This document shows, in pieces, positions 1 to 64,000 of a DNA stretch of 64,000 nt (the first letter of the stretch is position 1; every line of letters starts with the position of its first letter). The notes beneath the pieces were generated by a model. The model was not told the origin of the DNA, did no database searches, and saw only the letters and a program-made list of their open reading frames with translations. The stretch is from Microcoleus sp. bin38.metabat.b11b12b14.051. GTDB lineage: Bacteria > Cyanobacteriota > Cyanobacteriia > Cyanobacteriales > Microcoleaceae. Made by a program: the position numbers and the translations under genes. The stretch covers positions 1 to 64,000 of the forward strand of contig NZ_JAAFKD010000014.1 of NCBI RefSeq assembly GCF_013299165.1. The letters run 5' to 3'.

Positions 1-130
1 GCCACGATTACACCCACATGAGCAAGTCGCGTGACTAGAATATCGGGAGCCGAATGCGATGAAAGTCGCACGTTCGGATCTAATTGGGAGGGGCGGGGCT
101 TAATAGCCTCCCTCGACCTAACTCAACTAT
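1..130 (+). ncRNA. 3' end of a group II intron (domains V and VI)
   Basis: Positions 47-81 read as a group II intron domain V: GAGCCG with the AGC catalytic triad, a GAAA tetraloop inside CGAT/GTCG, the two-base bulge region CACG, and the closing TTCGGATCT. One position of the basal helix is a G.A mismatch where G.U is usual. Positions 84-121 form a domain VI-like hairpin (GGGAGG with CCTCCC), followed by an A-containing tail that ends near 121-130. The rest of the intron, including any maturase gene, lies outside the window. The exact 3' splice junction is not certain. The next recognisable structure starts at about 131, directly after the intron. Confidence 0.75.
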
Positions 131-222
131 CTAACGGCTACCTATCTCTAGGTGGTCTGGTCAGTATCAGCTTGAATGAGTAATCATCCAAGCTCAGTGG
201 CTAAAGCCCTGAGTTACTGACT
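131..222 (+). ncRNA. Structured RNA, HEARO/omegaRNA-like (partial copy)
   Basis: This segment shares an ordered set of helices with 5526-5740. An outer stem GGTCAGTA (159-166) pairs with TTACTGAC (214-221). Inside it are AGCTTG (169-174) with CAAGCT (189-194), then CAG-GGC-TAAA-GCC-CTG (195-211). A small hairpin CCT/AGG precedes the outer stem. The GGC:GCC helix here is CCC:GGG in the other copy, which is compensatory change. The layout and the TAAA loop recall HEARO RNA, the guide RNA class of IscB, from memory of the family. No IscB-like gene is nearby, and the 3' hairpins of the second copy are not evident here, so it may be truncated by the adjacent intron or by decay. Confidence 0.45.
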
Positions 223-384
223 CTGCTTATTTATTGAGTTTTCCGTCTGACTAATAACTAATGATATCGTTTCGGGTCGATCGCCGTAAAAAAAAATGGT
301 TTGTAGTGCGGAATGCGAGTCCGCAGCCCGAGCTCCCGACGATCGCGCGTGGGGTTAATCTGGACACGATATGACTTCGATTCC
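223..384. other. Gene-free stretch with half of a palindromic repeat
   Basis: No gene is supported here. Positions 298-325 hold one arm of the GTTTGTAGTGCGGA palindromic repeat family that recurs through the window. The rest may be the decayed 3' half of the upstream structured RNA. Confidence 0.4.
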
Positions 385-1077
385 TTAAGGTTCTTGATTC
401 TGCTGCAAATGTCGCCACACCTCTCGATCGCACACGTGCCAAAAATACAAAGCCAAATTCAAAAGAGCTAATAATTTAGTACCATCTTCTAACATTGCGT
501 GTACTCCTAAACTTCGGGAGTTTAAAATATCCTCCAATCGCGAGATAGCGAATAATAAAAATGCTGCGACTAACGGCAAGTAAGGAGTGGTTTTGATGTA
601 GCGCCAAAACTTAAATCCGTAAAGCAAAACAGCACTACCATAACACAAATAAATTAATTTAGTAGAAATTCCTAACCGAGAAAGAATCAAAGTCATCCGA
701 AACCTGTCATCCAAGAAAAAGACTGCCAGCAGTAAAGCGCTAAAAAATAAGAATATTGCCGATCGACTGCGCGGCTCTTTTTGGCGCAGCACTCCGAAGG
801 TAAATGCACAAATGGCGACAGGAATGCACCAGAGAACTTCGGAAACTCCGGTGAGAATGCCTTCGTAAGGGAACCAGGAATTAAAAGGATCGCTAAACAA
901 ACGTTCAACTCCGTCTCCCTGGTTTTTGAGTTTTGCATAAAGGCTCAGCCCGCCTAAAAGCAGGAGAGTCAGCGTGTTGCAAACAGCTAAAAAAGGTACA
1001 GTAAAAAAGTGTTTTTGGAGCAAATCTAAAAAACTCGCAAACTTGGGAAGTTTATCAAATAAAGGCAGATGCTTCAT
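385..1077 (-). CDS. Multi-pass membrane protein of unknown function
   Basis: A 230-residue protein with about six to seven hydrophobic segments spread over its whole length, separated by short polar loops such as the KNQGDG and RQKEPRS stretches. I do not recognise a family. It probably sits in the plasma or thylakoid membrane. The ATG at 1077 is preferred over an in-frame TTG at 1092; neither has a strong Shine-Dalgarno sequence. It is flanked downstream (0.3 kb) by mobile RNA remnants and upstream by a palindromic repeat and a kinase gene on the same strand, with no sign of an operon. Function cannot be inferred. Confidence 0.7.
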   Translation of the reverse strand: MKHLPLFDKLPKFASFLDLLQKHFFTVPFLAVCNTLTLLLLGGLSLYAKLKNQGDGVERLFSDPFNSWFPYEGILTGVSEVLWCIPVAICAFTFGVLRQKEPRSRSAIFLFFSALLLAVFFLDDRFRMTLILSRLGISTKLIYLCYGSAVLLYGFKFWRYIKTTPYLPLVAAFLLFAISRLEDILNSRSLGVHAMLEDGTKLLALLNLALYFWHVCDREVWRHLQQNQEP

Positions 1078-1150
1078 AAAAGTTGTTTCCAAGCAATAGA
1101 CTTTGTTACTTATTCATATCATGTTCGGTAGGTTAGCATAATAATCATAG

Positions 1151-1208
1151 TTTGTAGTGCGGACTTGAGTCCGTTTTCAGGTTGCGGACTCAAGTCCGCA
1201 CTACAAAC
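1151..1208. repeat. Palindromic intergenic repeat (GTAGTGCGGACT family)
   Basis: An almost perfect inverted repeat: the arm TTTGTAGTGCGGACT is repeated in reverse complement, with a short loop. It lies between two genes on the minus strand and could act as a transcript-end hairpin. Members of the same family occur near 11138, 19718, 22318-22848, 40079 and 61270-61588. Confidence 0.85.
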
Positions 1209-1222
1209 GTTACTTATTGCGG

Positions 1223-2605
1223 TCAATCTACGGGACATGATCTCACTGGTAGAAAAACCACAAAGGTAGTGCCGCGATCGCTAGGATATAAATAAGCTGC
1301 CGCAGGTGGCAGCCATTCCGGATTTACTGGGGAAAATACTTGGATTTCTCCTTGCATTTGCCGGACTAAATCGCGGGCGATCGCCAAACCCAATCCTGTA
1401 CCGGGAATTTCTGTCTGCGCTTTTTCTCCCCGGTAGTGGCGCTCAAATAAATGTTCTAAATCTTGAGGGGGAATTCCCGAGCCAGTATCGCTGACTGCTA
1501 CTGCTACCGCAGGCGACGGGCGCCCTGCTTTCTCAGAGCTTGCTGTAATATAAATTTGACCGCCTGGAGGAGTATATTTCAAAGCATTGTCAATTAAATT
1601 GCTCAAAACTTCGCGCAAAGCTCGATCGTTCGCCCAGACTGGCGGCAAATCCGGCGGTATGTCGGCTACTAATGACAGGTGGTTTTCTGATGCGATCGCC
1701 TCGGCGGAAACTAACAGCGGTTTTAAGACTAATTCCACAAAACATGATTTGTCCAAATTCGCCACCGGTGACAGCGACAGAGGAGAATCTCTGGTTAATT
1801 CCCCGTGGGAGGTGGCTATTTCTGAAGTCGCAGATGGGAATCTGAGATTTGCTTCGCCGGTGTCTACGGTGCGATCGAACTGACTGAGCAATTCAGAGAG
1901 CCGATCGCTCTCTCGGACAATACTAAAAGCCACATTGCGGTTTTTGTCTTCGGGTACCAGCCGTCGCGCTAACAGTTTGCCAAAAGTTCGCAGCGCTGTC
2001 AGCGGACTTTTAAATTGGTGCAGCAAATTGTGCATCGTGTCGTAAACCTGAGCTTGGATTTGCCTCGCCGATCCCAATTCCTGCTGCATCCACTGCGATC
2101 GCTGGTCTAAAATGCAAGCCAGGGCCAAGGTGCGAGCAATTTGTTGCATCTGAGCCTCCTCGCGATCGTTCCAAGCCCTGTCTTGCCTGCCGCATACCAG
2201 GAGACCCATTACAGCTCCCTCGTGTATCAGAGGCGTCACAATTTGCCTCCGCTGCTGCCAAACGTTCTCCGGGCCCTGGCAGCGATCGTCCCGGTTTTCA
2301 AAACCCGGGAGTGGCTCGGGCGCGATCGTCCCCACTGTGGATTCTTCGACAGTCACAGCCGGCTCCGCCAGCCGCGGCACCTGTTTGACTGTCGAGCTTG
2401 CAGCAGATTCCAGCCTCAACTCCTGATTTTCGGCGTCGGTGACTGAGGTGTCTGGATAAACTGCGATCGGCACCAACTTTGCTTCGCTCCCGGATACCAG
2501 CTCTTGTGTCAGGTATACGGCGCTGAATGTCGCTCCCAAGCTAACGGCGATCGCCACTTGCGATCGGCAAAGCTTGACAAATTCTGAACTGGCTGGCATT
2601 AACAT
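1223..2605 (-). CDS. GAF-domain sensor histidine kinase, Hik2/CSK-like
   Basis: A 460-residue soluble sensor kinase. The N-terminal part (about 1-190) resembles a GAF domain. The dimerisation/phosphoacceptor helix carries the H-box around HQFKSPLTALRTFGKLL, followed by an HATPase_c domain with N, G1 (DTGSGIP) and G2 (GTGLGLA) boxes. The H-box sequence and overall layout resemble cyanobacterial Hik2, the relative of chloroplast sensor kinase that responds to redox state and salt; that assignment is from memory. A GTG at 2614 and an ATG at 2599 are alternative starts, and none has a clear ribosome site. The long linker after the first 50 residues is low in conservation. There is no response regulator next to it, so the partner must be encoded elsewhere. 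Confidence 0.75.
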   Translation of the reverse strand: MLMPASSEFVKLCRSQVAIAVSLGATFSAVYLTQELVSGSEAKLVPIAVYPDTSVTDAENQELRLESAASSTVKQVPRLAEPAVTVEESTVGTIAPEPLPGFENRDDRCQGPENVWQQRRQIVTPLIHEGAVMGLLVCGRQDRAWNDREEAQMQQIARTLALACILDQRSQWMQQELGSARQIQAQVYDTMHNLLHQFKSPLTALRTFGKLLARRLVPEDKNRNVAFSIVRESDRLSELLSQFDRTVDTGEANLRFPSATSEIATSHGELTRDSPLSLSPVANLDKSCFVELVLKPLLVSAEAIASENHLSLVADIPPDLPPVWANDRALREVLSNLIDNALKYTPPGGQIYITASSEKAGRPSPAVAVAVSDTGSGIPPQDLEHLFERHYRGEKAQTEIPGTGLGLAIARDLVRQMQGEIQVFSPVNPEWLPPAAAYLYPSDRGTTFVVFLPVRSCPVD

Positions 2606-2960
2606 GAGCGCCACATTAAGATCTCTAACGGAATTTTAAGTAAATTACAATTGATCTGTCGCCGATTACAGGTTAGAGACTTTTTGATTTTTGGTGTCTT
2701 CCTGTGGTTGATACTGGCCGGAGTTCAATGCTTGGGGGCTTCAACTAGCAATTTTTGCCCCAAACTCGCTGTTATTGGCTCCCACAGCTCCCCTCTTGGG
2801 GGGCTGTTGCCCGAAACTTTTGCGCTACGATACCACAACCGCTGTACTTTTGTCGATCGGGGCCAATGTTAAGATTATGTCGATATATTAAAAACAGTTG
2901 AACTTTTGAGCTAGAAGGGATATACTGGCCTCGGATTTGGTAGCTATGATTACCTAAAAA
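2606..2960. other. Intergenic region, no supported gene
   Basis: A 73-codon open frame exists here on the plus strand but has no recognisable features. The stretch contains AT-rich sequence near 2870-2960 that could hold promoters, but I cannot point to a defined site. Confidence 0.4.
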
Positions 2961-3177
2961 TTGGATCTAAAGCCCCGTCCGATCGGGACGGCTTTAATGA
3001 TTGAATCATATATTGTTGATTCGCGAGATGTCAAAATCCGGTCTCAACTCTATCATCCAAAAAAATCTTAGAGGTTGGGGCATCAACCTGAGGGCTAGGC
3101 AATATCAGACAAGCTGTGCTTGCGTTTGCTGTTTGAATCCAGAATCCCCATGTCTTTAAGGCTCGGGAGTATGTCAA
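2961..3177. mobile_element. Non-autonomous IS200/IS605-like element (PATE/MITE)
   Basis: Both ends match the ends of the TnpB element at 37.4-38.9 kb. The left end holds a hairpin, CCCGTCC-gatc-GGGACGG, preceded by TCTAAAGCC. The right end (about 3141-3176) reads AGAATCCCCATG, a TTTAAGG loop, then CGGGAGTATGTCAA. The TnpB element has TCTAAAACC plus CCCGTCC/GGACGG on the left, and AGAATCCCCACG, a TTTAGG loop and GGTGTATGTCAA on the right. There is no coding capacity between the ends. I infer an internally deleted relative that is moved in trans by a Y1 transposase. Confidence 0.7.
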
Positions 3178-3220
3178 AACCTGTCTGCTCATACTGTCTA
3201 CTCATACTGTCTGCTCACAG

Positions 3221-3229
3221 AGGAGGTAA
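3221..3229 (+). promoter_or_regulatory. Strong Shine-Dalgarno supporting a TTG start
   Basis: AGAGGAGGT is the best ribosome-binding site seen in this part of the window. It fixes the TTG at 3235 as the start of the DUF3155 gene. Confidence 0.75.
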
Positions 3230-3234
3230 AGAAA

Positions 3235-3558
3235 TTGGCCAGGAGACGCAAACGCAAGAGTCGCCGCCGACAAGAAGGACGCAGAATTTTAGAGTGTGTG
3301 CCTCAATATAGCATCGAGAGCGGCGAAGATAAACCCGTAACAGCGGCTCGCAAGTTCATCCATGCTGAAGGCATTGCTCCCCCAGCTTTGCTGTTAGTAA
3401 AGCGTAACGAGCATACCACCGATAGATACTTCTGGGCTGAAAAAGGTTTATTCGGAGCCCAATACGTAGAAGAGAACCATTTCTTGTTTCCCAGCTTAAA
3501 GGTGATGCTGGAAGCCACATCAGAAAAAATTCCTGTGGTGTCCGCCAGTCGCGCATAA
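3235..3558 (+). CDS. DUF3155 family conserved cyanobacterial protein
   Basis: A 107-residue protein. It begins MARRRKRKSRRRQEGRR, a strongly basic start, followed by VPQYSIESGEDKPVTAARKFI, which I associate with DUF3155, a family known only from cyanobacteria. Its role is unknown. The basic N-terminus suggests nucleic-acid or ribosome contact, but that is inference. The start is a TTG at 3235; it is supported by an excellent Shine-Dalgarno (AGAGGAGGT) about 8 bases upstream and by family conservation of the MARRRKRKSRRR start. The gene lies just downstream of the small IS605-like element, which may have altered its upstream region. Confidence 0.85.
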   Translation: MARRRKRKSRRRQEGRRILECVPQYSIESGEDKPVTAARKFIHAEGIAPPALLLVKRNEHTTDRYFWAEKGLFGAQYVEENHFLFPSLKVMLEATSEKIPVVSASRA

Positions 3559-3987
3559 ACTGCAATGTTTAGTTAAAAACATTGACAGCAATGTTTGATA
3601 ACTCTTTTAACACTACTCGCGAGAGTTTTCATTGTCTCAAGAGTGCCAACTGAAATTTACGCGAAAAGTCCTGATTTAATTAGGGCATAAGGAGCCATCG
3701 CAACAGCAAGGATCGCCATAGCGGGCGCTCGGCACAATTGGCACTCTCAGGATAATGTTTTTTTTGACCCCGCCCAAAAACCAATGCCAGCCCCCGACTG
3801 GAGTCGCGAGCCACCCGAAATTTTAGACGCAAATTTAAGCTCCCAGATTCATCTGTAGCATAAATCTCAAATCTTCAACGCGATTTTCGCGTGAATGTTT
3901 TGTCGATCGAAGCCTCAGCGATCGGTTGGTCTGCTCGAAGCCTCAGTCTGGCATCTAGCATATCAAAAAAGGTTCCGCACTCCTCTT
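3559..3987. other. Intergenic region with an inverted AGAGTGCCAA motif
   Basis: No gene is supported. AGAGTGCCAA at about 3640-3649 is matched by its reverse complement TTGGCACTCT at about 3738-3747. A further copy of TTGGCACTCTC occurs near 35739. This is not a CIRCE operator, which has a TTAGCACTC core with a 9-base spacer, and no chaperone gene is near. Confidence 0.4.
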
Positions 3988-4524
3988 TTAATCTTCTAGA
4001 AGTTTTAAATCTAAAGCTTCTTGCATAGCTGCGAGTTCGTCGCGGTGAGCTCGCACAGTAACCAAGCTCTTAGTTTTGGTTCCAGACTCAGCGACGGATT
4101 CGAGTTTCAAGCAAACTTGCTCGGATCGTCCGGCTCGTTTCCAATAAAACACTCCGGCCAGCGGGGACAGCAGTACCAAAGCTAGGAAAATTTGACCTTG
4201 CTGCGGCACGAGCATTCCCAAAACAAGTCCCAAGCACAGAGTGCCACCTGCACTCAGCAAAGTTAGAAAAATAGCTAAAAACAAACTCGGCCGTACAAAA
4301 CCCTCAAAGGTGACTTTATAGTTGGGGGCATCGACGGCTGCAACTCGGTAAGCCCTAGAAGCAAAATACTCTTGTAGCTGGGTCAACAGTGACTCTTGGG
4401 CGCTCTCTGAAGCAAGCTTGACTTGTTCGATGCGATCTTTGACTGAGGCCTTGATGAAGAAAAACAAGCCAACAGCCAACAGCAGCGTCAACACAAAGGT
4501 TGAAGGAAGAACAGCAGTATCCAT
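3988..4524 (-). CDS. CCB1-like cofactor assembly protein (cytochrome b6 haem biogenesis)
   Basis: A 178-residue membrane protein. It starts MDTAVLPSTFVLTLLLAVGL, one transmembrane helix, then a soluble stretch with KDRIEQ and the conserved pattern YRVAAVDAPNYKVTFEGFVRPS, followed by two adjacent transmembrane helices (about 95-140) and a C-terminal soluble tail. I recognise this as the family annotated as cofactor assembly of complex C subunit B, CCB1 type (formerly a DUF). In chloroplasts it helps attach haem c_i to cytochrome b6. The function here is by homology only. It is a monocistronic-looking gene on the minus strand. Confidence 0.7.
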   Translation of the reverse strand: MDTAVLPSTFVLTLLLAVGLFFFIKASVKDRIEQVKLASESAQESLLTQLQEYFASRAYRVAAVDAPNYKVTFEGFVRPSLFLAIFLTLLSAGGTLCLGLVLGMLVPQQGQIFLALVLLSPLAGVFYWKRAGRSEQVCLKLESVAESGTKTKSLVTVRAHRDELAAMQEALDLKLLED

Positions 4525-4847
4525 CGGTAGAAGTTTGTGTAAGTGAAATTGTCTACTCCTACTTTACATAACTTTACGGATGAAAGCGATCGAGGACTTA
4601 CACAGGCACTTTTTTCACAAAATTCGCAGAAAGCTTTGTAGCAAGATGTTTTTCTCCTCATCACCCAATTCCCATATCTCCCCATCATCTCTAATTTTCA
4701 AGTGACCGTGCGTAAGTCCTCTTGCTGTGCGATCGCTGCTGTCATCGCTGCTAGTGGCGAGTCAGCAAAGCGAAGACAAGAAAGGCAATTCGCTTTGCTA
4801 GTAGCGCCAGCATCTGCAAGGTTTTAGGCATCGGATTCCAACGCCAG
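4525..4847. other. Intergenic region with a long hairpin
   Basis: No gene is supported. An 11-bp perfect inverted repeat, AGCAAAGCGAA (about 4764) with TTCGCTTTGCT (to about 4799), lies roughly midway between the PadR gene and the CCB1-like gene. It could be a transcript terminator for the PadR gene on the minus strand, though no clear U-tract follows. Confidence 0.4.
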
Positions 4848-5240
4848 CTAACCCGTGTGACCGCTTTCTAAGGCCCGGGGCCGACGCCCAGAGCCGCCGT
4901 TGCCCTGACCGATATAGTCGTGCCACAGACGAGCCAGGTCTTGAGCTTGGTGGCGCCACTCCGGCAGGATTTGATACATCCGGCGGGGGCGGCCGCGTCC
5001 TTCTACTTTTTTCCAGTAACCGGTGATTACGGCTTCATCTTCGAGGAATTTCAGAGCGCTGTAGAGGACGGTATCAGAAAGTCGGTAGATGGGGAATTCC
5101 CGCTCTAGTTGTCCGATGAGTTCTGTACCGTAGGAATCTCCGCGCAATAACACCGAGAGAATGTAGCACACTGCCAGTTCCTTGTTTAGATAAACAGGAG
5201 GGGGGTCTTGAAAGAATTGATAGATGTGTTCAAATTTCAT
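4848..5240 (-). CDS. PadR family transcriptional regulator
   Basis: A 130-residue winged-helix regulator. The segment YLNKELAVCYILSVLLRGD through DSYGTELIGQLEREFP and DTVLYSALKFLEDE matches the PadR N-terminal wHTH. The following KKVEGRGRPRRMYQ is the beta-wing with the usual G-R-P-R-x-x-Y. The short C-terminus ends in a Gly/Arg-rich tail. The chosen start gives MKFEHIYQFFQDPPPVYLNKE, which is how I remember the cyanobacterial orthologues beginning. The reading frame stays open upstream to 5360 but that part is repeat-like intergenic DNA. The ribosome site is weak. The target is unknown. Confidence 0.85.
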   Translation of the reverse strand: MKFEHIYQFFQDPPPVYLNKELAVCYILSVLLRGDSYGTELIGQLEREFPIYRLSDTVLYSALKFLEDEAVITGYWKKVEGRGRPRRMYQILPEWRHQAQDLARLWHDYIGQGNGGSGRRPRALESGHTG

Positions 5241-5525
5241 AAAAAGAAATACGGTAAGTGGGAAACTCGGCGACTTTAGTCCCGAGAGGGAAACGACCCG
5301 GGGGACTTTAGTCCCCGTGAACCCCCTTGCGGGGTTGGAAGGGTATGGTTGCCCATCCAATGGAGATATTGTGGTCTCCTTTCTCCCTTGCGGGGTAATG
5401 TTGGCCTCGACCTGGTTATAAAGGCTTGTTAGACCTGCAACACTGTTTCAGTGACTTTAAAACTGTTTAATTGCAGATGACAGAGCGAAAAACTGGCGTC
5501 GCATTCTTCGGTGTCGTGACCTAAA
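5241..5525. other. Intergenic region with GGGACTTTAGTCCC palindromes
   Basis: Two short palindromes centred on ACTTTAGTCCC occur at about 5270-5283 and 5301-5314, with CCCCCTTGCGGGG next to the second. A second CCCTTGCGGGG occurs near 5387. They resemble the window's other ACTTNAGTCC repeats. No gene is seen. Confidence 0.5.
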
Positions 5526-5740
5526 TAACGGCTCCTCGCGATCGAGGGGTCTGGTTAGTACAGCTTGCTCGATTTCTCTTACAAGCTCAGTCCCTAAAGG
5601 GCTGAGTTACTGACCTGTCTTGTCCGCTAGAAACTCTCGTGATACCGTCAGGTTAACGGGAGAGGAAAGCGGGGCGGGGTGTGCCGCTTCCTTAGGTTTA
5701 ACTGAGAATGGGGGAAACAGAGGTGCAGTATTTCCCCGGT
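5526..5740 (+). ncRNA. Structured RNA, HEARO/omegaRNA-like (fuller copy)
   Basis: The hairpin CTCCTC/GAGGGG (5532-5549) is followed by an outer stem GGTTAGTA (5553-5560) with TTACTGAC (5607-5614). The outer stem encloses AGCTTG/CAAGCT (5562-5587) and CAG-CCC-TAAA-GGG-CTG (5588-5604). Three more hairpins follow: CTCTCGT/ACGGGAGAG (5634-5664), AAGCGG/CCGCTT (5667-5689) and GGGGGAAA/TTTCCCC (5710-5737). The dense ordered hairpins, and helix covariation with 131-222, indicate selection on RNA structure. The pattern is consistent with HEARO, the omegaRNA of IscB, but I could not run a covariance model and there is no IscB gene. Another RNA family is possible. Confidence 0.5.
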
Positions 5741-6024
5741 GAATTTCGATCGCCCCAAATGCTTGGAGTGCACGGGAGGTAATGTTTGCTAGCACCAAGG
5801 TTGAGGAGCGCTGGCCTAACGCCGCCAGCGAGGTTCCTCTTCCAATCTATCGCAGCGACGATTGCTAAGCGTGCGATCGCACGGCAAGAGTTCGCTGTTA
5901 GTTCGGGAGTTGGTGTTTCAACCTTTCATTCAAAATTGGCAACTTCCCCAAACTCTCGATCGAGCTTGTCTGTGCGAAGGAGCTTGTTAGAGTTGGCAAA
6001 GTTTTTGAGACAGAAACTTTGCCT
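5741..6024. other. Intergenic region, no supported gene
   Basis: An 80-codon open frame on the plus strand (from 5786) has no recognisable domain and overlaps palindromic sequence (GCGCTGGCCTAACGCCGCCAGCG). I regard it as non-coding. Confidence 0.4.
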
Positions 6025-6228
6025 TTAAACCGGACTCAGACCTAACATAGCGCGCAGTGTAAAAGTTAGAAACACGAAAGTCGCTACAATCGAAGTAATC
6101 AGGGCGATCGCAGTTGCCGGTCGAGTGAGCAGGGGCTGGAGTCGCTCGAACAGGAAAAAGAAAATCCCCAGACAAATCGTAATGAAAAAGCGGGGGTAGC
6201 GAGAGACGTTATTAATGAAATCTTGCAT
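6025..6228 (-). CDS. DUF751/Ycf33-like small membrane protein
   Basis: A 67-residue protein, MQDFINNVSRYPRFFITICL onward. A conserved N-x-x-RYPRFF start is followed by two hydrophobic helices, separated by LQPLLTRPATAIALI, and ends FTLRAMLGLSPV. This matches my memory of DUF751, whose chloroplast counterpart is Ycf33, function unknown. An in-frame GTG at 6234 is an alternative start; the ATG at 6228 gives the expected family N-terminus. It is a single gene, presumably thylakoid or plasma membrane. Confidence 0.8.
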   Translation of the reverse strand: MQDFINNVSRYPRFFITICLGIFFFLFERLQPLLTRPATAIALITSIVATFVFLTFTLRAMLGLSPV

Positions 6229-6507
6229 GAGCACAGGTGGGGTAAAGTGTTACAGCTCGATCTTTGACTTGTAACACTTGTGAGCGAGTTAGACAATTTT
6301 GGCACAGCCGGAGCTAAAGGAGCCGATCGAGCGATCGGGCATTTTTACGGGCGATGCTGACATATATAATTCTAACGAAAACTTTTGGTCGATCGCTCCA
6401 ACACTGTCTGTTTAATCCCCGGACGCGACATCCGGTAGAAAACTTTACAAGTATTTCTATTGAGTTCTAGTTGTGATAAATATTATATGGCTGTTATCTC
6501 TAGATAA

Positions 6508-7383
6508 ATGTCTGCTGGCGCACCTTCTTTCGTCTTGCCGCGTCCATTTCTGAAATGGGCTGGAGGCAAAACTAGGTTGATTGGACAATATCAACCTTAT
6601 TTTCCTGAAAAGTTCAAAAATTACTACGAGCCTTTTGTGGGCGGCGGAGCTGTATTTTTTTACTTAGCACAACAGCACCCTTCTTTGCAAGTTGTGTTAA
6701 CAGATGTTAATCCTGAGTTAATTAATGCCTATTGCTGTGTCAGGGATCGAGTAGAGGAGCTAATTGAGCTGTTGTTGGAGCACGCCTGCGAACACACCAA
6801 GGACAATCTTGATTATTATTACTCCGTGCGATCGCGCTCCTACAACACAGACACAGAAAGAGCCGCTCGCCTGATTTACCTTAATAAAACTTGTTACAAC
6901 GGCCTCTACAGAGAAAACTCCAAAGGTCAATTTAATGTGCCGATGGGCAGATACAAAAATCCTAACATTTGTCAAGCAGATTTATTGCGATCGGTCTCCT
7001 CTTTACTCGCGCCCGCTCAAATTGAAGTCAGGAAATTCGATCAAATTTTGGATTTTGCTACCAGCAGCGAAGACTTAGTTTACTTTGACCCGCCCTACTA
7101 TCCGATTAGTGCCACAAGTAACTTCACCGCTTACAGCCGGGATAATTTTAAAGAATCCGAACAGCTCAAACTCAGAGACGTTTTTGCAGAACTTGCAGAA
7201 CGTGGCGTCAAAGTTATGCTATCTAATTCTAACTGCGACTTCATCAAAGAAATCTACAGCGATCCTCAAGCTTTTACAAGAGAGCGGCGCCCCAAACTAA
7301 TTGAAATATCAGCATCTAGGGGAATTAACTCTAAAAGTTGCCAGCGCGGCCAAGTCAAGGAATTATTAATATGTTCATTTTGA
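6508..7383 (+). CDS. Dam-type DNA adenine-N6 methyltransferase (D12 class)
   Basis: A 291-residue amino-methyltransferase of the alpha class. Motif I is FLKWAGGKTRL (about 11-21), the SAM pocket continues with YYEPFVGGGAVFFYL, and the catalytic motif IV is DPPY (D194). TVPMGRY-type loop residues appear as NVPMGRYKNP, and AYSRDNF follows the active site. The length is standard for Dam/DpnIIA relatives, which methylate the adenine of GATC; that specificity is inferred. GATC is the core of the HIP1 octamer abundant in this genome. No matching endonuclease is directly adjacent, so it may be a solitary methylase, although a PD-(D/E)XK protein lies 1.1 kb downstream on the other strand. A tandem repeat array begins about 110 bases after the stop. 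Confidence 0.9.
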   Translation: MSAGAPSFVLPRPFLKWAGGKTRLIGQYQPYFPEKFKNYYEPFVGGGAVFFYLAQQHPSLQVVLTDVNPELINAYCCVRDRVEELIELLLEHACEHTKDNLDYYYSVRSRSYNTDTERAARLIYLNKTCYNGLYRENSKGQFNVPMGRYKNPNICQADLLRSVSSLLAPAQIEVRKFDQILDFATSSEDLVYFDPPYYPISATSNFTAYSRDNFKESEQLKLRDVFAELAERGVKVMLSNSNCDFIKEIYSDPQAFTRERRPKLIEISASRGINSKSCQRGQVKELLICSF

Positions 7384-7489
7384 ATAAACACTTCCGGAAA
7401 TTTGGTAAATACATATATTTGTACGGGCAAGCCCTGACCTGAGAAATCCGGTTTCTGGGTTTATTTGTAGTGACTCAACGGGAAACTCG

Positions 7490-8135
7490 CAGAAACTGGT
7501 TTGTTAAATTTGCTAGAAAAAAAGGAACTATTACCTATTGATTTTTCTGGACTTTTGGGGTATATTTTAGATAATGGAAGTGGTAACTTAAATTTTAATT
7601 TTTCCAATATTTCCATTATTAAATTATACTTCCAAAAACTCTCAGAGTCAAGCAACTGGTTTGCTAAATTCGCTAGAAAAAAAGGAACTATTACCTATTG
7701 ATTTTTCTGGACTTTTGGGGTATATTTTAGATAATGGAAGTGGTAACTTAAATTTTAATTTCTCCAATATTTCCATTATCAAATTATACTTCCAAAAACA
7801 CTCGAAGTCAAGCAACTGGTTTGCTAAATTCGCTAGAAAAAAAGGAACTATTACCTATTGATTTTTCTGGACTTTTGGGGTATATTTTAGATAATGGAAG
7901 TGGTAACTTAAATTTTAATTTCTCCAATATTTCCATTATCAAATTATACTTCCAAAAACACTCGAAGTCAAGCAACTGGTTTGCTAAATTCGCTAGAAAA
8001 AAAGGAACTATTACCTATTGATTTTTCTGGACTTTTGGGGTATATTTTAGATAATGGAAGTGGTAACTTAAATTTTAATTTCTCCAATATTTCCATTATC
8101 AAATTATACTTCCAAAAACACTCGAAGTCAAGCAG
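7490..8135. repeat. Four tandem copies of a 160-bp repeat (VNTR)
   Basis: Direct repeats start at about 7494, 7654, 7814 and 7974, each exactly 160 bp apart. The first copy differs from the others at several positions, whereas copies two to four are nearly identical, so the array grew recently. Each unit contains an inner inverted repeat, ATAATGGAA with TTCCATTAT, enclosing an AT-rich palindrome-like core. A 66-codon open frame appears in every unit, but since 160 is not a multiple of three the frame shifts each time, so I take the array as non-coding. Confidence 0.95.
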
Positions 8136-8471
8136 TCAAGCCGAAAAAAAAAGGCGATTTTTTTTAATTCAAAAATATAAAAATAGCCGAATGTCGCGCT
8201 GCTGCGAATAATAGCAGTTGCGCCCAAAAAATGCAACTGTAGGGAAGCTGGAAAGGGCGATCGCGATCGGTGACAGACAAATCTCGATGGAGAATGTTTG
8301 CTTGCCAAGAAGAATGGGTTTAAAGCCTCCTGCTTCTAGGGGGAAATAAACCAAAATTATTCACTGTTTCAATCCTCGGACTTTTAGAGAGAGGTAGCTG
8401 TAAACCCAAAGACTGCGCTCGGATGGCTCTTCTACCAACTGTCAACTATAAACTGCCCACTGTTAACTGAA
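8136..8471. other. Intergenic region, no supported gene
   Basis: AT-rich sequence follows the 160-bp array. A short STRR-like stretch with CAACTGT and GTTAACT lies near 8436-8468. No coding frame is convincing. Confidence 0.4.
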
Positions 8472-8954
8472 TTAAAGATGTTTGTTAGCCCAAGTAATAA
8501 AAGCTTCGAGCTTGTGAACTCCCAACAAATTTTGATTGTCGGGAATTTGTTTTTTAAACCAGTCGATCGAACCTTGCCTCATACCGTTGCCGCCCACGAT
8601 CACAATAGTGGGAACCCGGTAGCAACTTTTGATATTTAAATTGAGATAAGGATACTTCTCATCAACGGAACCTTTATCTTCTTGCCACTTGCACTCAACA
8701 ATGAGACCGAGAGGAGACAAAGCCGAACCAACAATATAAAAATCCACATTTATTTCAGTTTCATAAATGCTAGACCCGATATAAACTTGTTTAGCATAGC
8801 GCTTGGGATTTGCCGTGGAGAGCAAGAGCCAATCTAGCTTGCGCTTTTTCGGCAACTCGGGACAGATTTCGAGATATCCGTGACCTCTCAAGGTACCTTC
8901 TACAGTTGCTTCTAAAACAAAACCAGTTTTATTGGCTCTACAACCCCTATTCAT
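8472..8954 (-). CDS. PD-(D/E)XK superfamily nuclease-like protein
   Basis: A 160-residue protein with the core of a restriction-endonuclease-like fold. There is an early conserved E in LEATVEGTLRGHGY, a central D in ETEINVDFYIVG (the PD position) and the E-x-K pair in GLIVECKWQ, followed by DEKYPYLNLNI and a later V-x-x-GGNG turn. These are the expected metal-binding residues, so it may be catalytically competent. Neighbours on the same strand are a metallophosphatase 27 bp upstream of its start; the methylase lies 1.1 kb away in the opposite direction. It could be a decayed restriction enzyme partner or a stand-alone repair-type nuclease; the sequence does not decide. Confidence 0.7.
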   Translation of the reverse strand: MNRGCRANKTGFVLEATVEGTLRGHGYLEICPELPKKRKLDWLLLSTANPKRYAKQVYIGSSIYETEINVDFYIVGSALSPLGLIVECKWQEDKGSVDEKYPYLNLNIKSCYRVPTIVIVGGNGMRQGSIDWFKKQIPDNQNLLGVHKLEAFITWANKHL

Positions 8955-8981
8955 ATTGTTGGCTCCTGAAAATAATCTGAA

Positions 8982-9917
8982 TTAAGCCGATCGCACTGCG
9001 ATCGCTCCGCGGTCAAAAACCTGCTTGTCAGTACCGATAGAACTGACAAACATTCGGTCTTCATAGACATCAAACGTCGCAAAACTCAGGCGGCTAGCAG
9101 AAAACTCCGTCCACTCAGAACGTCCCACCGGACGAGTGCCCGCGCCAGCACCGCAAATCAAATAAGTCGTACCGTCAATCGAGCGAGTGCGTTCGTAACT
9201 GTGCTCGTGTCCGTTGATATAAAGCTGCACGCCGTACTTTTGAAACAAAGGCGTAAAAGTCTTAATAAAAGATTGATTGGAGCCGTACACGCCAGAGGAA
9301 TAAATCGGGTGGTGGCCGAACACGACTTTCCACGGTGCAGTGCTTTGACTCAATTCTTTCTCCAGCCAAACAAGCTGATTTTTCCAATCCGCATTATCAT
9401 TGGTATCTAAAGCAAAAAACTGTACCGGATCGCGCCGAAAAGTATAGTAGCGACCTTGCATATTAAAACCCGCATATTTAACTTGCGGGTCGCCGTTAGC
9501 CGTGCGGATGTCGTGATTTCCCAAACAAGCATAAAATTTAACGTTTTGCTGCAATAGCGGCTGATAAGGCTGCTCGAAAACAGCATTAATTTTTTCAAAT
9601 TCGCCGTTATTGTAGATATTATCACCGGCGAGAACAGCTACATTAAAAGGATTTTCGCGGTGATATTGCGCCATCGCCCCAGCTACAGCATACTGACCTT
9701 CAGCCCCGGTGCCGGTGTCGGCCACCGAAATAAAGCGTAGAATAGGCTGTGAGGCCGGCAATGGAACGATCGCCCTTGGGGCCTCAAAATTAGAAGGCAC
9801 AGCAGCATTGGCATCTGTACCCCAAGAAGTCCGAAGCTGAAGCATTTTCCAGACTCCGGCAAAACCTAAGCTGCTCAGACTGCCTAAAATTAGAAAGTGA
9901 CGGCGTTTGATACTCAT
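8982..9917 (-). CDS. Tat-exported metallophosphoesterase (purple acid phosphatase-like)
   Basis: A 311-residue protein. The N-terminus SIKRRHFLILGSLSSLGFAG is a twin-arginine signal. The calcineurin-like fold shows its metal motifs in order: VADTGTG (D-x-G-like), LAGDNIYNNG (GDN), CLGNHD (GNHD), FGHHPIYSSG and GHEHSYERT (GHxH). That order and GHEHSYER are typical of bacterial tartrate-resistant acid phosphatase-type enzymes, which hydrolyse phosphomonoesters. It probably acts in the periplasm, perhaps in phosphate scavenging. It sits just upstream of, and on the same strand as, the PD-(D/E)XK gene, with 27 bp between them, but the functions look unrelated. Confidence 0.9.
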   Translation of the reverse strand: MSIKRRHFLILGSLSSLGFAGVWKMLQLRTSWGTDANAAVPSNFEAPRAIVPLPASQPILRFISVADTGTGAEGQYAVAGAMAQYHRENPFNVAVLAGDNIYNNGEFEKINAVFEQPYQPLLQQNVKFYACLGNHDIRTANGDPQVKYAGFNMQGRYYTFRRDPVQFFALDTNDNADWKNQLVWLEKELSQSTAPWKVVFGHHPIYSSGVYGSNQSFIKTFTPLFQKYGVQLYINGHEHSYERTRSIDGTTYLICGAGAGTRPVGRSEWTEFSASRLSFATFDVYEDRMFVSSIGTDKQVFDRGAIAVRSA

Positions 9918-10021
9918 TTTGACTCAGTTACAACTAATGAAATGATAAATTAAGGCTGAGATGACTCAGCTAAAATTTATCGGGTTTAGATATATATTTG
10001 TAACGCTCCAAGGCAGAGAAA

Positions 10022-11059
10022 ATGTCAGAAGAACCACTAAACCAACCAACTCCACAAGCATCTGCATCTCCGACACCGGAGGTAGACTCGCGAAGCAAGT
10101 CGGCTGCGACTCGCAGCCCAGCTCAAAAGGCCAGCAGCACTGTTCCCACAAATCAGAAAATCAAAGCTTTGATGGCCTCGATCGGGAATTTGGGAAAAAG
10201 CCCGAAAAAATCACCAGCAGCACCCCCGTTGCAGGCCCAAAAGCCGATCGCGCCCACGGCTTCTGACTCAGCAACAACTCCTCCTCCAGCGGTTGCTGCG
10301 GAAGTTAACAGCGTTCCCCCGCCCAAAGTTTCGGTAAAATTCGATCGCAAGTCTGTATCAAAACCGACGGGCGACAGTTTTTTACAGAAAGTAGGCGTAC
10401 TTTGGCAAAGTATTGTGCGCTTAGTGCGATCGCTCTTACCGGCATCTGCAAACGCCAAGCTCTCCGATCCAATTTTAAACGCGGGATTAGCTGCAATTCT
10501 CATCGTTACAGTCGGTTTAACTTTCAACAGTTTCTCGGCAAAACCGCCCCAGAAAGTGGCAAAAGTGCCTATCCCAGCAGCACAGCTATTCCCAACCTTT
10601 GGCGATTTTGTGGCGTCGCCAACAGCGAAATCCCCAGAGGCGATCGCAAATTCTCAGCCTATACCCGCTAATTTTAAAAGTAACTTGCCCGATTTAGCGG
10701 CGCCGAAAAAACCGGAACCTGTAGAAATTATCCCGCCGCCGCCGCTGACGCCGGAACAGTCTCTGATTGCTGCGATTCAAAATCAAGTTGCTGACATCAC
10801 AAATCGCCTGGGCGGCGGTTTAGTCAAGTCTGTGCAAGCTGATTTCTCGATCGGTCTTTTGACTGTCCAAGTCGCTGAAGATTGGTACAAACTCAGCGAT
10901 GTAGAGCAAAATCAGCTCGCCAGTCAAATGTGGAAAGAGGCTAACTCCCTCGATTTCAGCAAATTACAAATTGCCAATTTGGAAGGGAAGTTAATAGCTA
11001 GAAGTCCGGTTGTTGGTTCGGAGATGATTATTTTGGAGAGAGGGATTAACAAAGTTTAA
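10022..11059 (+). CDS. Proline-rich single-pass membrane protein, unknown
   Basis: A 345-residue protein. The first 135 residues are low-complexity, rich in Pro, Ser, Ala and Lys (SPKKSPAAPPLQA, TTPPPAVAA), probably disordered and cytoplasmic. One transmembrane helix lies at about 155-175 (AGLAAILIVTVGLTF). After a second Pro-rich linker (PPPPLTPEQ), the last 100 residues look folded: SLIAAIQNQVADITNRLGGG, then a beta-rich stretch with LLTVQVAEDWYKLS and DFSKLQIANLEGKLIARSPV. I do not recognise a family. The layout suggests an envelope-anchored protein with an exported C-terminal domain. Confidence 0.75.
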   Translation: MSEEPLNQPTPQASASPTPEVDSRSKSAATRSPAQKASSTVPTNQKIKALMASIGNLGKSPKKSPAAPPLQAQKPIAPTASDSATTPPPAVAAEVNSVPPPKVSVKFDRKSVSKPTGDSFLQKVGVLWQSIVRLVRSLLPASANAKLSDPILNAGLAAILIVTVGLTFNSFSAKPPQKVAKVPIPAAQLFPTFGDFVASPTAKSPEAIANSQPIPANFKSNLPDLAAPKKPEPVEIIPPPPLTPEQSLIAAIQNQVADITNRLGGGLVKSVQADFSIGLLTVQVAEDWYKLSDVEQNQLASQMWKEANSLDFSKLQIANLEGKLIARSPVVGSEMIILERGINKV

Positions 11060-11137
11060 ATGGGTCTGTATTTGTAAAGAGTCAGACCAGTCTGAAAGTC
11101 CAGGATGCAGGACATAATTCTGTAGAGGGCTTAAATA

Positions 11138-11201
11138 GGTTTGATCGTTCGGACTTCAGTCCTCATAATATCCTCAGGACTGAAGTCCGAACGATCAAAC
11201 C
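11138..11201. repeat. Perfect 26-bp palindromic repeat
   Basis: GGTTTGATCGTTCGGACTTC and six further bases are repeated exactly in reverse complement around a 12-base loop. It lies about 80 bp downstream of the preceding gene, so it may act as a transcript-end hairpin. It is a variant of the ACTTNAGTCC family in which the outer arm reads GATCGTTC instead of GTAGTG. Confidence 0.85.
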
Positions 11202-11256
11202 TTAAAACGCTTTTTTGCCGGACATGATATTAATTAACATTGAGGGAAATTGAAAA

Positions 11257-11439
11257 ATGACAATTTTAACTCAAATCGAACAAGTAGAAATTAAATATCC
11301 CAGCAGCGACGGAGAGCCGATCGCTGAAAGTGACATCACGCGCGATTATATGGCTTACGGCATTGAAGCTCTCAACCTTTACTTTCAAGAGCGTTCAGAT
11401 GTTTACGTGTCAGCTAATTCTTTGATCTATTATGAATAA
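11257..11439 (+). pseudogene. Truncated Uma2-family protein (N-terminal fragment)
   Basis: A 60-residue frame. TQIEQVEIKYPSSDGEPIAES and the later GIEALNLYFQERSDVYVSAN-LIYY match the N-terminus of Uma2/DUF820 proteins (YPSSDGEPMAE, then a helix and a V-x-x-N/D-L-x-YY strand). It stops right there, so the nuclease-like core with its acidic residues is missing. A ribosome site (GAGGGAA) precedes the ATG. The next DNA shows no continuation in another frame, so this is a remnant. It lies directly before another gene that has lost its 5' end, which suggests a deletion between the two. Confidence 0.65.
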
Positions 11440-11779
11440 ACGAACAACGTTGTTCCGTAATTTCAAGGCAGTAAATTTGAGCAGGCTTGAAATACGAGCC
11501 TACAACAATCTAAGTATTTTTGCTGAGAAACGTACATTACTTTGATAAAGAATCTGTAAATTTTTAACAATTCAATCACAATTTATCAGTAAAACAAACT
11601 AACAAGCGCAGCAACCTTCACATATTCGCTGCTATTAAGTTGTTGCGGACACTGCCAGTTTTCCAGTACCCGACTGAAAATATCAGTAATTCCCGTGATT
11701 GACTGGCTGCCAAAAATACGGCAACATTATTCTTAACTTTTCATAAAAGCTTTGCAACTCAATAAAAATCAAGCACTAA
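11440..11779. other. Non-coding stretch before the truncated megagene
   Basis: AT-rich with no convincing frame. It separates the Uma2 fragment from the open frame that begins at 11780 without a start codon. It may mark the site of a deletion or rearrangement. Confidence 0.4.
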
Positions 11780-12019
11780 AAACTCGATCGAGTCCGAATC
11801 CACACATTAGCTTCAAATCCCAAGAAACCTCCCATCATCCAAAACGCCGAACTTAAGTTTACAGACAGCAACAATCAACCCTTTCCCAACAATCAACCCG
11901 TTCTCTTCATCACGGCTACCAATGTATTAGTAGATAACTTTGGCGACCCGCTAGGCAGTCGATTCAGCGACTTAACAGTCAAATTTATCGTCGGCAAACA
12001 AGCTTACGAAGCAACAGTT

Positions 12020-15000
12020 TTGACAGACAAAAGTCGCAAATTAGCAAACAATCAATTTGAAATCGCCGTTCTTGTTCCCAACACCGTACCGTTAGGTGAA
12101 TCGCGCATCGTCATCAGCCGGAAGCAAAATGAAAAAGTCAGCCCAAAGCCCTCAGAAGTACCCAAGGAAGTCAAATACGATAGCACTCCTTACCGAATTG
12201 AAAACGATACACAATACATCTTTGCCGCGCAGTGGACAGCAGATAAAGTTGCAATTATTAACGGTGCAAATCCCAAATCAGTCGTCACAGCTACTAATAG
12301 CCAGGACTTGTCGATTGGTAGCACTTCTGTAGGCACGGATGATATAGTCGATCGCCCGCGAGAACTAACTGTAACCAGTGACGGTAGCCGTGCTTACGTA
12401 GTCATGGATCGTTCTGGGCGCGTTGCTGTGGTCGATCCAATGACGCGGCAACAGATAGACACTCAGCCAAATACCGCTGGTATTAACCCGATAAATTTGC
12501 CGAGTGGTGCAGAAGGTCGATCGATAGTCATAGACCCCCGCGACGAATACGCCTACATCGCCGACGGAAAAACCGGCAGCAACTCCATCTACGTTCTCGA
12601 CATCAACCCATTTTCACCAACCTATCACCAAGTCACCCAAACCATCCCAGTCGGAACAGCCCCAAGCGGTTTGCGACAAATAGCCATTAGCAGCGACGGC
12701 AAAAAGCTATTTGTTACCGCACCAAACGGCGCGAACAGCAAGATTTACGCCGTTAATATTGACCCCAAAGACCGACCAATCAGCCCCGGTGCAAATCCTA
12801 AAAAGTGGAATCAATTAATCGGAAGTATCACAGCAGATGAAGGGCTAGAAGGAATAGCCAGCACCGTCAATCCGCTAGCCATGACCTTCACCAACAGCGG
12901 CAAAGATAGCAAAGAATTTGGGGTACTCAACATTACTAATAATGACCCGCTGAGCTTTGCTGCTACCACCCGATATACAAATTTAGGGCTGGGTTCCGAT
13001 TTAGATTACTTTGATGTGAATGAGGGAGTCGCAGTAACGGTACTGCCAGATGCCAGTTATGCCTTTGTTGTCGGCCGCAATGCCGACACGAAATTTTTCG
13101 GTCAAGAACTACCCAGCGTAGATGGAGACCCGCGAGCCGGCAGCAACATCGGGATTATCAAAGACCCGCTAACAAATCCACAATTAGTGGCAGCAACTCG
13201 ACCAATTCCCAATGGATTCGCTACCGACTTAGCGCTGTCAAGTGATAGCAAATACCTTTACGCTTCCTATCCGAATTTAAGCGGTGCTGGCGGCAAAGTT
13301 TATGTTTTTGATGTGGCGGAATTTGTCAAAACGCTGACCAACCCCAGTCAATACCGAGTAGATAATAAAGGTCGGGGTGTTGGCTTGCCATTGTTTAATA
13401 GCGCTACGGCACGAACTGCTACGGTTGCTGACTTTTCAACAATACCAATTGACAATATTAATCCAGCAGTTAGTATTGCTGCTGATTTTCAGATTCTCAC
13501 CGACGCGAACAACCAATATACTTACGGCGTGCCGCCGGGAAGTAAGAAAGCTCCCATTTCTGTGACTAACCCTCGCGGTTTGGCGGCGACACCGCTGGAT
13601 TGGCTGGATTTGAAAGAGCCGATAGGTACTAGCAAAAATTCAGAAAATCCCCTTAACCCAAAGTTCCAATGGAGTTTTGACAGTCCACCGAATCAGGACA
13701 TTACAGAGGTTAATCTTTTCGTCAGCGTATTTGACGAAGGCGAGGGACTGTTGCCGTGGGATAAAGTAGTAGATTTACCCGACCCTAACGGTAACAAATT
13801 TCTCTACGATCAAGGGTTGAGCAAACCGCAGCAGTTAGGTTTACTGACAAAACCTTGGAACACATCTTTTTACCACGGTCAAGAAAACGATTTCAATCCC
13901 AACCGGATTTTAACTGCGACTTGGCAGAAAGATAGCACCAATATCGGCAAGTGGACTTTCGATGGCGGTAAAACATTTACTCCGGGAACAAATACCAGTT
14001 TTACGCTTCCTCCCAGTCTCAAATTGACTGCGGGTCAGAATTATAATTGGGCTGTTGAAGCTTGGAATAAACAAGGAAAACGCAACGAGGAGTTTGGTAA
14101 TTTCTGGACGCCACTACCGCCAGCCCTCAACGGTGACAATACCTTCAGCAGCGTCACCGTGCTGACTCACGGCTTTAAACCTCCACTTTTTAATGAGCCG
14201 GGAATTCCTTCAGAGTTTTACCAAATGGGTAATAGCATTGCCAATGCAGGTATCGACGGTGGCGGTTTGATGATGAAGTACGACTTGCCTACTGGTTACT
14301 GGGTTCCTATCAACAAATATGGTGCAGTAGCCCCAGACTTCCAAGCAGGTTTGACTCCCAAAACCGACCCAAACTATCTCACTAAGCTAGGAAGTTATAT
14401 AGCTCCATACCTGGCGAAAAAACAACCATTAGTCCTGCTAAATAACTGGTCAGAAAATAATGAGTCGGCAGTTCCTGATTCAGGCTTTACAGAGGGGGCA
14501 GCAGATGCTTTCTTTACTTCCCTCGTGCTGTTGGATGGAATGCTGAAGAATAAAACGAACACTCCTACTGACAAACAAGGCCCAGTTTTAAATTCACCGT
14601 TGCACTTTGTTGGTTTCAGTCGGGGTACGGTTGTTAACAGCGAAATTATTCAGCGTTTGGGTACTTATTTTCCTAATGCTGGCGGATCGCGAAAAAATGA
14701 TACTCGCGACCTTCAGATGACAACTTTAGACCCCCATGATTTCAACCAACCGTCGCTAAATGTGGTGACCAAAAATTTCGGCGATTTCCGTGAACCGAAA
14801 GTTCAGGTGTGGAAAAATGTTACTTTTGCCGACAATTACTATCAGACAGTCCCGACTTTATCGGGCAGTACATTGACGCCGGCCGGTCGCGATATTCCGA
14901 ATCTACCCTCTACTGAGGATGGAAAAACAGCTCCAGGAGTTAAGTTTCCGCGAGAAGGTTGGAGGTCAGATAATCCGAATCCTAATGCTCCGCTGTTAGG

Positions 15001-17071
15001 AAAACCAGATTTGTCCGCTTTGCTGGGAACTAATAAAAATAACCCAGGTTACAATAACAGCCGTGCTGGGTTTACGACAGATCCTCTGATTAGACCGGGA
15101 GATGTACACGGACGTGTCGTGAGTTGGTACGGAGGAACATCCGACTTGCTTCCAACTAACTTTCCGTCCAATGAAAACTTAGAAGTTAATCCTGTATTTC
15201 GTCGGCGAGGTGATGGATATCGGGAACGGTTGTTCGATAAAGACTTTTCATTTAACAATAGTGTTGTGACAGGCCCGGCTCGCGTTAGCCCTTGGTATAC
15301 GCCGGAAAGCAAATTCCAACACGGTGCAGATGCTGCTCCTTGGGAAGGGATTGGTACGGGCTGGTTTTATTCGGCTCTGGGTGGCGGTTACAGTTCGCGC
15401 CCTAAAACAAATGTAGAGCGTATCCCGCTAGATTTTGACAATACTTATGATGCCAGGATGCGAGGAGACGCGGCGGTTCCTACTTTGTTTAATGGGAATT
15501 TTGATGCTGTTTTCGATCCTTCGGGAGTAACTCGAACTCCTTTGTCTAAGGGTCTACCTGGATGGTCGTTCCACAACGGTCAATCCGCAAATATTGATTT
15601 GGTTCAAAGTTTGGAAGACGTAAAACTTATCCAAGGGAACAGCCAACCAAACTATGCCTTTAAGTTAGAAACCAGCAAGGTGAAGGAAATTGTTCACAAT
15701 CGGTTTGTGGTACCCGATTGGGGCGCTCTTCGATTTGATCTGCACGCACCAGGGATTTCCAATAAACCTACTGACAACCCTAAAGGCACGCTGGATGTCA
15801 CTATTCGACCATTAGATACCTCACTTCAAGCATTTTCTCAAACAATAACTCTTCAAAGAGCTCAAAATCAAACGACGGGTGAGCCTAGCAAAGCTCCTGC
15901 TAGTTACCTAGCAGATAAATTCAAAGTAGATTACGGCATCAAGGGCTTTGAATCTTTCTATATTGACGTACCAGAAAGACTGCGCGGTCAGCCGGCAACT
16001 CTTGAATTTAAGAGCGAAGCATCTATTCCCGTCTATCTAGATAATGTCTTTTTCCGCAGCGAATCGCTGAGGTTTGGCAATCCTAATAATGCTAGAACCG
16101 CTCTGAATAACACCTATCAAAGTAACTACTTGGTAGAGAAGCCTCAATATACTGTTTCGTACAATGCTGACAAAAATACACCGAACTGGGTTGGCTGGGT
16201 ACTTGACAAAGGTTGGCTAGATGGTAAAGCAGGCAGAGCAGCAGAAAAATTCGCGGAAGATCCTCAATTGCCTACATCAAATTTCTACAAGGTTCAGGAT
16301 GGTGATTACGATTTTGATTCTCAGATTGCGGAAAAATACACTAAGGAGGAATATGATCGGTTTTTCTGGGGAAAGAAAGCTTTCTTCCGTTCCGCTCGCG
16401 GTCACTTGACTCCTTCAGCAGATCGCCAAAGAAGCATTAAGGATAACCTAGCCACGTTTTTGACCACAAATATTATTCCTCAAGATACCAAGCAAAACTC
16501 AGGGGTTTGGGCAACTCAAGAAGGAGAACTTCAGGAACGCGCAAAAAAAGGTTATCGGTTCGTCCTCTTTGCAGGGGGTTCTGGTCAGGGCGGCGGAAAA
16601 GTAACCTATGGGCCTCTACCTGCCAATGAAAATGTGATCGGAGTTACCCCAATTCAAAGGGGAGATGCTAACCCAAATCAATTTGCCAGTTTTAAGCCAG
16701 CAACAGATACCACAAATCCCACAAGAATTCAAGTACCGGATGCACTTTGGAAGATAGTATTAGGCTTTTCACCCCAGAACAAATCTGAGTATCCCGACAT
16801 CCATTTTGCCTGGTGGGTACCTAACAATTCTTACAGCATTAAAGAGTTGCTCAACTACCAACAGCCCATTAACTATCCAGATGGTCAGCGTGGGCCAACA
16901 ATCAAAAATCGAGCGTGGAAGGATCAAGCATTTACCATCACGATAGAAGCATTGGAAGCCAGACTTAACAAAGATTTACCGAAAGACAGTCAGTACGATT
17001 TTCTGTCTAATATCCCCAATTCTGCTGGGAAGAAAAAGCTCAAGGAAGTGACGGCTATCCTTCCAGCATAA
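12020..17071 (+). CDS. 5'-truncated large protein: beta-propeller, esterase-like, NUC1 nuclease
   Basis: A 1683-residue frame starting at a TTG, but the same frame is open back to 11780 and reads as folded protein (FITATNVLVDNFGDPLGSRF, IPT/TIG-like) with no start codon, so the gene has probably lost its 5' end. Domains: YVTN-type beta-propeller (about 65-440; RAYVVMDRSGRVAVVDPM, EYAYIADG); Fn3-like part (about 540-700); alpha/beta-hydrolase-like part from LTHGF (about 712) with GFSRG (Ser867) and LDPHD (Asp904); jelly-roll-like part (from about 1197, FNGNFD, LPGWSFHNG); C-terminal NUC1 endonuclease (about 1378-1610) with PNWVGWVLDKGWL, DPQLP, RGHLTPSADR (His1462) and TNIIPQ. The usual DRGH is ARGH here. 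Expected to be secreted, but the signal sequence is lost. Two pentapeptide genes converge on it. Confidence 0.8.
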   Translation: MTDKSRKLANNQFEIAVLVPNTVPLGESRIVISRKQNEKVSPKPSEVPKEVKYDSTPYRIENDTQYIFAAQWTADKVAIINGANPKSVVTATNSQDLSIGSTSVGTDDIVDRPRELTVTSDGSRAYVVMDRSGRVAVVDPMTRQQIDTQPNTAGINPINLPSGAEGRSIVIDPRDEYAYIADGKTGSNSIYVLDINPFSPTYHQVTQTIPVGTAPSGLRQIAISSDGKKLFVTAPNGANSKIYAVNIDPKDRPISPGANPKKWNQLIGSITADEGLEGIASTVNPLAMTFTNSGKDSKEFGVLNITNNDPLSFAATTRYTNLGLGSDLDYFDVNEGVAVTVLPDASYAFVVGRNADTKFFGQELPSVDGDPRAGSNIGIIKDPLTNPQLVAATRPIPNGFATDLALSSDSKYLYASYPNLSGAGGKVYVFDVAEFVKTLTNPSQYRVDNKGRGVGLPLFNSATARTATVADFSTIPIDNINPAVSIAADFQILTDANNQYTYGVPPGSKKAPISVTNPRGLAATPLDWLDLKEPIGTSKNSENPLNPKFQWSFDSPPNQDITEVNLFVSVFDEGEGLLPWDKVVDLPDPNGNKFLYDQGLSKPQQLGLLTKPWNTSFYHGQENDFNPNRILTATWQKDSTNIGKWTFDGGKTFTPGTNTSFTLPPSLKLTAGQNYNWAVEAWNKQGKRNEEFGNFWTPLPPALNGDNTFSSVTVLTHGFKPPLFNEPGIPSEFYQMGNSIANAGIDGGGLMMKYDLPTGYWVPINKYGAVAPDFQAGLTPKTDPNYLTKLGSYIAPYLAKKQPLVLLNNWSENNESAVPDSGFTEGAADAFFTSLVLLDGMLKNKTNTPTDKQGPVLNSPLHFVGFSRGTVVNSEIIQRLGTYFPNAGGSRKNDTRDLQMTTLDPHDFNQPSLNVVTKNFGDFREPKVQVWKNVTFADNYYQTVPTLSGSTLTPAGRDIPNLPSTEDGKTAPGVKFPREGWRSDNPNPNAPLLGKPDLSALLGTNKNNPGYNNSRAGFTTDPLIRPGDVHGRVVSWYGGTSDLLPTNFPSNENLEVNPVFRRRGDGYRERLFDKDFSFNNSVVTGPARVSPWYTPESKFQHGADAAPWEGIGTGWFYSALGGGYSSRPKTNVERIPLDFDNTYDARMRGDAAVPTLFNGNFDAVFDPSGVTRTPLSKGLPGWSFHNGQSANIDLVQSLEDVKLIQGNSQPNYAFKLETSKVKEIVHNRFVVPDWGALRFDLHAPGISNKPTDNPKGTLDVTIRPLDTSLQAFSQTITLQRAQNQTTGEPSKAPASYLADKFKVDYGIKGFESFYIDVPERLRGQPATLEFKSEASIPVYLDNVFFRSESLRFGNPNNARTALNNTYQSNYLVEKPQYTVSYNADKNTPNWVGWVLDKGWLDGKAGRAAEKFAEDPQLPTSNFYKVQDGDYDFDSQIAEKYTKEEYDRFFWGKKAFFRSARGHLTPSADRQRSIKDNLATFLTTNIIPQDTKQNSGVWATQEGELQERAKKGYRFVLFAGGSGQGGGKVTYGPLPANENVIGVTPIQRGDANPNQFASFKPATDTTNPTRIQVPDALWKIVLGFSPQNKSEYPDIHFAWWVPNNSYSIKELLNYQQPINYPDGQRGPTIKNRAWKDQAFTITIEALEARLNKDLPKDSQYDFLSNIPNSAGKKKLKEVTAILPA

Positions 17072-17087
17072 CTCACCTGATCGCTGC

Positions 17088-17115
17088 AATAGACTTCCCT
17101 GATGGGAAGTCTATT
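17088..17115. terminator. Bidirectional hairpin terminator
   Basis: AATAGACTTCCC and GGGAAGTCTATT form a 12-bp stem with a four-base loop, followed by TAATTTATTTT on the plus side. It lies exactly between the convergent nuclease and pentapeptide genes and can end both transcripts. Confidence 0.75.
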
Positions 17116-17123
17116 AATTTATT

Positions 17124-18197
17124 TTAGCTATTGTTCCGCACGCTACCATCGGGCATCAGGGTTTCCTCAAAATGGCAATCTCGGAAGTCGCCCCCGCAAA
17201 CACGATCATGTTTCACCCCAAAGTCGGCTTCACGGAAGTCAGTTCTGGTCAACTTGGCTTTGTGAAAATAAACACTGTGCAACATAGCTCCCTTGAAAGT
17301 TGCCTCCGTGAAATTATTACAGATAAAGCCGAGATTGACGATTCCTGCCTTATTCAATTTGGCTCTACTGAAATCGGTATAGAAAAAACTATCGTCAGAG
17401 AACCCAGCTCTCGTCAAGTCAGCTCCGCTTAAATTGGCATGGTCAAAAACTGATTGGAAGAAACTGGTTTCGCGCAAAATAGCATTGCTCAAATCTGCTC
17501 CTTCAAAATTGCTTTTATACAAATCAACCCTAGTCAAGTCAGCCCCCCGCAAAATCACTCCATTCATGTAGTGTCTGATAGCTAGGATGTTACTGTTACG
17601 CAAAATAATATCGCTCAAATCCAACCCTTTGAATTCTTCGAGTTCCCAATACTTACCTTCCAGAAAATCATAACGCTCTACCATCAAGCCGCTGAAATTT
17701 CTCTCCCCAGCCGAATATCGATTGATGATATCTGTAAACAGCATCTTTTCCATTTTAAAAATAGCGGTATCTATCTGCGCTCCCTGAAAGTTAGCACCTT
17801 CAATATTCGCGTCAACCAAGAATGTCATGCTAAAATTTGCCGAGGTACAATTAGCATCAATCAACTGAACATCACTGAAATCAGCTCCCCACAAATTAGC
17901 GCGACCCAGATTAGCCCCTTCCAAGTCAACCTGTGATAAGTCAGCATCACTGAGGTCAGCTTCTTCTAAACAAGCATTACTTAAAATAGCGCGACTGAGA
18001 TTAGCAGTGCTGAGGTTAGCTTGAGCTAGATGGGCTCCGCTGAGATTAGTTTCTCGGAAATTAGCACCCTTCAAATCAGCACCACTGAAATCGATGCCAC
18101 TCAAGTTGATGTTTGCTAGATTGGCATCGACTAAGCTCATTCCAGAGAAATCTCTCTCGCCATCGGCATAGCGGATGAGCAATTCTTCTTTGTCCAT
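17124..18197 (-). CDS. Pentapeptide repeat protein
   Basis: A 357-residue protein. It opens with [20 protein letters not shown], then a long run of A(D/N)LxX repeats (about 20-145: [23 protein letters not shown] and so on). A non-repeat break with a second [13 protein letters not shown] lead-in follows (about 153-170), then a second repeat block (about 190-345) and a C-terminal [10 protein letters not shown] tail. Such proteins fold as a right-handed quadrilateral beta-helix; some mimic DNA and bind gyrase or other DNA-binding enzymes, but most have unknown roles. It converges with the nuclease gene and shares a terminator. Its paralogue starts about 750 bp further upstream on the same strand. 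Confidence 0.9.
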
Positions 18198-18254
18198 AAC
18201 TTTCTACCTCTATCGGTTTACACTCTTAACAATACCACCTTAGAAAAAGCTATT

Positions 18255-18941
18255 CTACTCCGGGATTACACTGTTCCAAATAGTGCCATCAGGCATGATG
18301 GTGTCTTTAAAGTAAGCGTCTGTAAAAATAGCCATGTCAGATTTGTTACCTCTAATTTCATCCAGATCCAACTCGGTACCAAAAAAGTTAGTTCTCGTCA
18401 AGTCAGCTCGATAAAAACTAACTCTATTTTTAAACTTAGCATTCCTAAAATCACTATCGGTTAAGTTAGCATCACCAAAACTTGTCTCAATCATCTCGGC
18501 TCCACTTAAGTTTGCTCTACTCAAATTCGCGTCGTAAAACTTAGTCTCCTGCAAATCGGTTTGAGTCAAATTCGCCCCAGTCAAATCCGCTCTGTCAAAG
18601 TTAGCTCGCCACAGACAAGCTTCGCTCAGGTTAGCCCCAGTCAAATCCGCATCTTCAAAATGTGCGTAGGCCAAGTCGAGGTCGCTCAAATCTGAGCCAC
18701 TAAAATTGATTCCTTGTCCGTAAAAAACCAGGGATCGTAAGTCACTTTCCTTGAAGTTAGCTCCACTCAAGTTCACTCCACTTAAGTAGCGCTCCTTAGA
18801 CTGCTCGTTGCTCAATTTCACTTTAACCAGAGAAAAGTCTCTCTCCCCTGCGTCATAGCGCCTGATCACTTCTTCAAGCCACAAGTGTTTTCTACTGTTG
18901 TATATTCTGATCAATTCTGCTTCTCGTTCTTCTTCGTTCAT
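18255..18941 (-). CDS. Pentapeptide repeat protein, paralogue of the downstream gene
   Basis: A 228-residue protein. The charged N-terminus (NEEEREAELIRIYNSRKH) leads into VIRRYDAGERDFS, the same lead-in as its neighbour, then pentapeptide repeats (about 55-205: GANLSEACLWRANFDRADL, GANLTQTDLQETKFYDANL) and the same C-terminal signature TIMPDGTIWN. It is transcribed with the 357-residue paralogue, 57 bp separating the two coding regions, so they look like a tandem duplication in one operon. The ligand is unknown; a role as partner of the nearby nuclease is speculation. Confidence 0.9.
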   Translation of the reverse strand: MNEEEREAELIRIYNSRKHLWLEEVIRRYDAGERDFSLVKVKLSNEQSKERYLSGVNLSGANFKESDLRSLVFYGQGINFSGSDLSDLDLAYAHFEDADLTGANLSEACLWRANFDRADLTGANLTQTDLQETKFYDANLSRANLSGAEMIETSFGDANLTDSDFRNAKFKNRVSFYRADLTRTNFFGTELDLDEIRGNKSDMAIFTDAYFKDTIMPDGTIWNSVIPE

Positions 18942-19076
18942 GACTTTATTCCTCGAATTTTTTGAGGATAATAAAAATGTTGATATTACTAAAATAGCTT
19001 AATGCTTAAAAACCAGAAAAGGCTTACTTCTGGAGCAAATTTTTGTAAACTCATGACATCACAGATTCGGCAGAAG

Positions 19077-19421
19077 CGAACATCGAAACACAGTCAGTAC
19101 GATTTTCTTTCTAATATCCCCAATTCTGCTGCGAAGAAAAAGCTCAAGGAAGTGACGGCTATCCTTCCAGCATAACTCACCTGATCGCTGCAATAGACTT
19201 CCCATCAGGGAAGTCTATTAATTTACTTTAGCTATTGTTCCGCACGCTGCGATCGGGCATCAGGGTTTCGTCAAAATGGCAATCTCGGAAGTCGCCCCCG
19301 AAAACACGATCGTCTTTCACCTCGAAGTCGGCTTCCCGGAAGTCAGTTAGAGTCAACTTGGCTTTTTCCAAATAAATACTATGTAACATAGCTCCCTAGA
19401 AGGTTGCCTCCGTCAAATTAT
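19077..19421. pseudogene. Decayed copy of the nuclease tail plus pentapeptide tail
   Basis: This stretch repeats about 16983-17330 with roughly 90 percent identity by eye. It holds the last 29 or so codons of the nuclease (SQYDFLSNIPNSA, ILPA and stop), the terminator hairpin (19192-19219), and the reverse-strand 3' end of the pentapeptide gene (the LMPDGS region with GGDFRDCHF equivalents). It then jumps to sequence matching about 17614-17637. Substitutions have put stops and missense changes into both pieces. It is a duplicated, internally deleted cassette. Confidence 0.85.
19192..19219. terminator. Duplicated hairpin terminator
   Basis: AATAGACTTCCC and GGGAAGTCTATT form the same 12-bp stem as at 17088-17115, with ATCA as loop. 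It is part of the duplicated cassette and may still function. Confidence 0.6.
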
Positions 19422-19439
19422 TGCATATCCAACCCTTTG

Positions 19440-19610
19440 AATTCCTTGAAGACTCACAAGGAAGAACAGCAAGCGCGACTGGCGGCGGGGTTAGCTTTGC
19501 GATCGCTCGTAACTCAACTTTTAAATTCTGGGATGAATCCGGAACAGGTGGCGCAAATGATGAATTTATCGAGTTTGGAAGTCAGGCGATTGGTAGGGGA
19601 AAACTTTTGA
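19440..19610 (+). pseudogene. C-terminal fragment of a Rpn/DUF4351-like protein
   Basis: The frame reads EEQQARLAAGLALRSLVTQL, then NSGMNPEQVAQMMNLSSLEV, ending RRLVGENF. A helical, Glu/Arg-rich stretch followed by a P-E-Q-V/I-A-x-x-x-N/G-L-S-x-x-E-V-R motif is typical of the C-terminus of Rpn-type or PD-(D/E)XK transposase-like proteins common in cyanobacteria. No N-terminal domain precedes it. I treat it as a remnant; the family assignment is tentative. Confidence 0.45.
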
Positions 19611-19821
19611 GTGTACTTACAGCAAAAAGGTGCGCCCGCGCACCCTAAATCACAAAATATTAACAGTCAACAGTTAATAATTAATATCATGTGCCATCTA
19701 AAGACAATCATAATATTGGTTTGTAGTGAGGACTTTAGTCCGCATCAAGAAGGACTAAAGTCCTCACTACGAACCTTTTTTATTACGATGGGTCATTCAC
19801 AGGAGATAATGTAACTCATGA
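19611..19821. repeat. Palindromic repeat of the GTAGTGAGGACTT family
   Basis: At 19718-19775 GGTTTGTAGTGAGGACTTTAG pairs with its reverse complement arm across a short loop. STRR-like CAACAGTTAA lies before it (about 19664-19680). It lies downstream of the PBP2 gene and could end its transcript. Confidence 0.75.
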
Positions 19822-21636
19822 CTAGAAAGGCTTATTGGTTGGTTTAAAGCCTTGCTTTTGGAAATAGGTTTTAAATACCTCGTGAGCAATTGGTGCGGCC
19901 GACACAGCGCCAAATCCGCCGCCTTCGACTATGACTGCGATCGCAATTTCCGGCTTGTCAGCGGGAGCAAAACCCACGTACATCGAATTGTCAGCGTGAC
20001 CGGGCATTTCCACCGTCCCAGTTTTACCAGCACTTAGAGGAATCGTACCGTCATTCAGACCGCGGCCTGTACCTTTTTTCACCACGTCAATCAATCCTTC
20101 TTTAATGACCTTTAAAGTAGAAGGTTTAATACCTGTGGGGATTTTTTTGGTGAGCGGTGTATTGGTTTGAGATGCCAACAAATGCGGCTGCACTCGCGAA
20201 CCGCCGTTAGCAATTGTTGATACCATAACTGCTAATTCTAGGGGAGTACAAAGTACCAACCCTTGACCGATCGCCATTGTTACCGTATCCCCAACATACC
20301 AATCTTCCTTGTACATTTTCTTTTTCTCGGCTGGCGTGGGCACTTGACCGTGATTGGCGCCGTCAATCCCCAAAAGGTCTAAATTAATCGTGCCGCCAAT
20401 GCCCATTTTAGACGCCCATTTCGACATTTGTTCGGGGCCGGCAGCCATGCCTACTTGATAGAAAAATGTATTGCTGCTGTAGGCTAAAGCATCGCGGAAA
20501 CCGATAACGCCTTTACCCGCACCGTGTTCGTTGAAAGAAATTCCGCCGATCGTAATTGAAGAAGATGATTCTAAAATGGAGTCCGGAGCAAACTTGCCCG
20601 ATTCCATCCCGGCTACAGAGGTGACAATTTTAAATGTGCTACCGACTGGATAACCTTGAACTGCGCGATTTAAAAAGGGTTTTTCTGGCCCTTGCAGTCG
20701 ATCCCATTCTTTTTGAGTCACTTTGCGGGTGAAAATATTGGGGTCAAATGTCGGCCAACTACCCATTGTTAAAAGCGCTCCGGTTTTCACGTCGATCGCC
20801 ACCACGGCACCGAGGCGATCGCCCAAAGCTTTTTCCGCAGTTTTCTGCATATCTAAATCTAAAGTTAGCTGCACGGGTTTGCCGGGAATAGGGTCTTTTA
20901 CACCTAAATCCTGGATTTCCTCGCCCTTAGCATTCACCTCGATCAAACGGTTTCCCCAAACGCCTTCTAAAGTTGAATTAGCTAATTTTTCAACTCCCAT
21001 TTGACCGACGATCATGCCCATCGGATATGCAGGGTTAGCTTTTAATTGATCTAAACTAGCTTCACCGACGTATCCTAAAACGTGAGCTCCTAATTGCTGG
21101 TTGGGATTGTCTCGGCTCGATTCAGCACGAATTTCTACTCCGCGCAAAGCATTAGCTTGTTCTCCCAAAGCGACGAAAGTACCGACATCGATATCTTTGC
21201 TGAGGCGCACTGGTAAGGCTGATTTGTAGCCGGCTCCATCGATTTTTTTGATGATTTCGGCCGCGGGAAGTTTGACGATGGGGTCAAGTGTTGCAGCGAC
21301 TTCTTGCCACTCTTGGGGCGATCGCTCTTTTGGCCACAAATACACCGATCGCGATACGCGGTTGGCTGCAAAAATTTTGCCGTTGCGATCTAAAAGTTGA
21401 CCGCGAGTCGCGGCGACTGAAACAGGGCGAATGCGGTTGTTTTCCGCCCGCTGGCGGTTGTAGGCTCCCTGTACGAGTTGCAATTCGGCTAAACGAAACA
21501 TCGGCATCGCCACCATGGTAGTGACTATCAGCATAAAAACCATCACTTGGAACGATCGGCTGCGTTGGCGTGCAGCATTGTCCAAGCCGTTTTTATCGAA
21601 TCGGACTTGAGAGTTAAAAGAAAAATCGCCAGCCAT
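19822..21636 (-). CDS. mrdA: Penicillin-binding protein 2, elongation transpeptidase
   Basis: A 604-residue class B PBP. A short cytoplasmic start leads to one transmembrane helix (about 29-50), then the pedestal with RGQLLDRNGKIFAANR. The transpeptidase domain carries the three active-site motifs: STFK (in PVGSTFKIVTSVAG), SSN (AYSSNTFFYQVG) and KTG (SAGKTGTVE). This is the PBP2 that cross-links lateral wall peptidoglycan with RodA and MreB. Length and motif spacing are normal. It is alone on its strand; a small membrane protein gene diverges from it about 200 bp away. mrdA is preferred over ftsI because of the QLVQG and RIRPVSVAATRG pattern. Confidence 0.9.
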   Translation of the reverse strand: MAGDFSFNSQVRFDKNGLDNAARQRSRSFQVMVFMLIVTTMVAMPMFRLAELQLVQGAYNRQRAENNRIRPVSVAATRGQLLDRNGKIFAANRVSRSVYLWPKERSPQEWQEVAATLDPIVKLPAAEIIKKIDGAGYKSALPVRLSKDIDVGTFVALGEQANALRGVEIRAESSRDNPNQQLGAHVLGYVGEASLDQLKANPAYPMGMIVGQMGVEKLANSTLEGVWGNRLIEVNAKGEEIQDLGVKDPIPGKPVQLTLDLDMQKTAEKALGDRLGAVVAIDVKTGALLTMGSWPTFDPNIFTRKVTQKEWDRLQGPEKPFLNRAVQGYPVGSTFKIVTSVAGMESGKFAPDSILESSSSITIGGISFNEHGAGKGVIGFRDALAYSSNTFFYQVGMAAGPEQMSKWASKMGIGGTINLDLLGIDGANHGQVPTPAEKKKMYKEDWYVGDTVTMAIGQGLVLCTPLELAVMVSTIANGGSRVQPHLLASQTNTPLTKKIPTGIKPSTLKVIKEGLIDVVKKGTGRGLNDGTIPLSAGKTGTVEMPGHADNSMYVGFAPADKPEIAIAVIVEGGGFGAVSAAPIAHEVFKTYFQKQGFKPTNKPF

Positions 21637-21838
21637 ATTAATTAATCTGCTCTTTTTATTGAATTAACAGGTAGAGACGGTTTCCATCCGGATTGTTTGG
21701 CTCAGGATCTGAGGATATAGCCCTGCCAACTTTTCACTCTTTAGTCACAGAGATAAATTCTGCCTGTTGGGAGACGGATCAGCCGGATTTTTAGATTAAT
21801 TTACCTGTTAAATATGAATTTTTTATGATGGCTCAACT

Positions 21839-22111
21839 GTGAATGAGGTAGCGGCGCTGTGGAAGCATCGATTTTTTGATTGTTTGGCTGGTTACGGGCA
21901 GCAGTTGGCTGATAATTTCTCAACTGCCGGTGTAGGAATTTATAGCACCTCGAAAGCATTAATTTCTGCTGCTTTGGGAATTTTTAATGTTTTAATTTTG
22001 CCTGTTGTGAAAGCAGTTTTTTTAGTGCGAAACCTGTTGGCGCTGGGATTGCTCTCGGGCGCGCTTGCTTTTGTGATGACGGCGATGTTTTTGCCTCTGC
22101 TGCGAAGCTAG
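21839..22111 (+). CDS. Small membrane protein, unknown
   Basis: A 90-residue frame with a GTG start. An amphipathic N-terminus (WKHRFFDCLAGYGQQLADNF) is followed by two hydrophobic helices (about 42-60 and 65-86) and a stop right after PLLRS. I do not recognise it. No strong ribosome site is visible; an overlapping short ATG frame (MMAQL, stop) ends at the GTG and might couple translation. The hydrophobic pattern and position, divergent from PBP2, make it plausible but not certain. Confidence 0.5.
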   Translation: MNEVAALWKHRFFDCLAGYGQQLADNFSTAGVGIYSTSKALISAALGIFNVLILPVVKAVFLVRNLLALGLLSGALAFVMTAMFLPLLRS

Positions 22112-22317
22112 TTGCAGGGTTTGGCTTGCGAGTGGACCTGTGGATCGCACTATTGGGGGCGATCGCCTACGGGCGATTTCCACCGCCCAATATTTCTGAG
22201 GTTTCCGTAGTGCGTTTGCTTTGCCTAAAAGCAATTTCAATCACTGAATATTCCTGGTTGTTTCTCGATTCTTCCCTCTCATCTGATATTTGGTTAATTG
22301 CCATTGAGAAATTAGGT

Positions 22318-22848
22318 TTGTAGTAAGGAATTTATTCCGCAAATTCAGGATAAGGACTTAAGTCCTCACTACGAACCTATTTTTTGTGGTGAGGATTTGA
22401 GTTTGGTAATTTAGAAGAAGGACTTAAGTCCTCACTACGAACCTATTTTTTGTGGTGAGGATTTGAGTTTGGTAATTTAGAAGAAGGACTTAAGTCCTCA
22501 CTACGAACCTATTTTTTGTGGTGAGGATTTGAGTTTGGTAATTTAGAAGAAGGACTTAAGTCCTCACTACGAACCTATTTTTTGTGGTGAGGATTTGAGT
22601 TTGGTAATTTAGAAGAAGGACTTAAGTCCTCACTACGAACCTATTTTTTGTGGTGAGGATTTGAGTTTGGTAATTTAGAAGAAGGACTTAAGTCCTCACT
22701 ACGAACCTATTTTTTGTGGTGAGGATTTGAGTTTGGTAATTTAGAAGAAGGACTTAAGTCCTCACTACGAACCTATTTTTTGTGGTGAGGATTTGAGTTT
22801 GGTAATTTAGAAGGAGGACTTAAGTCCTCACTACAAACCTATTTTTTG
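22318..22848. repeat. Tandem array of a 66-bp palindrome-bearing unit (8 copies)
   Basis: GGACTTAAGTCC recurs at 22354, 22420, 22486, 22552, 22618, 22684, 22750 and 22816, a strict 66-bp period. Each unit contains ACTTAAGT within TAGGTTCGTAGTGAGGACTT-like arms plus a degenerate spacer (GAGGATTTGAGTTTGGTAA). The units are almost identical, so the array amplified recently. It lies downstream of NanE and may be transcribed into a chain of hairpins. It has no unique spacers and is not a CRISPR. Confidence 0.95.
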
Positions 22849-22870
22849 TCGTGTTATCAGGGATACAATT

Positions 22871-23545
22871 TTATTTTTCAATCGCTGACTTATAGGCTGT
22901 CACTTTAATATCGATTCCCGTGATATCTGTGCCTACAACCACAGCCACTGCTCCTAAATCTAATGCTTTTTTTGCCATGGATGGCGCAGCTATTCCGCCT
23001 TCGCAGATTGCGGGAATCTCCAGCTTTTCTACCATTTGGGCGAGCAAATCAAATCCGGGGGGCGAGAATTTTTCCGTTTGGGGTGTGTAGCCAAAAAGAG
23101 TAGTTGCTACAGTATCTGCACCAGCTTCGGCTGCGGCGATCGCAGCTTCTATGGTATCTACATCCGCCATGACTAATTTCCCTAATTCGCTGTGGATGCG
23201 ATCGATTAACGTTTTTAAGTCTTCGCCAGCAGGGCGGTTTCGCAAGGTGGCGTCAATGGCGATGATATCTGCTCCTGCAAGGGCGATCGCCCGCGCGTCT
23301 TCAAACCGAGGAGTAATGTAAATCTCGCATCCGGGTAATTGCTGCTTCCAGATCCCAATTATCGGAGCCGATAGCTGTTGTCGCACCGCCGCCACGTGAG
23401 CCGGAGTGTCAATCCGTACCCCTGAGGCTCCTCGATGGATGGCGGTGCGAGCCATTGCTGCGATCGCGATCGGATCGTGCAGCGGCGAATCAGCAGGTGC
23501 TTGACAAGAAACAATTAATCCTGTAGGAATTTGAGAGTTAATCAT
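22871..23545 (-). CDS. nanE: N-acetylmannosamine-6-phosphate 2-epimerase
   Basis: A 224-residue (beta/alpha)8 enzyme that interconverts ManNAc-6-P and GlcNAc-6-P. Signature pieces in order: LIVSCQAPADSPLHD, GASGVRIDT, IIGIWKQ, YITPRFEDARAIALAGADII, LVMADVDTIEAA-AEAGAD, TTLFGYTP, ICEGGIAAPSMAKKALDLGA and VVVGTDITG. All fit NanE. The ATG at 23545 is chosen: the frame stays open upstream to 23692 but only through a heptamer minisatellite giving MPHA/CPMP peptide repeats. No other sialic or aminosugar gene is near, so its pathway here (perhaps GlcNAc recycling) is not evident. A 66-bp repeat array follows its stop. Confidence 0.9.
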   Translation of the reverse strand: MINSQIPTGLIVSCQAPADSPLHDPIAIAAMARTAIHRGASGVRIDTPAHVAAVRQQLSAPIIGIWKQQLPGCEIYITPRFEDARAIALAGADIIAIDATLRNRPAGEDLKTLIDRIHSELGKLVMADVDTIEAAIAAAEAGADTVATTLFGYTPQTEKFSPPGFDLLAQMVEKLEIPAICEGGIAAPSMAKKALDLGAVAVVVGTDITGIDIKVTAYKSAIEK

Positions 23546-23715
23546 GGGGAATTGGGAATTGGGAATTGGGCATGGGGCATGGGGCATTGGGCATGGGGCA
23601 TTGGGCATGGGGGATGGGGCATGGGGCATGGGGCATGGGGCATCGGGCATCGGGAATCGGGCATCGGGCATCGGGCATCGGGCATGGGGCATGGGGCATT
23701 GGGCATGGGGCTTTT
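23546..23715. repeat. Heptamer minisatellite (GGGCATG/GGGCATT/GGGAATT), STRR-like
   Basis: A run of 7-bp units, GGGAATT at the start and then GGGCATG, GGGCATT and GGGCATC variants. Heptanucleotide short tandem repeats (STRR) are known from filamentous cyanobacteria. The G-rich plus strand contains GGGGCATGGGGCATGGGG-type runs with three-base loops, a G-quadruplex-type sequence. It lies just 5' of the nanE start. Confidence 0.9.
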
Positions 23716-23723
23716 TTGGTAAT

Positions 23724-24089
23724 TTATTCCCTGTGCCCTATTGAACTCAAATAAGCGTTGAGTTTTGGTAGTAATTTATCGACAATTGGTTTGAATTTGC
23801 TTACTTCTTCGCTTGTGATAAGTTGTCTAGCATAGGCTAATCTTAACCAGTTTACTGTTTCGTACAAAGAGCCTCTGGCAATTTTTACAAAACGCCGATT
23901 ATCTTGGTCATTATAACGACCTCTTCCTTCAGCAATATTAGCACAGACACTATCAGCAGACCGAACGATCTGTTTGCCCATCGTATCTTTTGTGAAGTAA
24001 TCCCATTTTTTAACAATCTCCCAAATCTGATTCGCCAAACTTTCCGCCAACTTATAAACCTCTAATTCCTCAAAATCAGGTCTTCCCAT
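23724..24089 (-). CDS. Four-helix bundle protein (23S rRNA IVP-like)
   Basis: A 121-residue, almost fully helical protein of the S23/IVP four-helix-bundle family. PDFEELEVYKLAESLANQIW opens helix one; the family marks GKQIVRSADSVCANIAEGRGR and FVKIARGSLYETVNWLRLA follow. The family was first found inside 23S rRNA intervening sequences and also as free-standing genes; its biochemical role is unknown. Here it is not within rRNA. It is flanked closely on both sides by the same heptamer minisatellite (170 and 110 bp), which suggests that the repeats and gene moved or recombined together. Confidence 0.9.
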   Translation of the reverse strand: MGRPDFEELEVYKLAESLANQIWEIVKKWDYFTKDTMGKQIVRSADSVCANIAEGRGRYNDQDNRRFVKIARGSLYETVNWLRLAYARQLITSEEVSKFKPIVDKLLPKLNAYLSSIGHRE

Positions 24090-24118
24090 AATTACCTCAA
24101 AAACTCAATTATATTAAA

Positions 24119-24230
24119 TGCCCCATGCCCAATGCCCAATGCCCCATGCCCAATGCCCCATGCCCAATGCCCCATGCCCAATGCCCCATGCCCAATGCCC
24201 CATGCCCAATGCCCCATGCCCAATTCCCAA
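24119..24230. repeat. Heptamer minisatellite (CCCATGC/CCCAATG), STRR-like
   Basis: Alternating CCCCATG and CCCAATG heptamers, the complement of the array at 23546-23715 and therefore in inverted orientation relative to it. It ends immediately before the stop of the hybrid kinase gene. Confidence 0.9.
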
Positions 24231-26837
24231 TTATCCATTAGCAATCCCGGCGGCCATCAAAGAAAGAATTTTGTCAAGCAATTGCTCCGGCTGAATCGGT
24301 TTAGCCAAACAATCGTTAGCTCCCGCTGTCACGAAAGATATCTCGTCGGCAGCAATTTCATTAGCACTTAAAGCGAGAATCTTGAGATGTTTTGTAGCTG
24401 GTTTGTGGCGGAGTTTGTGAATAATTTCGCAGCCATTCATCCCGGGCAAACGCATATCTACAATCACAGCATTGGGCTGCAACAGTTCAATTTGTTCTAC
24501 GGCCGCCGAGCCTTCAATCATCCACACAACTTGCAGTCCTGCGGCGGTCAGGATATCGCAAATCAGCATGGCAGTTTCTTCATCTTCTTCGATGAGGACG
24601 AGGCTGCCCCGCAAGGACGAAGAGTGCAGCGGTAAAGAAGAATTTGATTTTTGATATTTAAATTTTGTGGACTCATCTTTGCTTTTAGTTTGGATGGGTA
24701 TAAAAACGGTAAAAGTAGAGCCGACATCAACTGTAGAGTTGACTTCGATCGCGCCGCCGTGAAGCTCTACTAACTGTTTAGTTAAAGCCAATCCCAGACC
24801 GGTGCCGCCGTATTCGCGACGGTATGGGGAATCCAACTGCTGGAATTTTTGAAATAAGAGCGATCGCTGATCGTCGGGAATTCCAATCCCGGTATCTTTG
24901 ATTTGAAACACAGCGGTTCTGCCTGCTGGGGCTGTACCGGGCTGCCGCACTGGAGGCGTTCGGTTTTGATCTTCGGTCACCCAAACTCGCAGGATGACTC
25001 GCCCGCCTTCGGGAGTAAATTTAATCGCATTTCCTAAAAGATTGAACAGGATTTGTCTCAAGCGGCGCGGGTCTGCAATGAAGCGATCGCACTCTTGTTC
25101 GATCCGCTGTTCTTGTATCAGTTCTACCCCTTTAGCTAGAGCTTTTTCTTTGAGGGCGTGCAGGCTCTGAGAAGCTAATTTAGAAATTGAAAATTCACTA
25201 ATTTTCAATACTGCTTTTCCTGCTTCAACTTGCGATAAATCTAAAATATCGTTGATTAATTCTAATAAGTGGTCGCCGCTGTCTCGGATTGTTTGCAGGT
25301 ACTGCCGCTGCTTTTGTACCGGCACTTGTTTGGTGCCAACTTTGCCGTAAGACCACCGCAGCAGGGTGTCGGAAATGCCGATGACGCAGGTGAGGGGAGT
25401 CCGCAATTCGTGGCTCATGGCTGCCAAAAATTCGCTTTTGGCGAGGCTGGCGGACTGAGCGGCGGCGAGTGCGTCGCGCAGTTCTCGCGTGCGCTCGATG
25501 ACGCGCTGTTCGGAGGTGCGTTTTTGCTGCTGGACTTCTGCATAAAGCTCGGCTTGGTAAATGGCGATCGCCAAATGTTCGGCTATTTGGCGCAAAAATG
25601 TTTTTTTGCTTTCTTCCCACTCCCGCAGAGTGCAGTGATGAGCAATTAGCAGTCCCCACAAGTCGTCTTGAACTACGATCGGCACTAGCAACTTCGCCCG
25701 CACCTTAGCACGGCGCATCAATTCTAAAAAACAAGGCTGCGAAGAGTAGGTTTTTTCGACATCGGCGACGCACAAAGCCAAACCTTTGCGATATTTCTCT
25801 CTATCGATGACTCCCTCGGGGAAGCACTGGGCGCCTTCACTAAAATTCAATACAGAAGAAATAGCATCGCTGGCTAAAGCTTCGTAGGTGACGCGACCTA
25901 AATACAAGTAAGAACCAGAATTTTGTTTGACTTGGCTTTTCGACCCAGAAACCGGAGGCGATATTAATTTACCTGACTCGTCCCTGTGCGGCGCGGGCAC
26001 TTTTTCAAATTGATAAATTAACAGGCGATCGACATCCAAAAAATCTCGCACTCTCGCAACTGCTTTTGATAAAATCACAGGCAATTCCAAACTCTGGCGA
26101 ATTTGAGTTGTCACCTGATTCAACAGTCGCTCTTGTTCTAGCTGCTGCTGCAAAGCATCTTCTACTGGCTGATAAAATGGAATGCAGGAACTGGGAATTT
26201 CAACACGCTCTGTGGCTTCGGCAATCTGGTGATGTAGGGTTTCTGGAGCAATCAGTTTGGGTGCGGAATTTTGATTTGTGTCTGTGTGGGACTGTAGGGG
26301 AGGGCGACTGTTTTGAAGGGTACCATCCGCGAGGAGCTCTAGTAAATTGAGGGTAAATTCGCTTTGAATAACCGCCGAGTTTGGCTGTATATTTTTAATT
26401 GCTTGTTTCAGGGCGCCAATGTCAATTTGTCTCGGGGCTGGAGGTGTCATTGCTGCGAGTTTGTCCCAGAGGGGAGAGAGGAAATTGGCGATCGCCCCGG
26501 GGTCGAAAGTCAACTCTACATTTAAGTGGGAGTTGGATTTTTTTTCGTTGTGTTTGCGTCCGTTTGTTGCAGCCTCATCTAATAGTTTGCCGCAAAGCAG
26601 CGCGCTAAACCGATCCGATACCACTGCTGCAAACCTTTGGGACGAAATTTCCCCCGGATTTTCAGTACCTGCGAGATCGTCGTCAGTAACCCAAATCGCC
26701 CCGGGGAGTTCAGCCATTTGCTGTAACAATTGATAAGCAGCCTCAAAGCTTGCGATCGGCAAAGTACGATATAAGGTTTTTGGTTTCAATCTAGGTATTT
26801 TCCCGGTTGTTTTCAAGAAAAAAATATGAATGCCCAT
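24231..26837 (-). CDS. Hybrid histidine kinase with phytochrome-like GAF domain
   Basis: An 868-residue protein from the ATG at 26837 (an in-frame TTG lies at 26873). An uncharacterised N-terminal sensory part (about 15-200) is followed by a GAF domain (about 235-460), HisKA with AAMSHELRTPLT, HATPase_c (DTGIGIP, GTGLGLAL) and a C-terminal receiver with IVDMRLPG (phosphorylation Asp) and LAKPI (Lys). The GAF has the cyanobacteriochrome-type end LLVPIVVQDDLWGLLIAHHC. The position normally reading Cys-His is Cys-Phe (SSQPCFLELM), so bilin attachment is possible but doubtful. It diverges from a CBS/coiled-coil gene. The receiver and kinase in one chain point to a phosphorelay. Confidence 0.85.
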   Translation of the reverse strand: MGIHIFFLKTTGKIPRLKPKTLYRTLPIASFEAAYQLLQQMAELPGAIWVTDDDLAGTENPGEISSQRFAAVVSDRFSALLCGKLLDEAATNGRKHNEKKSNSHLNVELTFDPGAIANFLSPLWDKLAAMTPPAPRQIDIGALKQAIKNIQPNSAVIQSEFTLNLLELLADGTLQNSRPPLQSHTDTNQNSAPKLIAPETLHHQIAEATERVEIPSSCIPFYQPVEDALQQQLEQERLLNQVTTQIRQSLELPVILSKAVARVRDFLDVDRLLIYQFEKVPAPHRDESGKLISPPVSGSKSQVKQNSGSYLYLGRVTYEALASDAISSVLNFSEGAQCFPEGVIDREKYRKGLALCVADVEKTYSSQPCFLELMRRAKVRAKLLVPIVVQDDLWGLLIAHHCTLREWEESKKTFLRQIAEHLAIAIYQAELYAEVQQQKRTSEQRVIERTRELRDALAAAQSASLAKSEFLAAMSHELRTPLTCVIGISDTLLRWSYGKVGTKQVPVQKQRQYLQTIRDSGDHLLELINDILDLSQVEAGKAVLKISEFSISKLASQSLHALKEKALAKGVELIQEQRIEQECDRFIADPRRLRQILFNLLGNAIKFTPEGGRVILRVWVTEDQNRTPPVRQPGTAPAGRTAVFQIKDTGIGIPDDQRSLLFQKFQQLDSPYRREYGGTGLGLALTKQLVELHGGAIEVNSTVDVGSTFTVFIPIQTKSKDESTKFKYQKSNSSLPLHSSSLRGSLVLIEEDEETAMLICDILTAAGLQVVWMIEGSAAVEQIELLQPNAVIVDMRLPGMNGCEIIHKLRHKPATKHLKILALSANEIAADEISFVTAGANDCLAKPIQPEQLLDKILSLMAAGIANG

Positions 26838-27179
26838 GTTTGGGATACAGCACCCGCGGCTCGGCACGGGCAAGTTCTCCTAGAGACTTAAGATGAAAGC
26901 AGTCACTCGATATGACATTTTCCATTTTCGATTTACTTGCAGCGCAGTGAATCTGGGAGTCCGAACAGGAGTAGAAAATTTTGGGCTGCTCACAAATTAA
27001 GTTACGCGCTGGTATCCGTTTTTGGGCGAGGTCAGAAGGCTGGCTCTCGGAGCGGCCCACTAGCCCGCTTGAGGCACAAAGCTGATTTCTGCCTATTGTT
27101 GTCATTACTTTAAACAATCTTATTCCAGTATAATATCAATATATAATTTGTTAACTTCTACTTAACACTATCCGGGTAA
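26838..27179. other. Divergent promoter region
   Basis: About 340 bp between the divergent hybrid kinase and the CBS/coiled-coil gene. AT-rich sequence near 27110-27160 could hold the rightward promoter, but I cannot define boxes. No gene is seen. Confidence 0.35.
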
Positions 27180-28466
27180 ATGAGCAATCTAACTCAACTC
27201 ACCTCCGATTTCACGATCGGACATCTCCCGTGTCACCAATTCCAAGTGAGTGCTGCAACTCCAGGACAGGTAGTGGCCCAAAGATTCGAGCAAGAACCAG
27301 ACCTGCCGGGAGTCATTATCACTCATAAATCCCAGGTATTGGGCATGATTTCTCGCGTCAAGTTTCGAGAACAAATGAGCCTTCCCGATCGCGTAGAATT
27401 TTACGGGCTGCACCCGATTCGCTCGTTGTTAGATTTTATGAGAATTCCGCCTTTGCTGATGGAGGAAAATTGGAAAGTTGATGATGCCGTACAAGCGTCT
27501 CTCAACCGACCTAAAGATTTAATTTATGAACCAATTATTGTGGTAATGGAAAACCATAGCTTCCGCCTTTTAGACGTTCAGACTCTAGTGATGGCCCAGT
27601 CTAAACTTTTAGCTCAAGCCAACAAAATAATTCAAAAATATAGGCTTGAAAGACAGAAATACGTAGAAAATATCAAACAAGAACAGGCGAAATTTCAGGT
27701 TTGCAACGAGCTGTTGAAAAACCAAAAAATTCAATCAGAAAATATGCCTAAAATTCCTAGTGTTCAGGAAGCAGCACTGGTTAAAAAAGCTGAGAACCTT
27801 GCTCAAATAAATCAGCGATTTCTGACAATTGCGAAGTTGATTTCTTCGGAAGGTCGCCAAGCATTTCAAGCTACTTTTCAAGGTGCTAATTCTATTTGCA
27901 ACAATACAGATAAAATTTTGGGCGTTGGCAAAGCAATAGCTAGCGATCTGGAAGCGGTTAACCGCACTTCCCGAACCATCCGGGAGGCGATCGAACAAGT
28001 CAGGCATTTAGCAGTACAGGTGGCTGTAGTTACCAATCAAATGGGAAATCAGCCGAGCGGGCTGAGCCAAGTGAGTCTGGAAATTGGCAGACTGGCAAGT
28101 AAAACTTTTGAATTGGGGACTCAAATGGAGCAAATTGCCAGCCGATTTAAACTTCGCGTTCACGAACTGACGGAGGCAGCAAGAGCGGGTGCTAATGTGG
28201 CGAGAGCGGTGACGATCAAGATCGATCGCGCGGAAATGGCGTTGTTAGAGTTGGATGAATTAATAGCGGAAAAAGATTTCAATTCCTTGACCGCTATCAC
28301 AGAACGTTTGGGAGTTAAAAAAAGTGTGGCTGCTCATTCTTTAGTCAAAGAAATAGAACACGCCGAAGTCGCAGTTTCCGAATTGGAAGACATTGTTAAG
28401 CACCAAGATTCATCGCAATATCTGATTCAAAAAATTCAGCAGGCGCTCAAGTCCAAAAAACCCTAA
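27180..28466 (+). CDS. CBS-like domain plus coiled-coil signalling protein
   Basis: A 428-residue protein without membrane segments. The N-terminal 140 residues look like a CBS-type tandem (VVAQRFEQEPDLPGVIITHK, GMISRVKFREQM, then PIIVVMENHSFRLLDVQTLV). A long charged helix (about 145-200) leads into helical repeats with heptad character. The section from about 215 to 350 resembles the signalling hairpin of chemoreceptors (AIEQVRHLAVQVAVVTNQMG, EIGRLASKTFELGTQMEQI) but lacks a conserved tip. This family is frequent next to two-component genes in cyanobacteria; no function is established that I know of. It may link the adjacent kinase and regulator. Confidence 0.7.
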   Translation: MSNLTQLTSDFTIGHLPCHQFQVSAATPGQVVAQRFEQEPDLPGVIITHKSQVLGMISRVKFREQMSLPDRVEFYGLHPIRSLLDFMRIPPLLMEENWKVDDAVQASLNRPKDLIYEPIIVVMENHSFRLLDVQTLVMAQSKLLAQANKIIQKYRLERQKYVENIKQEQAKFQVCNELLKNQKIQSENMPKIPSVQEAALVKKAENLAQINQRFLTIAKLISSEGRQAFQATFQGANSICNNTDKILGVGKAIASDLEAVNRTSRTIREAIEQVRHLAVQVAVVTNQMGNQPSGLSQVSLEIGRLASKTFELGTQMEQIASRFKLRVHELTEAARAGANVARAVTIKIDRAEMALLELDELIAEKDFNSLTAITERLGVKKSVAAHSLVKEIEHAEVAVSELEDIVKHQDSSQYLIQKIQQALKSKKP

Positions 28467-28824
28467 AATCTCAACGATTGTCTGATGAAGTCTTTTCGTA
28501 TGTATATAAGAACGAAGCAGGAAGTTCGGCAACCTATTCGTTCTACCGATGCAACGGACTTACGGAATTGACAAGCAGGAAGTTGAGAGAAGGAAGCAGG
28601 CTTGAATTATCTAAAAAATCGTGAAATACCAGCTCGTTTTTTAGCGGTTGAGAACGTAACTATCGTCGGGTGCAGCGGTTATAAAAAAATAAAACCCAAA
28701 TAATAATTGACAATTTAGATATATCAAGTATAATCATAAGAATATTAAACAGGTTTTCAAGGTTGTGAAAATACAAAAAGTTGAGGATAAGTCGAAATAA
28801 TAGCATCAATAAAAGGTGAAGTTA
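28467..28824. other. Intergenic region, no supported gene
   Basis: AAGCAGGAAGTT occurs twice (about 28517 and 28575). AT-rich sequence at 28680-28800 precedes the response regulator gene and is a likely promoter region. No hairpin or gene is evident. Confidence 0.35.
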
Positions 28825-30744
28825 ATGAAAATTCTGCTAGTAGAAGATGACAAAATTACAGTTAATTTGCTCGCCAAAGCGCTGAGTTCTCACAATTACA
28901 ATGTAAATACGGCGGCAGACGGTGAAACAGCCTTGCAGTTGGCGCAAGCCTACGATTATGACCTGATTGTTTTGGATGTGCTGATTCCTAAACTCGACGG
29001 CATTAGTTTGTGTCGGGAATTGCGATCGTCTGGGTGCCAAATGCCGATTTTACTGTTGACGGCGCTAGACAGCAGGAGCAATCTAGTCGAAGGTTTAGAG
29101 GCGGGGGCAGACGATTATATGGTCAAGCCCTTTAATATCGAAGAATTAATTGCTCGAATTCGGGCTTTGCTGCGCCGGGGAAAGGCAAGTTTGTCGAGTA
29201 CAATTTTGACCTGGCAAAAACTGCAAGTGAACCCGGATACTACGGAAGTAACTTATGCTGAAAAAGTGCTGCACTTGACTCCAAAAGAGTACAATTTGCT
29301 GGAACTTTTTCTGAGAAATCCCCGACGCATTTTCAGCCGCAGCGCCATGCTCGATCGCATTTGGTCTGCCGGCGAATTTCCCCAGGAAGAAGCCGTTACC
29401 GCTCATATCAAAGGGCTGCGGCACAAGCTGAAAGCAGCGGGGATGACTGTAGATTTAGTGGAAACGGTGTATGGATTGGGCTACAGGCTCAAAAGTCTGC
29501 CGGAGGATATGGAGAATCTAAAAGTTGCCTTGGGAAGGGCAGAAACCGCTAAAAGTCAAGAAACTTTATCTGCGGAATCCAGCGGGAAGAGGCGGGAATT
29601 AAGCAATGATGAGCGCCGCCTCAAAGTTCTGAGTGTGGTGGCAGAAATTCGGGGGAAGTTAAGAGCTAATTTTATCGAAAAGGTGGTGATATTCGATCGC
29701 GCGATCGCCCAACTCAAAACCGGAAATTTGGACGACGAACTCCGGCAGGAAGCCCAGGCGGAAGCTCATAAATTAGTCGGTTCTTTGGGAACTTTAGGGC
29801 TGCCCAAAGGTTCGGAAGTGGCGCGGCATATCGAACATTTGTTCAAGGCTGAAAACGTCTTTAAACCGGGGAGCGATCGGCAGATTGAGGAATTTCTGGA
29901 TTTGCTCAAACAGATATTCGATCGCCCGCTGGAACCGGAAAGCGAGCTGGTTAGTCCGGTTCGCCAAAAGCGCCGGATGCTGATCGTTGATGATGATAGT
30001 TTGCAGAGCGATCGACTGAAAACAGCAGCATCGGGTTCCGGCTTTGAGATAGAAGTCGCCAAATCTCCTCAAGCGGCAAGAATTGCAATTTCTCAACAGC
30101 CTCCCGACGCGATTTTGCTGGATTTGACATTTTCCAGAATTCAGGAAAACGGACTTGCTCTCCTCGCCGAGCTCCGCAGTGAAAAACCAGAAATTCCGGT
30201 GATCGTTTTTAGCAGCCACAATCAATTGAGCGATCGAATTGAAGTTGCTCGTTTGGGAGCTTCCGGCTTTTTACACAAATCGATCCCCCCAGCAGATATA
30301 CTCAAAGCAGTTGGCCAAGTTCTCGACCAAACCGGCGCTGCTGAAGCCAAAGTTATGGTGGTAGATGATGACGTGCATCTATTGGCTGCACTGAAAGTGA
30401 TTCTACAACCTTGGGGATTGCAAGTAACAACATTGGACGAGCCAGAAAAGTTCTGGGAGGTACTTGAAACTACTTGTCCGGATTTGCTAATTTTAGATGT
30501 AGAGATGCCTGGTTACAGCGGTATCGAGCTGTGTTTGGCGGTGCGGAACGATTTGCGCTGGAGCAAACTTCCCGTGCTATTTTTGACAGCTCATTCCGAG
30601 TCGGAAATAGTGCGTCAAATGTTTGTCGCGGGTGCTGATGACTACGTGAATAAGCCGATCGTGGAACCGGAATTAATTGCTCGCATCCTGAATCGTTTGG
30701 AGCGCACGCAACTCCGACACCAGCTTGCTCTGACACAGCGTTAA
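28825..30744 (+). CDS. Multi-domain response regulator REC-wHTH-Hpt-REC-REC
   Basis: A 639-residue regulator. An N-terminal receiver (KILLVEDDKI, LIVLDVLIP, VKPF; about 1-120) leads to an OmpR-type winged helix (about 125-225; LTPKEYNLLELFLRNPRRIF, HIKGLRHKLK, VYGLGYRL). Next come an Hpt helix bundle with AEAHKLVGSLGTLG (about 305-325) and two further receivers (about 380-500, DLTFS in place of the usual D-x-x-MP; and about 510-635, LILDVEMPG and NKPI). It can therefore accept phosphate, pass it on and bind DNA. The ATG at 28825 with AAGGTG upstream is preferred over a GTG at 28816. It likely works with one of the neighbouring kinases; the pairing is inferred from position only. Confidence 0.9.
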   Translation: MKILLVEDDKITVNLLAKALSSHNYNVNTAADGETALQLAQAYDYDLIVLDVLIPKLDGISLCRELRSSGCQMPILLLTALDSRSNLVEGLEAGADDYMVKPFNIEELIARIRALLRRGKASLSSTILTWQKLQVNPDTTEVTYAEKVLHLTPKEYNLLELFLRNPRRIFSRSAMLDRIWSAGEFPQEEAVTAHIKGLRHKLKAAGMTVDLVETVYGLGYRLKSLPEDMENLKVALGRAETAKSQETLSAESSGKRRELSNDERRLKVLSVVAEIRGKLRANFIEKVVIFDRAIAQLKTGNLDDELRQEAQAEAHKLVGSLGTLGLPKGSEVARHIEHLFKAENVFKPGSDRQIEEFLDLLKQIFDRPLEPESELVSPVRQKRRMLIVDDDSLQSDRLKTAASGSGFEIEVAKSPQAARIAISQQPPDAILLDLTFSRIQENGLALLAELRSEKPEIPVIVFSSHNQLSDRIEVARLGASGFLHKSIPPADILKAVGQVLDQTGAAEAKVMVVDDDVHLLAALKVILQPWGLQVTTLDEPEKFWEVLETTCPDLLILDVEMPGYSGIELCLAVRNDLRWSKLPVLFLTAHSESEIVRQMFVAGADDYVNKPIVEPELIARILNRLERTQLRHQLALTQR

Positions 30745-31033
30745 CAGTTGACAGTTGACCTGTGACAGTTGACAGTTAACAGTTGACAGTTGACCTGTGA
30801 CAGTTGACTTCGGAGTGCGAAGTTTTTAGGCTGGGGATTTAGGGCGGATCAAAGTCCCCCTTGCTTTCGGGGGATGCGAGGGGGATTTGGCCTCGACGGT
30901 AAACGAGAGATGCAAAGGTTTTTAGGGGATTATTGACACCTATTGATGCGGATGCGATCGCATTGATTGATATTTGCCCGATCGTCAAAAACACAGGCTA
31001 ATTTAGAAAAGTATTTACAATAACAAGAAAGCA
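30745..31033. repeat. STRR heptamers plus hairpin element
   Basis: ACAGTTG/ACAGTTA heptamers run from about 30743 to 30805, then TTCGGAGTGCGAAGTTTTTAG and GGGGATTT follow, the same composite that occurs in near-palindromic form after the phytochrome gene (34478-34581). AGTCCCCC and GGGGGAT arms follow at about 30858-30885. No gene is seen. Confidence 0.75.
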
Positions 31034-34000
31034 ATGGTATTAACATCAGACACACGCGATCGCGATGAGAGCGACTGCGAATTAATTTACGATCCAGCTT
31101 CGATTCAACCTCACGGCATCCTGTTGGTGCTGGAATCTCCTGTGTTGAAAATTTTGCAAGCTAGCAACAATACTTTTGAAGCGATCGGCATTTACCCGCA
31201 AGAACTTTTGGGCAAATTTTTACAGGAATTTGTCGAGACTGAGGAAATTGAGGCAATTGAAAAAGTCTTATTGGAAAACTGCCATCAACGTAACACTATC
31301 AGCTTATCATTCATCAGTCAAAACCGCAAGTATTTTTTTCATGGAACCCTGCATCAATCGGGGCCTCTATTAATTGTGGAACTAGAGCAGGTTATTGCCC
31401 CAAAAGCTAGTGATTGTTTCAATTCTTATTATTTAGTTCAAGAGCCGATCGACAAAATCCACAACACACCAAACTTGCAAGGGCTGTGTCAGACAGCAGT
31501 TGAAGAAGTGCGGAGGATGATTGGGTTCGATCGCGCGATCGTCTATCAATTTGATAGCACCGGTGCCGGGAAAGTCATCGCCGAAGACAAAATAGAAAAT
31601 TTGGCTCCTTTATTGGGAATGCAATATCCGGCTGCCGATATTCCCCCCCAGGCAAGAAAGCAGTTCACGATGAATTTAATTCGGTTTATTCCCGATATTC
31701 ACTATCAGCCTGTAAAACTAATTCCTGACTGCAATCCCCTGACTGATCGCCCCCTGAATCTGGGATTTTCCTTGTTAAGAACTGTTTCGCCTTGCCACGT
31801 TCAATATCTCAAGAATATGAACATTGGCGGTAGCATGACCGTGACATTAATGAAAAATCGAAAACTCTGGGGATTGCTCGCCTGTCACCATCCAACACCA
31901 AAGTATGTCAACTACGAAACCAGAACAGCTTGCGAACTGGTAGCAAAGTTTGTGAATCTAGAACTCAGCTACAAACAAGATAGCGAAGACCGGGAATATG
32001 CAATTTATCTCAAAGAAATTTGCCAGAAATTTATCACTGAATTTTCTGTAGAAAACTGCTTCGTCGAAGGTTTACTTAAATCTCCCAATGAATTGCTGGC
32101 ATTAGTGGGCGCTAACGGGGGAGTTGTGTGTGCCAATGACAATTTAACAACTATCGGCAAAACCCCGGAATTGGCAGAGATTAAAGTCTTAATTGATTGG
32201 ATAAAAACTCAAATAAATAACAAAGATGTTTTTCATACAGATTGTCTCTCAAAAATGTATCCGCCAGCCCAACAAATGAAAGAAGTTGCTAGCGGTTTGC
32301 TGGTGCTTGCCATGTCAGAGATGGAAAATTCTTACATTTTGTGGTTCCGTCCCGAAGCAGTTCAAACTGTCAACTGGGCAGGTAAACCAGATTGGCCAAT
32401 TGATTTTAAACCAGATGGCACTCCAGTAATGTCTCCTCGCACTTCCTTTGAGTTGTGGCAAGAAACGGTGAGGTCAAAATCTTTGCCTTGGCAGTGGTGC
32501 GAAATCGAAATAGCCCGAGAACTGCGAGTGGCAATTGCTAGCATTGAGTTGCGGAAAATCAACCAACAGCTAAACTTAGCTTTGTCGGCTACCAAAATAG
32601 GATTCTGGGACTGGGACGTGCAGAACAATCGCATTGTTTGGTCGAGGGAACACGAAGAATTGTTTGGATTGGCTCCGGGAACTTTTGACGGAACGGATCG
32701 CAGTTTTGCAGCTTGCATTCACCCGGAAGATTTAACAGGTTTGGAGAATGCGAGAAATCAGGCGCTCGCCCAGCGATCGGATTTCTGTCACGAAAACCGC
32801 GTAATTTGGGCCGATGGCAGCATTCACTGGATGGAGGGCAAAGGTAAGTTTTTTTACAGCGAAACCGGTGAAGCAGTGCGAATGGTGGGGACTGTTAGAG
32901 AAATTAGCGATCGCAAAGCTAAAGAATTGCAGTTGCGTTTGTTGGAATCTGTAATCACCACGACTAACGACGCCGTGTTAATTACCGAAGCTGAACCGAT
33001 TGACGCACCGGGCCCGCGAATTCTTTATGTCAACCCAGCTTTCACGCGGATGACTGGCTATACGCTAGAAGAAGTTTTGGGCAAAACGCCGCGCATTTTG
33101 CAAGGAGAAAAAACAGATCGGGCAAGTCTCGATCGCATTCGCACAGCTTTGAAAACCTGGCAGCCGCTGCGGGTTGACTTGATCAATTACCACAAAAACG
33201 GGACGGAATTTTGGGTAGAATTGAGCCTGGTGCCGATCGCAGATGAAAGCGGTTGGTTTACCCATTGGGTATCTGTGCAGCGCGATATTAGCGATCGCAA
33301 AATTGCTGAATCTGCCCTGCAACAGCTCAACGAACTGTTAGAAATGCGAGTTTTGCAGCGCACCCGAGAACTAGAAACCTCTCAAACAGAACTCCGGGAA
33401 AGCGAAGCTTTATTTCGCTCTTTGAGCGAGAGTTCTCCTGTGGGCATTTTCAAAATCGATGCTGACGGGAAATGTACCTATACAAATCCCCGGTGTCAAG
33501 CAATTGGCGGGTTCACAGCGGCCGAAGCTTTAGGAGACGGCTGGATGCGGTTTGTTCACCCCGAAGATATTAAATTAATTCAGTCAAAGTGGTCGGAATC
33601 GCGATCGTTAGATCGGGAATTTTTCTGCGAATTCCGCCATATCCAGCCCGACGGAACAATTCGGTTTGGTCGGGTCAAAACAGCTCCGATTTTTTCCGAC
33701 AAAGGTCAACTAATCGGTTATGTCGGCACAGTCATAGATATCACAGAAAGTCTGGCAATTGAAAAAATTAAAAATGAGTTTATTTCGATTGTCAGCCACG
33801 AACTGCGAACGCCGCTAGCCTCAATTCGCGGTTCTTTGGGTTTGCTGGCGGCTGGGGTACTGAAAGACAAACCGGAAACTGCCAAACAGATGTTAGAAAT
33901 CGCGTCTAGCGATACCGAAAGGTTAGTGCGTTTGGTCAACGATATTCTCGACTTAGAACGGCTCGAATCAAGCCAAGTTACCCTCGTTAAGCAGTGGTGT

Positions 34001-34495
34001 GATGCACAGGTTTTGATGCGGAAGTCTGCCGAAGCTGTGATGTCTCTGGCTGCGGAAAATCAGATTGATTTGTCGGTGTTACCTGCATCGGCACAAATTT
34101 GGGCTGACCCCGACAGGATTGTGCAAATGCTAGTAAATTTGTTGAGCAATGCGATTAAATTTTCGCCTCCGGGGTGTACAGTAACTGTCAGGGTTGAAGA
34201 TTTAGGCGATTCCCTAGGGGGTAGCTACGCTTCACGGGTTTTATTTGAAGTCAAAGATCGGGGTCGAGGGATTCCTGCTGATAAACTAGAAACTATCTTT
34301 GGCAGATTTCAACAGGTCGATGCTTCTGACTCCCGCCAAAAAGGAGGTACAGGTTTGGGTTTAGCTATCTGTCGCAGCATCGTGCAGCAGCACGGCGGCA
34401 GAATTTGGGCCCAAAGTGTTGTCTCAGAAGGCACGAGTTTCTATTTTACAGTGCCTGCACCGCTGGAAGGGGAAGGGTTGACAGTTGACAGTTGA
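31034..34495 (+). CDS. Phytochrome-class histidine kinase with three extra PAS domains
   Basis: A 1153-residue photoreceptor kinase. PAS (DPASIQPHGILLVLE, about 20-125); bilin-binding GAF (about 145-320) with the PAADIPPQAR stretch and the attachment Cys254-His255 in TVSPCHVQYLKNM; PHY domain (about 330-515) with tongue motif SPRTSFELW near 467. PAS domains follow at about 520-640, 645-770 (LOV-like TPRILQG but without the Cys) and 785-905, then HisKA with SHELRTPLAS (His922) and HATPase_c. The GAF Cys indicates a Cph1-type phytochrome using phycocyanobilin or a similar bilin, hence red/far-red sensing (inference). A single-domain response regulator follows 120 bp downstream as likely partner. 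The final codons lie inside an STRR repeat. Confidence 0.93.
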   Translation: MVLTSDTRDRDESDCELIYDPASIQPHGILLVLESPVLKILQASNNTFEAIGIYPQELLGKFLQEFVETEEIEAIEKVLLENCHQRNTISLSFISQNRKYFFHGTLHQSGPLLIVELEQVIAPKASDCFNSYYLVQEPIDKIHNTPNLQGLCQTAVEEVRRMIGFDRAIVYQFDSTGAGKVIAEDKIENLAPLLGMQYPAADIPPQARKQFTMNLIRFIPDIHYQPVKLIPDCNPLTDRPLNLGFSLLRTVSPCHVQYLKNMNIGGSMTVTLMKNRKLWGLLACHHPTPKYVNYETRTACELVAKFVNLELSYKQDSEDREYAIYLKEICQKFITEFSVENCFVEGLLKSPNELLALVGANGGVVCANDNLTTIGKTPELAEIKVLIDWIKTQINNKDVFHTDCLSKMYPPAQQMKEVASGLLVLAMSEMENSYILWFRPEAVQTVNWAGKPDWPIDFKPDGTPVMSPRTSFELWQETVRSKSLPWQWCEIEIARELRVAIASIELRKINQQLNLALSATKIGFWDWDVQNNRIVWSREHEELFGLAPGTFDGTDRSFAACIHPEDLTGLENARNQALAQRSDFCHENRVIWADGSIHWMEGKGKFFYSETGEAVRMVGTVREISDRKAKELQLRLLESVITTTNDAVLITEAEPIDAPGPRILYVNPAFTRMTGYTLEEVLGKTPRILQGEKTDRASLDRIRTALKTWQPLRVDLINYHKNGTEFWVELSLVPIADESGWFTHWVSVQRDISDRKIAESALQQLNELLEMRVLQRTRELETSQTELRESEALFRSLSESSPVGIFKIDADGKCTYTNPRCQAIGGFTAAEALGDGWMRFVHPEDIKLIQSKWSESRSLDREFFCEFRHIQPDGTIRFGRVKTAPIFSDKGQLIGYVGTVIDITESLAIEKIKNEFISIVSHELRTPLASIRGSLGLLAAGVLKDKPETAKQMLEIASSDTERLVRLVNDILDLERLESSQVTLVKQWCDAQVLMRKSAEAVMSLAAENQIDLSVLPASAQIWADPDRIVQMLVNLLSNAIKFSPPGCTVTVRVEDLGDSLGGSYASRVLFEVKDRGRGIPADKLETIFGRFQQVDASDSRQKGGTGLGLAICRSIVQQHGGRIWAQSVVSEGTSFYFTVPAPLEGEGLTVDS

Positions 34496-34581
34496 CTTCG
34501 GAGTGCGAAGTTTTTAGGCAGGGGATTTAAGCCCCTGCCTAAAAACTTCGCTGTCAACTGTCAACTGTCAACTGTCAACTG
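34478..34581. repeat. Long inverted repeat of STRR arms around an 18-bp hairpin
   Basis: GTTGACAGTTGACAGTTGAC at the left is mirrored by GTCAACTGTCAACTGTCAAC at the right. Between them GAAGTTTTTAGGCAGGGG (34507-34524) pairs with CCCCTGCCTAAAAACTTC (34532-34549). It overlaps the phytochrome stop codon and lies before the response regulator gene, so it could tune how much downstream gene is made. No U-run follows, so a strict terminator is not evident. Confidence 0.85.
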
Positions 34582-34615
34582 TTAAGAAGATTCATTTTAA
34601 ATTAGGATTTTAATT

Positions 34616-35002
34616 ATGTCTGCAAAGCGCATTCTAGTAATCGATGATGAACCAAACCTCTGTAGCGTGATTCAGGCTTGTCTGGAACATTTAGGTGGTT
34701 GGACGGTGCTGGTTGCGCCTGACAGCAGCCAAGGATTTCTTTTAGCTGAAACTCAAGTCCCTGACGCTATTCTACTGGATGTGATGATGCCTGATATGGA
34801 TGGAGTTACTCTGTTTGGTTTGCTGCAAAAAAATGCTGCTACTCGGGGGATTCCGGTAATTTTTCTGACGGCTAAGGTGCAGGCTATGGATTTGAACGAG
34901 TTTGCCGATTTGGGGGTAGGAGGGGTGATTGCTAAGCCTTTCGATCCTTTAGGTTTGGCGCAGCAAGTTGCGGATATTCTGGGTTGGGAAATGTCGGCTT
35001 AA
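34616..35002 (+). CDS. Single-domain response regulator (Rcp1-like)
   Basis: A 128-residue stand-alone receiver. Acidic pair in ILVIDDEPNL, phosphorylation Asp in AILLDVMMPDMDG, Thr in VIFLTAK and conserved Lys in VIAKPFDP. There is no output domain. The order phytochrome then small receiver parallels cph1-rcp1, so it is very likely the phosphate acceptor of the upstream phytochrome; this rests on context. The spacing of 120 bp contains the STRR/hairpin element. Confidence 0.93.
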   Translation: MSAKRILVIDDEPNLCSVIQACLEHLGGWTVLVAPDSSQGFLLAETQVPDAILLDVMMPDMDGVTLFGLLQKNAATRGIPVIFLTAKVQAMDLNEFADLGVGGVIAKPFDPLGLAQQVADILGWEMSA

Positions 35003-35139
35003 ACTGTCGAAAAGTTCAAAATCGGCAGTTGAAACTGCTACTAGACAAATAAAGTCGGTATCCGGCTGGGCTAACTGAAGAATCAGCAGCATGAAAGCTA
35101 GAGGACGCTGAGACATCCGGTTTCTTGTTCTCAGCAGGG
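35003..35139. other. Intergenic sequence downstream of the response regulator
   Basis: No gene or clear terminator. The sequence leads into the inverted element at 35140. Confidence 0.35.
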
Positions 35140-35274
35140 CTGTTTCATTCTCTTGTAGGGGCTGCCCCCCGTGGCAGCCCCTATGCCTGAAACGAGGACA
35201 AATGGTCGTTGGATGGGGTAGGCATTCTTGGCACTACCCCTACAAAACCTGGATTTTTTCGAGAATGAAACAGC
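35140..35274. repeat. Small inverted-repeat element (MITE-like), about 135 bp
   Basis: GCTGTTTCATTCTC (35140-35153) is matched by GAGAATGAAACAGC (35261-35274), with inner arms TTGTAGGGG and CCCCTACAA. A strong hairpin AGGGGCTGCC/GGCAGCCCCT lies inside. CAGCAGGGCTGTT occurs as a direct repeat across both ends (about 35133 and 35271), which may be a target duplication overlapping the terminal repeat. Confidence 0.6.
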
Positions 35275-36103
35275 AGGGCTGTTCTCAGGCCGTTGCTAAA
35301 ATCACGAAATTATGTTAACAAAGCGGGTTTCTGCGTCTAGGAAAGTCATAGTTTTTTCGGGTGTTTTCAGAATTTCCTCATTTTTTTGATTTAAGTTTGA
35401 GATCGATCGATGATTGGTTACTTCAAACCCTGATTCCCTAGAAGTTCCAGAGATGACCTCAGGGAGTCGGGGTCTTTTGTTTTGTGTAAAGTCGATCGCC
35501 AAACGCCGTATTTACACGCAGAGTAACTGCTCCTGAAGTTACAGAGACTTGGGTGAAGCAACGGGGTTTTCAACTTATACTCCGCAATCTGGCGAAGTTT
35601 GTTGGTAAAAAACCAGACTTCTGCCTAAGTGTTTCAATCTCTACTCCTGCCAAAGTATATTGATTTAAAAAAATGATCGTCTTCATAATTTCCTCATATT
35701 TTTTAGATAAGGTTTATTCTAGGTTCTTGAGTTGAAGTTGGCACTCTCAGCAGCATCCTGCTGCCAAAGAACGAACCTGTTGTCAGGGGAGTTAGGGTGA
35801 GTAACGGTACTGTCGATTAGCTAATGCGACAGCACAACCAAGCTGAATCAGTCAGGGCTTAGGAACTGCATACCAAACAAACTGGATTTTTGAACCGCGA
35901 AAAACCTGGTTGCTGTGTAAGTCCTATAAGTGTTGGCAGGAGAAATAAATCAAAAATAAATTAATAAGTGTGGATGTGATTCGCGCTCTCGAATAACGCC
36001 AAAAATAAGTCGATCGTTTTGTCTGGAGCCAAACAGGCACTTGCCACTAATAGGCTCGCGCCAAGTCTGAGTAATTTATTTAAAGAGTGTGGAGATTTTT
36101 CAA
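35275..36103. other. Long intergenic region, no supported gene
   Basis: About 830 bp with short in-frame stretches only. GTTGGCACTCTCAG (near 35736) matches the motif near 3737. A possible leader precedes the DUF1830 gene but I recognise no riboswitch. A 66-codon minus frame (35302-35502) lacks features and is disregarded. Confidence 0.4.
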
Positions 36104-36412
36104 ATGTCAGATCAGCTATCTTCTAAAGGTAACAGCCAGATTCTCTGCTATTACGCCAATGGCACCAACAAAATTCAGGTGGTTCGGATTGGCAATATTC
36201 CTAATTGGTACTTTGAAAAGGTGGTGTTTCCGGGACAGCGACTGATGTTTAAAGCGGCGGCAAAAGCAGTATTAGAAATTCATGCCGGCGCAGTGGCAAG
36301 TGCTATTTTAGCTGACAGGATTCCGTGCTACATACTGCGGGTTATAGAAGAGGTGAATTATGAACTAGATATGGTTGTTCCCGCAGCACAATTGGCGGCA
36401 TTAGCCCGCTAA
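36104..36412 (+). CDS. DUF1830 family protein
   Basis: A 102-residue protein of a cyanobacteria-restricted family. ILCYYANGTNKIQVVRIGNI, then PNWYFEKVVFPGQRLMFKA, LEIHAGAVASAILADRIPC and a C-terminal YELDMVVPAAQ. The conserved CYY...T-x-K-I-Q, NWYFE-VVFPGQR and IPC positions define DUF1830, with no known function. The ATG at 36104 is preferred (GGAG nine bases upstream) over an in-frame GTG at 36089. It stands 78 bp before a ComFB-like gene on the same strand, so they may be co-transcribed. Confidence 0.85.
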   Translation: MSDQLSSKGNSQILCYYANGTNKIQVVRIGNIPNWYFEKVVFPGQRLMFKAAAKAVLEIHAGAVASAILADRIPCYILRVIEEVNYELDMVVPAAQLAALAR

Positions 36413-36490
36413 AATTCTCGATTGATGAGATAGATGATCTCGATCTCGAAAGGAAAGATATTAGTGAAGTAGTATTCGGGGAGGGAGAAA

Positions 36491-36832
36491 ATGCCGAAGA
36501 ATCTTGTAAATATTACGTTGGGCGCAGTCATAGAGGAAGTAGAGATGATCTTGGAGTCTTATCCCAAGTATCCTTACCAACAGGCTTTTTCACACTCTGG
36601 CGGGCGACAGGATTTAATTGCTTACGTGCTGAGCAGAGTTCCTAATAAATATATGGCGATAGACTCCGGCGAGTCGGCGAACCAAACAGTTCAGTTTCGT
36701 TGTTCTTCAGAGCAGTTGATGCAGATAGAAAATTTGATTCATACTGGTATTGGCGACTTAATGCACCGCTATCCGAAGGTAGATTACCGCCTACTTGAAC
36801 AAGTTAAATCGGCTGCTAGAGTTGGTGGTTAG
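36491..36832 (+). CDS. ComFB family protein (late competence / second-messenger binding)
   Basis: A 113-residue protein. ITLGAVIEEVEMILESYPKYP is the first helix, then DLIAYVLSRVPNKYMAIDSG matches the ComFB signature (V-A-A-Y-x-L-N-x-L-P-P-x-Y). The cysteines of many ComFB proteins are absent. The C-terminus is helical (IENLIHTGIGDLMHRYPKV). Recent work on cyanobacterial relatives describes cyclic-dinucleotide binding linked to cell size and motility; whether this one binds is unknown. A good ribosome site (GGGGAGGGA) precedes the ATG. It shares direction with the DUF1830 gene. Confidence 0.75.
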   Translation: MPKNLVNITLGAVIEEVEMILESYPKYPYQQAFSHSGGRQDLIAYVLSRVPNKYMAIDSGESANQTVQFRCSSEQLMQIENLIHTGIGDLMHRYPKVDYRLLEQVKSAARVGG

Positions 36833-36927
36833 TTTTGATAATTTGCGGTAATTGAGGGAGATGCCGAGATCCTCGGCATTCTCGATCGCCCGATCGAGCT
36901 AAAATTGTCTGTACACAGAGCTCGCGC

Positions 36928-37281
36928 TCAAGACTTTTGGTAATCGCAGCAGCCGTCGCAGGGGCCATTGGGGTTGACAGCACAGCGCAGAATTTCCGAT
37001 CGAGCGTTAAAGCGGCAGCTATCATCTCCAATAACCCAGATGCCGCTGACAAAGGTTCTTTCCGTCGGCGGTGTGGCAGACTGCACGTACAGCGCAATTT
37101 TTTGCAGTTGGTAGCGCCCAGATTTGAGTTGATAGCGGTGGTGACGTTCCAAAACAGCGTAGGTTTTTCCCTCTAAATCGAGATAGTTCCCCGGTTGTGG
37201 CGTCCAATCCAAACGAATGCTGCCTAGCGATTGGAGGGGCTGTGATAGAATCACTTCTACTGGTAAAGTATTTTGTTCCAT
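36928..37281 (-). CDS. DUF6464-like conserved cyanobacterial protein
   Basis: A 117-residue protein, MEQNTLPVEVILSQPLQSLG onward. LDWTPQPGNYLDLEGKTYAV and HHRYQLKSGRYQLQKIALYV are highly regular beta-strand sequences that I remember as a family conserved across cyanobacteria (DUF6464). The C-terminus holds a Cys cluster (LRCAVNPNGPCDGCCDY) that could bind a metal. An in-frame ATG five codons upstream is possible. It converges with the ComFB gene and ends about 95 bp from it. Function unknown. Confidence 0.75.
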   Translation of the reverse strand: MEQNTLPVEVILSQPLQSLGSIRLDWTPQPGNYLDLEGKTYAVLERHHRYQLKSGRYQLQKIALYVQSATPPTERTFVSGIWVIGDDSCRFNARSEILRCAVNPNGPCDGCCDYQKS

Positions 37282-37679
37282 GTGGCGGTGCGACAAGCGA
37301 GTACACGCTGATGGTATCGCAGTCGCAGGTGCGATCGAGATCCGGTGGAGATTCCCAACAGATTTTAAGGGTTTGCGGGACTTTGAGGTGCTTGGGGTGC
37401 GATCGCACCCTCGCCAGATTTTATCAGAGAGATGGGTCTAAAACCCCGTCCTTCTAGGACGGCTTCTCGAATAACAGGCGATCGATTGCATCTCTAAGTT
37501 TTTCTGGCCAGTTGGGAATAGCCATCAAAGCTTCTCTCTGCCCTTTTCTCCCCTTAAAGCAAATGGGAGTCTTTTCTAAGGGGTTGTCGCTAGTGAAACC
37601 TAATTTGTTGTTTTCCCGGAAAGTCATTGCTAAATCCAGTAGCAGTTGGTATACTAACAATAGCACTCAATCGAAAGAC

Positions 37680-38801
37680 ATGAAAGCAAGATTCCAGTAC
37701 AGATTCTATCCAACGACTCCACTGCAGCAGAGTTTGGCCGGGCTGTTTGGGTGTTGCCGGGTTGTCTGGAACGACGCTTTAGCTTTAAGTAAGTCTAGCA
37801 AGTATCCGGGTTACAATACTTTGGCTAAAATCCTTACTCAATCTAAGAAAACAGCCGAAAGAGAATGGCTGAACAGTGTATCGGCAGTGCCTTTACAGCA
37901 GTCGCTAAAACAGCTAGAAATCGCTTACAAGAATTACTTTGACTCGCTAAAAGGAAAGCGAAAGGGGAGAAAAGTAGGTCAACCTAGATTTAAAAGAAAG
38001 ACTAACAACCAGTCTGCTACTTTTGTAAAAACTGGTTTCAGTATTAAAGGAGTCGGCGTTTACCTAGCAAAAATTGGTGTTGTAAATCCGATTTGGTCAA
38101 GGGAGCTACCATCAGAACCAAGTTCGGTAACAGTCATCAAAGATTGCGCCAACCGTTACTTTTTAAGCTTTGTTGTAGAAATTGAACCCGTGCAAGCCGA
38201 ACCTAAAAGCCAAAGTATCGGCATTGATTTAGGGCTGAAAACCTTTGCGCTAATGAGTAACGCAGAAACAGCCATCAGTCCTTGCTACAAAGTGTTGGAT
38301 CGCAAAATACGCCGTCTCCAAAAGAAACTAGCTCGCCAACAGAAGGACTCTAACCGCCGGAACAGAACCCGGCTGCAAATAGCTAAACGTCACAACCAAA
38401 TAGCCGATACCCGCAAAGATTTTCTGCACAAGCTGTCAACCAAGGTAGTAAGTGAAAACCAAACTATTGTCTTGGAAGATTTAAACGTGTCAGGGATGGT
38501 CAAAAATCGTAGACTTGCTAGAGCGATTAGCCTGCAAGGATGGAGAGAATTTAGGACTTTGTGCGAGGCTAAATCCGAGAAATACGGACGGGAATTTGTG
38601 GTAATTAGTCGCTGGGAACCGACTAGCCAAGTCTGTTCGGAGTGCGGGTTTAGATGGGGAAAGCTCGATTTGTCGGTGCGTTCTGTTCGTTGCTTGAATT
38701 GCGGAACTGAACACGATCGAGATTTAAACGCTTCGATAAATATAGAAAAAGTCGGGACAGGGCATTGCCACGACTCGCTTCAGGACACAGAGACAGGGTA
38801 A
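37680..38801 (+). CDS. tnpB: TnpB, RNA-guided nuclease of an IS200/IS605 element
   Basis: A 373-residue TnpB. It starts MKARFQYRFYPTTPLQQSLA, typical for the family. The helical wedge and WED-like regions are followed by the split RuvC: Asp183 in SIGIDLGLKTFA, Glu266 in IVLEDLNVSGM, and the last Asp in HDRDLNASINI (about 345-352). A CSEC...CLNC zinc ribbon sits before the last motif. All catalytic positions are present, so it may be active. TnpB proteins cut DNA guided by a right-end RNA and help retain the element. The frame extends upstream to 37512 but that part is the element's left region. Length and order are normal. Confidence 0.93.
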   Translation: MKARFQYRFYPTTPLQQSLAGLFGCCRVVWNDALALSKSSKYPGYNTLAKILTQSKKTAEREWLNSVSAVPLQQSLKQLEIAYKNYFDSLKGKRKGRKVGQPRFKRKTNNQSATFVKTGFSIKGVGVYLAKIGVVNPIWSRELPSEPSSVTVIKDCANRYFLSFVVEIEPVQAEPKSQSIGIDLGLKTFALMSNAETAISPCYKVLDRKIRRLQKKLARQQKDSNRRNRTRLQIAKRHNQIADTRKDFLHKLSTKVVSENQTIVLEDLNVSGMVKNRRLARAISLQGWREFRTLCEAKSEKYGREFVVISRWEPTSQVCSECGFRWGKLDLSVRSVRCLNCGTEHDRDLNASINIEKVGTGHCHDSLQDTETG

Positions 38802-38875
38802 GACTTGCCGCATGGCAGCACCAGTCAGTGAAGTGTCAAGAATCCCCACGCCTTTAGGCTGGGGTGTATGTCAAG
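38740..38875 (+). ncRNA. Predicted right-end guide RNA (omegaRNA/reRNA) of TnpB
   Basis: By analogy with characterised TnpB elements, the guide RNA scaffold overlaps the 3' end of tnpB and runs to the element's right end, with the guide taken from the flank. Here the scaffold would end with the hairpin at 38844-38864 and GTATGTCAA, and the guide would begin at about 38876, which is the 3' end of the sucrose-phosphatase gene. The 5' limit is not determined. Confidence 0.55.
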
Positions 38876-38878
38876 GCA

Positions 38879-39610
38879 TCACAATCGCCAAAAATAAGTC
38901 ATCCCTTCCATAATTCCCCCAGCGCAACCAGAGCCAGCTAAATAATGATTTTGATTGCCGCATTCGCGATGCCACGCTAATAGTTCGGGTAGAGCGTTAG
39001 CGACGATTACTCCCCGAACATCTTGTTCAAACATACTGATATCGTTGCCAGAATCGCCACAAACTAATGTAGCCTCAGATGAAATTTGCAGGCGCTGTTG
39101 TAAATAAGTAAGGGCATTGCCTTTATTGCTAGTTTTTGGTAAAATATCTAGGTCGCGATTGCTGCTAAAAATGATTTGAGCTGAGAGTCCCGATGCAGTT
39201 AACTTTTGCTGCAAGGTTTGGAGAATCGAGCTGTTTTCTGGTGCTGGTTGCAGACAATAACTAATTTTCCAAGGATTTTGTTCGGTTAGGGATTGGGGTT
39301 GAAGCTGCTTAAACTGCTGAGCTAAAGAGGCGATCGCCATTTTATCCCAATCTTGAGAAATATATTCCGCCCAATCTAAATCTAGGGTGCCGTTTTGGTA
39401 AATTTCGCTGCCTACACCTGCGAGGGTGTAGTCTGGGGCTAGGAGTTGCTTTTGGGCAATTAATTCGCAGGTTGAAGCATGGGAACGCCCGGTAGCATAA
39501 ACTAAACAAAATTGCGATCGCATTGATTGCAACCGCTGGTTTAAAATTTGAGTGGCTTCGTCGTCTCCGACTAATGTGTTGTCTAAATCTGTCACTAATA
39601 AGAATTTCAT
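38879..39610 (-). CDS. spp: Sucrose-phosphate phosphatase
   Basis: A 243-residue HAD hydrolase that dephosphorylates sucrose-6-phosphate in sucrose synthesis, an osmolyte pathway. Motif I is VTDLDNTLVGDD with both Asp residues, motif II ATGRSHAS, the cap contains GVGSEIYQNG, motif III Lys in SNKGNALTYL and motif IV VCGDSGNDISMFEQ. The length fits the cyanobacterial stand-alone SPP. Sucrose-phosphate synthase is not next to it. A TnpB element abuts its stop codon by about 3 bp, so its natural terminator may have been displaced. Confidence 0.93.
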   Translation of the reverse strand: MKFLLVTDLDNTLVGDDEATQILNQRLQSMRSQFCLVYATGRSHASTCELIAQKQLLAPDYTLAGVGSEIYQNGTLDLDWAEYISQDWDKMAIASLAQQFKQLQPQSLTEQNPWKISYCLQPAPENSSILQTLQQKLTASGLSAQIIFSSNRDLDILPKTSNKGNALTYLQQRLQISSEATLVCGDSGNDISMFEQDVRGVIVANALPELLAWHRECGNQNHYLAGSGCAGGIMEGMTYFWRL

Positions 39611-39912
39611 TTTTTAATAAGTAATTTATAATTTGTAATTGGTAATTACTCAATTGCACAAAAAAATATCTTAGTTTTTGCTATCTTTTTTTGTTTGTGA
39701 TGCGGCGGGGCGTAAAGCAGATCGCCACCATCACTGATATTCACGATAACTCAAGTCAGGAAATTGTGCTATGACGCTACTGCCAGCTTCGGGAGTCCTT
39801 CATCAGAAGAAGATACAGCAACAGAGGCGATCGCAGCAACAGCCCCAAAAGTAACGGGGGCAATTCGTAAATTGCCCCCAAGTGAGTTAGAAATTGCAAA
39901 CTTTCCTCAGTC
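39611..39912. other. Intergenic region with a GC-rich hairpin
   Basis: GGGGGCAATT (39857-39866) and AATTGCCCCC (39871-39880) form a perfect 10-bp stem with a short loop, a terminator-like structure. No gene is supported in this stretch. Confidence 0.5.
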
Positions 39913-40026
39913 TTAAAAAGCTACTGAAGTCGGTACAGTGCCGACGTTAGCAGCCAGACTGACACCTCTGATCTTCTTATTATACAACAAGACGCGACAG
40001 AAGTCATAGGATTTTAGATTGTACAT
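39913..40026 (-). CDS. Possible 37-residue small protein
   Basis: A short minus-strand frame with an ATG at 40026: MYNLKSYDFCRVLLYNKKIR followed by a C-terminus ending VGTVPTSVAF. There is no Shine-Dalgarno and no known family. It is listed because it is not low-complexity, has a balanced composition and sits alone in intergenic DNA with a hairpin beyond its stop (39857-39880). It could equally be a chance frame. Confidence 0.25.
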   Translation of the reverse strand: MYNLKSYDFCRVLLYNKKIRGVSLAANVGTVPTSVAF

Positions 40027-40078
40027 TTGGGAATGACTGATATGGCGCCCGCTACATTAACCGCACCGCGAACGGTTC

Positions 40079-40139
40079 GGTTCGTAGTGCGGACTTCAGT
40101 CCGCAATCGAAGAGCGGACTGAAGTCCGCACTACAAACC
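40079..40139. repeat. Palindromic repeat of the GTAGTGCGGACTTCAG family
   Basis: GGTTCGTAGTGCGGACTTCA is mirrored almost exactly around a loop at about 40105-40112. It lies just past the stop of the LOV kinase and may end its transcript. Confidence 0.85.
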
Positions 40140-40185
40140 ATTCTTGGTATCATATCGAAAATGGCACAAAGTGGAAGAAACGAGC

Positions 40186-43100
40186 TTATTTAATTGGAAG
40201 TTCGATGATAAATTCAGTGCCTTTACCAGGTTCCGAGACACACTGCAATTTGCCTTTGTGTTTTTCAACCACAATTTGATGCGAAATTGATAAACCCAAA
40301 CCTGTGCCTTTACCTACGGGCTTTGTGGTAAAAAATGGGTCGAATAAACGCACGATATTCTCTTGGGGGATTCCCGGGCCGTTGTCTCTGATGCGAATGC
40401 AAATGCTCTTACCATTAATCATTTCAGTTTTAATGGTGATTTCTGGAGAAGTTAGATTCTGGGTATTTTTGCCTTGGCTGCTACTTTCTTCTAAGGCGTC
40501 GATCGCATTGGCTAATACATTCATGAACACTTGGTTTAACTGTCCGGGATGACATGGTATTTGGGGAAGTTCTCCGTATTCTTTAATCACTTCTATGCCC
40601 TGCCAGTTTGCCTTGGCTTTTAGCCTGCTGTTCAACATTAACAAGGTACTTTCTAAACCTTCGTGAATGTTGGCGGGCTTGAATTTCGCTTCGTCCGCCC
40701 GGGAGAAATTACGCAGAGTTTGAATGATTTCTACAATTCGATCGCATCCTGTGTGCATCGAGTTAAGCAATTTGGGCAAATCTTCGGCGAGAAATTCTAA
40801 ATCTATCTCCTCGGCTTGTTTCTTAATTTTTGCTGGGGGATTTGGACATTCTTCTCGATACATTTCTACGATGTCTAATAAATCGAGAACGTAGCCGCGG
40901 ACGTGGCAGAGGTTGCCGGCGACAAACCCAACGGGGTTGTTAATTTCGTGGGCAATTCCTGCTAGCACTTGTCCGAGGGAGGACATTTTTTCGGTTTGGA
41001 CTAACTGCATTTGAGTTTGTTGCAATTCGCGCAAAGCTGTTTGCAATTCTCTTGATTTTTGCCGATCGCGCGCAGCAGCAGTCGCCCGTTCTTCTTCAAC
41101 TCCGATCGCCCCAGCAATAATTCCGATCAGCTTGCAGTCGGCTTCTGTGGGTGCGATCGACTCGGTGTAAATGACGCACAGCGCACCCACGTAATTGTCA
41201 CCCAGCCGCACTGCTTGTCCGAGATAGCTTTTGAGTTGGTAGCGGATGACAGCGGGATCGATTTGGCTGTAGATGGTGTTCTGCAAGTCAGGAATTGCCA
41301 CAGCCCGATCGCTTGCTTGATTGCAGACATCGGTACAAATGTGACCCTCAGCGCGATCGACCTCCGGGTAGTCTGGGGGCGTTTGCCAAGTCGCGATCGC
41401 GCGCAGCAGCCCGTCACCGACGTGGCTGTAGATGGCGCTGCTACCGCCCAAAAGCTCTCCGGCTAAGGCTGTCAGGCGTTGGATGTTGTCGGTGGCGTCG
41501 GTGGTGAAGCCCAAAAAGCACTCGTTGATTTTGCTGAGGCGGTACTCTGCTTGTCTGCGCGCCGTCATGTCGCGCGAGTTGAGCACAATTCCGTTCACAG
41601 CGGGGTCTGCTAGCAAGTTAATGCCGACTCCTTCGAGAAAACACCAAGAACCGTCAGCACGCCGGAAGCGACCTTCTAGGGCGATCGGATCGCCGGGATT
41701 TGCGAGCAGTTTTTCGCCGTCGGAGATCACCGAGGGAATGTCGTCAGGGTGGATGAAATCGAGGGCATTTTGACCGATGAGTTCCTCTGGTTCGTAGCTC
41801 AAAACTGTTTCTACAGAAGGGCTTTCGTAAACAATCAGGCCATTTTCATCAAGAATGGTAATGATGTCGGAACTGTTGAGAATCAGCGATCGCCACTTAG
41901 CCTCATTTTGCAATAAAGCTGATTCGGCAAGTTTGCGATCGGTAATATCCTCCACCATGTCCAAAATAAACTGCGGTGTGGCGTGACTGTTGTGGATGAC
42001 AGAGGCGCTGAGGCGTCCCCACCTGATGCTGCCGTCTGGGCGGAGGTAGCGCTTCTCGATTTGGTAAGCTTGGCGTTCGCCAAATGCCAACTGTTGGCGC
42101 AAATGGCGATCGGACTGTGTGTCTTCTGGGTGCGCCCAGTTGTCGAGTCCAACGCCGCGCAGTTGGGATTCCGATCGCCCCAGCATAGCTTGAAATGCCG
42201 GATTAGTGGCGATCGCCGCGCCTTCGAGGGTAGCCACCGCCATGCCGATCGCAGCGCGTTCAAAAATTGCCCGAAACCGCTGTTCGCTGTCCCGCAAAGC
42301 TGCCTCGGCTTCTACTTCTTGGGTGGTGTCCCTGCCCGCCACTGCCATGCCTTTGCGGGAACCGTCGGGGTTAAACAGGGGCACTTTCCGCACTTCAAAC
42401 CAATTGCTGCCGCCTGTAGGTAAGGCGACAACTTGGCGGCTGGAGGTAAGAGTGCCTGCTTCCCAGGTAGTTTCGTTGGTTGCTTGCCAATTTAGCAGGA
42501 TTTCTCTGACTCTGGGAGTTGCTGCGGCTGCGAGTTCGGCAGTAGTTTTGCCTTGGTAGGCTGCGGTTTCCCAGCCCAAAAGTTGCAGGGCGCAGTCGTT
42601 AGCAATCAGCCAGCGCCCTTCGCTGTCTGTGAGGTTGAGGGCGTCGGGTACGGCGTCGATCGCAGTTTTCAGCCAGTATTCTCGATCGCGCTCGGCTGCT
42701 TCGGCGTGCTTGCGATCGGCGATTTCGGCAACTGTTCCTTCGTAGTAGAGAAGTTCGCCGTTTTCGCCACAGACTTGACGCACGTTTTCCGAGATCCAGG
42801 TAGTGCTGCCGTCACAGCGGAATACGCAGGACTCAAACTCTTTCAGGGAACCAGTTTTGATGATTTCTGCAATGAAGTCAGCGCGGCGAGTGCGATCGAC
42901 ATAAAGGTTTTTTGCCGAACATTTTGCGATCATTTCTGACGGGGAATCGTAGCCGTAGATGCGGGCTAGTGCCGGGTTGGCGCTGAGGTAGCGCCCATCA
43001 GCGGTGGTTTGAAATATGCCTTCGGTGGCGTTTTCAAAGATGCTGCGGTAGTTTGCTTCGGCTTGTTTGAGGGCTTCTTCTGCTTGGAAGCGATCGGTGA

Positions 43101-43530
43101 TATCAGATTGGACGCCGATGAAGTGGGTGACAATCCCGCTGCTATCGCGCACTGGCGAGATGGTAAGTTCGTTCCAGAAGGGGGTGCCGTCTTTGCGGTA
43201 GTTTTTGAGAACTACTTTGCAGTCGTGTTGTTCTTGAAGGGCTACGCGGATTTGAGCTAGGGCTGCGCGATCAGTATCCGGGCCTTGCAAAAAGCGGCAG
43301 TTGTGCCCGATAATTTCGCTGCGATCGTAGCCTGTAATTTGCTCGAAGGCTGGGTTGCAGTAAACTATTGGCTTGTCCGGGAGTGTAGCGTCCGCGATCG
43401 CGATGCCGTTGCTGGTAGCTGCGAGGGCGCGATCGTACAGCCTCCATACTTCTTCTATTAAGTTCGGTGCATTGGGGCCACTACGATTCGGCGATAGGTT
43501 GTCAAAAGGAATACTTATATCGATCTGCAT
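40186..43530 (-). CDS. LOV-domain multi-PAS histidine kinase (blue-light sensor)
   Basis: A 1114-residue soluble kinase. The first PAS domain (about 30-155) is a LOV domain: GHNCRFLQGPDTD carries the adduct-forming Cys78, and KNYRKDGTPFWNEL with HFIGVQSDITDR completes the flavin pocket. Four more PAS domains follow (about 160-280, 285-410, 415-540, 545-670), then a GAF-like domain (about 675-830). The kinase core has GIAHEINNPVGF (His861) and an HATPase_c with DNGPGIP and GKGTGLGLSI. FMN-based blue-light sensing is expected from the intact NCRFLQ; the other PAS ligands are unknown. It lies 5.7 kb from the phytochrome operon, on the opposite strand. No response regulator is adjacent. Confidence 0.92.
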   Translation of the reverse strand: MQIDISIPFDNLSPNRSGPNAPNLIEEVWRLYDRALAATSNGIAIADATLPDKPIVYCNPAFEQITGYDRSEIIGHNCRFLQGPDTDRAALAQIRVALQEQHDCKVVLKNYRKDGTPFWNELTISPVRDSSGIVTHFIGVQSDITDRFQAEEALKQAEANYRSIFENATEGIFQTTADGRYLSANPALARIYGYDSPSEMIAKCSAKNLYVDRTRRADFIAEIIKTGSLKEFESCVFRCDGSTTWISENVRQVCGENGELLYYEGTVAEIADRKHAEAAERDREYWLKTAIDAVPDALNLTDSEGRWLIANDCALQLLGWETAAYQGKTTAELAAAATPRVREILLNWQATNETTWEAGTLTSSRQVVALPTGGSNWFEVRKVPLFNPDGSRKGMAVAGRDTTQEVEAEAALRDSEQRFRAIFERAAIGMAVATLEGAAIATNPAFQAMLGRSESQLRGVGLDNWAHPEDTQSDRHLRQQLAFGERQAYQIEKRYLRPDGSIRWGRLSASVIHNSHATPQFILDMVEDITDRKLAESALLQNEAKWRSLILNSSDIITILDENGLIVYESPSVETVLSYEPEELIGQNALDFIHPDDIPSVISDGEKLLANPGDPIALEGRFRRADGSWCFLEGVGINLLADPAVNGIVLNSRDMTARRQAEYRLSKINECFLGFTTDATDNIQRLTALAGELLGGSSAIYSHVGDGLLRAIATWQTPPDYPEVDRAEGHICTDVCNQASDRAVAIPDLQNTIYSQIDPAVIRYQLKSYLGQAVRLGDNYVGALCVIYTESIAPTEADCKLIGIIAGAIGVEEERATAAARDRQKSRELQTALRELQQTQMQLVQTEKMSSLGQVLAGIAHEINNPVGFVAGNLCHVRGYVLDLLDIVEMYREECPNPPAKIKKQAEEIDLEFLAEDLPKLLNSMHTGCDRIVEIIQTLRNFSRADEAKFKPANIHEGLESTLLMLNSRLKAKANWQGIEVIKEYGELPQIPCHPGQLNQVFMNVLANAIDALEESSSQGKNTQNLTSPEITIKTEMINGKSICIRIRDNGPGIPQENIVRLFDPFFTTKPVGKGTGLGLSISHQIVVEKHKGKLQCVSEPGKGTEFIIELPIK

Positions 43531-44177
43531 GAGTTTTTATAGATTGAGTTTATTATCGATCTCGACTGGCAGCATACCCTGTTAGTTTAACAAAATTGCC
43601 CTGTTTTCCGAAGGTCGAATTCTTTCAGTGGACAGTTTACAGTTGACCGTTAACAGCTACCTCTACCTGGAGACCAGAGGATTACTAATCAATAGTCTGA
43701 TTTTAAGTTCTCCCTAAAAGGGAGAGGCGTTCAACCTATTCTTTCTGGTAACAAGGCGATCGTTCAGGATTCCGGCATTAATTTATACCAAATTTAAATC
43801 TCGTCTCCCTCATTTTTCTTTTTTTATGCCTTGTGCCTGGTACTTTTTACCTTCAAAATACTGTTATCTTTTAACTTATAATAGTTGTTGCCTCGCTCTC
43901 TCTATCTCTGGTATAGTTTATACCGTTTGAAATGTTACACTTGAGATTTGAGATTGGCGATTGCGGGTGACTGATGCAAGTTATGGTTAAGAGCTTATTT
44001 ATAGTTCTACTCTTTTTTGAAACTGCTATTAATTGGCAGCGTTTAGTCGGCTGATTACTTCCAGCAGTCAAATTTTACATCTTTGCCATAAATAGAGCCT
44101 GCGACTCCCATCAAATATTTTTATTAAAAAAAATCAGTAATATCATGAAAACTCTGCCGAAAAAAACCTAGTACCGA
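43531..44177. other. Intergenic region, no supported gene
   Basis: About 650 bp. STRR-like GGACAGTTTACAGTTGACC occurs near 43631. A minus frame at 43871-44071 lacks any recognisable feature. AT-rich sequence upstream of the LOV kinase (43531-43620) may hold its promoter. Confidence 0.4.
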
Positions 44178-44837
44178 TTAATTTTGAACGATCGCAGCCA
44201 GTTCGGAAATATCCTCGATCGCAAAAGTCGGTTTTAGGGCGAGACATTCAGCGCGATCGCCATATCCGTAAGCCGCCCAACAAACATCGATCCCAGCATT
44301 TTTAGCAAACAGCAAATCAACCGCTGTATCGCCCACCATTAAAACTTGACTGTTATCCAAATCCGGGAACAGCGGTTTAATGATTGAGTGAAAAACACTC
44401 GGGTTTGGTTTCTGAATAATTTGTCCGTCATCACCTAAAATCAAATCAAAAAAACCGTGTATTCTCAATTTTCTCATAAATAAATTAACAAAACTAACGT
44501 GTTTGTTGCTAAAAACTCCCAGACTCAATCCCGACTTGCTAGCCACCTGCAAAACTTGCTTTGTCCCGGGAAATAAATCGAGCTGCTTTTCACCTTCCGT
44601 CCGATAATAAGATCGGTAAGTTTCCACCCATTCCGGAATTGCGCTTTCCTCGATCGCCGGATACAGCATTTTGAAACTATTTGGTAAATTAATGCCGATC
44701 GTCCCTTGAATTATCTCGGCATCAGGCGGTGCAATATTGAAACTTTCAAAAGTTTTGGCAATGCAAGCTATAATAGCCTTGTGAGTGATTGCCAAAGTGC
44801 CGTCAAAATCGAAAATGATTAACTTATACTGACTCAT
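44178..44837 (-). CDS. HAD-superfamily hydrolase, phosphoglycolate phosphatase-like
   Basis: A 219-residue HAD-IA enzyme. Motif I is IIFDFDGTLAIT, motif II GVFSNKHV, a Lys in IIQKPNPSVF and motif IV VLMVGDTAVDLLFAKNAG, with a helical C1 cap (about 15-85). The arrangement fits Gph/PpaX-type phosphatases, but the substrate cannot be told from sequence. It is a single gene on the minus strand, with a heptamer array behind its 5' side. Confidence 0.85.
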   Translation of the reverse strand: MSQYKLIIFDFDGTLAITHKAIIACIAKTFESFNIAPPDAEIIQGTIGINLPNSFKMLYPAIEESAIPEWVETYRSYYRTEGEKQLDLFPGTKQVLQVASKSGLSLGVFSNKHVSFVNLFMRKLRIHGFFDLILGDDGQIIQKPNPSVFHSIIKPLFPDLDNSQVLMVGDTAVDLLFAKNAGIDVCWAAYGYGDRAECLALKPTFAIEDISELAAIVQN

Positions 44838-44984
44838 GTTCTTTGAGATTTCCTAGCTAGCAACCAGAGGCTGACAATGATATAATAACACTGTCAATCT
44901 CGGAGTGACAAACAACTAAATATAGCGGTTATTAATGAAGTTACCTGTTCTGGTAATTACCTTTACATCAATGACTAACGAACA

Positions 44985-45056
44985 ATGCCCCATGCCCCAT
45001 GCCCCATGCCCCATGCCCCATGCCCCATGCCCCATGCCCCATGCCCCATGCCCTAT
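44985..45056. repeat. Heptamer array (ATGCCCC)n, about 10 copies
   Basis: A nearly perfect 7-bp tandem repeat. The complementary strand reads GGGGCAT repeatedly, giving many G4 runs with CAT loops, a strong G-quadruplex-type sequence. It lies 40 bp upstream of the Uma2 gene start. Confidence 0.95.
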
Positions 45057-45097
45057 GACCGAATAGTAAATAATCTTTCAACATTCAAGAGGTCAAG

Positions 45098-45841
45098 ATG
45101 AATGTCACCGAAACACCCGAATTTCTAGCAACAGACTTTCCCGACCACACTCAATTACCAGACTCCGACGGTACTTTTGTGAAAAACTTTCAAGAACACC
45201 CTCAAAGCATCCTATTAACAACATCAATTAGACAGATTTTAGACCAAGTTCATCCCGACGGACAATACTGCATCGGTCAAGATTCCGGTATTTACTGGCG
45301 AGTAGCCCAACCCCCGGAACCGCCTGAAAGAGGCGCCGAAGCACCCGATTGGTTTTACGTGCCCGACGTGCCGCCAACTCTTGACGGAAATCTGCGGCGT
45401 TCCTATGTCATGTGGCGGGAATTAATGCCACCTCTAATTGTAATAGAATTTGTGTCGGGAGATGGCAGTGAAGAAAGAGATAGGACTCCAAGAAAAGGCA
45501 AGTTCTGGATTTACGAACGGATAATTAGACCTGCTTTTTACGCGATTTATGAAGTCAAAAAAGCCCAAGTCGAAGTCTATCATTTAGTCGAAGACCGCTT
45601 CGAGTTAGCCGCACCAAATAATGGCGGACATTACCCGATCGCCCAAATAGGAGTAGAATTAGGAATTTGGCAAGGAGTTTATCAGGGCGTAGAACTGCCT
45701 TGGCTGCGCTGGTGGGATGACTCCGGGACTTTGCTGCCGGCGGCGGAGGAACGGGCAGAACAAGAACGACAAAGGCGCATAGAAGCAGAGTTGCGAATTC
45801 AAGCTTTAGAAGCGCGTTTGCGAGAGTTAGAAGGAGAATAA
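45098..45841 (+). CDS. Uma2 family (DUF820) nuclease-like protein
   Basis: A 247-residue protein of the Uma2 family, very common and multi-copy in filamentous cyanobacteria. The core shows GIYWRVAQPPEPPERGAEAP, DWFYVPDVPP, the strand PPLIVIEFVSGDGSEERD and FWIYERIIRPAFYAIYE, then VYHLVEDRFELAAPN. The fold is related to restriction endonucleases, with metal-binding acidic residues in the PDW...IEF segment. No activity is established for most members. The C-terminal 40 residues form a charged coiled coil (AEERAEQERQRRIEAE). AGAGGT lies five bases before the ATG. A truncated relative occurs at 11257. Confidence 0.85.
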   Translation: MNVTETPEFLATDFPDHTQLPDSDGTFVKNFQEHPQSILLTTSIRQILDQVHPDGQYCIGQDSGIYWRVAQPPEPPERGAEAPDWFYVPDVPPTLDGNLRRSYVMWRELMPPLIVIEFVSGDGSEERDRTPRKGKFWIYERIIRPAFYAIYEVKKAQVEVYHLVEDRFELAAPNNGGHYPIAQIGVELGIWQGVYQGVELPWLRWWDDSGTLLPAAEERAEQERQRRIEAELRIQALEARLRELEGE

Positions 45842-46155
45842 GCCCCAGATTCCTGTAGTCGCCATCACCTTTATTTTTCAACCAAAATACTCGCTTAAAA
45901 CTCTCACTCTCCTAAAAAACCCGGTTTCTTTGGACTGACACACAGGTGGCCAGAAACCGGGTTTTTCAACAAAATACTCGCTTAAAACTCTCAATCTGCT
46001 AAAAACCCGGTTTCTTTATGGAGAGTGCATAAGTCCTACTGCGGTAAAAAGCCCGATCGACTACCAGCCCACTCAAAAACGATAGAAACATCGATGATCA
46101 TCCAGAATTTGCGTATATTAACTGGTAAGTATTGCATCACTTTTGTGTAAGTCCT
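45842..46155. repeat. Direct and inverted repeats built on AGAAACCGGGTTT
   Basis: CAAAATACTCGCTTAAAACT followed by AACCCGGTTTCTTT occurs twice (about 45887-45932 and 45970-46015), and an inverted AGAAACCGGGTTTTT sits between them. The same core appears near 52537, 53029, 55200 and 58980. TGTAAGTCCTA, another recurrent snippet, lies directly before the aspartokinase start. Confidence 0.75.
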
Positions 46156-47964
46156 ATGGCACTAATTGTTCAGAAATATGGCGGATCATCGGTTGGTACA
46201 GTCGATCGCATTTTAGAAGTAGCCCGACGAGTAGTCAAAACAGTACAGCTAGGAAACTCCCTCGTCGTCGTACTTTCAGCAATGGGGAAAACCACCGACG
46301 GTTTAGTGAAACTCGCTAAAGAAATTTCCGCAAATCCCAACAAACGCGAAATGGATATGTTGCTCTCCACTGGGGAACAAGTATCGATCGCGCTTTTAAG
46401 CATGGCATTACAGGAAATGGGACAGCCCGCAATTTCCCTCACCGGCGCCCAAGTCGGGATTGTCACCGAAGCCGCCCACACCCGCGCCCGGATTTTGCGA
46501 ATCGATCCGACTCGGATTGAAAGCCAGTTAAACAGCGGTAAAGTCGTAGTCGTCGCCGGTTTCCAAGGCATCGCCGACGCCGGAGAATTGGAAATTACCA
46601 CCTTGGGGCGTGGGGGTTCCGACACCACAGCCGTCGCCCTCGCCGCAGCCTTGCGCGCCGACAAATGCGAAATTTATACCGACGTGCCCGGAATTCTAAC
46701 TACAGATCCGCGCTTAGTAGCCGACGCGCAACTGATGGACGAAATCACCTGCGACGAAATGCTGGAATTGGCAAGTTTGGGTGCAAAAGTCCTGCATCCG
46801 CGCGCCGTAGAAATTGCCAAGAATTACGGCGTACCGCTGGTAGTGCTTTCTAGCTGGAGTGACACCCCCGGTACGCGGGTAGTGTCTCCCCCCCCGAAAC
46901 CCCGGCCTTTGGAGGGCTTGGAGCTCGCAAAAGCGGTCGATGCGGTGGAGTTTGACTTGGATCAGGCGGGCGTCTCGTTGTTGCGTTTGCCTGATCGCCC
47001 TGGAGTAGCAGCGCGGTTGTTTGGGGCGATCGCGCAACAAAATCTCGATGTAGACTTAATTATCCAGTCAATTCACGAAGGAAATACGAACGATATTGCC
47101 TTTACGGTGAGGCGAAATTCCCTGAATCAAGCTGTTGCGGTTGCAGATGCAATCGTCCCCGCCCTCGGCAAGAATTCGCGCCCAGAATTGGGGGAACCGG
47201 AAGTGAAAGCAGAAGAAAGACCCATAGCTAAAGTTAGCATTGCGGGTGCGGGAATGATCGGGCGGCCGAGGGTAGCAGCCGAGATGTTTAAGACTTTGGC
47301 GGATGCGGGAATTAACATTCAGATGATTTCCACTTCCGAGGTGAAGGTTAGTTGTACGATCGATGCTGCACAGTGCGATCGGGCAGTTGCCGAACTCTGC
47401 AAAGCATTTGATGTGGCTAACTCCCCTGTGGGGCTGCATACATCATCCCAAAAACCGCCCGCAGTGCGCGCCGTAGCGTTGGATCTCAATCAAGCGCGCC
47501 TCGCAATTCGCCAATTACCCGATCGGCCCGGAGTAGCAGCAAAACTGTTCGGACTTTTAGCCGAAGAAAATATCAGCGTAGACACAATCATTCAATCGCA
47601 GCGCTGCCGAAATATCGACGGCATATTAACACGCGACATTGCATTTACCGTAGCACAAATTGACGCAGATTCTGCCAAAACAGTCCTGGAAAAATCAGCC
47701 GTTGAATTCGGCTGGGGCGAAGTAGCAGTCGATACAGAAATTGCCAAAGTTAGCGTAGTCGGTTCTGGAATGGTAGCGCATCCGGGAGTTGCGGCGAAGA
47801 TGTTTGAAGCGCTTTCGCAGCACAAAATCAACATTCAAATGATTGCCACTTCCGAGATTAAGATTAGCTGCGTTGTGGATGAGGCACAAGGTGTCACAGC
47901 CTTGAAGGCAATTCACGCCGCATTTGAGCTTTCCGGAAGTGAAAGAATCCAAGTTCCAGCTTAA
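46156..47964 (+). CDS. lysC: Aspartate kinase with four ACT domains
   Basis: A 602-residue aspartokinase, catalysing ATP-dependent phosphorylation of aspartate, the first step to lysine, threonine and methionine. The catalytic domain (about 1-250) starts [14 protein letters not shown] and includes [27 protein letters not shown] and IYTDVPGI. Two tandem ACT pairs follow (about 265-420 and 435-595). Their repeated [31 protein letters not shown] and [30 protein letters not shown] show an internal duplication, the usual cyanobacterial form. Feedback regulation by lysine and threonine is expected. The ATG at 46156 gives the family's N-terminus. Confidence 0.95.
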
Positions 47965-47971
47965 GTTTTCA

Positions 47972-47992
47972 GGACACGGCAATGCCGTGTCC
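47972..47992. terminator. Hairpin after aspartokinase
   Basis: GGACACGGCA and TGCCGTGTCC form a perfect 10-bp stem 8 bp after the stop codon. No long U-tract follows (CCTTACGAATTTT), so it is a likely but not certain terminator. The sequence GGACANGGCATTGCCGTGTC also recurs near 56437. Confidence 0.55.
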
Positions 47993-48204
47993 TTACGAAT
48001 TTTGTTGGTGCTGTGGCTTTGTCAGTGTGTCAAACTATAGAATCAGAGGAGATTTTGGCGAATGTGCAGGAGAGAGGAGAACAGTTAAGGGCGGGTTTAA
48101 GTGCGATCGTTTCTTTGGAAAATACTAAGGGGTAGATAGGGAATCAAAATTTAAACAGTAGATAGCCCTGTTGTACAAATGTCGTAAATCGGCAATTAAT
48201 AAGT

Positions 48205-48302
48205 AAGCTGTTACGCATTTAAACGACATAATGTAGGATAAGCATCCTGCTTATCACAGGCAGTCAGCCTACTAATAGACATTTTAAAATGCGTAACAGC
48301 TT
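48205..48302. repeat. 98-bp MITE-like element with 16-bp terminal inverted repeats
   Basis: AAGCTGTTACGCATTT at the left is the exact reverse complement of AAATGCGTAACAGCTT at the right. GGATAAGCATCCTGCTTATC and GTAGG/CCTAC make further inner inverted pairs. No target duplication is obvious. Confidence 0.7.
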
Positions 48303-48318
48303 ATAACTCCCCTAACTA

Positions 48319-48516
48319 CTATTCCTTGCCGGATTCAATCAGTAATCTGATTTGTTTAATGAGCAGAGTGATCGCGAAGATTGTTGTCAGTGCAATACAA
48401 CCATTAGAAAGTTGTTCAATATTTATCTCAGAAACAATACAAGAACTATTACTGCCCGACTGGCTTATGACCTGGATCATGGCGTTTGTCGATTGATTTG
48501 ATGAAAAAGACTGCAT
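48319..48516 (-). CDS. Small single-pass membrane protein, unknown
   Basis: A 65-residue protein. The polar N-terminal half (QSFSSNQSTNAMIQVISQSG) is followed by one transmembrane helix (about 38-56, GCIALTTIFAITLLIKQI) and a short charged tail. The ATG at 48516 is chosen because AGGAG lies six bases upstream; the frame stays open to 48588 with no good ribosome site there. It diverges from the STAND/WD40 gene, 205 bp away. It could be unrelated, or a membrane partner of the STAND protein; nothing in the sequence decides. Confidence 0.5.
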   Translation of the reverse strand: MQSFSSNQSTNAMIQVISQSGSNSSCIVSEINIEQLSNGCIALTTIFAITLLIKQIRLLIESGKE

Positions 48517-48721
48517 AAATGACTCCTGGATTCGTGATAAAATGATTTGGGTGAATAGATCAGGCAAGTTTCTTGCCCGTCGTTCCATCTCCCCTGGTGT
48601 ACATCCATCCTAGACAATCCGACTTCTCAATGTCAGTCACCAATTGTTTCTACTAAAAGTAGAAGAAAGTAGAAGATATTTTCTACTTTGCTATTTTGGT
48701 AGATCATTTACAAAAAATATC

Positions 48722-51700
48722 ATGGAAAAAATAAAGATGTGGAATGCTTTTTTGAGAGAAATTGCTGACACTTATGAGTTAAGTACAGCCCAAACAACAG
48801 TGTTTTTAAAACAATTTTCTGAAGAGAATATAGGAATCAGACAAACGGAAAATGAGTTAGTAAATCAATTAAAAGGAATAAGTTTATATAGTTATAAAAA
48901 ATTTAAAGGGGAAATTTTTGATAAGTTTGCCAAAAGCAAGCAAAAACCGGATGGTTACGAATTTCGTTCTCAAGGCTCAGGAAAATTGCCAGAATTAGAG
49001 GAATGGCTAAAAGCACAATATGAGGCTTGGATATCAGACAAAAAAGATGAGGTTAATGAGACTCCTCCAAAGATTATAAAATGCCCCTATAAAGGCTTAT
49101 CAGCTTTCACAAAAGACGATGCTCACTTTTTCTTTGGACGTGAAAAGTTCACTAAAACCCTAGTGGATGCCGTACAACAACAACCATTTGTAGCTGTTAT
49201 TGGTAACTCTGGCAGTGGTAAATCTTCGGTAGTTTTTGCCGGCCTCATTCCTAAATTAGAAGAAATGGGAGGATGGAAATTTATTACCTTCCGACCAACA
49301 AACTCGCCGTTACTTCAACTAGCTAATGCTCTGTTATCCTTGCTAGAACCTGAGATTGATTCATTGGAGTGTCTTGCTAAAGCAAAAAGATCCGCAAACA
49401 ATTTTAAAACAGGTGAATTAACTCTAAAAGATGTTTTAGATGTCAGTTTACAAAAAAAATCGCCTAAGCAGCGTTTTCTGATTTTCGTAGATCAATTTGA
49501 AGAGATTTATACTCTTTCTCCAGAAGATGAAAGAAAGGTTTTTATAGACCAACTATTAGAAGTGATTAATGCAGAAAGACAGAAAAATAGAACCCATGAT
49601 ATTGTTTTGGTAATTACTCTCAGAGCCGATTTTTATGGACACGCTATAGATTATCAGCCTTTACTAGAAGTATTCCAAAACTCAGCTCAAAAACTCATCG
49701 GTGTAATGAATCAAGAGGAATTACAATCAGTCATTGAAGAACCAGCGCGAAAAGTTGGTCTGACAATTCAGGATGGACTGACAAAGATTATCTTAGATGC
49801 AGTTACAAGTAACCCAGGTGAGTTACCTTTACTAGAGTTTTGTTTAGAACAATTGTGGGAAAAACAAAGGGATGGTCAATTAACAATCGCAGCTTATCAT
49901 GAAATGGGCGGAGTTGAAAAAGCCTTAGCCAATCATGCTGAGGAATTCTATCATAAATTAAATGAAGACGAGCAAAATCGACTTAAGCATATCTTTACCC
50001 AATTAGTTCGTTTTGGGGAAAATACCGATGCTACTCGTCGCATAGCAACCCGTGAGCAAATAGGAGAAAAAAATTGGGAGTTAGTGAGTACGTTAGCTAA
50101 TGCAGAAGCTCGTTTAGTGGTTACAGGAAAAGATTCTAAACAACAAGCAACTATTGAGGTAATCCATGAAGCTTTAATTAGAGGATGGGAACGCCTGCGA
50201 GAGTGGATGGAGGAAGATCGGGAATTTCGGAAATGGCAAGATCGGTTACGCGATGAAAAAAATAGCTGGGAAAATAGTGGTAAAGATAATAGTGCTTTGC
50301 TACGAGGAGCATTACTGGTAGAAGCTGAAGGCTGGTTAAACAAAAGAAGTGAATGTATTATTGACCAAGAAGAAAGAAAATTTATCCTCGCTAGTCGTCA
50401 GTATCAGGAACAAGAAGATATTGAGCGCATTCAAGATTTATTGACTTTATCTCAAAAGGAATTACAGTTGAAACAACAGTTAAGTTCCTTGGTAATTGCT
50501 ATTAAAGCAGGTGTTAAGTTACGCAATATTAAAGAACCTTCAGAGGAGTCAAAAATAAATGTTATTGAAAGATTACAGCAAGGAAACTATGAAATTAGCG
50601 AAAAAAATCAACTGATAGGTCATAAGGGTGAAGTAAGTGGTGTTGCTTTTAGTACAGATGGTTCAATGATTGCTTCAGTCAGTGATGATAAAACTGTTAA
50701 ACTTTGGGGATTAGACGGTAAACTATTAATGAATTTTGAAGGACATGATGCTCAGGTATGGGGAGTAAGCTTTAGCCCCGATGGTCAAATCATTGCTTCT
50801 GCTAGTGATGACAGAACTGTGAAATTATTGAGCCTCGATGGAACAATCGTGGGAAGTCTAGAAGGACATACTGATCGGGTATATGAAGTAAGTTTTAGCC
50901 CCGATGGTCAAATCATTGCTTCTGCCAGTGCTGACAGAACCGTGCGCCTATGGAATCTTGATAGCACACCATTGAGAACCCTAAAAGGACATACTGATCG
51001 AGTATATGGAGTAAGTTTTAGCCCCAATGGTCAGATCATTGCTTCTGGTAGTTTTGATAAAACTGTAAAATTGTGGAACCTTGATGGAACATTCTTGAGA
51101 AACCTAGAAGGACATACTGCTAAAGTATATGGAGTAAGTTTTAGCCCTGATGGTCAAATTATTGCTTCTGCCAGTGCTGACAGAACCGTGAAATTATGGA
51201 ACTCTGATGGAACATTTTTGAGAAATCTAATAGGACATAATAATTGGGTTTGGGGAGTAAGTTTTAGCCCTGATGGTCAAATCATTACTTCTGCTAGTTT
51301 TGACAGAACCGTGAAATTGTGGAGCCTTGATGGAGAACTTTTGAGAATCCTAGAAGGACATACCGATTCAGTCTATGGAGTAAGTTTTAGCCCTGATGGT
51401 CAAATGATTGCTTCTGCTAGTTTTGACAAAACCGTGAGACTATGGAACCTCAATGGGACATTCTTGAAAACCCTAAAAGGACATGAAGGACATACCGATC
51501 AGGTCTGGGGAGTGTGTTTTAGCCCCAATGGTCAAATCCTCGCTTCTGCTAGTGCTGATACAACCGTGAAATTGTGGAACCTTGATGGAAAACTCTTGAG
51601 AACCCTAGAAGGATTTGAAGGACATACTGATCGAGTATATGGAGTAAGTTTTAGCCCTGATGGTCAAATCATTGCTTCTGCTAGTTTTGACAAAACTGTG

Positions 51701-52483
51701 AAATTATGGAGTCTCAATGGGACACTCTTGAAAAGCCTAAAAGGACATGAAGGACATACCGATCAGGTCTGGGGAGTGTGTTTTAGCCCTAATGGTCAAA
51801 TCATTGCTTCTGCTAGTTCTGATAGAACCGTGAAATTGTGGAACCTTGATGGAAAACTCTTAAGAACCCTAGAAGGACATACTGATCGAGTATACGAAGT
51901 AAGTTTTAGCCCCAATGGTCAAATCATTGCTTCTGCTAGTTTTGACAGAACTGTGAGATTATGGAACCTTGATGGAATACTCTTGAGAACCATAGAAGGA
52001 CATACTGATCGAGTATATGGAGTAAGTTTTAGCCCCGATGGTCAAATTATTGCTTCTGCTAGCGCTGACAGAACTGTGAGATTATGGAACCTTGATGGAA
52101 CACTCTTGAGAACCATAGAAGGACATACTGATCGGATCTGGAGAGTAAGTTTTAGTCCCTATGGTCAAATCATTGCTTCTGCTAGTGATGATAGAACCGT
52201 GAAATTGTGGAACCTTGATGGAACACTCTTGAGAACCCTAGAAGGGCATACTGATTCAGTCTATGGAGTAAGTTTTAGTCCCGATGGTCAAATCATTGCT
52301 TCTGCTAGTTTTGACAAAACTGTGCGGTTGTGGCCTATCGATCCTGAAGATTTAATCTTAGACGTAGATGTTAAACTAAATAACTTACTCAAAAAAGGTT
52401 GTAATTGGATTAAGGATTATCTCAAAACTAATCCGAATGTGAGTGAAAGCGATCGACATCTCTGCGATGATATTTGTCCTTAA
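48722..52483 (+). CDS. STAND NTPase with 14 WD40 repeats
   Basis: A 1253-residue protein. The N-terminal 75 residues are helical (MWNAFLREIADTYELSTAQT), probably an effector-associated adaptor domain. The linker leads to CPYKGLSAFTKDDAHFFFGR, the hallmark entry of nSTAND1 NTPases, with Walker A GNSGSGKSS (Lys167), Walker B FLIFVDQFEEIY (about 255) and a helical sensor region (LPLLEFCLEQLWEK, VIHEALIRGWERLREWM). From about 640 to 1215 there are 14 WD40 repeats of 41 residues, nearly identical (SFSPDGQIIASAS-DRTVKLW), enough for two seven-bladed propellers. Such STAND proteins act as ligand-triggered switches, several of them in antiphage or cell-death defence. The ATG at 48722 lacks a strong ribosome site; 48737 is possible. 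Confidence 0.9.
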   Translation: MEKIKMWNAFLREIADTYELSTAQTTVFLKQFSEENIGIRQTENELVNQLKGISLYSYKKFKGEIFDKFAKSKQKPDGYEFRSQGSGKLPELEEWLKAQYEAWISDKKDEVNETPPKIIKCPYKGLSAFTKDDAHFFFGREKFTKTLVDAVQQQPFVAVIGNSGSGKSSVVFAGLIPKLEEMGGWKFITFRPTNSPLLQLANALLSLLEPEIDSLECLAKAKRSANNFKTGELTLKDVLDVSLQKKSPKQRFLIFVDQFEEIYTLSPEDERKVFIDQLLEVINAERQKNRTHDIVLVITLRADFYGHAIDYQPLLEVFQNSAQKLIGVMNQEELQSVIEEPARKVGLTIQDGLTKIILDAVTSNPGELPLLEFCLEQLWEKQRDGQLTIAAYHEMGGVEKALANHAEEFYHKLNEDEQNRLKHIFTQLVRFGENTDATRRIATREQIGEKNWELVSTLANAEARLVVTGKDSKQQATIEVIHEALIRGWERLREWMEEDREFRKWQDRLRDEKNSWENSGKDNSALLRGALLVEAEGWLNKRSECIIDQEERKFILASRQYQEQEDIERIQDLLTLSQKELQLKQQLSSLVIAIKAGVKLRNIKEPSEESKINVIERLQQGNYEISEKNQLIGHKGEVSGVAFSTDGSMIASVSDDKTVKLWGLDGKLLMNFEGHDAQVWGVSFSPDGQIIASASDDRTVKLLSLDGTIVGSLEGHTDRVYEVSFSPDGQIIASASADRTVRLWNLDSTPLRTLKGHTDRVYGVSFSPNGQIIASGSFDKTVKLWNLDGTFLRNLEGHTAKVYGVSFSPDGQIIASASADRTVKLWNSDGTFLRNLIGHNNWVWGVSFSPDGQIITSASFDRTVKLWSLDGELLRILEGHTDSVYGVSFSPDGQMIASASFDKTVRLWNLNGTFLKTLKGHEGHTDQVWGVCFSPNGQILASASADTTVKLWNLDGKLLRTLEGFEGHTDRVYGVSFSPDGQIIASASFDKTVKLWSLNGTLLKSLKGHEGHTDQVWGVCFSPNGQIIASASSDRTVKLWNLDGKLLRTLEGHTDRVYEVSFSPNGQIIASASFDRTVRLWNLDGILLRTIEGHTDRVYGVSFSPDGQIIASASADRTVRLWNLDGTLLRTIEGHTDRIWRVSFSPYGQIIASASDDRTVKLWNLDGTLLRTLEGHTDSVYGVSFSPDGQIIASASFDKTVRLWPIDPEDLILDVDVKLNNLLKKGCNWIKDYLKTNPNVSESDRHLCDDICP

Positions 52484-52750
52484 ATTTGGCATTATTTCTG
52501 GTTAAGGACTGTCGGCTAAAATCAGATATTGATAGAAACCCGGTTTCTGACTCAAAGGAAGTGTGACTGGTTAAAGGACTATTTCGTTACTCGTCCAGAG
52601 GAAAAATAAAAATCAAAAGTTTGTCAAGAGGAAAACAATTATCAATAATTTGTATTTGGTGAAGTTATGTAACAGATTCAATGCCTATTTTACAGGGTGC
52701 GATCGCCTGCGGATGATGTAGAATAGGAGCCAAGTCGGTTTGTCAAAGGT

Positions 52751-52993
52751 ATGTGTGGAGTCGGGAATAAGTTGGAACCGGAATACGATCTTTCAAGGAT
52801 GAAGAAAAGACCTAATCCTTATGCCCAACAGTTGAAAAAACAGGTCACTATTTCTATAGGGATTGATGTGATTGAATATTTTGAAAATATGGCTCAAGAA
52901 GCCGGGATATCTTCTCAGGAATTAATTAATATTTATTTGCAAGATTGTGTCGTTTCTCAGCGTAAATTATCTCTAGACAAGGCGGTCGATTAA
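52751..52993 (+). CDS. BrnA/CopG-like ribbon-helix-helix antitoxin (orphan)
   Basis: An 80-residue protein. EPEYDLSRMKKRPNPYAQQL and KKQVTISIGIDVIEYFENMA are the typical lead-in and beta-strand/helix of a family I know as BrnA- or CopG-type antitoxins, followed by GISSQELINIYLQDCV, the second helix. It would bind DNA as a dimer and repress its own promoter. No BrnT or other toxin is visible directly upstream (52484-52750) or downstream, so it is probably an orphan. An internal ATG at 52799 would cut off the conserved EYDLS lead-in, so the upstream start is preferred. Confidence 0.75.
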   Translation: MCGVGNKLEPEYDLSRMKKRPNPYAQQLKKQVTISIGIDVIEYFENMAQEAGISSQELINIYLQDCVVSQRKLSLDKAVD

Positions 52994-53168
52994 CACCAAC
53001 TACGATCGCCCTTTTCTCCTAAAAATCAAAGAAACCGGGCTTCTGACTCAATGGAAGTACGCGCAAAGCCAGCTATCCCGTAGGGAATCGCCATTTTGCG
53101 ATCGACAAATTTCGCAGTATGAGCCTGTGTTAAGATGAAATTGGCCAGCATTGAGGAACTTACATCTT

Positions 53169-53579
53169 ATGACTGTAGCTAACCAACAGATTACTAATAG
53201 CAATAGCACAAAGGGATTATCAAACTTTCGGGTAACAGTTGAACGTCTTCTCGAACTTTTAGATTTAGAAGAAGAAGACGAATATGGAATCTTAAGACCG
53301 ACTGAGTACGCTTTTAAGACAGCGATGAAATTAATTGTAGAAGCCTATGATATTTTGGGCGATAATTTCCCTCAAGCATCAACAAGTACAGACGATGCAG
53401 GTAGTATCAGACTTGCTTGGCAAAATAAAAAAGCAGATTGTAGAGTTAGGTTATTTTGCCCAGCTAATGCCGATGCTCAAGCTTACGTTTATCATCAAAA
53501 AAATGAGGATTACAAATCGGAAGATATCATTTCTGTATCAACTTTAGTTGATTGGCTAGAGTGGTTTAACAAGGTATGA
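53169..53579 (+). CDS. Unknown protein, first gene of a translationally coupled pair
   Basis: A 136-residue protein. FRVTVERLLELLDLEEEDEY, GILRPTEYAFKTAMKLIVEA, then a beta-rich half (IRLAWQNKKADCRVRLFCPA, AYVYHQKNEDYKSEDI) ending in VDWLEWFNKV. I do not recognise a named family. The last codons overlap the start of the next gene (ATGA arrangement), so the two are translated together and probably act together. The helix-then-sheet layout and the location in an accessory region would suit an antitoxin- or immunity-like role, but this is a guess. TTG at 53151 is an alternative start. Confidence 0.7.
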   Translation: MTVANQQITNSNSTKGLSNFRVTVERLLELLDLEEEDEYGILRPTEYAFKTAMKLIVEAYDILGDNFPQASTSTDDAGSIRLAWQNKKADCRVRLFCPANADAQAYVYHQKNEDYKSEDIISVSTLVDWLEWFNKV

Positions 53580-53977
53580 ATGAGATATCTGATAGCAGTA
53601 ACTTAGAGTTCGAGCCTTTAGCTGACAGTGCTATTGTCTATAGAGCTTTACTCCGAAAACAATGGATCGATCGAGAAAATAATTTAGTTTTATTTGACGC
53701 TTATCTACTGCGCCCAAATGACCGTGGGTTATCCCTGACAATTGCCAGCGTTTCTTCGCCTGAAAAATGTGCAGCAAACTTCAAGAATTGTTATGGAGTT
53801 GCTAGTCTCCAAGTAGGACAAATTCGTGAATTAGGCTTAGATGCAGTACCTGATTCAGCATCCCACGCCGAAATTATCGGTTTACCTTACCCGAAAGATG
53901 ACCGAGACAGGGCTGAACGATTAGCTGATTTGTTAGCAGAGCGATCTATAATTGTATGGCAACATAGGCAAACATAG
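53576..53977 (+). CDS. Unknown protein, second gene of the coupled pair
   Basis: A 133-residue protein. IVYRALLRKQWIDRENNLVL, FDAYLLRPNDRGLSLTIASV, SSPEKCAANFKNCYGVASLQ, VGQIRELGLDAVPDSASHAE and IIGLPYPKDDRDRAERLADL form a compact alpha/beta sequence. The conserved-looking R-x-x-x-K-Q-W, F-L-R-P-x-D, G-V-A-S-L and H-A-E-I-x-G-L-P positions recall a small, widespread cyanobacterial family of unknown function often found as the second gene of a pair. Overlap with the previous gene by four bases. A toxin/antitoxin or effector/immunity relation is possible but unproved. Confidence 0.7.
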   Translation: MNEISDSSNLEFEPLADSAIVYRALLRKQWIDRENNLVLFDAYLLRPNDRGLSLTIASVSSPEKCAANFKNCYGVASLQVGQIRELGLDAVPDSASHAEIIGLPYPKDDRDRAERLADLLAERSIIVWQHRQT

Positions 53978-54236
53978 CTTAGCAAGTTTTCCGATCGAAT
54001 AACGGGTGTCGGCTTTCGAGATTGTCATCTTCAACTAGATATTGACAGCAACCTGGTTTATGAATCAATAAAAGTGCGATCGCCCTTGACAAAATTATTC
54101 AAACAATCTCTCGTAAATGAACAATTTGATCTTGATATTCATCATCAAAAGATGCCTCGGCAAGAAAAATCAATTGCCGAATATTTTGTCCGATACTTAA
54201 TTGGGCATTCAGGAGAAAAATGCCTGGAATATGACG

Positions 54237-54348
54237 CAATACGGTTTACTTAAGACAGTTCACGGGGAAAATAATGTGATAAATAGACCCTGCGATTGCT
54301 TCGCGAGGACGCTCGCAATGACAAATAAACCTTAAGTGAACCGTATTG
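54237..54348 (+). mobile_element. 112-bp MITE, copy 1
   Basis: Terminal inverted repeats CAATACGGTTTACTTAAG and CTTAAGTGAACCGTATTG bound the element. It is flanked by the 10-bp direct repeat GAATATGACG (54227-54236 and 54349-54358). It carries no coding capacity and lies inside the toxin gene. Confidence 0.93.
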
Positions 54349-54547
54349 GAATATGACGACGCTCAGCTAAATGATCTGTTAAATGTACGGGCATTGATTT
54401 ACGATTGTTAGTCACCAATATAAAGTTATATTCCTCGCACCATTTAAGAATTTCTGGATCTAAAGTTCCCCGACTCGGAGCTTCGGGCTCGCCCACGCAC
54501 CAAACTATAAAATCGGGATTGCTTGTCAGAATTTCAACTTTATAGCT

Positions 54548-54659
54548 CAATACGGTTCACTTAAGGTTTATTTGTCATTGCGAGCGTCCTCGCGCGGCAA
54601 TCGCAGCGTCTATTTGTCACATTATTTTTCCCATGAACTGTCTTAAGTGAACCGTATTG
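54548..54659 (-). mobile_element. 112-bp MITE, copy 2 (inverted relative to copy 1)
   Basis: Same length and over 90 percent identical to copy 1, by eye, when reverse complemented. Ends CAATACGGTTCACTTAAG and CTTAAGTGAACCGTATTG. It is flanked by the 10-bp direct repeat CTTTATAGCT (54538-54547 and 54660-54669). Target duplications of 10 bp suggest mobilisation by an IS4-type transposase, which is not encoded in this window. Confidence 0.93.
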
Positions 54660-54682
54660 CTTTATAGCTAGGATCGACATTT

Positions 54683-55036
54683 TCATCCAATAGATAATTC
54701 AGACTCATTTTTGATTTGTTTAGCTTTTTGTTCCGCTCTCAATTTTTGCAGTCTAGCAATACCGGGTGGAGGATTAAGTTGTTGTGCTTTAAGTTGCTGG
54801 TGGCTCCACTCCAACCAATCAGCAATATAGTTACTCACCGCCTCTTTGTTGTGCAGATAGTAAAGGATAGTAGCATAAACTTGTTCCAAGTTGAGAGATG
54901 GATAAGTTTGAGCAATTTGTTCGGGAGTGCGAGCGCGATGAATGAAATCATATAAGATAGTTTCAATGCCGATTCGCGTCCCTTTGACTCGAATATCATC
55001 GGCCCGCTGAAAGTCGAAATATTCTTCGAGTTGCAT
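54683..55036 (-). CDS. DUF433 antitoxin
   Basis: A 117-residue protein. EYFDFQRADDIRVKGTRIGI, ETILYDFIHRARTPEQIAQT and YPSLNLEQVYATILYYLHNK match the DUF433 (VapB-like) winged-helix fold with its R-I-K-G-T-R-I-x-I-E signature. The C-terminus is a charged helix (ARLQKLRAEQKAKQIKNESE) that would wrap the toxin. It is intact and overlaps the start of the disrupted DUF5615 toxin, so this is an antitoxin left without its toxin. Autoregulation is expected for the family. Confidence 0.88.
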   Translation of the reverse strand: MQLEEYFDFQRADDIRVKGTRIGIETILYDFIHRARTPEQIAQTYPSLNLEQVYATILYYLHNKEAVSNYIADWLEWSHQQLKAQQLNPPPGIARLQKLRAEQKAKQIKNESELSIG

Positions 55037-55145
55037 TACTGAATAATCCTATTTTAAAGTTGGTTGCAATTGACTTGGCTAATTAATATGATATCATGTT
55101 AAGTGCGATTATGCCTTAGTCCGCGCACTATCCTGATTGTGTTCG

Positions 55146-55337
55146 TATAGAACCCATTTGACATCTTTGAGTTTTTGGGTTGGGTGACGAGAAATACCGA
55201 GATCAACCGGGTTTCTGAGATTTACGCCCGGGGCAAGAAACCGGGTTTCTACGAGTTTTTGGGTTGGATGACGAGAAATACCGAGATCAACCCGGTTTCT
55301 GAGATTTACGCAGAATAGATCTCAAATGGGTTCTATA
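55146..55337. repeat. 192-bp element with 16-bp terminal inverted repeats and internal direct repeats
   Basis: TATAGAACCCATTTGA (55146-55161) is the exact reverse complement of TCAAATGGGTTCTATA (55322-55337). Inside, two near-identical 59-bp direct repeats (55169-55227 and 55253-55311) begin GAGTTTTTGGGTTGG and contain AACCCGGTTTCTGAGATTTA; an AGAAACCGGGTTTCT lies between them. No coding frame. Confidence 0.8.
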
Positions 55338-55346
55338 GAAGCGGTT

Positions 55347-56312
55347 TTAAGAGCTGATTAATATTTCTTTCGCGATCGCTTCCACTACCGGCACACAAAC
55401 CGAATTCCCAATTTGCTTGTAACTTTCCCCAACCTTGGGATGAATTTTAAAATCTTCAGGAAAACCCATCAGTCGATAACACTCCTTCAGCGTTAGTTTC
55501 CTGACAGTGTTTGTTTCAGGAAAATAAATAAAAAATCGGCCCGATGTTTCTTGTGAAGGAATTGTCGGATGCACTCCATCTACCGAATAAATGCGATTAG
55601 GTTGTCGGTGAACCCTTGATAAATGTTCTGTATTCGGCCTGACGCCAGTTTTCCAAGTACCTTTATTTCTGTAACCTACAAATAACAGCCCCGAAACTTG
55701 CTTTTTCGGATGCTCAATTAAAGTATATTTAGAACTATCCAAGATTTCAAAGTCACCTCGCACATCCAGAAAATCTCTGAGTTGTGGCGGAAACTTGGTC
55801 GGAAGTCGAGAAAAATTGAATGCTTTCCCCTGAGTTCCAATAATAAATATTCTTTCTCGATGTTGGGGAACTCCAAAATCTTTAGCATTTAATATTTGCC
55901 AGTTGACATTGTATCCCAAACTCTCAAGACTTGCGATAATTACTTTTAAGGTATTTCCCTTGTCGTGATGAATCAAATGTTTGACGTTTTCGAGGACGAT
56001 AACTTGAGGTTGTTTGATTTTGAGAATTTTACAAATCTCGAAAAATAGCGTTCCTCTCGTATCTTCAAAACCTAGCTTTTTACCGCAAATGCTAAAAGGT
56101 TGGCACGGAAACCCGGCAACTAAAACATCAAACTCATCCAAATCAGCCAGATTGATTTCTTTGATGTCTCCTGTAGGAGTTTCGTTAAAGTTTTTGCTGT
56201 AAACTTCTTGGCAGTTTTTGTTGATTTCGCAGGAAAAAACACATTCAAATCCCGCATTCTCAAAACCTTGCCTGAAACCTCCTATTCCCGCAAATAAATC
56301 TATAAATTTCAT
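55347..56312 (-). CDS. DNA (cytosine-5) methyltransferase, Dcm/HhaI type
   Basis: A 321-residue C5-methylase. Motif I is FIDLFAGIGGFRQGF, motif IV GFPCQPFSICG with the nucleophile Cys70, motif VI VIVLENVKHL, motif VIII QHRERIFIIG, motif IX RKLTLKECYRLMGFPEDF and motif X YKQIGNSVCVPVVEAIA. Variable target-recognition region about 190-260. All catalytic residues are present. Specificity cannot be read from sequence. No restriction endonuclease is adjacent, so it is an orphan in this window; cyanobacteria commonly carry such solitary methylases. It lies next to transposon debris, in line with an accessory origin. Confidence 0.93.
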   Translation of the reverse strand: MKFIDLFAGIGGFRQGFENAGFECVFSCEINKNCQEVYSKNFNETPTGDIKEINLADLDEFDVLVAGFPCQPFSICGKKLGFEDTRGTLFFEICKILKIKQPQVIVLENVKHLIHHDKGNTLKVIIASLESLGYNVNWQILNAKDFGVPQHRERIFIIGTQGKAFNFSRLPTKFPPQLRDFLDVRGDFEILDSSKYTLIEHPKKQVSGLLFVGYRNKGTWKTGVRPNTEHLSRVHRQPNRIYSVDGVHPTIPSQETSGRFFIYFPETNTVRKLTLKECYRLMGFPEDFKIHPKVGESYKQIGNSVCVPVVEAIAKEILISS

Positions 56313-56567
56313 TTATAATTTAATGCAAAATGTTACTCAGCCAATAATAACATATTTTGTTTCTCTATCTTCTTTAACTCTGCGTTCTCTGCGTTCTCTG
56401 CGGTTAATAATACTAATTTAAACAAAAACCCGCGCCGGACAGGGCATTGCCGTGTCTACAAATATCGCCGAGAATGTTGCCCAAAAAATCCCAAACTTGC
56501 CCCGCAGCCCACTAAACTAGAAATAGCCAAACAAACAGCAGCGATTATTTACTGCCTTTCCCCAACC

Positions 56568-56951
56568 ATGAGTCAAACCTTGGAAAACCTCACAGCTATC
56601 GATGACAGCCTATCCAAACGCCACATCGACCTCGATCCTGGTGGCTACTTCATCATCTACATCGATCGCCCCACCAGCCTAATTTGCGCCAAACACTTCA
56701 CCAACATCATCGACGATCGCGGCCTCGCCGTCGATCCAGAAACAGGGAAACCAATCCCCGCGCGCGGCAAGGTAGAACGCACTCAGTGCACACTTTTTAG
56801 CGGCAGAACCGCCAAAGAACTTTGCGTCAAAATCCTAGAAGAAACCCGCCCCAGCCCGGTGACGATGTTCGATCACGCGGCTTATCTGGGACGGGAATTT
56901 GTGCGGGCAGAAATTGCTTTGTTGGGCGATCGAGAATACATTCAAGATTAG
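56568..56951 (+). CDS. DUF4346 domain protein
   Basis: A 127-residue protein. HIDLDPGGYFIIYIDRPTSL, ICAKHFTNIIDDRGLAVDPE, TGKPIPARGKVERTQCTLFS, GRTAKELCVKILEE and VTMFDHAAYLGREFVRAEIA match DUF4346, a cyanobacterial domain that is also found fused to dihydropteroate-synthase-like proteins. The conserved LDP-GYF-IYID and DHAAYLGRE positions are all there. Its reaction is unknown. It appears to be a single gene, with its own upstream region. Confidence 0.85.
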   Translation: MSQTLENLTAIDDSLSKRHIDLDPGGYFIIYIDRPTSLICAKHFTNIIDDRGLAVDPETGKPIPARGKVERTQCTLFSGRTAKELCVKILEETRPSPVTMFDHAAYLGREFVRAEIALLGDREYIQD

Positions 56952-57125
56952 TCCAACCACGCCGTAACTTATTGAAAAAATGGCAAATCATTAAACTTGC
57001 ATTGCATTTATTCGATCGCTCTTCTTCAAATTATCTGCGTTAATCTGTGTTAATCTGCCTTTCATCTGCGGTCGATCTATCAAATATTTATGCAATGCAA
57101 GTCTATTACATCTGACAGCAAGCGA

Positions 57126-57848
57126 TTACGAAAAACCTTGATACCAGAAATAAGTCACCATCGGAATCACTGTCGCCAATACCAACAGCACAACCACAAT
57201 AACTGTGGCATTACCTTGGTCTGTTTCTTCAGCCGTCTTAAATGTGCCTTCAACTTGAATGTTGTCCACAACTTTAGGCGCGCCCGGATCGGGTTCGCCC
57301 GACATCACAGTCGCAATCCGCGAACTGGCTGCGGTAAATGCTTCGTTGTATTTGTTGGCTTCGCGCAGCGGCACTTGGACGGTTTCTCCAGCTACACTCT
57401 GGGCAATTTCATCGCTTAGCAGGGATTTAACCCCTTCGCCGGTACGAATTGCCGCACTGTTGGTAACAGTGTCGAGAACGAGTAAAATTTGATTGGTCTG
57501 GTCTTCTTTTGCGGGAAACCACTGTTCAAATAATTGGTCGGTGAAAGTGGCAGTTGTTTCGCCGTAGTCTAGGCGGTGGATGGTGACAAACCTGACTTGT
57601 TTTCCTGTTTTCTGTTCCAAGGTGTCGAGCACGCTGCTGATGTTGCTTTCGCTGCTGCGGCTGAGTACGTCGCCTTTGTCAAACACCCAAGTTCGATCGC
57701 CCGCCGACAACATCGGTATTTCGTACACGCCCGTCGCCAAGGCCGGCAGTACCGCTATCTGGGATGCGATCAGGACGATCGCGATCGCGATCGCTGCTGG
57801 TTGGAGATAATTTCTCCAGTTAAATAATTGCTTGAGCAGTCTAGTCAT
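57126..57848 (-). CDS. psb32: Psb32/TLP18.3-type TPM-domain protein
   Basis: A 240-residue protein. A signal-anchor helix (about 16-36) precedes the TPM domain (about 50-190): WVFDKGDVLSRSSESNISSV, LDTLEQKTGKQVRFVTIHRL, FEQWFPAKEDQTNQILLVLD and GVKSLLSDEIAQSVAGE. A C-terminal transmembrane helix (about 213-233) ends the chain. This order matches cyanobacterial Psb32, related to plant TLP18.3, which protects photosystem II and aids its repair in the thylakoid lumen. The gene is single and faces away from the downstream small protein gene. Confidence 0.9.
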   Translation of the reverse strand: MTRLLKQLFNWRNYLQPAAIAIAIVLIASQIAVLPALATGVYEIPMLSAGDRTWVFDKGDVLSRSSESNISSVLDTLEQKTGKQVRFVTIHRLDYGETTATFTDQLFEQWFPAKEDQTNQILLVLDTVTNSAAIRTGEGVKSLLSDEIAQSVAGETVQVPLREANKYNEAFTAASSRIATVMSGEPDPGAPKVVDNIQVEGTFKTAEETDQGNATVIVVVLLVLATVIPMVTYFWYQGFS

Positions 57849-57980
57849 GAGGTTAACCGTAAAACTGACTTTTTTCCAAAAATACTATAGAAACCCCCGT
57901 AAAGTTCATTTTACACGGGGCAATATTTACAATTAGGTCGCCAGTCCAACTCCCCGCCGGATGATTTGAGGATTTTCACT

Positions 57981-58211
57981 ATGGAACCCGCAGACACTTA
58001 TAAAGGTTGGATTCTGCAATCGCAGACAGTCTTCTACGTCGAAGTTTGGGACAGCCACGGGAACCGCCACGTGGCTGTCCAAAATGCCAAAACTGAGGAG
58101 GAAGCTTTGGAATTGGCGAAAAAGTGGATTGACAAGTATGAGTCAAAACCCGGAAGAATGCCGATCGACGTACCGCATCCTTTTGGAGATGCGATCGATA
58201 TGCCTTTTTGA
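57981..58211 (+). CDS. Small conserved-looking soluble protein, unknown
   Basis: A 76-residue protein starting MEPADTYKGWILQSQTVFYV. The sequence alternates strand and helix: EVWDSHGNRHVAVQNAKTEE, then EALELAKKWIDKYESKPGRM, and a Pro-rich end IDVPHPFGDAIDMPF. It resembles small single-domain proteins with a beta-beta-alpha core. I do not recognise a family. The intergenic gap and the ATG fit a genuine gene, but no strong ribosome site is visible. Heptamer STRR repeats begin about 10 bp after its stop. Confidence 0.6.
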   Translation: MEPADTYKGWILQSQTVFYVEVWDSHGNRHVAVQNAKTEEEALELAKKWIDKYESKPGRMPIDVPHPFGDAIDMPF

Positions 58212-58221
58212 AGTCAGTTGA

Positions 58222-58322
58222 GTGTTAACTGTTAACTGTTAACTGTTAACTGTTACCAATGCCCAATTCCCAATTCCCAATTCCCAATTCCCAATTCTCG
58301 ATTCCCAATTCCCAATTCCCAG
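58222..58322. repeat. Two adjoining heptamer arrays (TAACTGT)n and (CCCAATT)n
   Basis: Four copies of GTTAACT are followed directly by about nine copies of CCCAATT with one CTCGATT variant. Both have a 7-bp period, as in cyanobacterial STRR elements. They lie between convergent genes. Confidence 0.95.
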
Positions 58323-58329
58323 CCTTTTA

Positions 58330-58875
58330 CTAAGAAACTCCTCGCAATTTTCGGGTATTTTCTACCAAACTCCGAGCAAATTCGTCTAACCTTTTAGATA
58401 GTTTTTCATCCAACAATTTACCGTCAGGACTAAAAGCTTTCCAAGCTTCTCCGATCGCAATTTGTTCGGGAATTACCCAAGCGTGTACCCATCTGAGAAT
58501 GGTTCGCAAATCGTTAAGGGCGTTGCTGTTGACTTGTCCTCCCAACACGCTGATCGCACCCGCAACTTTGCCGTCCAAATGCTCGAAACTCATCAAATCC
58601 AGGGCATTCTTGAGGGCACCGCTGACGCTACCGTGATACTCCGGTGTTGCCAAAATCAAACCGTCGGCTTGGCGTACCGCATTCCGCAGCTTTTCCACAT
58701 CCGGGTAATCGAGATAATCATTCTCGCCGTCGCAGAAGGGCAGGTTGATCGATCGCAAATCGAATATTTCAACGGATGCACCCAGGGCCTGCGCCCTCTC
58801 TGCTGCTATCTTCAGTGCTAACTGGCTGTAGGAGCCAGCTCGCAAACTTCCACCAATGCCGACTATCTTTACCAT
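58330..58875 (-). CDS. NADPH-dependent FMN reductase
   Basis: A 181-residue flavodoxin-like oxidoreductase. [20 protein letters not shown] is the FMN phosphate loop (GSLRxxSxS), [20 protein letters not shown] is the second flavin motif (TPEYxxSxxGxLKNALD), and [20 protein letters not shown] the third region. It reduces FMN, azo dyes or quinones with NAD(P)H in the family; the substrate here is unknown. The ATG at 58875 is chosen because [10 protein letters not shown] is the family N-terminus. The frame stays open to 58959 but that sequence lacks conservation. Confidence 0.92.
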
Positions 58876-59307
58876 AAAACTTAAAAACAATAACTGCTTG
58901 ACTAAGACGTACTCATTACGACTATGATTAGTGTAACAAGTGCGATCGGCAAGTGTCAATCGATTTTCGATTTATGGTCAAGAAACCGGGTTTTTTGAGC
59001 AAAATCCTGGGTGAGAGCCGATAGATGTGGTGAAAAACCCGGTTTCTCAGTCGCAGCGGGTAAGTTAAGTGGAGGGGGCCGAGAAACAGGTTTTTTGAGC
59101 AAAATCCTGGGTGAGAGCCGACAGATTTGGTAAACAACCCGATTTCTGAGTCGCAGCGGGTTAAAAATCCAGCATCTAGAGCGACCTCTTGAGATGTTAG
59201 CGACAGATAAACCCATTGAACACCCGGCATCTTGTTAAAATAAACGAACGTAGCAAACCACAAGCGGTCAATCTTGGTAGTCTTCAACCTTGGGCAAAGC
59301 AATATAT
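58876..59307. repeat. Two 80-bp direct repeats with AGAAACCGGG inverted ends
   Basis: Units at 58980-59060 and 59081-59160 share TTTTTTGAGCAAAATCCTGG, GTGAGAGCCGA and CAGTCGCAGCGGG. Each starts AGAAACC/AGAAACA and ends in an inverted ACCCGGTTTCT/ACCCGATTTCT, so each unit is itself a hairpin. No gene is present. Promoter elements for ftsH are expected near its start but none can be defined. Confidence 0.8.
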
Positions 59308-61251
59308 ATGAAAAATTCTTGGAAACACGCATGGCTGGGGCATCTAGCTGTAAAAAAAGACCAATCGAGCCAGCAGAATCCTAAAAAATCAATTCCAGGA
59401 CGAAATCTTTGGCGCATCCTGGGTAGTTTGGTGATTTCTCAAGGAATATTGCTCTCGACCCCGGTTTTTGCCGAAAGCGCGCCAAACAACACCATGAGTT
59501 ACAGCCAACTCATCGAGAACATAGAAAAAGGACAAGTCAGTAAAGTCGAAATAGACGAAATCCAAAGAACTGCCAAAGTTAGGCTAAAAGATCAAAAAAA
59601 CGATCAGGCGCAAATAGTTACTCTCTTCGACTACAACAACCGAGAACTCTACTCGCAAATCCGCGCCAAAAAGATCGACTTTGAAGTCAAACAAACAGCA
59701 GACAACACCGCAGCAGTCAGTTTAGTAGTAAACTTGCTAGTGATTTTTGCGGTGCTGGCAGTGTTGATGGCAATCCTGCGCCGATCGACTCAATCGCAAG
59801 GAAATGCCATGAACTTCGGCAAATCCCGAGCCCGTTTCCAAATGGAAGCCAAAACCGGTGTGATGTTCGACGACGTAGCAGGAATCGAAGAAGCTAAAGA
59901 AGAACTGCAAGAAGTTGTCACTTTCCTCAAAAAACCCGAACGCTTCAACGCCATCGGCGCCAAAATTCCCAGAGGAGTTCTGTTAATCGGGCCTCCGGGA
60001 ACAGGTAAAACAATGTTGGCAAAAGCGATCGCAGGCGAAGCAGCCGTTCCATTCTTCAGCATCTCCGGTTCCGAATTTGTCGAAATGTTCGTCGGAGTCG
60101 GCGCCTCGCGCGTGCGCGACTTGTTCCGCAAAGCTAAAGAAAATGCGCCTTGCATCGTCTTCATCGATGAAATAGACGCCGTAGGAAGGCAGCGCGGCGC
60201 TGGTATTGGCGGCGGAAATGACGAACGCGAACAAACTCTCAACCAGTTGCTGACAGAAATGGACGGCTTTGAGGGTAACAGCGGCGTGATTGTGATTGCA
60301 GCGACTAACCGCCCCGACGTGCTCGATACTGCCCTGCTGCGGCCCGGTAGGTTCGATCGCCAAGTAACGGTAGATTTGCCCAGCTACAAAGGGCGTTTGG
60401 GGATTTTGGAAGTGCACGCACGCAACAAAAAACTCGACGAAGAAGTGGCCCTAGATACGATCGCCCGCCGCACTCCGGGCTTTTCCGGCGCTGACTTGGC
60501 AAATTTGCTCAACGAAGCAGCTATTCTCACAGCGAGGCGGCGCAAAGACACGATCGGTAATTTAGAAGTTAACGATGCGATCGACCGAATTACGATCGGG
60601 CTGACGCTCAACCCGCTGCTCGACAGTAAGAAAAAGTGGCTGGTAGCATACCATGAAATCGGACACGCCCTCGTATCAACGATGCTGAAAAATACCGACA
60701 CCCTAGAAAAAGTAACGATTATTCCGCGTTCCGGGGGTATCGCAGGCTTTGCCAACTACGTACTCGACGACGAAATGATCGACAGCGAAGGTTTGAGGAG
60801 TCGGGCGTGGCTGTTAAGCCGGATTACAGTAGCTTTGGGGGGACGGGCGGCGGAGGCAGAAGTTTACGGCGATGCCGAAGTAACTTTGGGCGCCAGCAGC
60901 GATATCACAGAAGTCAGCAAGCTAGCGAGGGAGATGGTAACGCTTTACGGAATGTCGGATTTGGGGCCTGTGGCTTTGGAAAGTCCCAACAGTGAGGTAT
61001 TTTTGGGCCAAAACTGGAATTCGCGATCGTCGGATTATTCCGAAGCAATGGCAATTAAGATCGATCGGCAAGTCAGGGAAATCGCAGTTCATTGCTACGA
61101 AGAAGCCCGCCGGATTATCCGCGAAAACCGCCATTTGGTAGACAAGCTGGTGGAAGCGCTGTTGGATGAAGAAACCATTGACGGTGATGAATTCCGCAAA
61201 ATTGTCGATCGATATGCTGAGTCTACCAAAAAAGAGTTGGCACCAACGTGA
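59308..61251 (+). CDS. ftsH: FtsH family ATP-dependent zinc protease, FtsH4-like
   Basis: A 647-residue membrane protease. A hydrophobic helix (about 36-54) and a second one (about 140-155) enclose the periplasmic or lumenal domain ([20 protein letters not shown]). The AAA domain has Walker A GPPGTGKT, Walker [35 protein letters not shown]. The zinc site is HEIGH, where most FtsH have HEAGH, and [12 protein letters not shown] follows. HE-x-GH with Ile or Val recalls cyanobacterial FtsH4 (sll1463 type), which forms homo-complexes for photosystem biogenesis; this subtype call is from memory. The ATG at 59308 is preferred to an upstream TTG. Confidence 0.93.
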
Positions 61252-61275
61252 ATTAGTTAGTAGTCATTAAAGGTT

Positions 61276-61590
61276 TGTAGTAAGGTTTGTAGTGAGGACT
61301 TCAGTCCTTCTTCTTGGAAGAATTAGGACTAAAGTCCTTACTACAAACTGAAAAAATTAGGACTAAAGTCCTCACTACAAACTGAAAAGATTAGGACTAA
61401 AGTCCTTACTACAAACCGAAACAATTAGGACTAAAGTCCTTACTACAAACCGAAAAAATTAGGACTAGAGTCCTTACTACAAACTGAAAAGATTAGGACT
61501 AAAGTCCTTACTACAAACTGAAAGAATTAGGACTAAAGTCCTTACTACAAACCGAAACAATTAGGACTAAAGTCCTTACTACAAACGAAG
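61276..61590. repeat. Tandem array of a 34-bp palindromic unit (8 copies)
   Basis: TTAGGACTAAAGTCCT starts at 61323, 61357, 61391, 61425, 61459, 61493, 61527 and 61561, a strict 34-bp period, with TACTACAAACYGAAA between. A related full palindrome lies in front (61280-61315). It follows the ftsH stop and precedes the M23 gene stop, so it separates two convergent genes. No unique spacers are present. Confidence 0.95.
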
Positions 61591-61624
61591 AGAAATGAAG
61601 GTTCGGGGGCGGGACAGCACTGCA

Positions 61625-62233
61625 CTAAGATTGATTGGAATACATTTCGCGCAGAACCAAAGCCGGATCTACCCAGCGCCCGCCGTACTTCAATCCCCAA
61701 TGCAGGTGAGGCCCACTCGTGCGGCCCGTCATTCCCACCCTGGCAATTCTCGCACCAGCCGGCACAGTTTGACCCTGCCAAATTTGCAGCCCACCTTCGC
61801 GATCGACATAATAACGCCCGCCGTTAGCGGCTTGCACCCTACCTTTGAGGTGACAGTAGATGTGCTCCCAATCTCCCGATCGCACCACCATACCAGTGCC
61901 GCATCGACCATCTTCCCAAACTTCCACAACTTGACCAGCCCACCAATTGCGGATGTAGCTGCCTTCCGGGGCTGCCATGTCCAAACCGTAGTGAAAATCG
62001 CCGCCCCGGGGGCCAAAGGGGGAAGTGTAGGCTTCAAAACTTTCGACGGGAAAAGAGGCTTCCTGCCACATATTACCCGTGGCTAATTTGCTTGGTAAAC
62101 CTGACTGAGCCTTGACTAACTGCTGCTGCAAATAAGGGCTAATCACTACGATACAAAGCGAAAGAGTTAACAGTAGTATCTGTCTAAGCCGAAAAAAGCG
62201 TTTTACTGCGATCGGGCTTGTAGAGTCTTGCAC
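61625..62233 (-). CDS. M23 family metallopeptidase (lysostaphin-like)
   Basis: A 202-residue exported peptidase from a GTG at 62233, chosen because AGGAGT lies about ten bases upstream. An in-frame TTG at 62293 would add 20 residues. A signal-anchor helix (about 14-34, LLLTLSLCIVVIS) is followed by the M23 domain: SPFGPRGGDFHYGLDMAAPE with the metal ligands H and D, GTGMVVRSGDWEHIYCHLKG, and RTSGPHLHWGLKY with the HxH pair. All zinc-binding positions are present, so it should cut peptidoglycan cross-links or be an activator. It acts outside the plasma membrane. No LysM is present. Confidence 0.9.
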   Translation of the reverse strand: MQDSTSPIAVKRFFRLRQILLLTLSLCIVVISPYLQQQLVKAQSGLPSKLATGNMWQEASFPVESFEAYTSPFGPRGGDFHYGLDMAAPEGSYIRNWWAGQVVEVWEDGRCGTGMVVRSGDWEHIYCHLKGRVQAANGGRYYVDREGGLQIWQGQTVPAGARIARVGMTGRTSGPHLHWGLKYGGRWVDPALVLREMYSNQS

Positions 62234-62535
62234 GATTTCTTTAACTCCTGAAAGTTTAATGTACTGGCGAATGTGCGTTGTCTGTTGTGCCAATTCGCTG
62301 CAAGATTGCCTCGCGTGCTCTACCCACTAGCGAATCAGTTGACCAACGTGTATCTTACCCTATGCACAACTTGTGTCAAGGCTCCGGGTTAAATGCTGGG
62401 GGGTAACGGACAATTATTTGCCAGCCGAATTTGTGCTGCGGTTGAATTCGATCGGGCTTTTGCTTGACACTATAGTGTAGTCCGGGATTTTGGATGCCGT
62501 CTGAAATCTCAAATTCATAACACACAGATCAAGCA
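62234..62535. other. Divergent intergenic region
   Basis: About 300 bp between the M23 gene and the membrane protein gene. A TTGACA-like TTGACAC near 62464 with TATAGT six bases later is too closely spaced to be a standard promoter. Nothing else stands out. Confidence 0.35.
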
Positions 62536-62919
62536 ATGCTTACCGAAATTTTTCCTTTTAGTTTTGCGATCGACGCAACTGCGATCGCCGGTGCGTCACT
62601 ATGGTCTTTAGCCCTGTATTGGGGTCTGTCACCCATCACAGAATGGATAATCCTGCAACTCAACCGCTGGATGAATTTTGCCGAAAGATCCCTCTATACC
62701 TCCCAAGAAGAGTTTGAGAGAACCAAGCAAGCCAGAGAAGCTCAAAATGCCTTTTACGCTTCGCTGCTGAGTATTCTGCCCTTTTTGATTGTGGGTGGAT
62801 TGTGCAATTGGGGCGTCGAATTATCGTTGGGCACCAGTTGGGCGGTATCTATGGGGACGATCGCCTGTATTGGCGGTGGTGTCTACGAACTAGGGCGCCG
62901 AGACGGTGAAGAGTCTTAG
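62536..62919 (+). CDS. Conserved-looking membrane protein, unknown
   Basis: A 127-residue protein with two or three transmembrane segments (about 12-32, 75-92 and 97-117) around a charged central loop (RSLYTSQEEFERTKQAREAQ). ALYWGLSPITEWIILQLNRW precedes the loop. The C-terminus GGGVYELGRRDGEES is short and charged. I do not recognise a family. It is a single gene between M23 and RecQ genes with no sign of co-transcription. Confidence 0.65.
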   Translation: MLTEIFPFSFAIDATAIAGASLWSLALYWGLSPITEWIILQLNRWMNFAERSLYTSQEEFERTKQAREAQNAFYASLLSILPFLIVGGLCNWGVELSLGTSWAVSMGTIACIGGGVYELGRRDGEES

Positions 62920-63215
62920 GGAATTTTAGATTTTGGATTTTGGATTACTCAAGAGAGATTTGGAGATTTGCCAGCGTATAGAATAGAATTATTCCTCTCT
63001 CTCTTCTCTTTCTCTGCGTTCTCTGTGTTCTCTGCGGTTAAATCAATCCGATACAAATGGAATTGAGATGAAACAAAGAATCTCAAAACATTGCAACACT
63101 GTTGAAAGTAGGGTACGTCAGGAATGAAAATCTTTGCTAAACATAGATCAGAATTTTGCTGACGCACTCTACGGACTCAGGTATAATTGACAGGTCTGAT
63201 TTGGGGATAAACCAA
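62920..63215. other. Intergenic region with CTCTGCGTTCTCTG snippet
   Basis: CTGCGTTCTCTG followed by GTTCTCTGCGGTTAA occurs at about 63015-63044 and also near 56378-56408, so it is another recurrent intergenic motif. No gene is supported. Confidence 0.45.
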
Positions 63216-64000
63216 ATGAAATACCAACCAGAACCAAAATTATTAAATCAAGCCCGCGCCGCCTTCAAACAAATCTGGGGATACGACGACTTTCGACCAC
63301 CGCAAGGAGAAATAGTTAGCAGTTTATTAGCCGGAAAAGATACAATGATCATTATGCCGACTGGTGGCGGCAAATCTATTTGTTTTCAATTGCCAGCTTT
63401 GTTACAAACAGGCTTAACTTTGGTAGTTTCGCCGTTAGTCGCGCTGATGGAAAATCAAGTGCAAGAATTGCGCGATCGCAATTTACCCGCTTCCATCCTC
63501 CACAGTCAACTACCTGTACAGCAACGACAGCAAACTATGCAATCGCTGCAACAAAATAAATTGAGATTGCTGTACCTGTCTCCCGAAACATTACTCAGCA
63601 AACCTGTTTGGCAAATTATCAGTCAGCCGCACATACCAATCAACGGTTTAATCTTAGATGAAGCTCACTGTTTAGTTCAATGGGGTGATACTTTCCGCCC
63701 AGCTTACCGCCGTTTGGGAACAGTGCGGCCGGCTTTGTTGAAATCTAAGCCGGAAAACAGCAAAATTGCGATCGCCGCTTTCACAGCTACAGCCAACCCG
63801 GAAGCCCAGCAAACAATCAAAAAAGTCTTGCAACTGCACAAGCCGGAAGCATTTTTGCTGAGTCCATACCGTTCTAATCTGCACCTGCAAGTGCAAACTG
63901 TCTGGACACCCAGAGGACGAAAACAACAGTTATTAAATTTTATCAAAGCTCGACGCAAAGAAGCAGGTTTAGTCTACGTCCGCACGAGAAAAGATAGCGA
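63216..64000 (+). CDS. recQ: RecQ-type ATP-dependent DNA helicase (runs off the window)
   Basis: The first 261 residues of a RecQ helicase; the frame is open to the window end. FKQIWGYDDFRPPQGEIVSS is the RecQ zero motif, MPTGGGKSICFQLPALL is motif I (Walker A), VVSPLVALMENQV motif Ia, ILDEAHCLVQWGDTFRPAYR motif II with the aromatic-rich loop (DEAH), and IAAFTATANPEAQQTI motif III. The start LVYVRTRK of motif IV is just reached. It unwinds recombination and replication intermediates. In this loop W-G-D replaces the usual W-G-H, a mild deviation seen in some cyanobacterial relatives (from memory). Confidence 0.93.
   Translation, partial: MKYQPEPKLLNQARAAFKQIWGYDDFRPPQGEIVSSLLAGKDTMIIMPTGGGKSICFQLPALLQTGLTLVVSPLVALMENQVQELRDRNLPASILHSQLPVQQRQQTMQSLQQNKLRLLYLSPETLLSKPVWQIISQPHIPINGLILDEAHCLVQWGDTFRPAYRRLGTVRPALLKSKPENSKIAIAAFTATANPEAQQTIKKVLQLHKPEAFLLSPYRSNLHLQVQTVWTPRGRKQQLLNFIKARRKEAGLVYVRTRKDS

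Follow-up and report, generated by a model that had tools for sequence, protein, structure and literature searches.

Gene-less elements carrying an IscB omegaRNA lie in host-gene leaders, often at the start codon, in Microcoleus

IscB is regarded as the ancestor of Cas9, and the omegaRNA, or HEARO, is its guide RNA. Weinberg is said to have described in 2009 that HEARO is inserted directly upstream of ATGA or GTGA. A further related organization is found in IStrons, where an intron is joined to an IS605-like element. As for experimental data, PMC9581776 gives NTGA/ATGA as a measured TAM of the IscB-related IsrB, and PMC11870625 demonstrates guided retention and drive for TnpB.

In the window analysed here (the whole stretch of 64,000 nucleotides from a Microcoleus sp. 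contig), two structures are, as judged from sequence, minus-strand omegaRNAs (HEARO) of IscB, one of which, copy 1, is incomplete (Table 1). The initial annotation had described two copies of a plus-strand, HEARO/omegaRNA-like RNA without an IscB gene, possibly served by an IscB encoded elsewhere. This was correct in substance and is partly supported overall: the repeated covarying helices were recovered, while the strand, the extent and the state of copy 1 had to be revised. In a covariance-model search, copy 2 passes the gathering cut-off of RF02033 and copy 1 does not, because only its 5′ part is present; both matches lie on the minus strand. The innermost helix is indeed compensatory, with GGC/GCC in copy 1 and CCC/GGG in copy 2 around an identical four-base loop, and helix 1 in the omegaRNA of copy 2 contains a single mismatch (C-A, base 5556). 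The three hairpins formerly ascribed to copy 2 turned out to be host sequence.

Table 1. Features of the window around the two omegaRNA copies
Feature	Position	Strand	Basis
Mobile element, 374 bp, carrying omegaRNA copy 2	5241..5614	-	Relatives lack exactly this stretch; sister copies have the same ends
omegaRNA/HEARO copy 2, full length (model 1-211)	5395..5614	-	RF02033 131.7 bits, E 4.5e-27, cut-off 83
Predicted guide, 16 nt of host DNA preceding the omegaRNA	5615..5630	-	Anatomy; 23 congener empty sites, 0-5 mismatches
Element right end: hairpins, conserved end motif, T-tract	5241..5394	-	Common to sister copies
Flanking motif ATGA (target/TAM), padR start codon plus A	5237..5240	-	Retained in 23/23 empty sites
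padR-like gene, 130 aa, immediately behind the element	4848..5240	-	Pfam PadR PF03551 42.1 bits, cut-off 27
Copy 1, HEARO 5′ part	127..221	-	RF02033 at 221..101, 32.8 bits, below cut-off 83; helices intact; intron border uncertain by a few bases
Group II intron 3′ end, antisense to copy 1	1..126	+	RF00029 54.3 bits at 45-122
Host sequence with three hairpins, outside the element	5615..5737	.	Aligned in element-free relatives

What had been missed is that copy 2 is placed within a mobile element at a start codon. The element extends past the omegaRNA to 5241, and in all 23 congeners the insertion is missing, with flanks abutting, no target duplication and the site uninterrupted, which is the exact type of insertion known for IS200/IS605-like elements. 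Together, the empty sites and the flanking motif place it immediately upstream of ATGA, as expected of HEARO (ATGA/GTGA). Since element and omegaRNA share their first base at the left end, the preceding host DNA becomes the guide, whose length we take to be 16 nt as in work on IscB. The genome holds ten sister copies, 93.7-99.1% identical to copy 2 across the HEARO. The hairpin strands differ among several element copies.

Neither IscB nor any other protein domain gene was found within the element, the next gene being padR, and the IscB that follows the omegaRNA in a complete IscB element is thus missing. The earlier statement that an IscB gene is lacking therefore holds for the element and not for the genome, where IscB genes were found by a genome-wide search. 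Two intact IscB genes (C11 and C16) are present, each beside its own HEARO; both combine RRXRR (RuvC) with HNH and match NF040563 at 465.9 and 470.2 bits (cut-off 175). Of 35 full HEAROs in the genome, 33 have no IscB directly downstream, and the full-length omegaRNA of the window shares only 76-77% identity with the scaffolds linked to IscB. C29 encodes an HNH-less RRXRR protein, a relative of IscB, beside a weak HEARO. Ten matches to the Y1 (HUH) transposase were obtained in the genome, none of them on the IscB contigs and none linked to the window element.

Of 28 copies aligned at first, 7 were removed for poor alignment or long loops, and covariation was evaluated on the 21 selected ones (20 distinct rows). 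In the three 5′ helices, 98.2% of 380 cells are paired and 7 of 19 pairs are changed on both sides, so that conserved helices with compensatory changes, characteristic of HEARO, are present in further copies as well. The covariation score was 0.397, versus 0.002-0.069 in slid versions, but two of five measures did not rise above shuffles (both-side changes, 7 versus 6.3; further pair types, 17 versus 18.7). Moreover, the minus strand is favoured by 19 G-U cells, which would read A-C on the plus strand.

Copy 1 borders, at 122 or 126, on a group II intron whose DV-DVI was recognized above the RF00029 cut-off of 40, and positions 1-126 recur identically at two further places in the same genome. 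The window and the contig start inside this intron, the remainder of which lies beyond the contig end; the missing part of copy 1 was not found, and the other fetched copies of the same intron are also situated at contig ends. A comparable junction is present at C26, where a degraded group II intron lies in sense within the omegaRNA of a broken IscB, the 5′ part of this omegaRNA being absent from the 5 kb upstream. Because two group II introns also sit in tnpB-type genes, and the 5′ part at C26 was not found upstream, the intron junctions are treated as landings in mobile DNA, and a composite group II intron/omegaRNA element was rejected.

In regard to the genomic position of the orphan elements, an ORF of at least 80 aa begins at the flanking motif in 45 of 64 (17 of 82 orphans without a readable end were left out of this count), and the motif is ATGA in 61 of 65. 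Among ATGA sites in the flanks, used as a control, such an ORF was found at 151 of 777 (19%; p=1.5e-18 against the orphan elements, treating sites as independent and relying on crude ORF calls), and in other frames docking was found in 6 of 128. For copy 2 and its ten near-identical sisters, the ORF of at least 80 aa starts from ATGA in 10 of 11. Known-family matches were obtained for 22 of the 29 own ORFs; the matches begin near residue 1 (PsaI, 1-38 of 38), and the docked genes are of unrelated kinds. One element is located between rplF and the only rplR of the genome. An insertion is also found in front of gatB, which is single-copy like rplR.

Docking is not a property of orphans only, as IscB-linked elements are docked too (30 of 42), and another element family shows it in 12 of 15 cases. 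In the GTGA lineage there is no start-codon excess (4 of 12 versus 33%); the next gene is in sense in 14 of 14, and 6 of 17 sites fall within a called ORF, four in sense and two antisense. Under the 80-aa rule, 19 of 64 orphan elements remain undocked; in 20 undocked Microcoleus elements, the next gene is antisense in four and one lies inside an antisense ORF. A Shine-Dalgarno-like motif was considered as a general cause of tolerance and not upheld, being found in only 3 of 64 Microcoleus orphan right ends. As read from these positions, the elements occupy host-gene leaders in sense, often precisely at the start codon. Such docking is not mentioned in the literature searched, which lies outside the founding HEARO/IscB papers, and a prior report is possible.

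We consider the following joint explanation the best, with a probability of about 0.6. Copy 2 would be a non-autonomous IscB (IS200/IS605-like) element pared to transposon ends and omegaRNA, copy 1 would be a dead remnant severed at the group II intron, and IscB acting in trans would guard copies that a transposase has moved and whose guides come from transcription of host leaders. Starting from identity and docking, which are read directly, we infer transcription, cleavage and transposition. A Y1 transposase would move the gene-less element in trans, and the promoter of the host gene would transcribe the guide together with the omegaRNA. IscB, also in trans, would then cut element-free alleles (excision scars, sister chromosomes or incoming DNA), and the cut alleles would be repaired from an element-bearing copy, while the right end of the element would have to serve as the translation leader of the host gene. 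Because an IscB omegaRNA takes its guide from sequence beyond the element, transcription of the guide must come from outside; a correct guide would be made only where the insertion lies downstream of a host promoter, which would explain leader docking, and since ATGA occurs in leaders mainly as the start codon, elements of the ATGA type would end up there. The near-identical copies may be of too recent origin to reveal selection on function. More tentatively, and with somewhat less than even odds, cyanobacterial IscB-family elements in general could persist only in host-gene leaders, their guide needing host transcription. ATGA types would settle exactly at start codons, even those of single-copy ribosomal-protein genes, with the outer end as translation leader, and an IscB elsewhere would drive gene-less copies through the many-copy chromosome set.

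Alternatively, the elements could be passive, MITE-like debris with a defunct omegaRNA, spread by the transposase only, the start bias resulting from its own target choice (ATGA in open DNA) or from insertions elsewhere being selected against. The lack of a gene, the helix 1 mismatch in the window and the variable hairpin strands would agree with this, and the docking of the youngest copies, 10 of 11, fits an insertion bias as well as retention. However, compensatory changes preserve the helices among orphan copies, the IscB genes are intact, and the GTGA lineage is also found upstream of sense genes though GTGA is seldom a start codon; we therefore hold this scenario to be unlikely, yet worth serious consideration. 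Considerably less probable is a domesticated leader, in which the omegaRNA region would now control padR or further docked genes, either by acting as a riboregulator or together with a silent relative of IscB, for instance the C29 protein that lacks HNH. The element does lie between the promoter side and the start codon of padR, and such a relative is present in the genome, but the docked genes are unrelated, and the absence of the insertion from all 23 congeners gives no sign of a long-kept function. It appears very improbable that ORF counting or related sites produce the start-codon excess artificially: ORF calls are crude, one gene is common to four Nostoc loci and the orphans with unreadable ends were dropped, whereas other frames, flank ATGA sites and the GTGA lineage show no comparable excess and the family matches start near residue 1. 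Although short helices can fold on either strand, the initial reading of an RNA family on the plus strand, with three additional hairpins, is hardly credible, being ruled out by the strand of the HEARO model, the 19 G-U cells and the host origin of 5615-5737, which is present in element-free relatives.

Many omegaRNA copies have no adjoining nuclease gene, and leader docking with IscB in trans is one testable answer to the questions of guide source and nuclease source. Natural insertions, some of them before single-copy genes such as rplR and gatB, could serve as ready-made sites at which to test RNA-guided retention and element-supplied translation starts.

Compared with described systems, IStrons resemble copy 1 and C26 in having an intron adjoining an RNA-guided transposon part, but here group II introns landed in an omegaRNA, antisense in the window and sense and degraded at C26, with no composite element. 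IsrB is matched by the C29 protein, RRXRR without HNH next to a weak HEARO, although C29 lies elsewhere in the genome and is tied to the window element by no test. MITE-like IS200/IS605 elements and the TnpB retention-drive model share the absence of target duplication, the fixed flanking motif, the hairpin ends and the flank-derived guide; they differ in that the nuclease would here be IscB rather than TnpB, encoded outside the element, and in that retention is here a proposal. With IscB/ISC elements (NF040563) the window element shares the RNA, ends and flanking motif of the IscB-linked elements of this genome, and both dock at start codons, while the window element has no gene and would depend on IscB and a transposase supplied in trans. 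Finally, it corresponds to HEARO/omegaRNA (RF02033) in the full-length match, the conserved helices, the guide position before the RNA and the ATGA flank, and departs from it in lacking IscB and in a location within host leaders, often at the start codon.

The two look-alike structures at the start of the window are real and related. The Rfam HEARO model (RF02033, cut-off 83 bits) matches both, copy 2 over its full length and copy 1 below the cut-off, since the latter comprises little beyond the 5′ helices. The compensatory change between them described in the initial annotation was confirmed in the sequence. The RNA, however, is on the minus strand and not, as had been assumed, on the plus strand, and the three extra hairpins ascribed to copy 2 are located in the host flank. 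The family identity, HEARO or omegaRNA, is known biology. HEARO RNAs are located 5′ in IscB-type genes and serve as guide RNAs (PMC9755519).

For the helix comparison, 21 copies were selected from this genome and its relatives, 7 of the 28 initially aligned being left out. Paired cells made up 98.2% of 380 and both-sided changes occurred in 7 of 19 pairs, far above slid controls; two of five measures were not above the shuffle control. According to a tally from the pairing table, 19 G-U cells on the minus strand would read A-C on the plus strand; copy 2 of the window has one mismatch in helix 1. Separately, short hairpin stretches in several own copies (L006, L022, L024, L025, L030, L113, L116 and L117, among others) deviate abruptly from the other copies, for example with CTCG-like letters against GAG/GAA in most, and some break helices; this is perhaps an assembly effect or local replacement.

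The genome (7.07 Mb), of which the window forms bases 1-64000 of contig 14, holds 35 HEAROs above the cut-off and two weak ones. An IscB encoded elsewhere had been proposed as a possible partner, and the whole-genome search found two intact IscB proteins, listed below with the other features.

Features of the window and of the rest of the genome (C, contigs of this genome, C14 being that of the window; L, fetched loci)
Feature	Location	Remarks
HEARO match, copy 1	window 221..101 (minus)	32.8 bits
HEARO match, copy 2	window 5614..5395 (minus)	131.7 bits, E 4.5e-27
Copy 2 element	window 5241-5614	left out between abutting matches of relatives
ATGA of padR	window 5237..5240	directly behind the copy 2 element
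Group II intron end, model match	window 45-122	54.3 bits; directly adjoins copy 1
Group II intron end	window 1-126	identical at C6:1-126, C58:13648-13773 and contig ends in genomes G019 and G023
Palindromic repeat-like	window 1153-1205	
Palindromic repeat-like	window about 260-330	recurs at many places in relatives
Four 160-bp units in tandem	window 7494-8134	98% matches; every unit has a 66-aa open frame
IscB, intact, 423 aa	C11	RRXRR and HNH domains; directly after a HEARO
IscB, intact, 423 aa	C16	RRXRR and HNH domains; directly after a HEARO
RRXRR protein, 316 aa, IsrB-like	C29:49000-53000 (L118)	adjoins weak HEARO, 31 bits
IscB-like gene, broken	C26	
Degraded group II intron, sense	C26 about 41400-43870 (L119, L122)	in omegaRNA of the broken IscB gene
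Group II intron ends running straight into tnpB-type genes, sense	C6:180109 (L127), C14:148272 (L128)	genes match Pfam OrfB_IS605 and Cas12f1-like TNB

The C29 protein gave no HNH match, and its NF040563 score of 97.1 bits is under the cut-off of 175. None of the genome's 10 Y1-transposase matches is on C11, C16, C26, C29 or the window's contig. Over the HEARO, window copy 2 shares 93.7-99.1% identity with ten other copies, and 76.3 and 76.9% with the two IscB-linked scaffolds. A relatives search found HEARO in 20 of 23 genomes. Among the named IscB loci that match best, many come from Microcoleus and other Microcoleaceae, from which the genus is taken to be Microcoleus-like. As for the group II introns, TCAA follows all 7 distinct copies examined of the window's intron end, and that on C26 is apparently one intron inside another, with two DVI-like tails.

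With a 1.6-kb query around copy 2, many relatives match in two abutting pieces. The insertion site is uninterrupted in all 23 same-genus loci, each of which retains ATGA and lacks the element. Because the relatives' flanks abut and the congener sites are uninterrupted, the copy 2 element is 374 bp long and inserted without target duplication. Its left end is HEARO position 1, and at its right end hairpins, a conserved end and a T-tract precede ATGA. The predicted 16-base guide differs from the 23 sites at 0-5 positions (0 in 2, 1 in 8). Across the site, no alignment was obtained for six loci of other genera.

The placement analysis took the genome's own full HEAROs lacking an adjacent IscB (33) together with 67 loci of relatives, namely 27 of those from the relatives search and the first 40 further listed matches. 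IscB lies directly downstream in 18 of the 67, which were set aside, leaving 82 orphans. Right-end motifs excluding the flank located the element end in 65; the 17 dropped include some at contig ends. The flanking motif was ATGA in 61, GTGA in 2, ACGA in 1 and ATGG in 1. The flanking ATG or GTG opened an ORF of at least 80 aa, here called docking, in 45 of 64 (own 24/31, relatives 21/33), whereas 151 of the 777 ATGA sites present in these flanks did so (p 1.5e-18 in a binomial test that assumes independent sites), and the two other frames gave 6 of 128. Within the window, crude gene calls place only 18 of 139 non-disrupting ATGA sites at a start codon or close to one. The window copy and its ten most similar sisters are docked in 10 of 11 cases. 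The count of 45 is low, because PsaI (38 aa), PetL (33) and a HicB-like protein (69) fall under 80 aa.

Three own ORFs under 25 aa aside, 22 of 29 matched family libraries (batches 10/10, 9/10 and 3/9). PsaI matched its model over residues 1 to 38 of 38; L18, PetL, GatB, YbaB and a Clp subunit scored above cut-offs with matches beginning near the first residue, as do those of NirB, LysRS and trigger factor, compared as partial proteins and scoring below cut-off. The window's PadR has a Pfam match of 42.1 bits (cut-off 27). One element starts 2 nt past rplF and precedes rplR, in the gene order rpsH, rplF, element, rplR, rpsE; no other L18 gene was found in the genome, and GatB is likewise single.

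Ends were read in 44 of 79 IscB-linked loci of named genomes (35 were unread by motifs); ATGA flanked 43 of 44, and 30 of 42 with enough flank opened an ORF of at least 80 aa, four Nostoc loci sharing one gene. In a second, ATGA-type lineage (G024), 15 of 17 orphans could be read, and 12 of these 15 were docked. The third, GTGA-type lineage (G027; of 25 orphans, 13 were read and 12 carried GTGA) showed no docking excess, with such ORFs at 4 of 12 GTGA against 32 of 98 flank sites; the next gene was sense in all 14 of 17 loci having one, and 6 of the 17 sites lay within a called ORF (4 sense, 2 antisense). By crude calls, the next gene behind the 45 docked Microcoleus elements was sense in 41 and antisense in 2, with 1 inside and 1 having none; for 20 non-docked ones it was sense in 13 and antisense in 4, with 1 falling within a called antisense ORF and 2 having none. 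As to how a host gene that has lost its own leader might be translated, a Shine-Dalgarno-like motif is close to the end in 22 of 25 IscB-linked elements read by hand, a non-systematic sample (windows further inward gave 5, 1 and 0 of 25), and in 10 of 15 G024 and 5 of 13 G027 ends. The Microcoleus orphans have it in only 3 of 64 cases, their ends being T-rich instead.

We read the elements as placed in sense leaders; the ATGA types would stand at the start codon because the motif, within leaders, occurs mostly there. Weinberg 2009 reportedly had HEARO inserting before ATGA/GTGA. No description of start-codon placement was met in the literature examined. Because the omegaRNA carries its guide, about 16 nt long, at its 5′ end, the guide comes from host DNA and would need an outside promoter, which the host leader could supply. 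Cyanobacteria are often polyploid. Guided cutting of empty sites might favour retention and drive of the elements; this is proposed by analogy with TnpB, for which retention and drive through such cutting are demonstrated (PMC11870625). For the related IsrB, NTGA/ATGA was measured as a TAM (PMC9581776).
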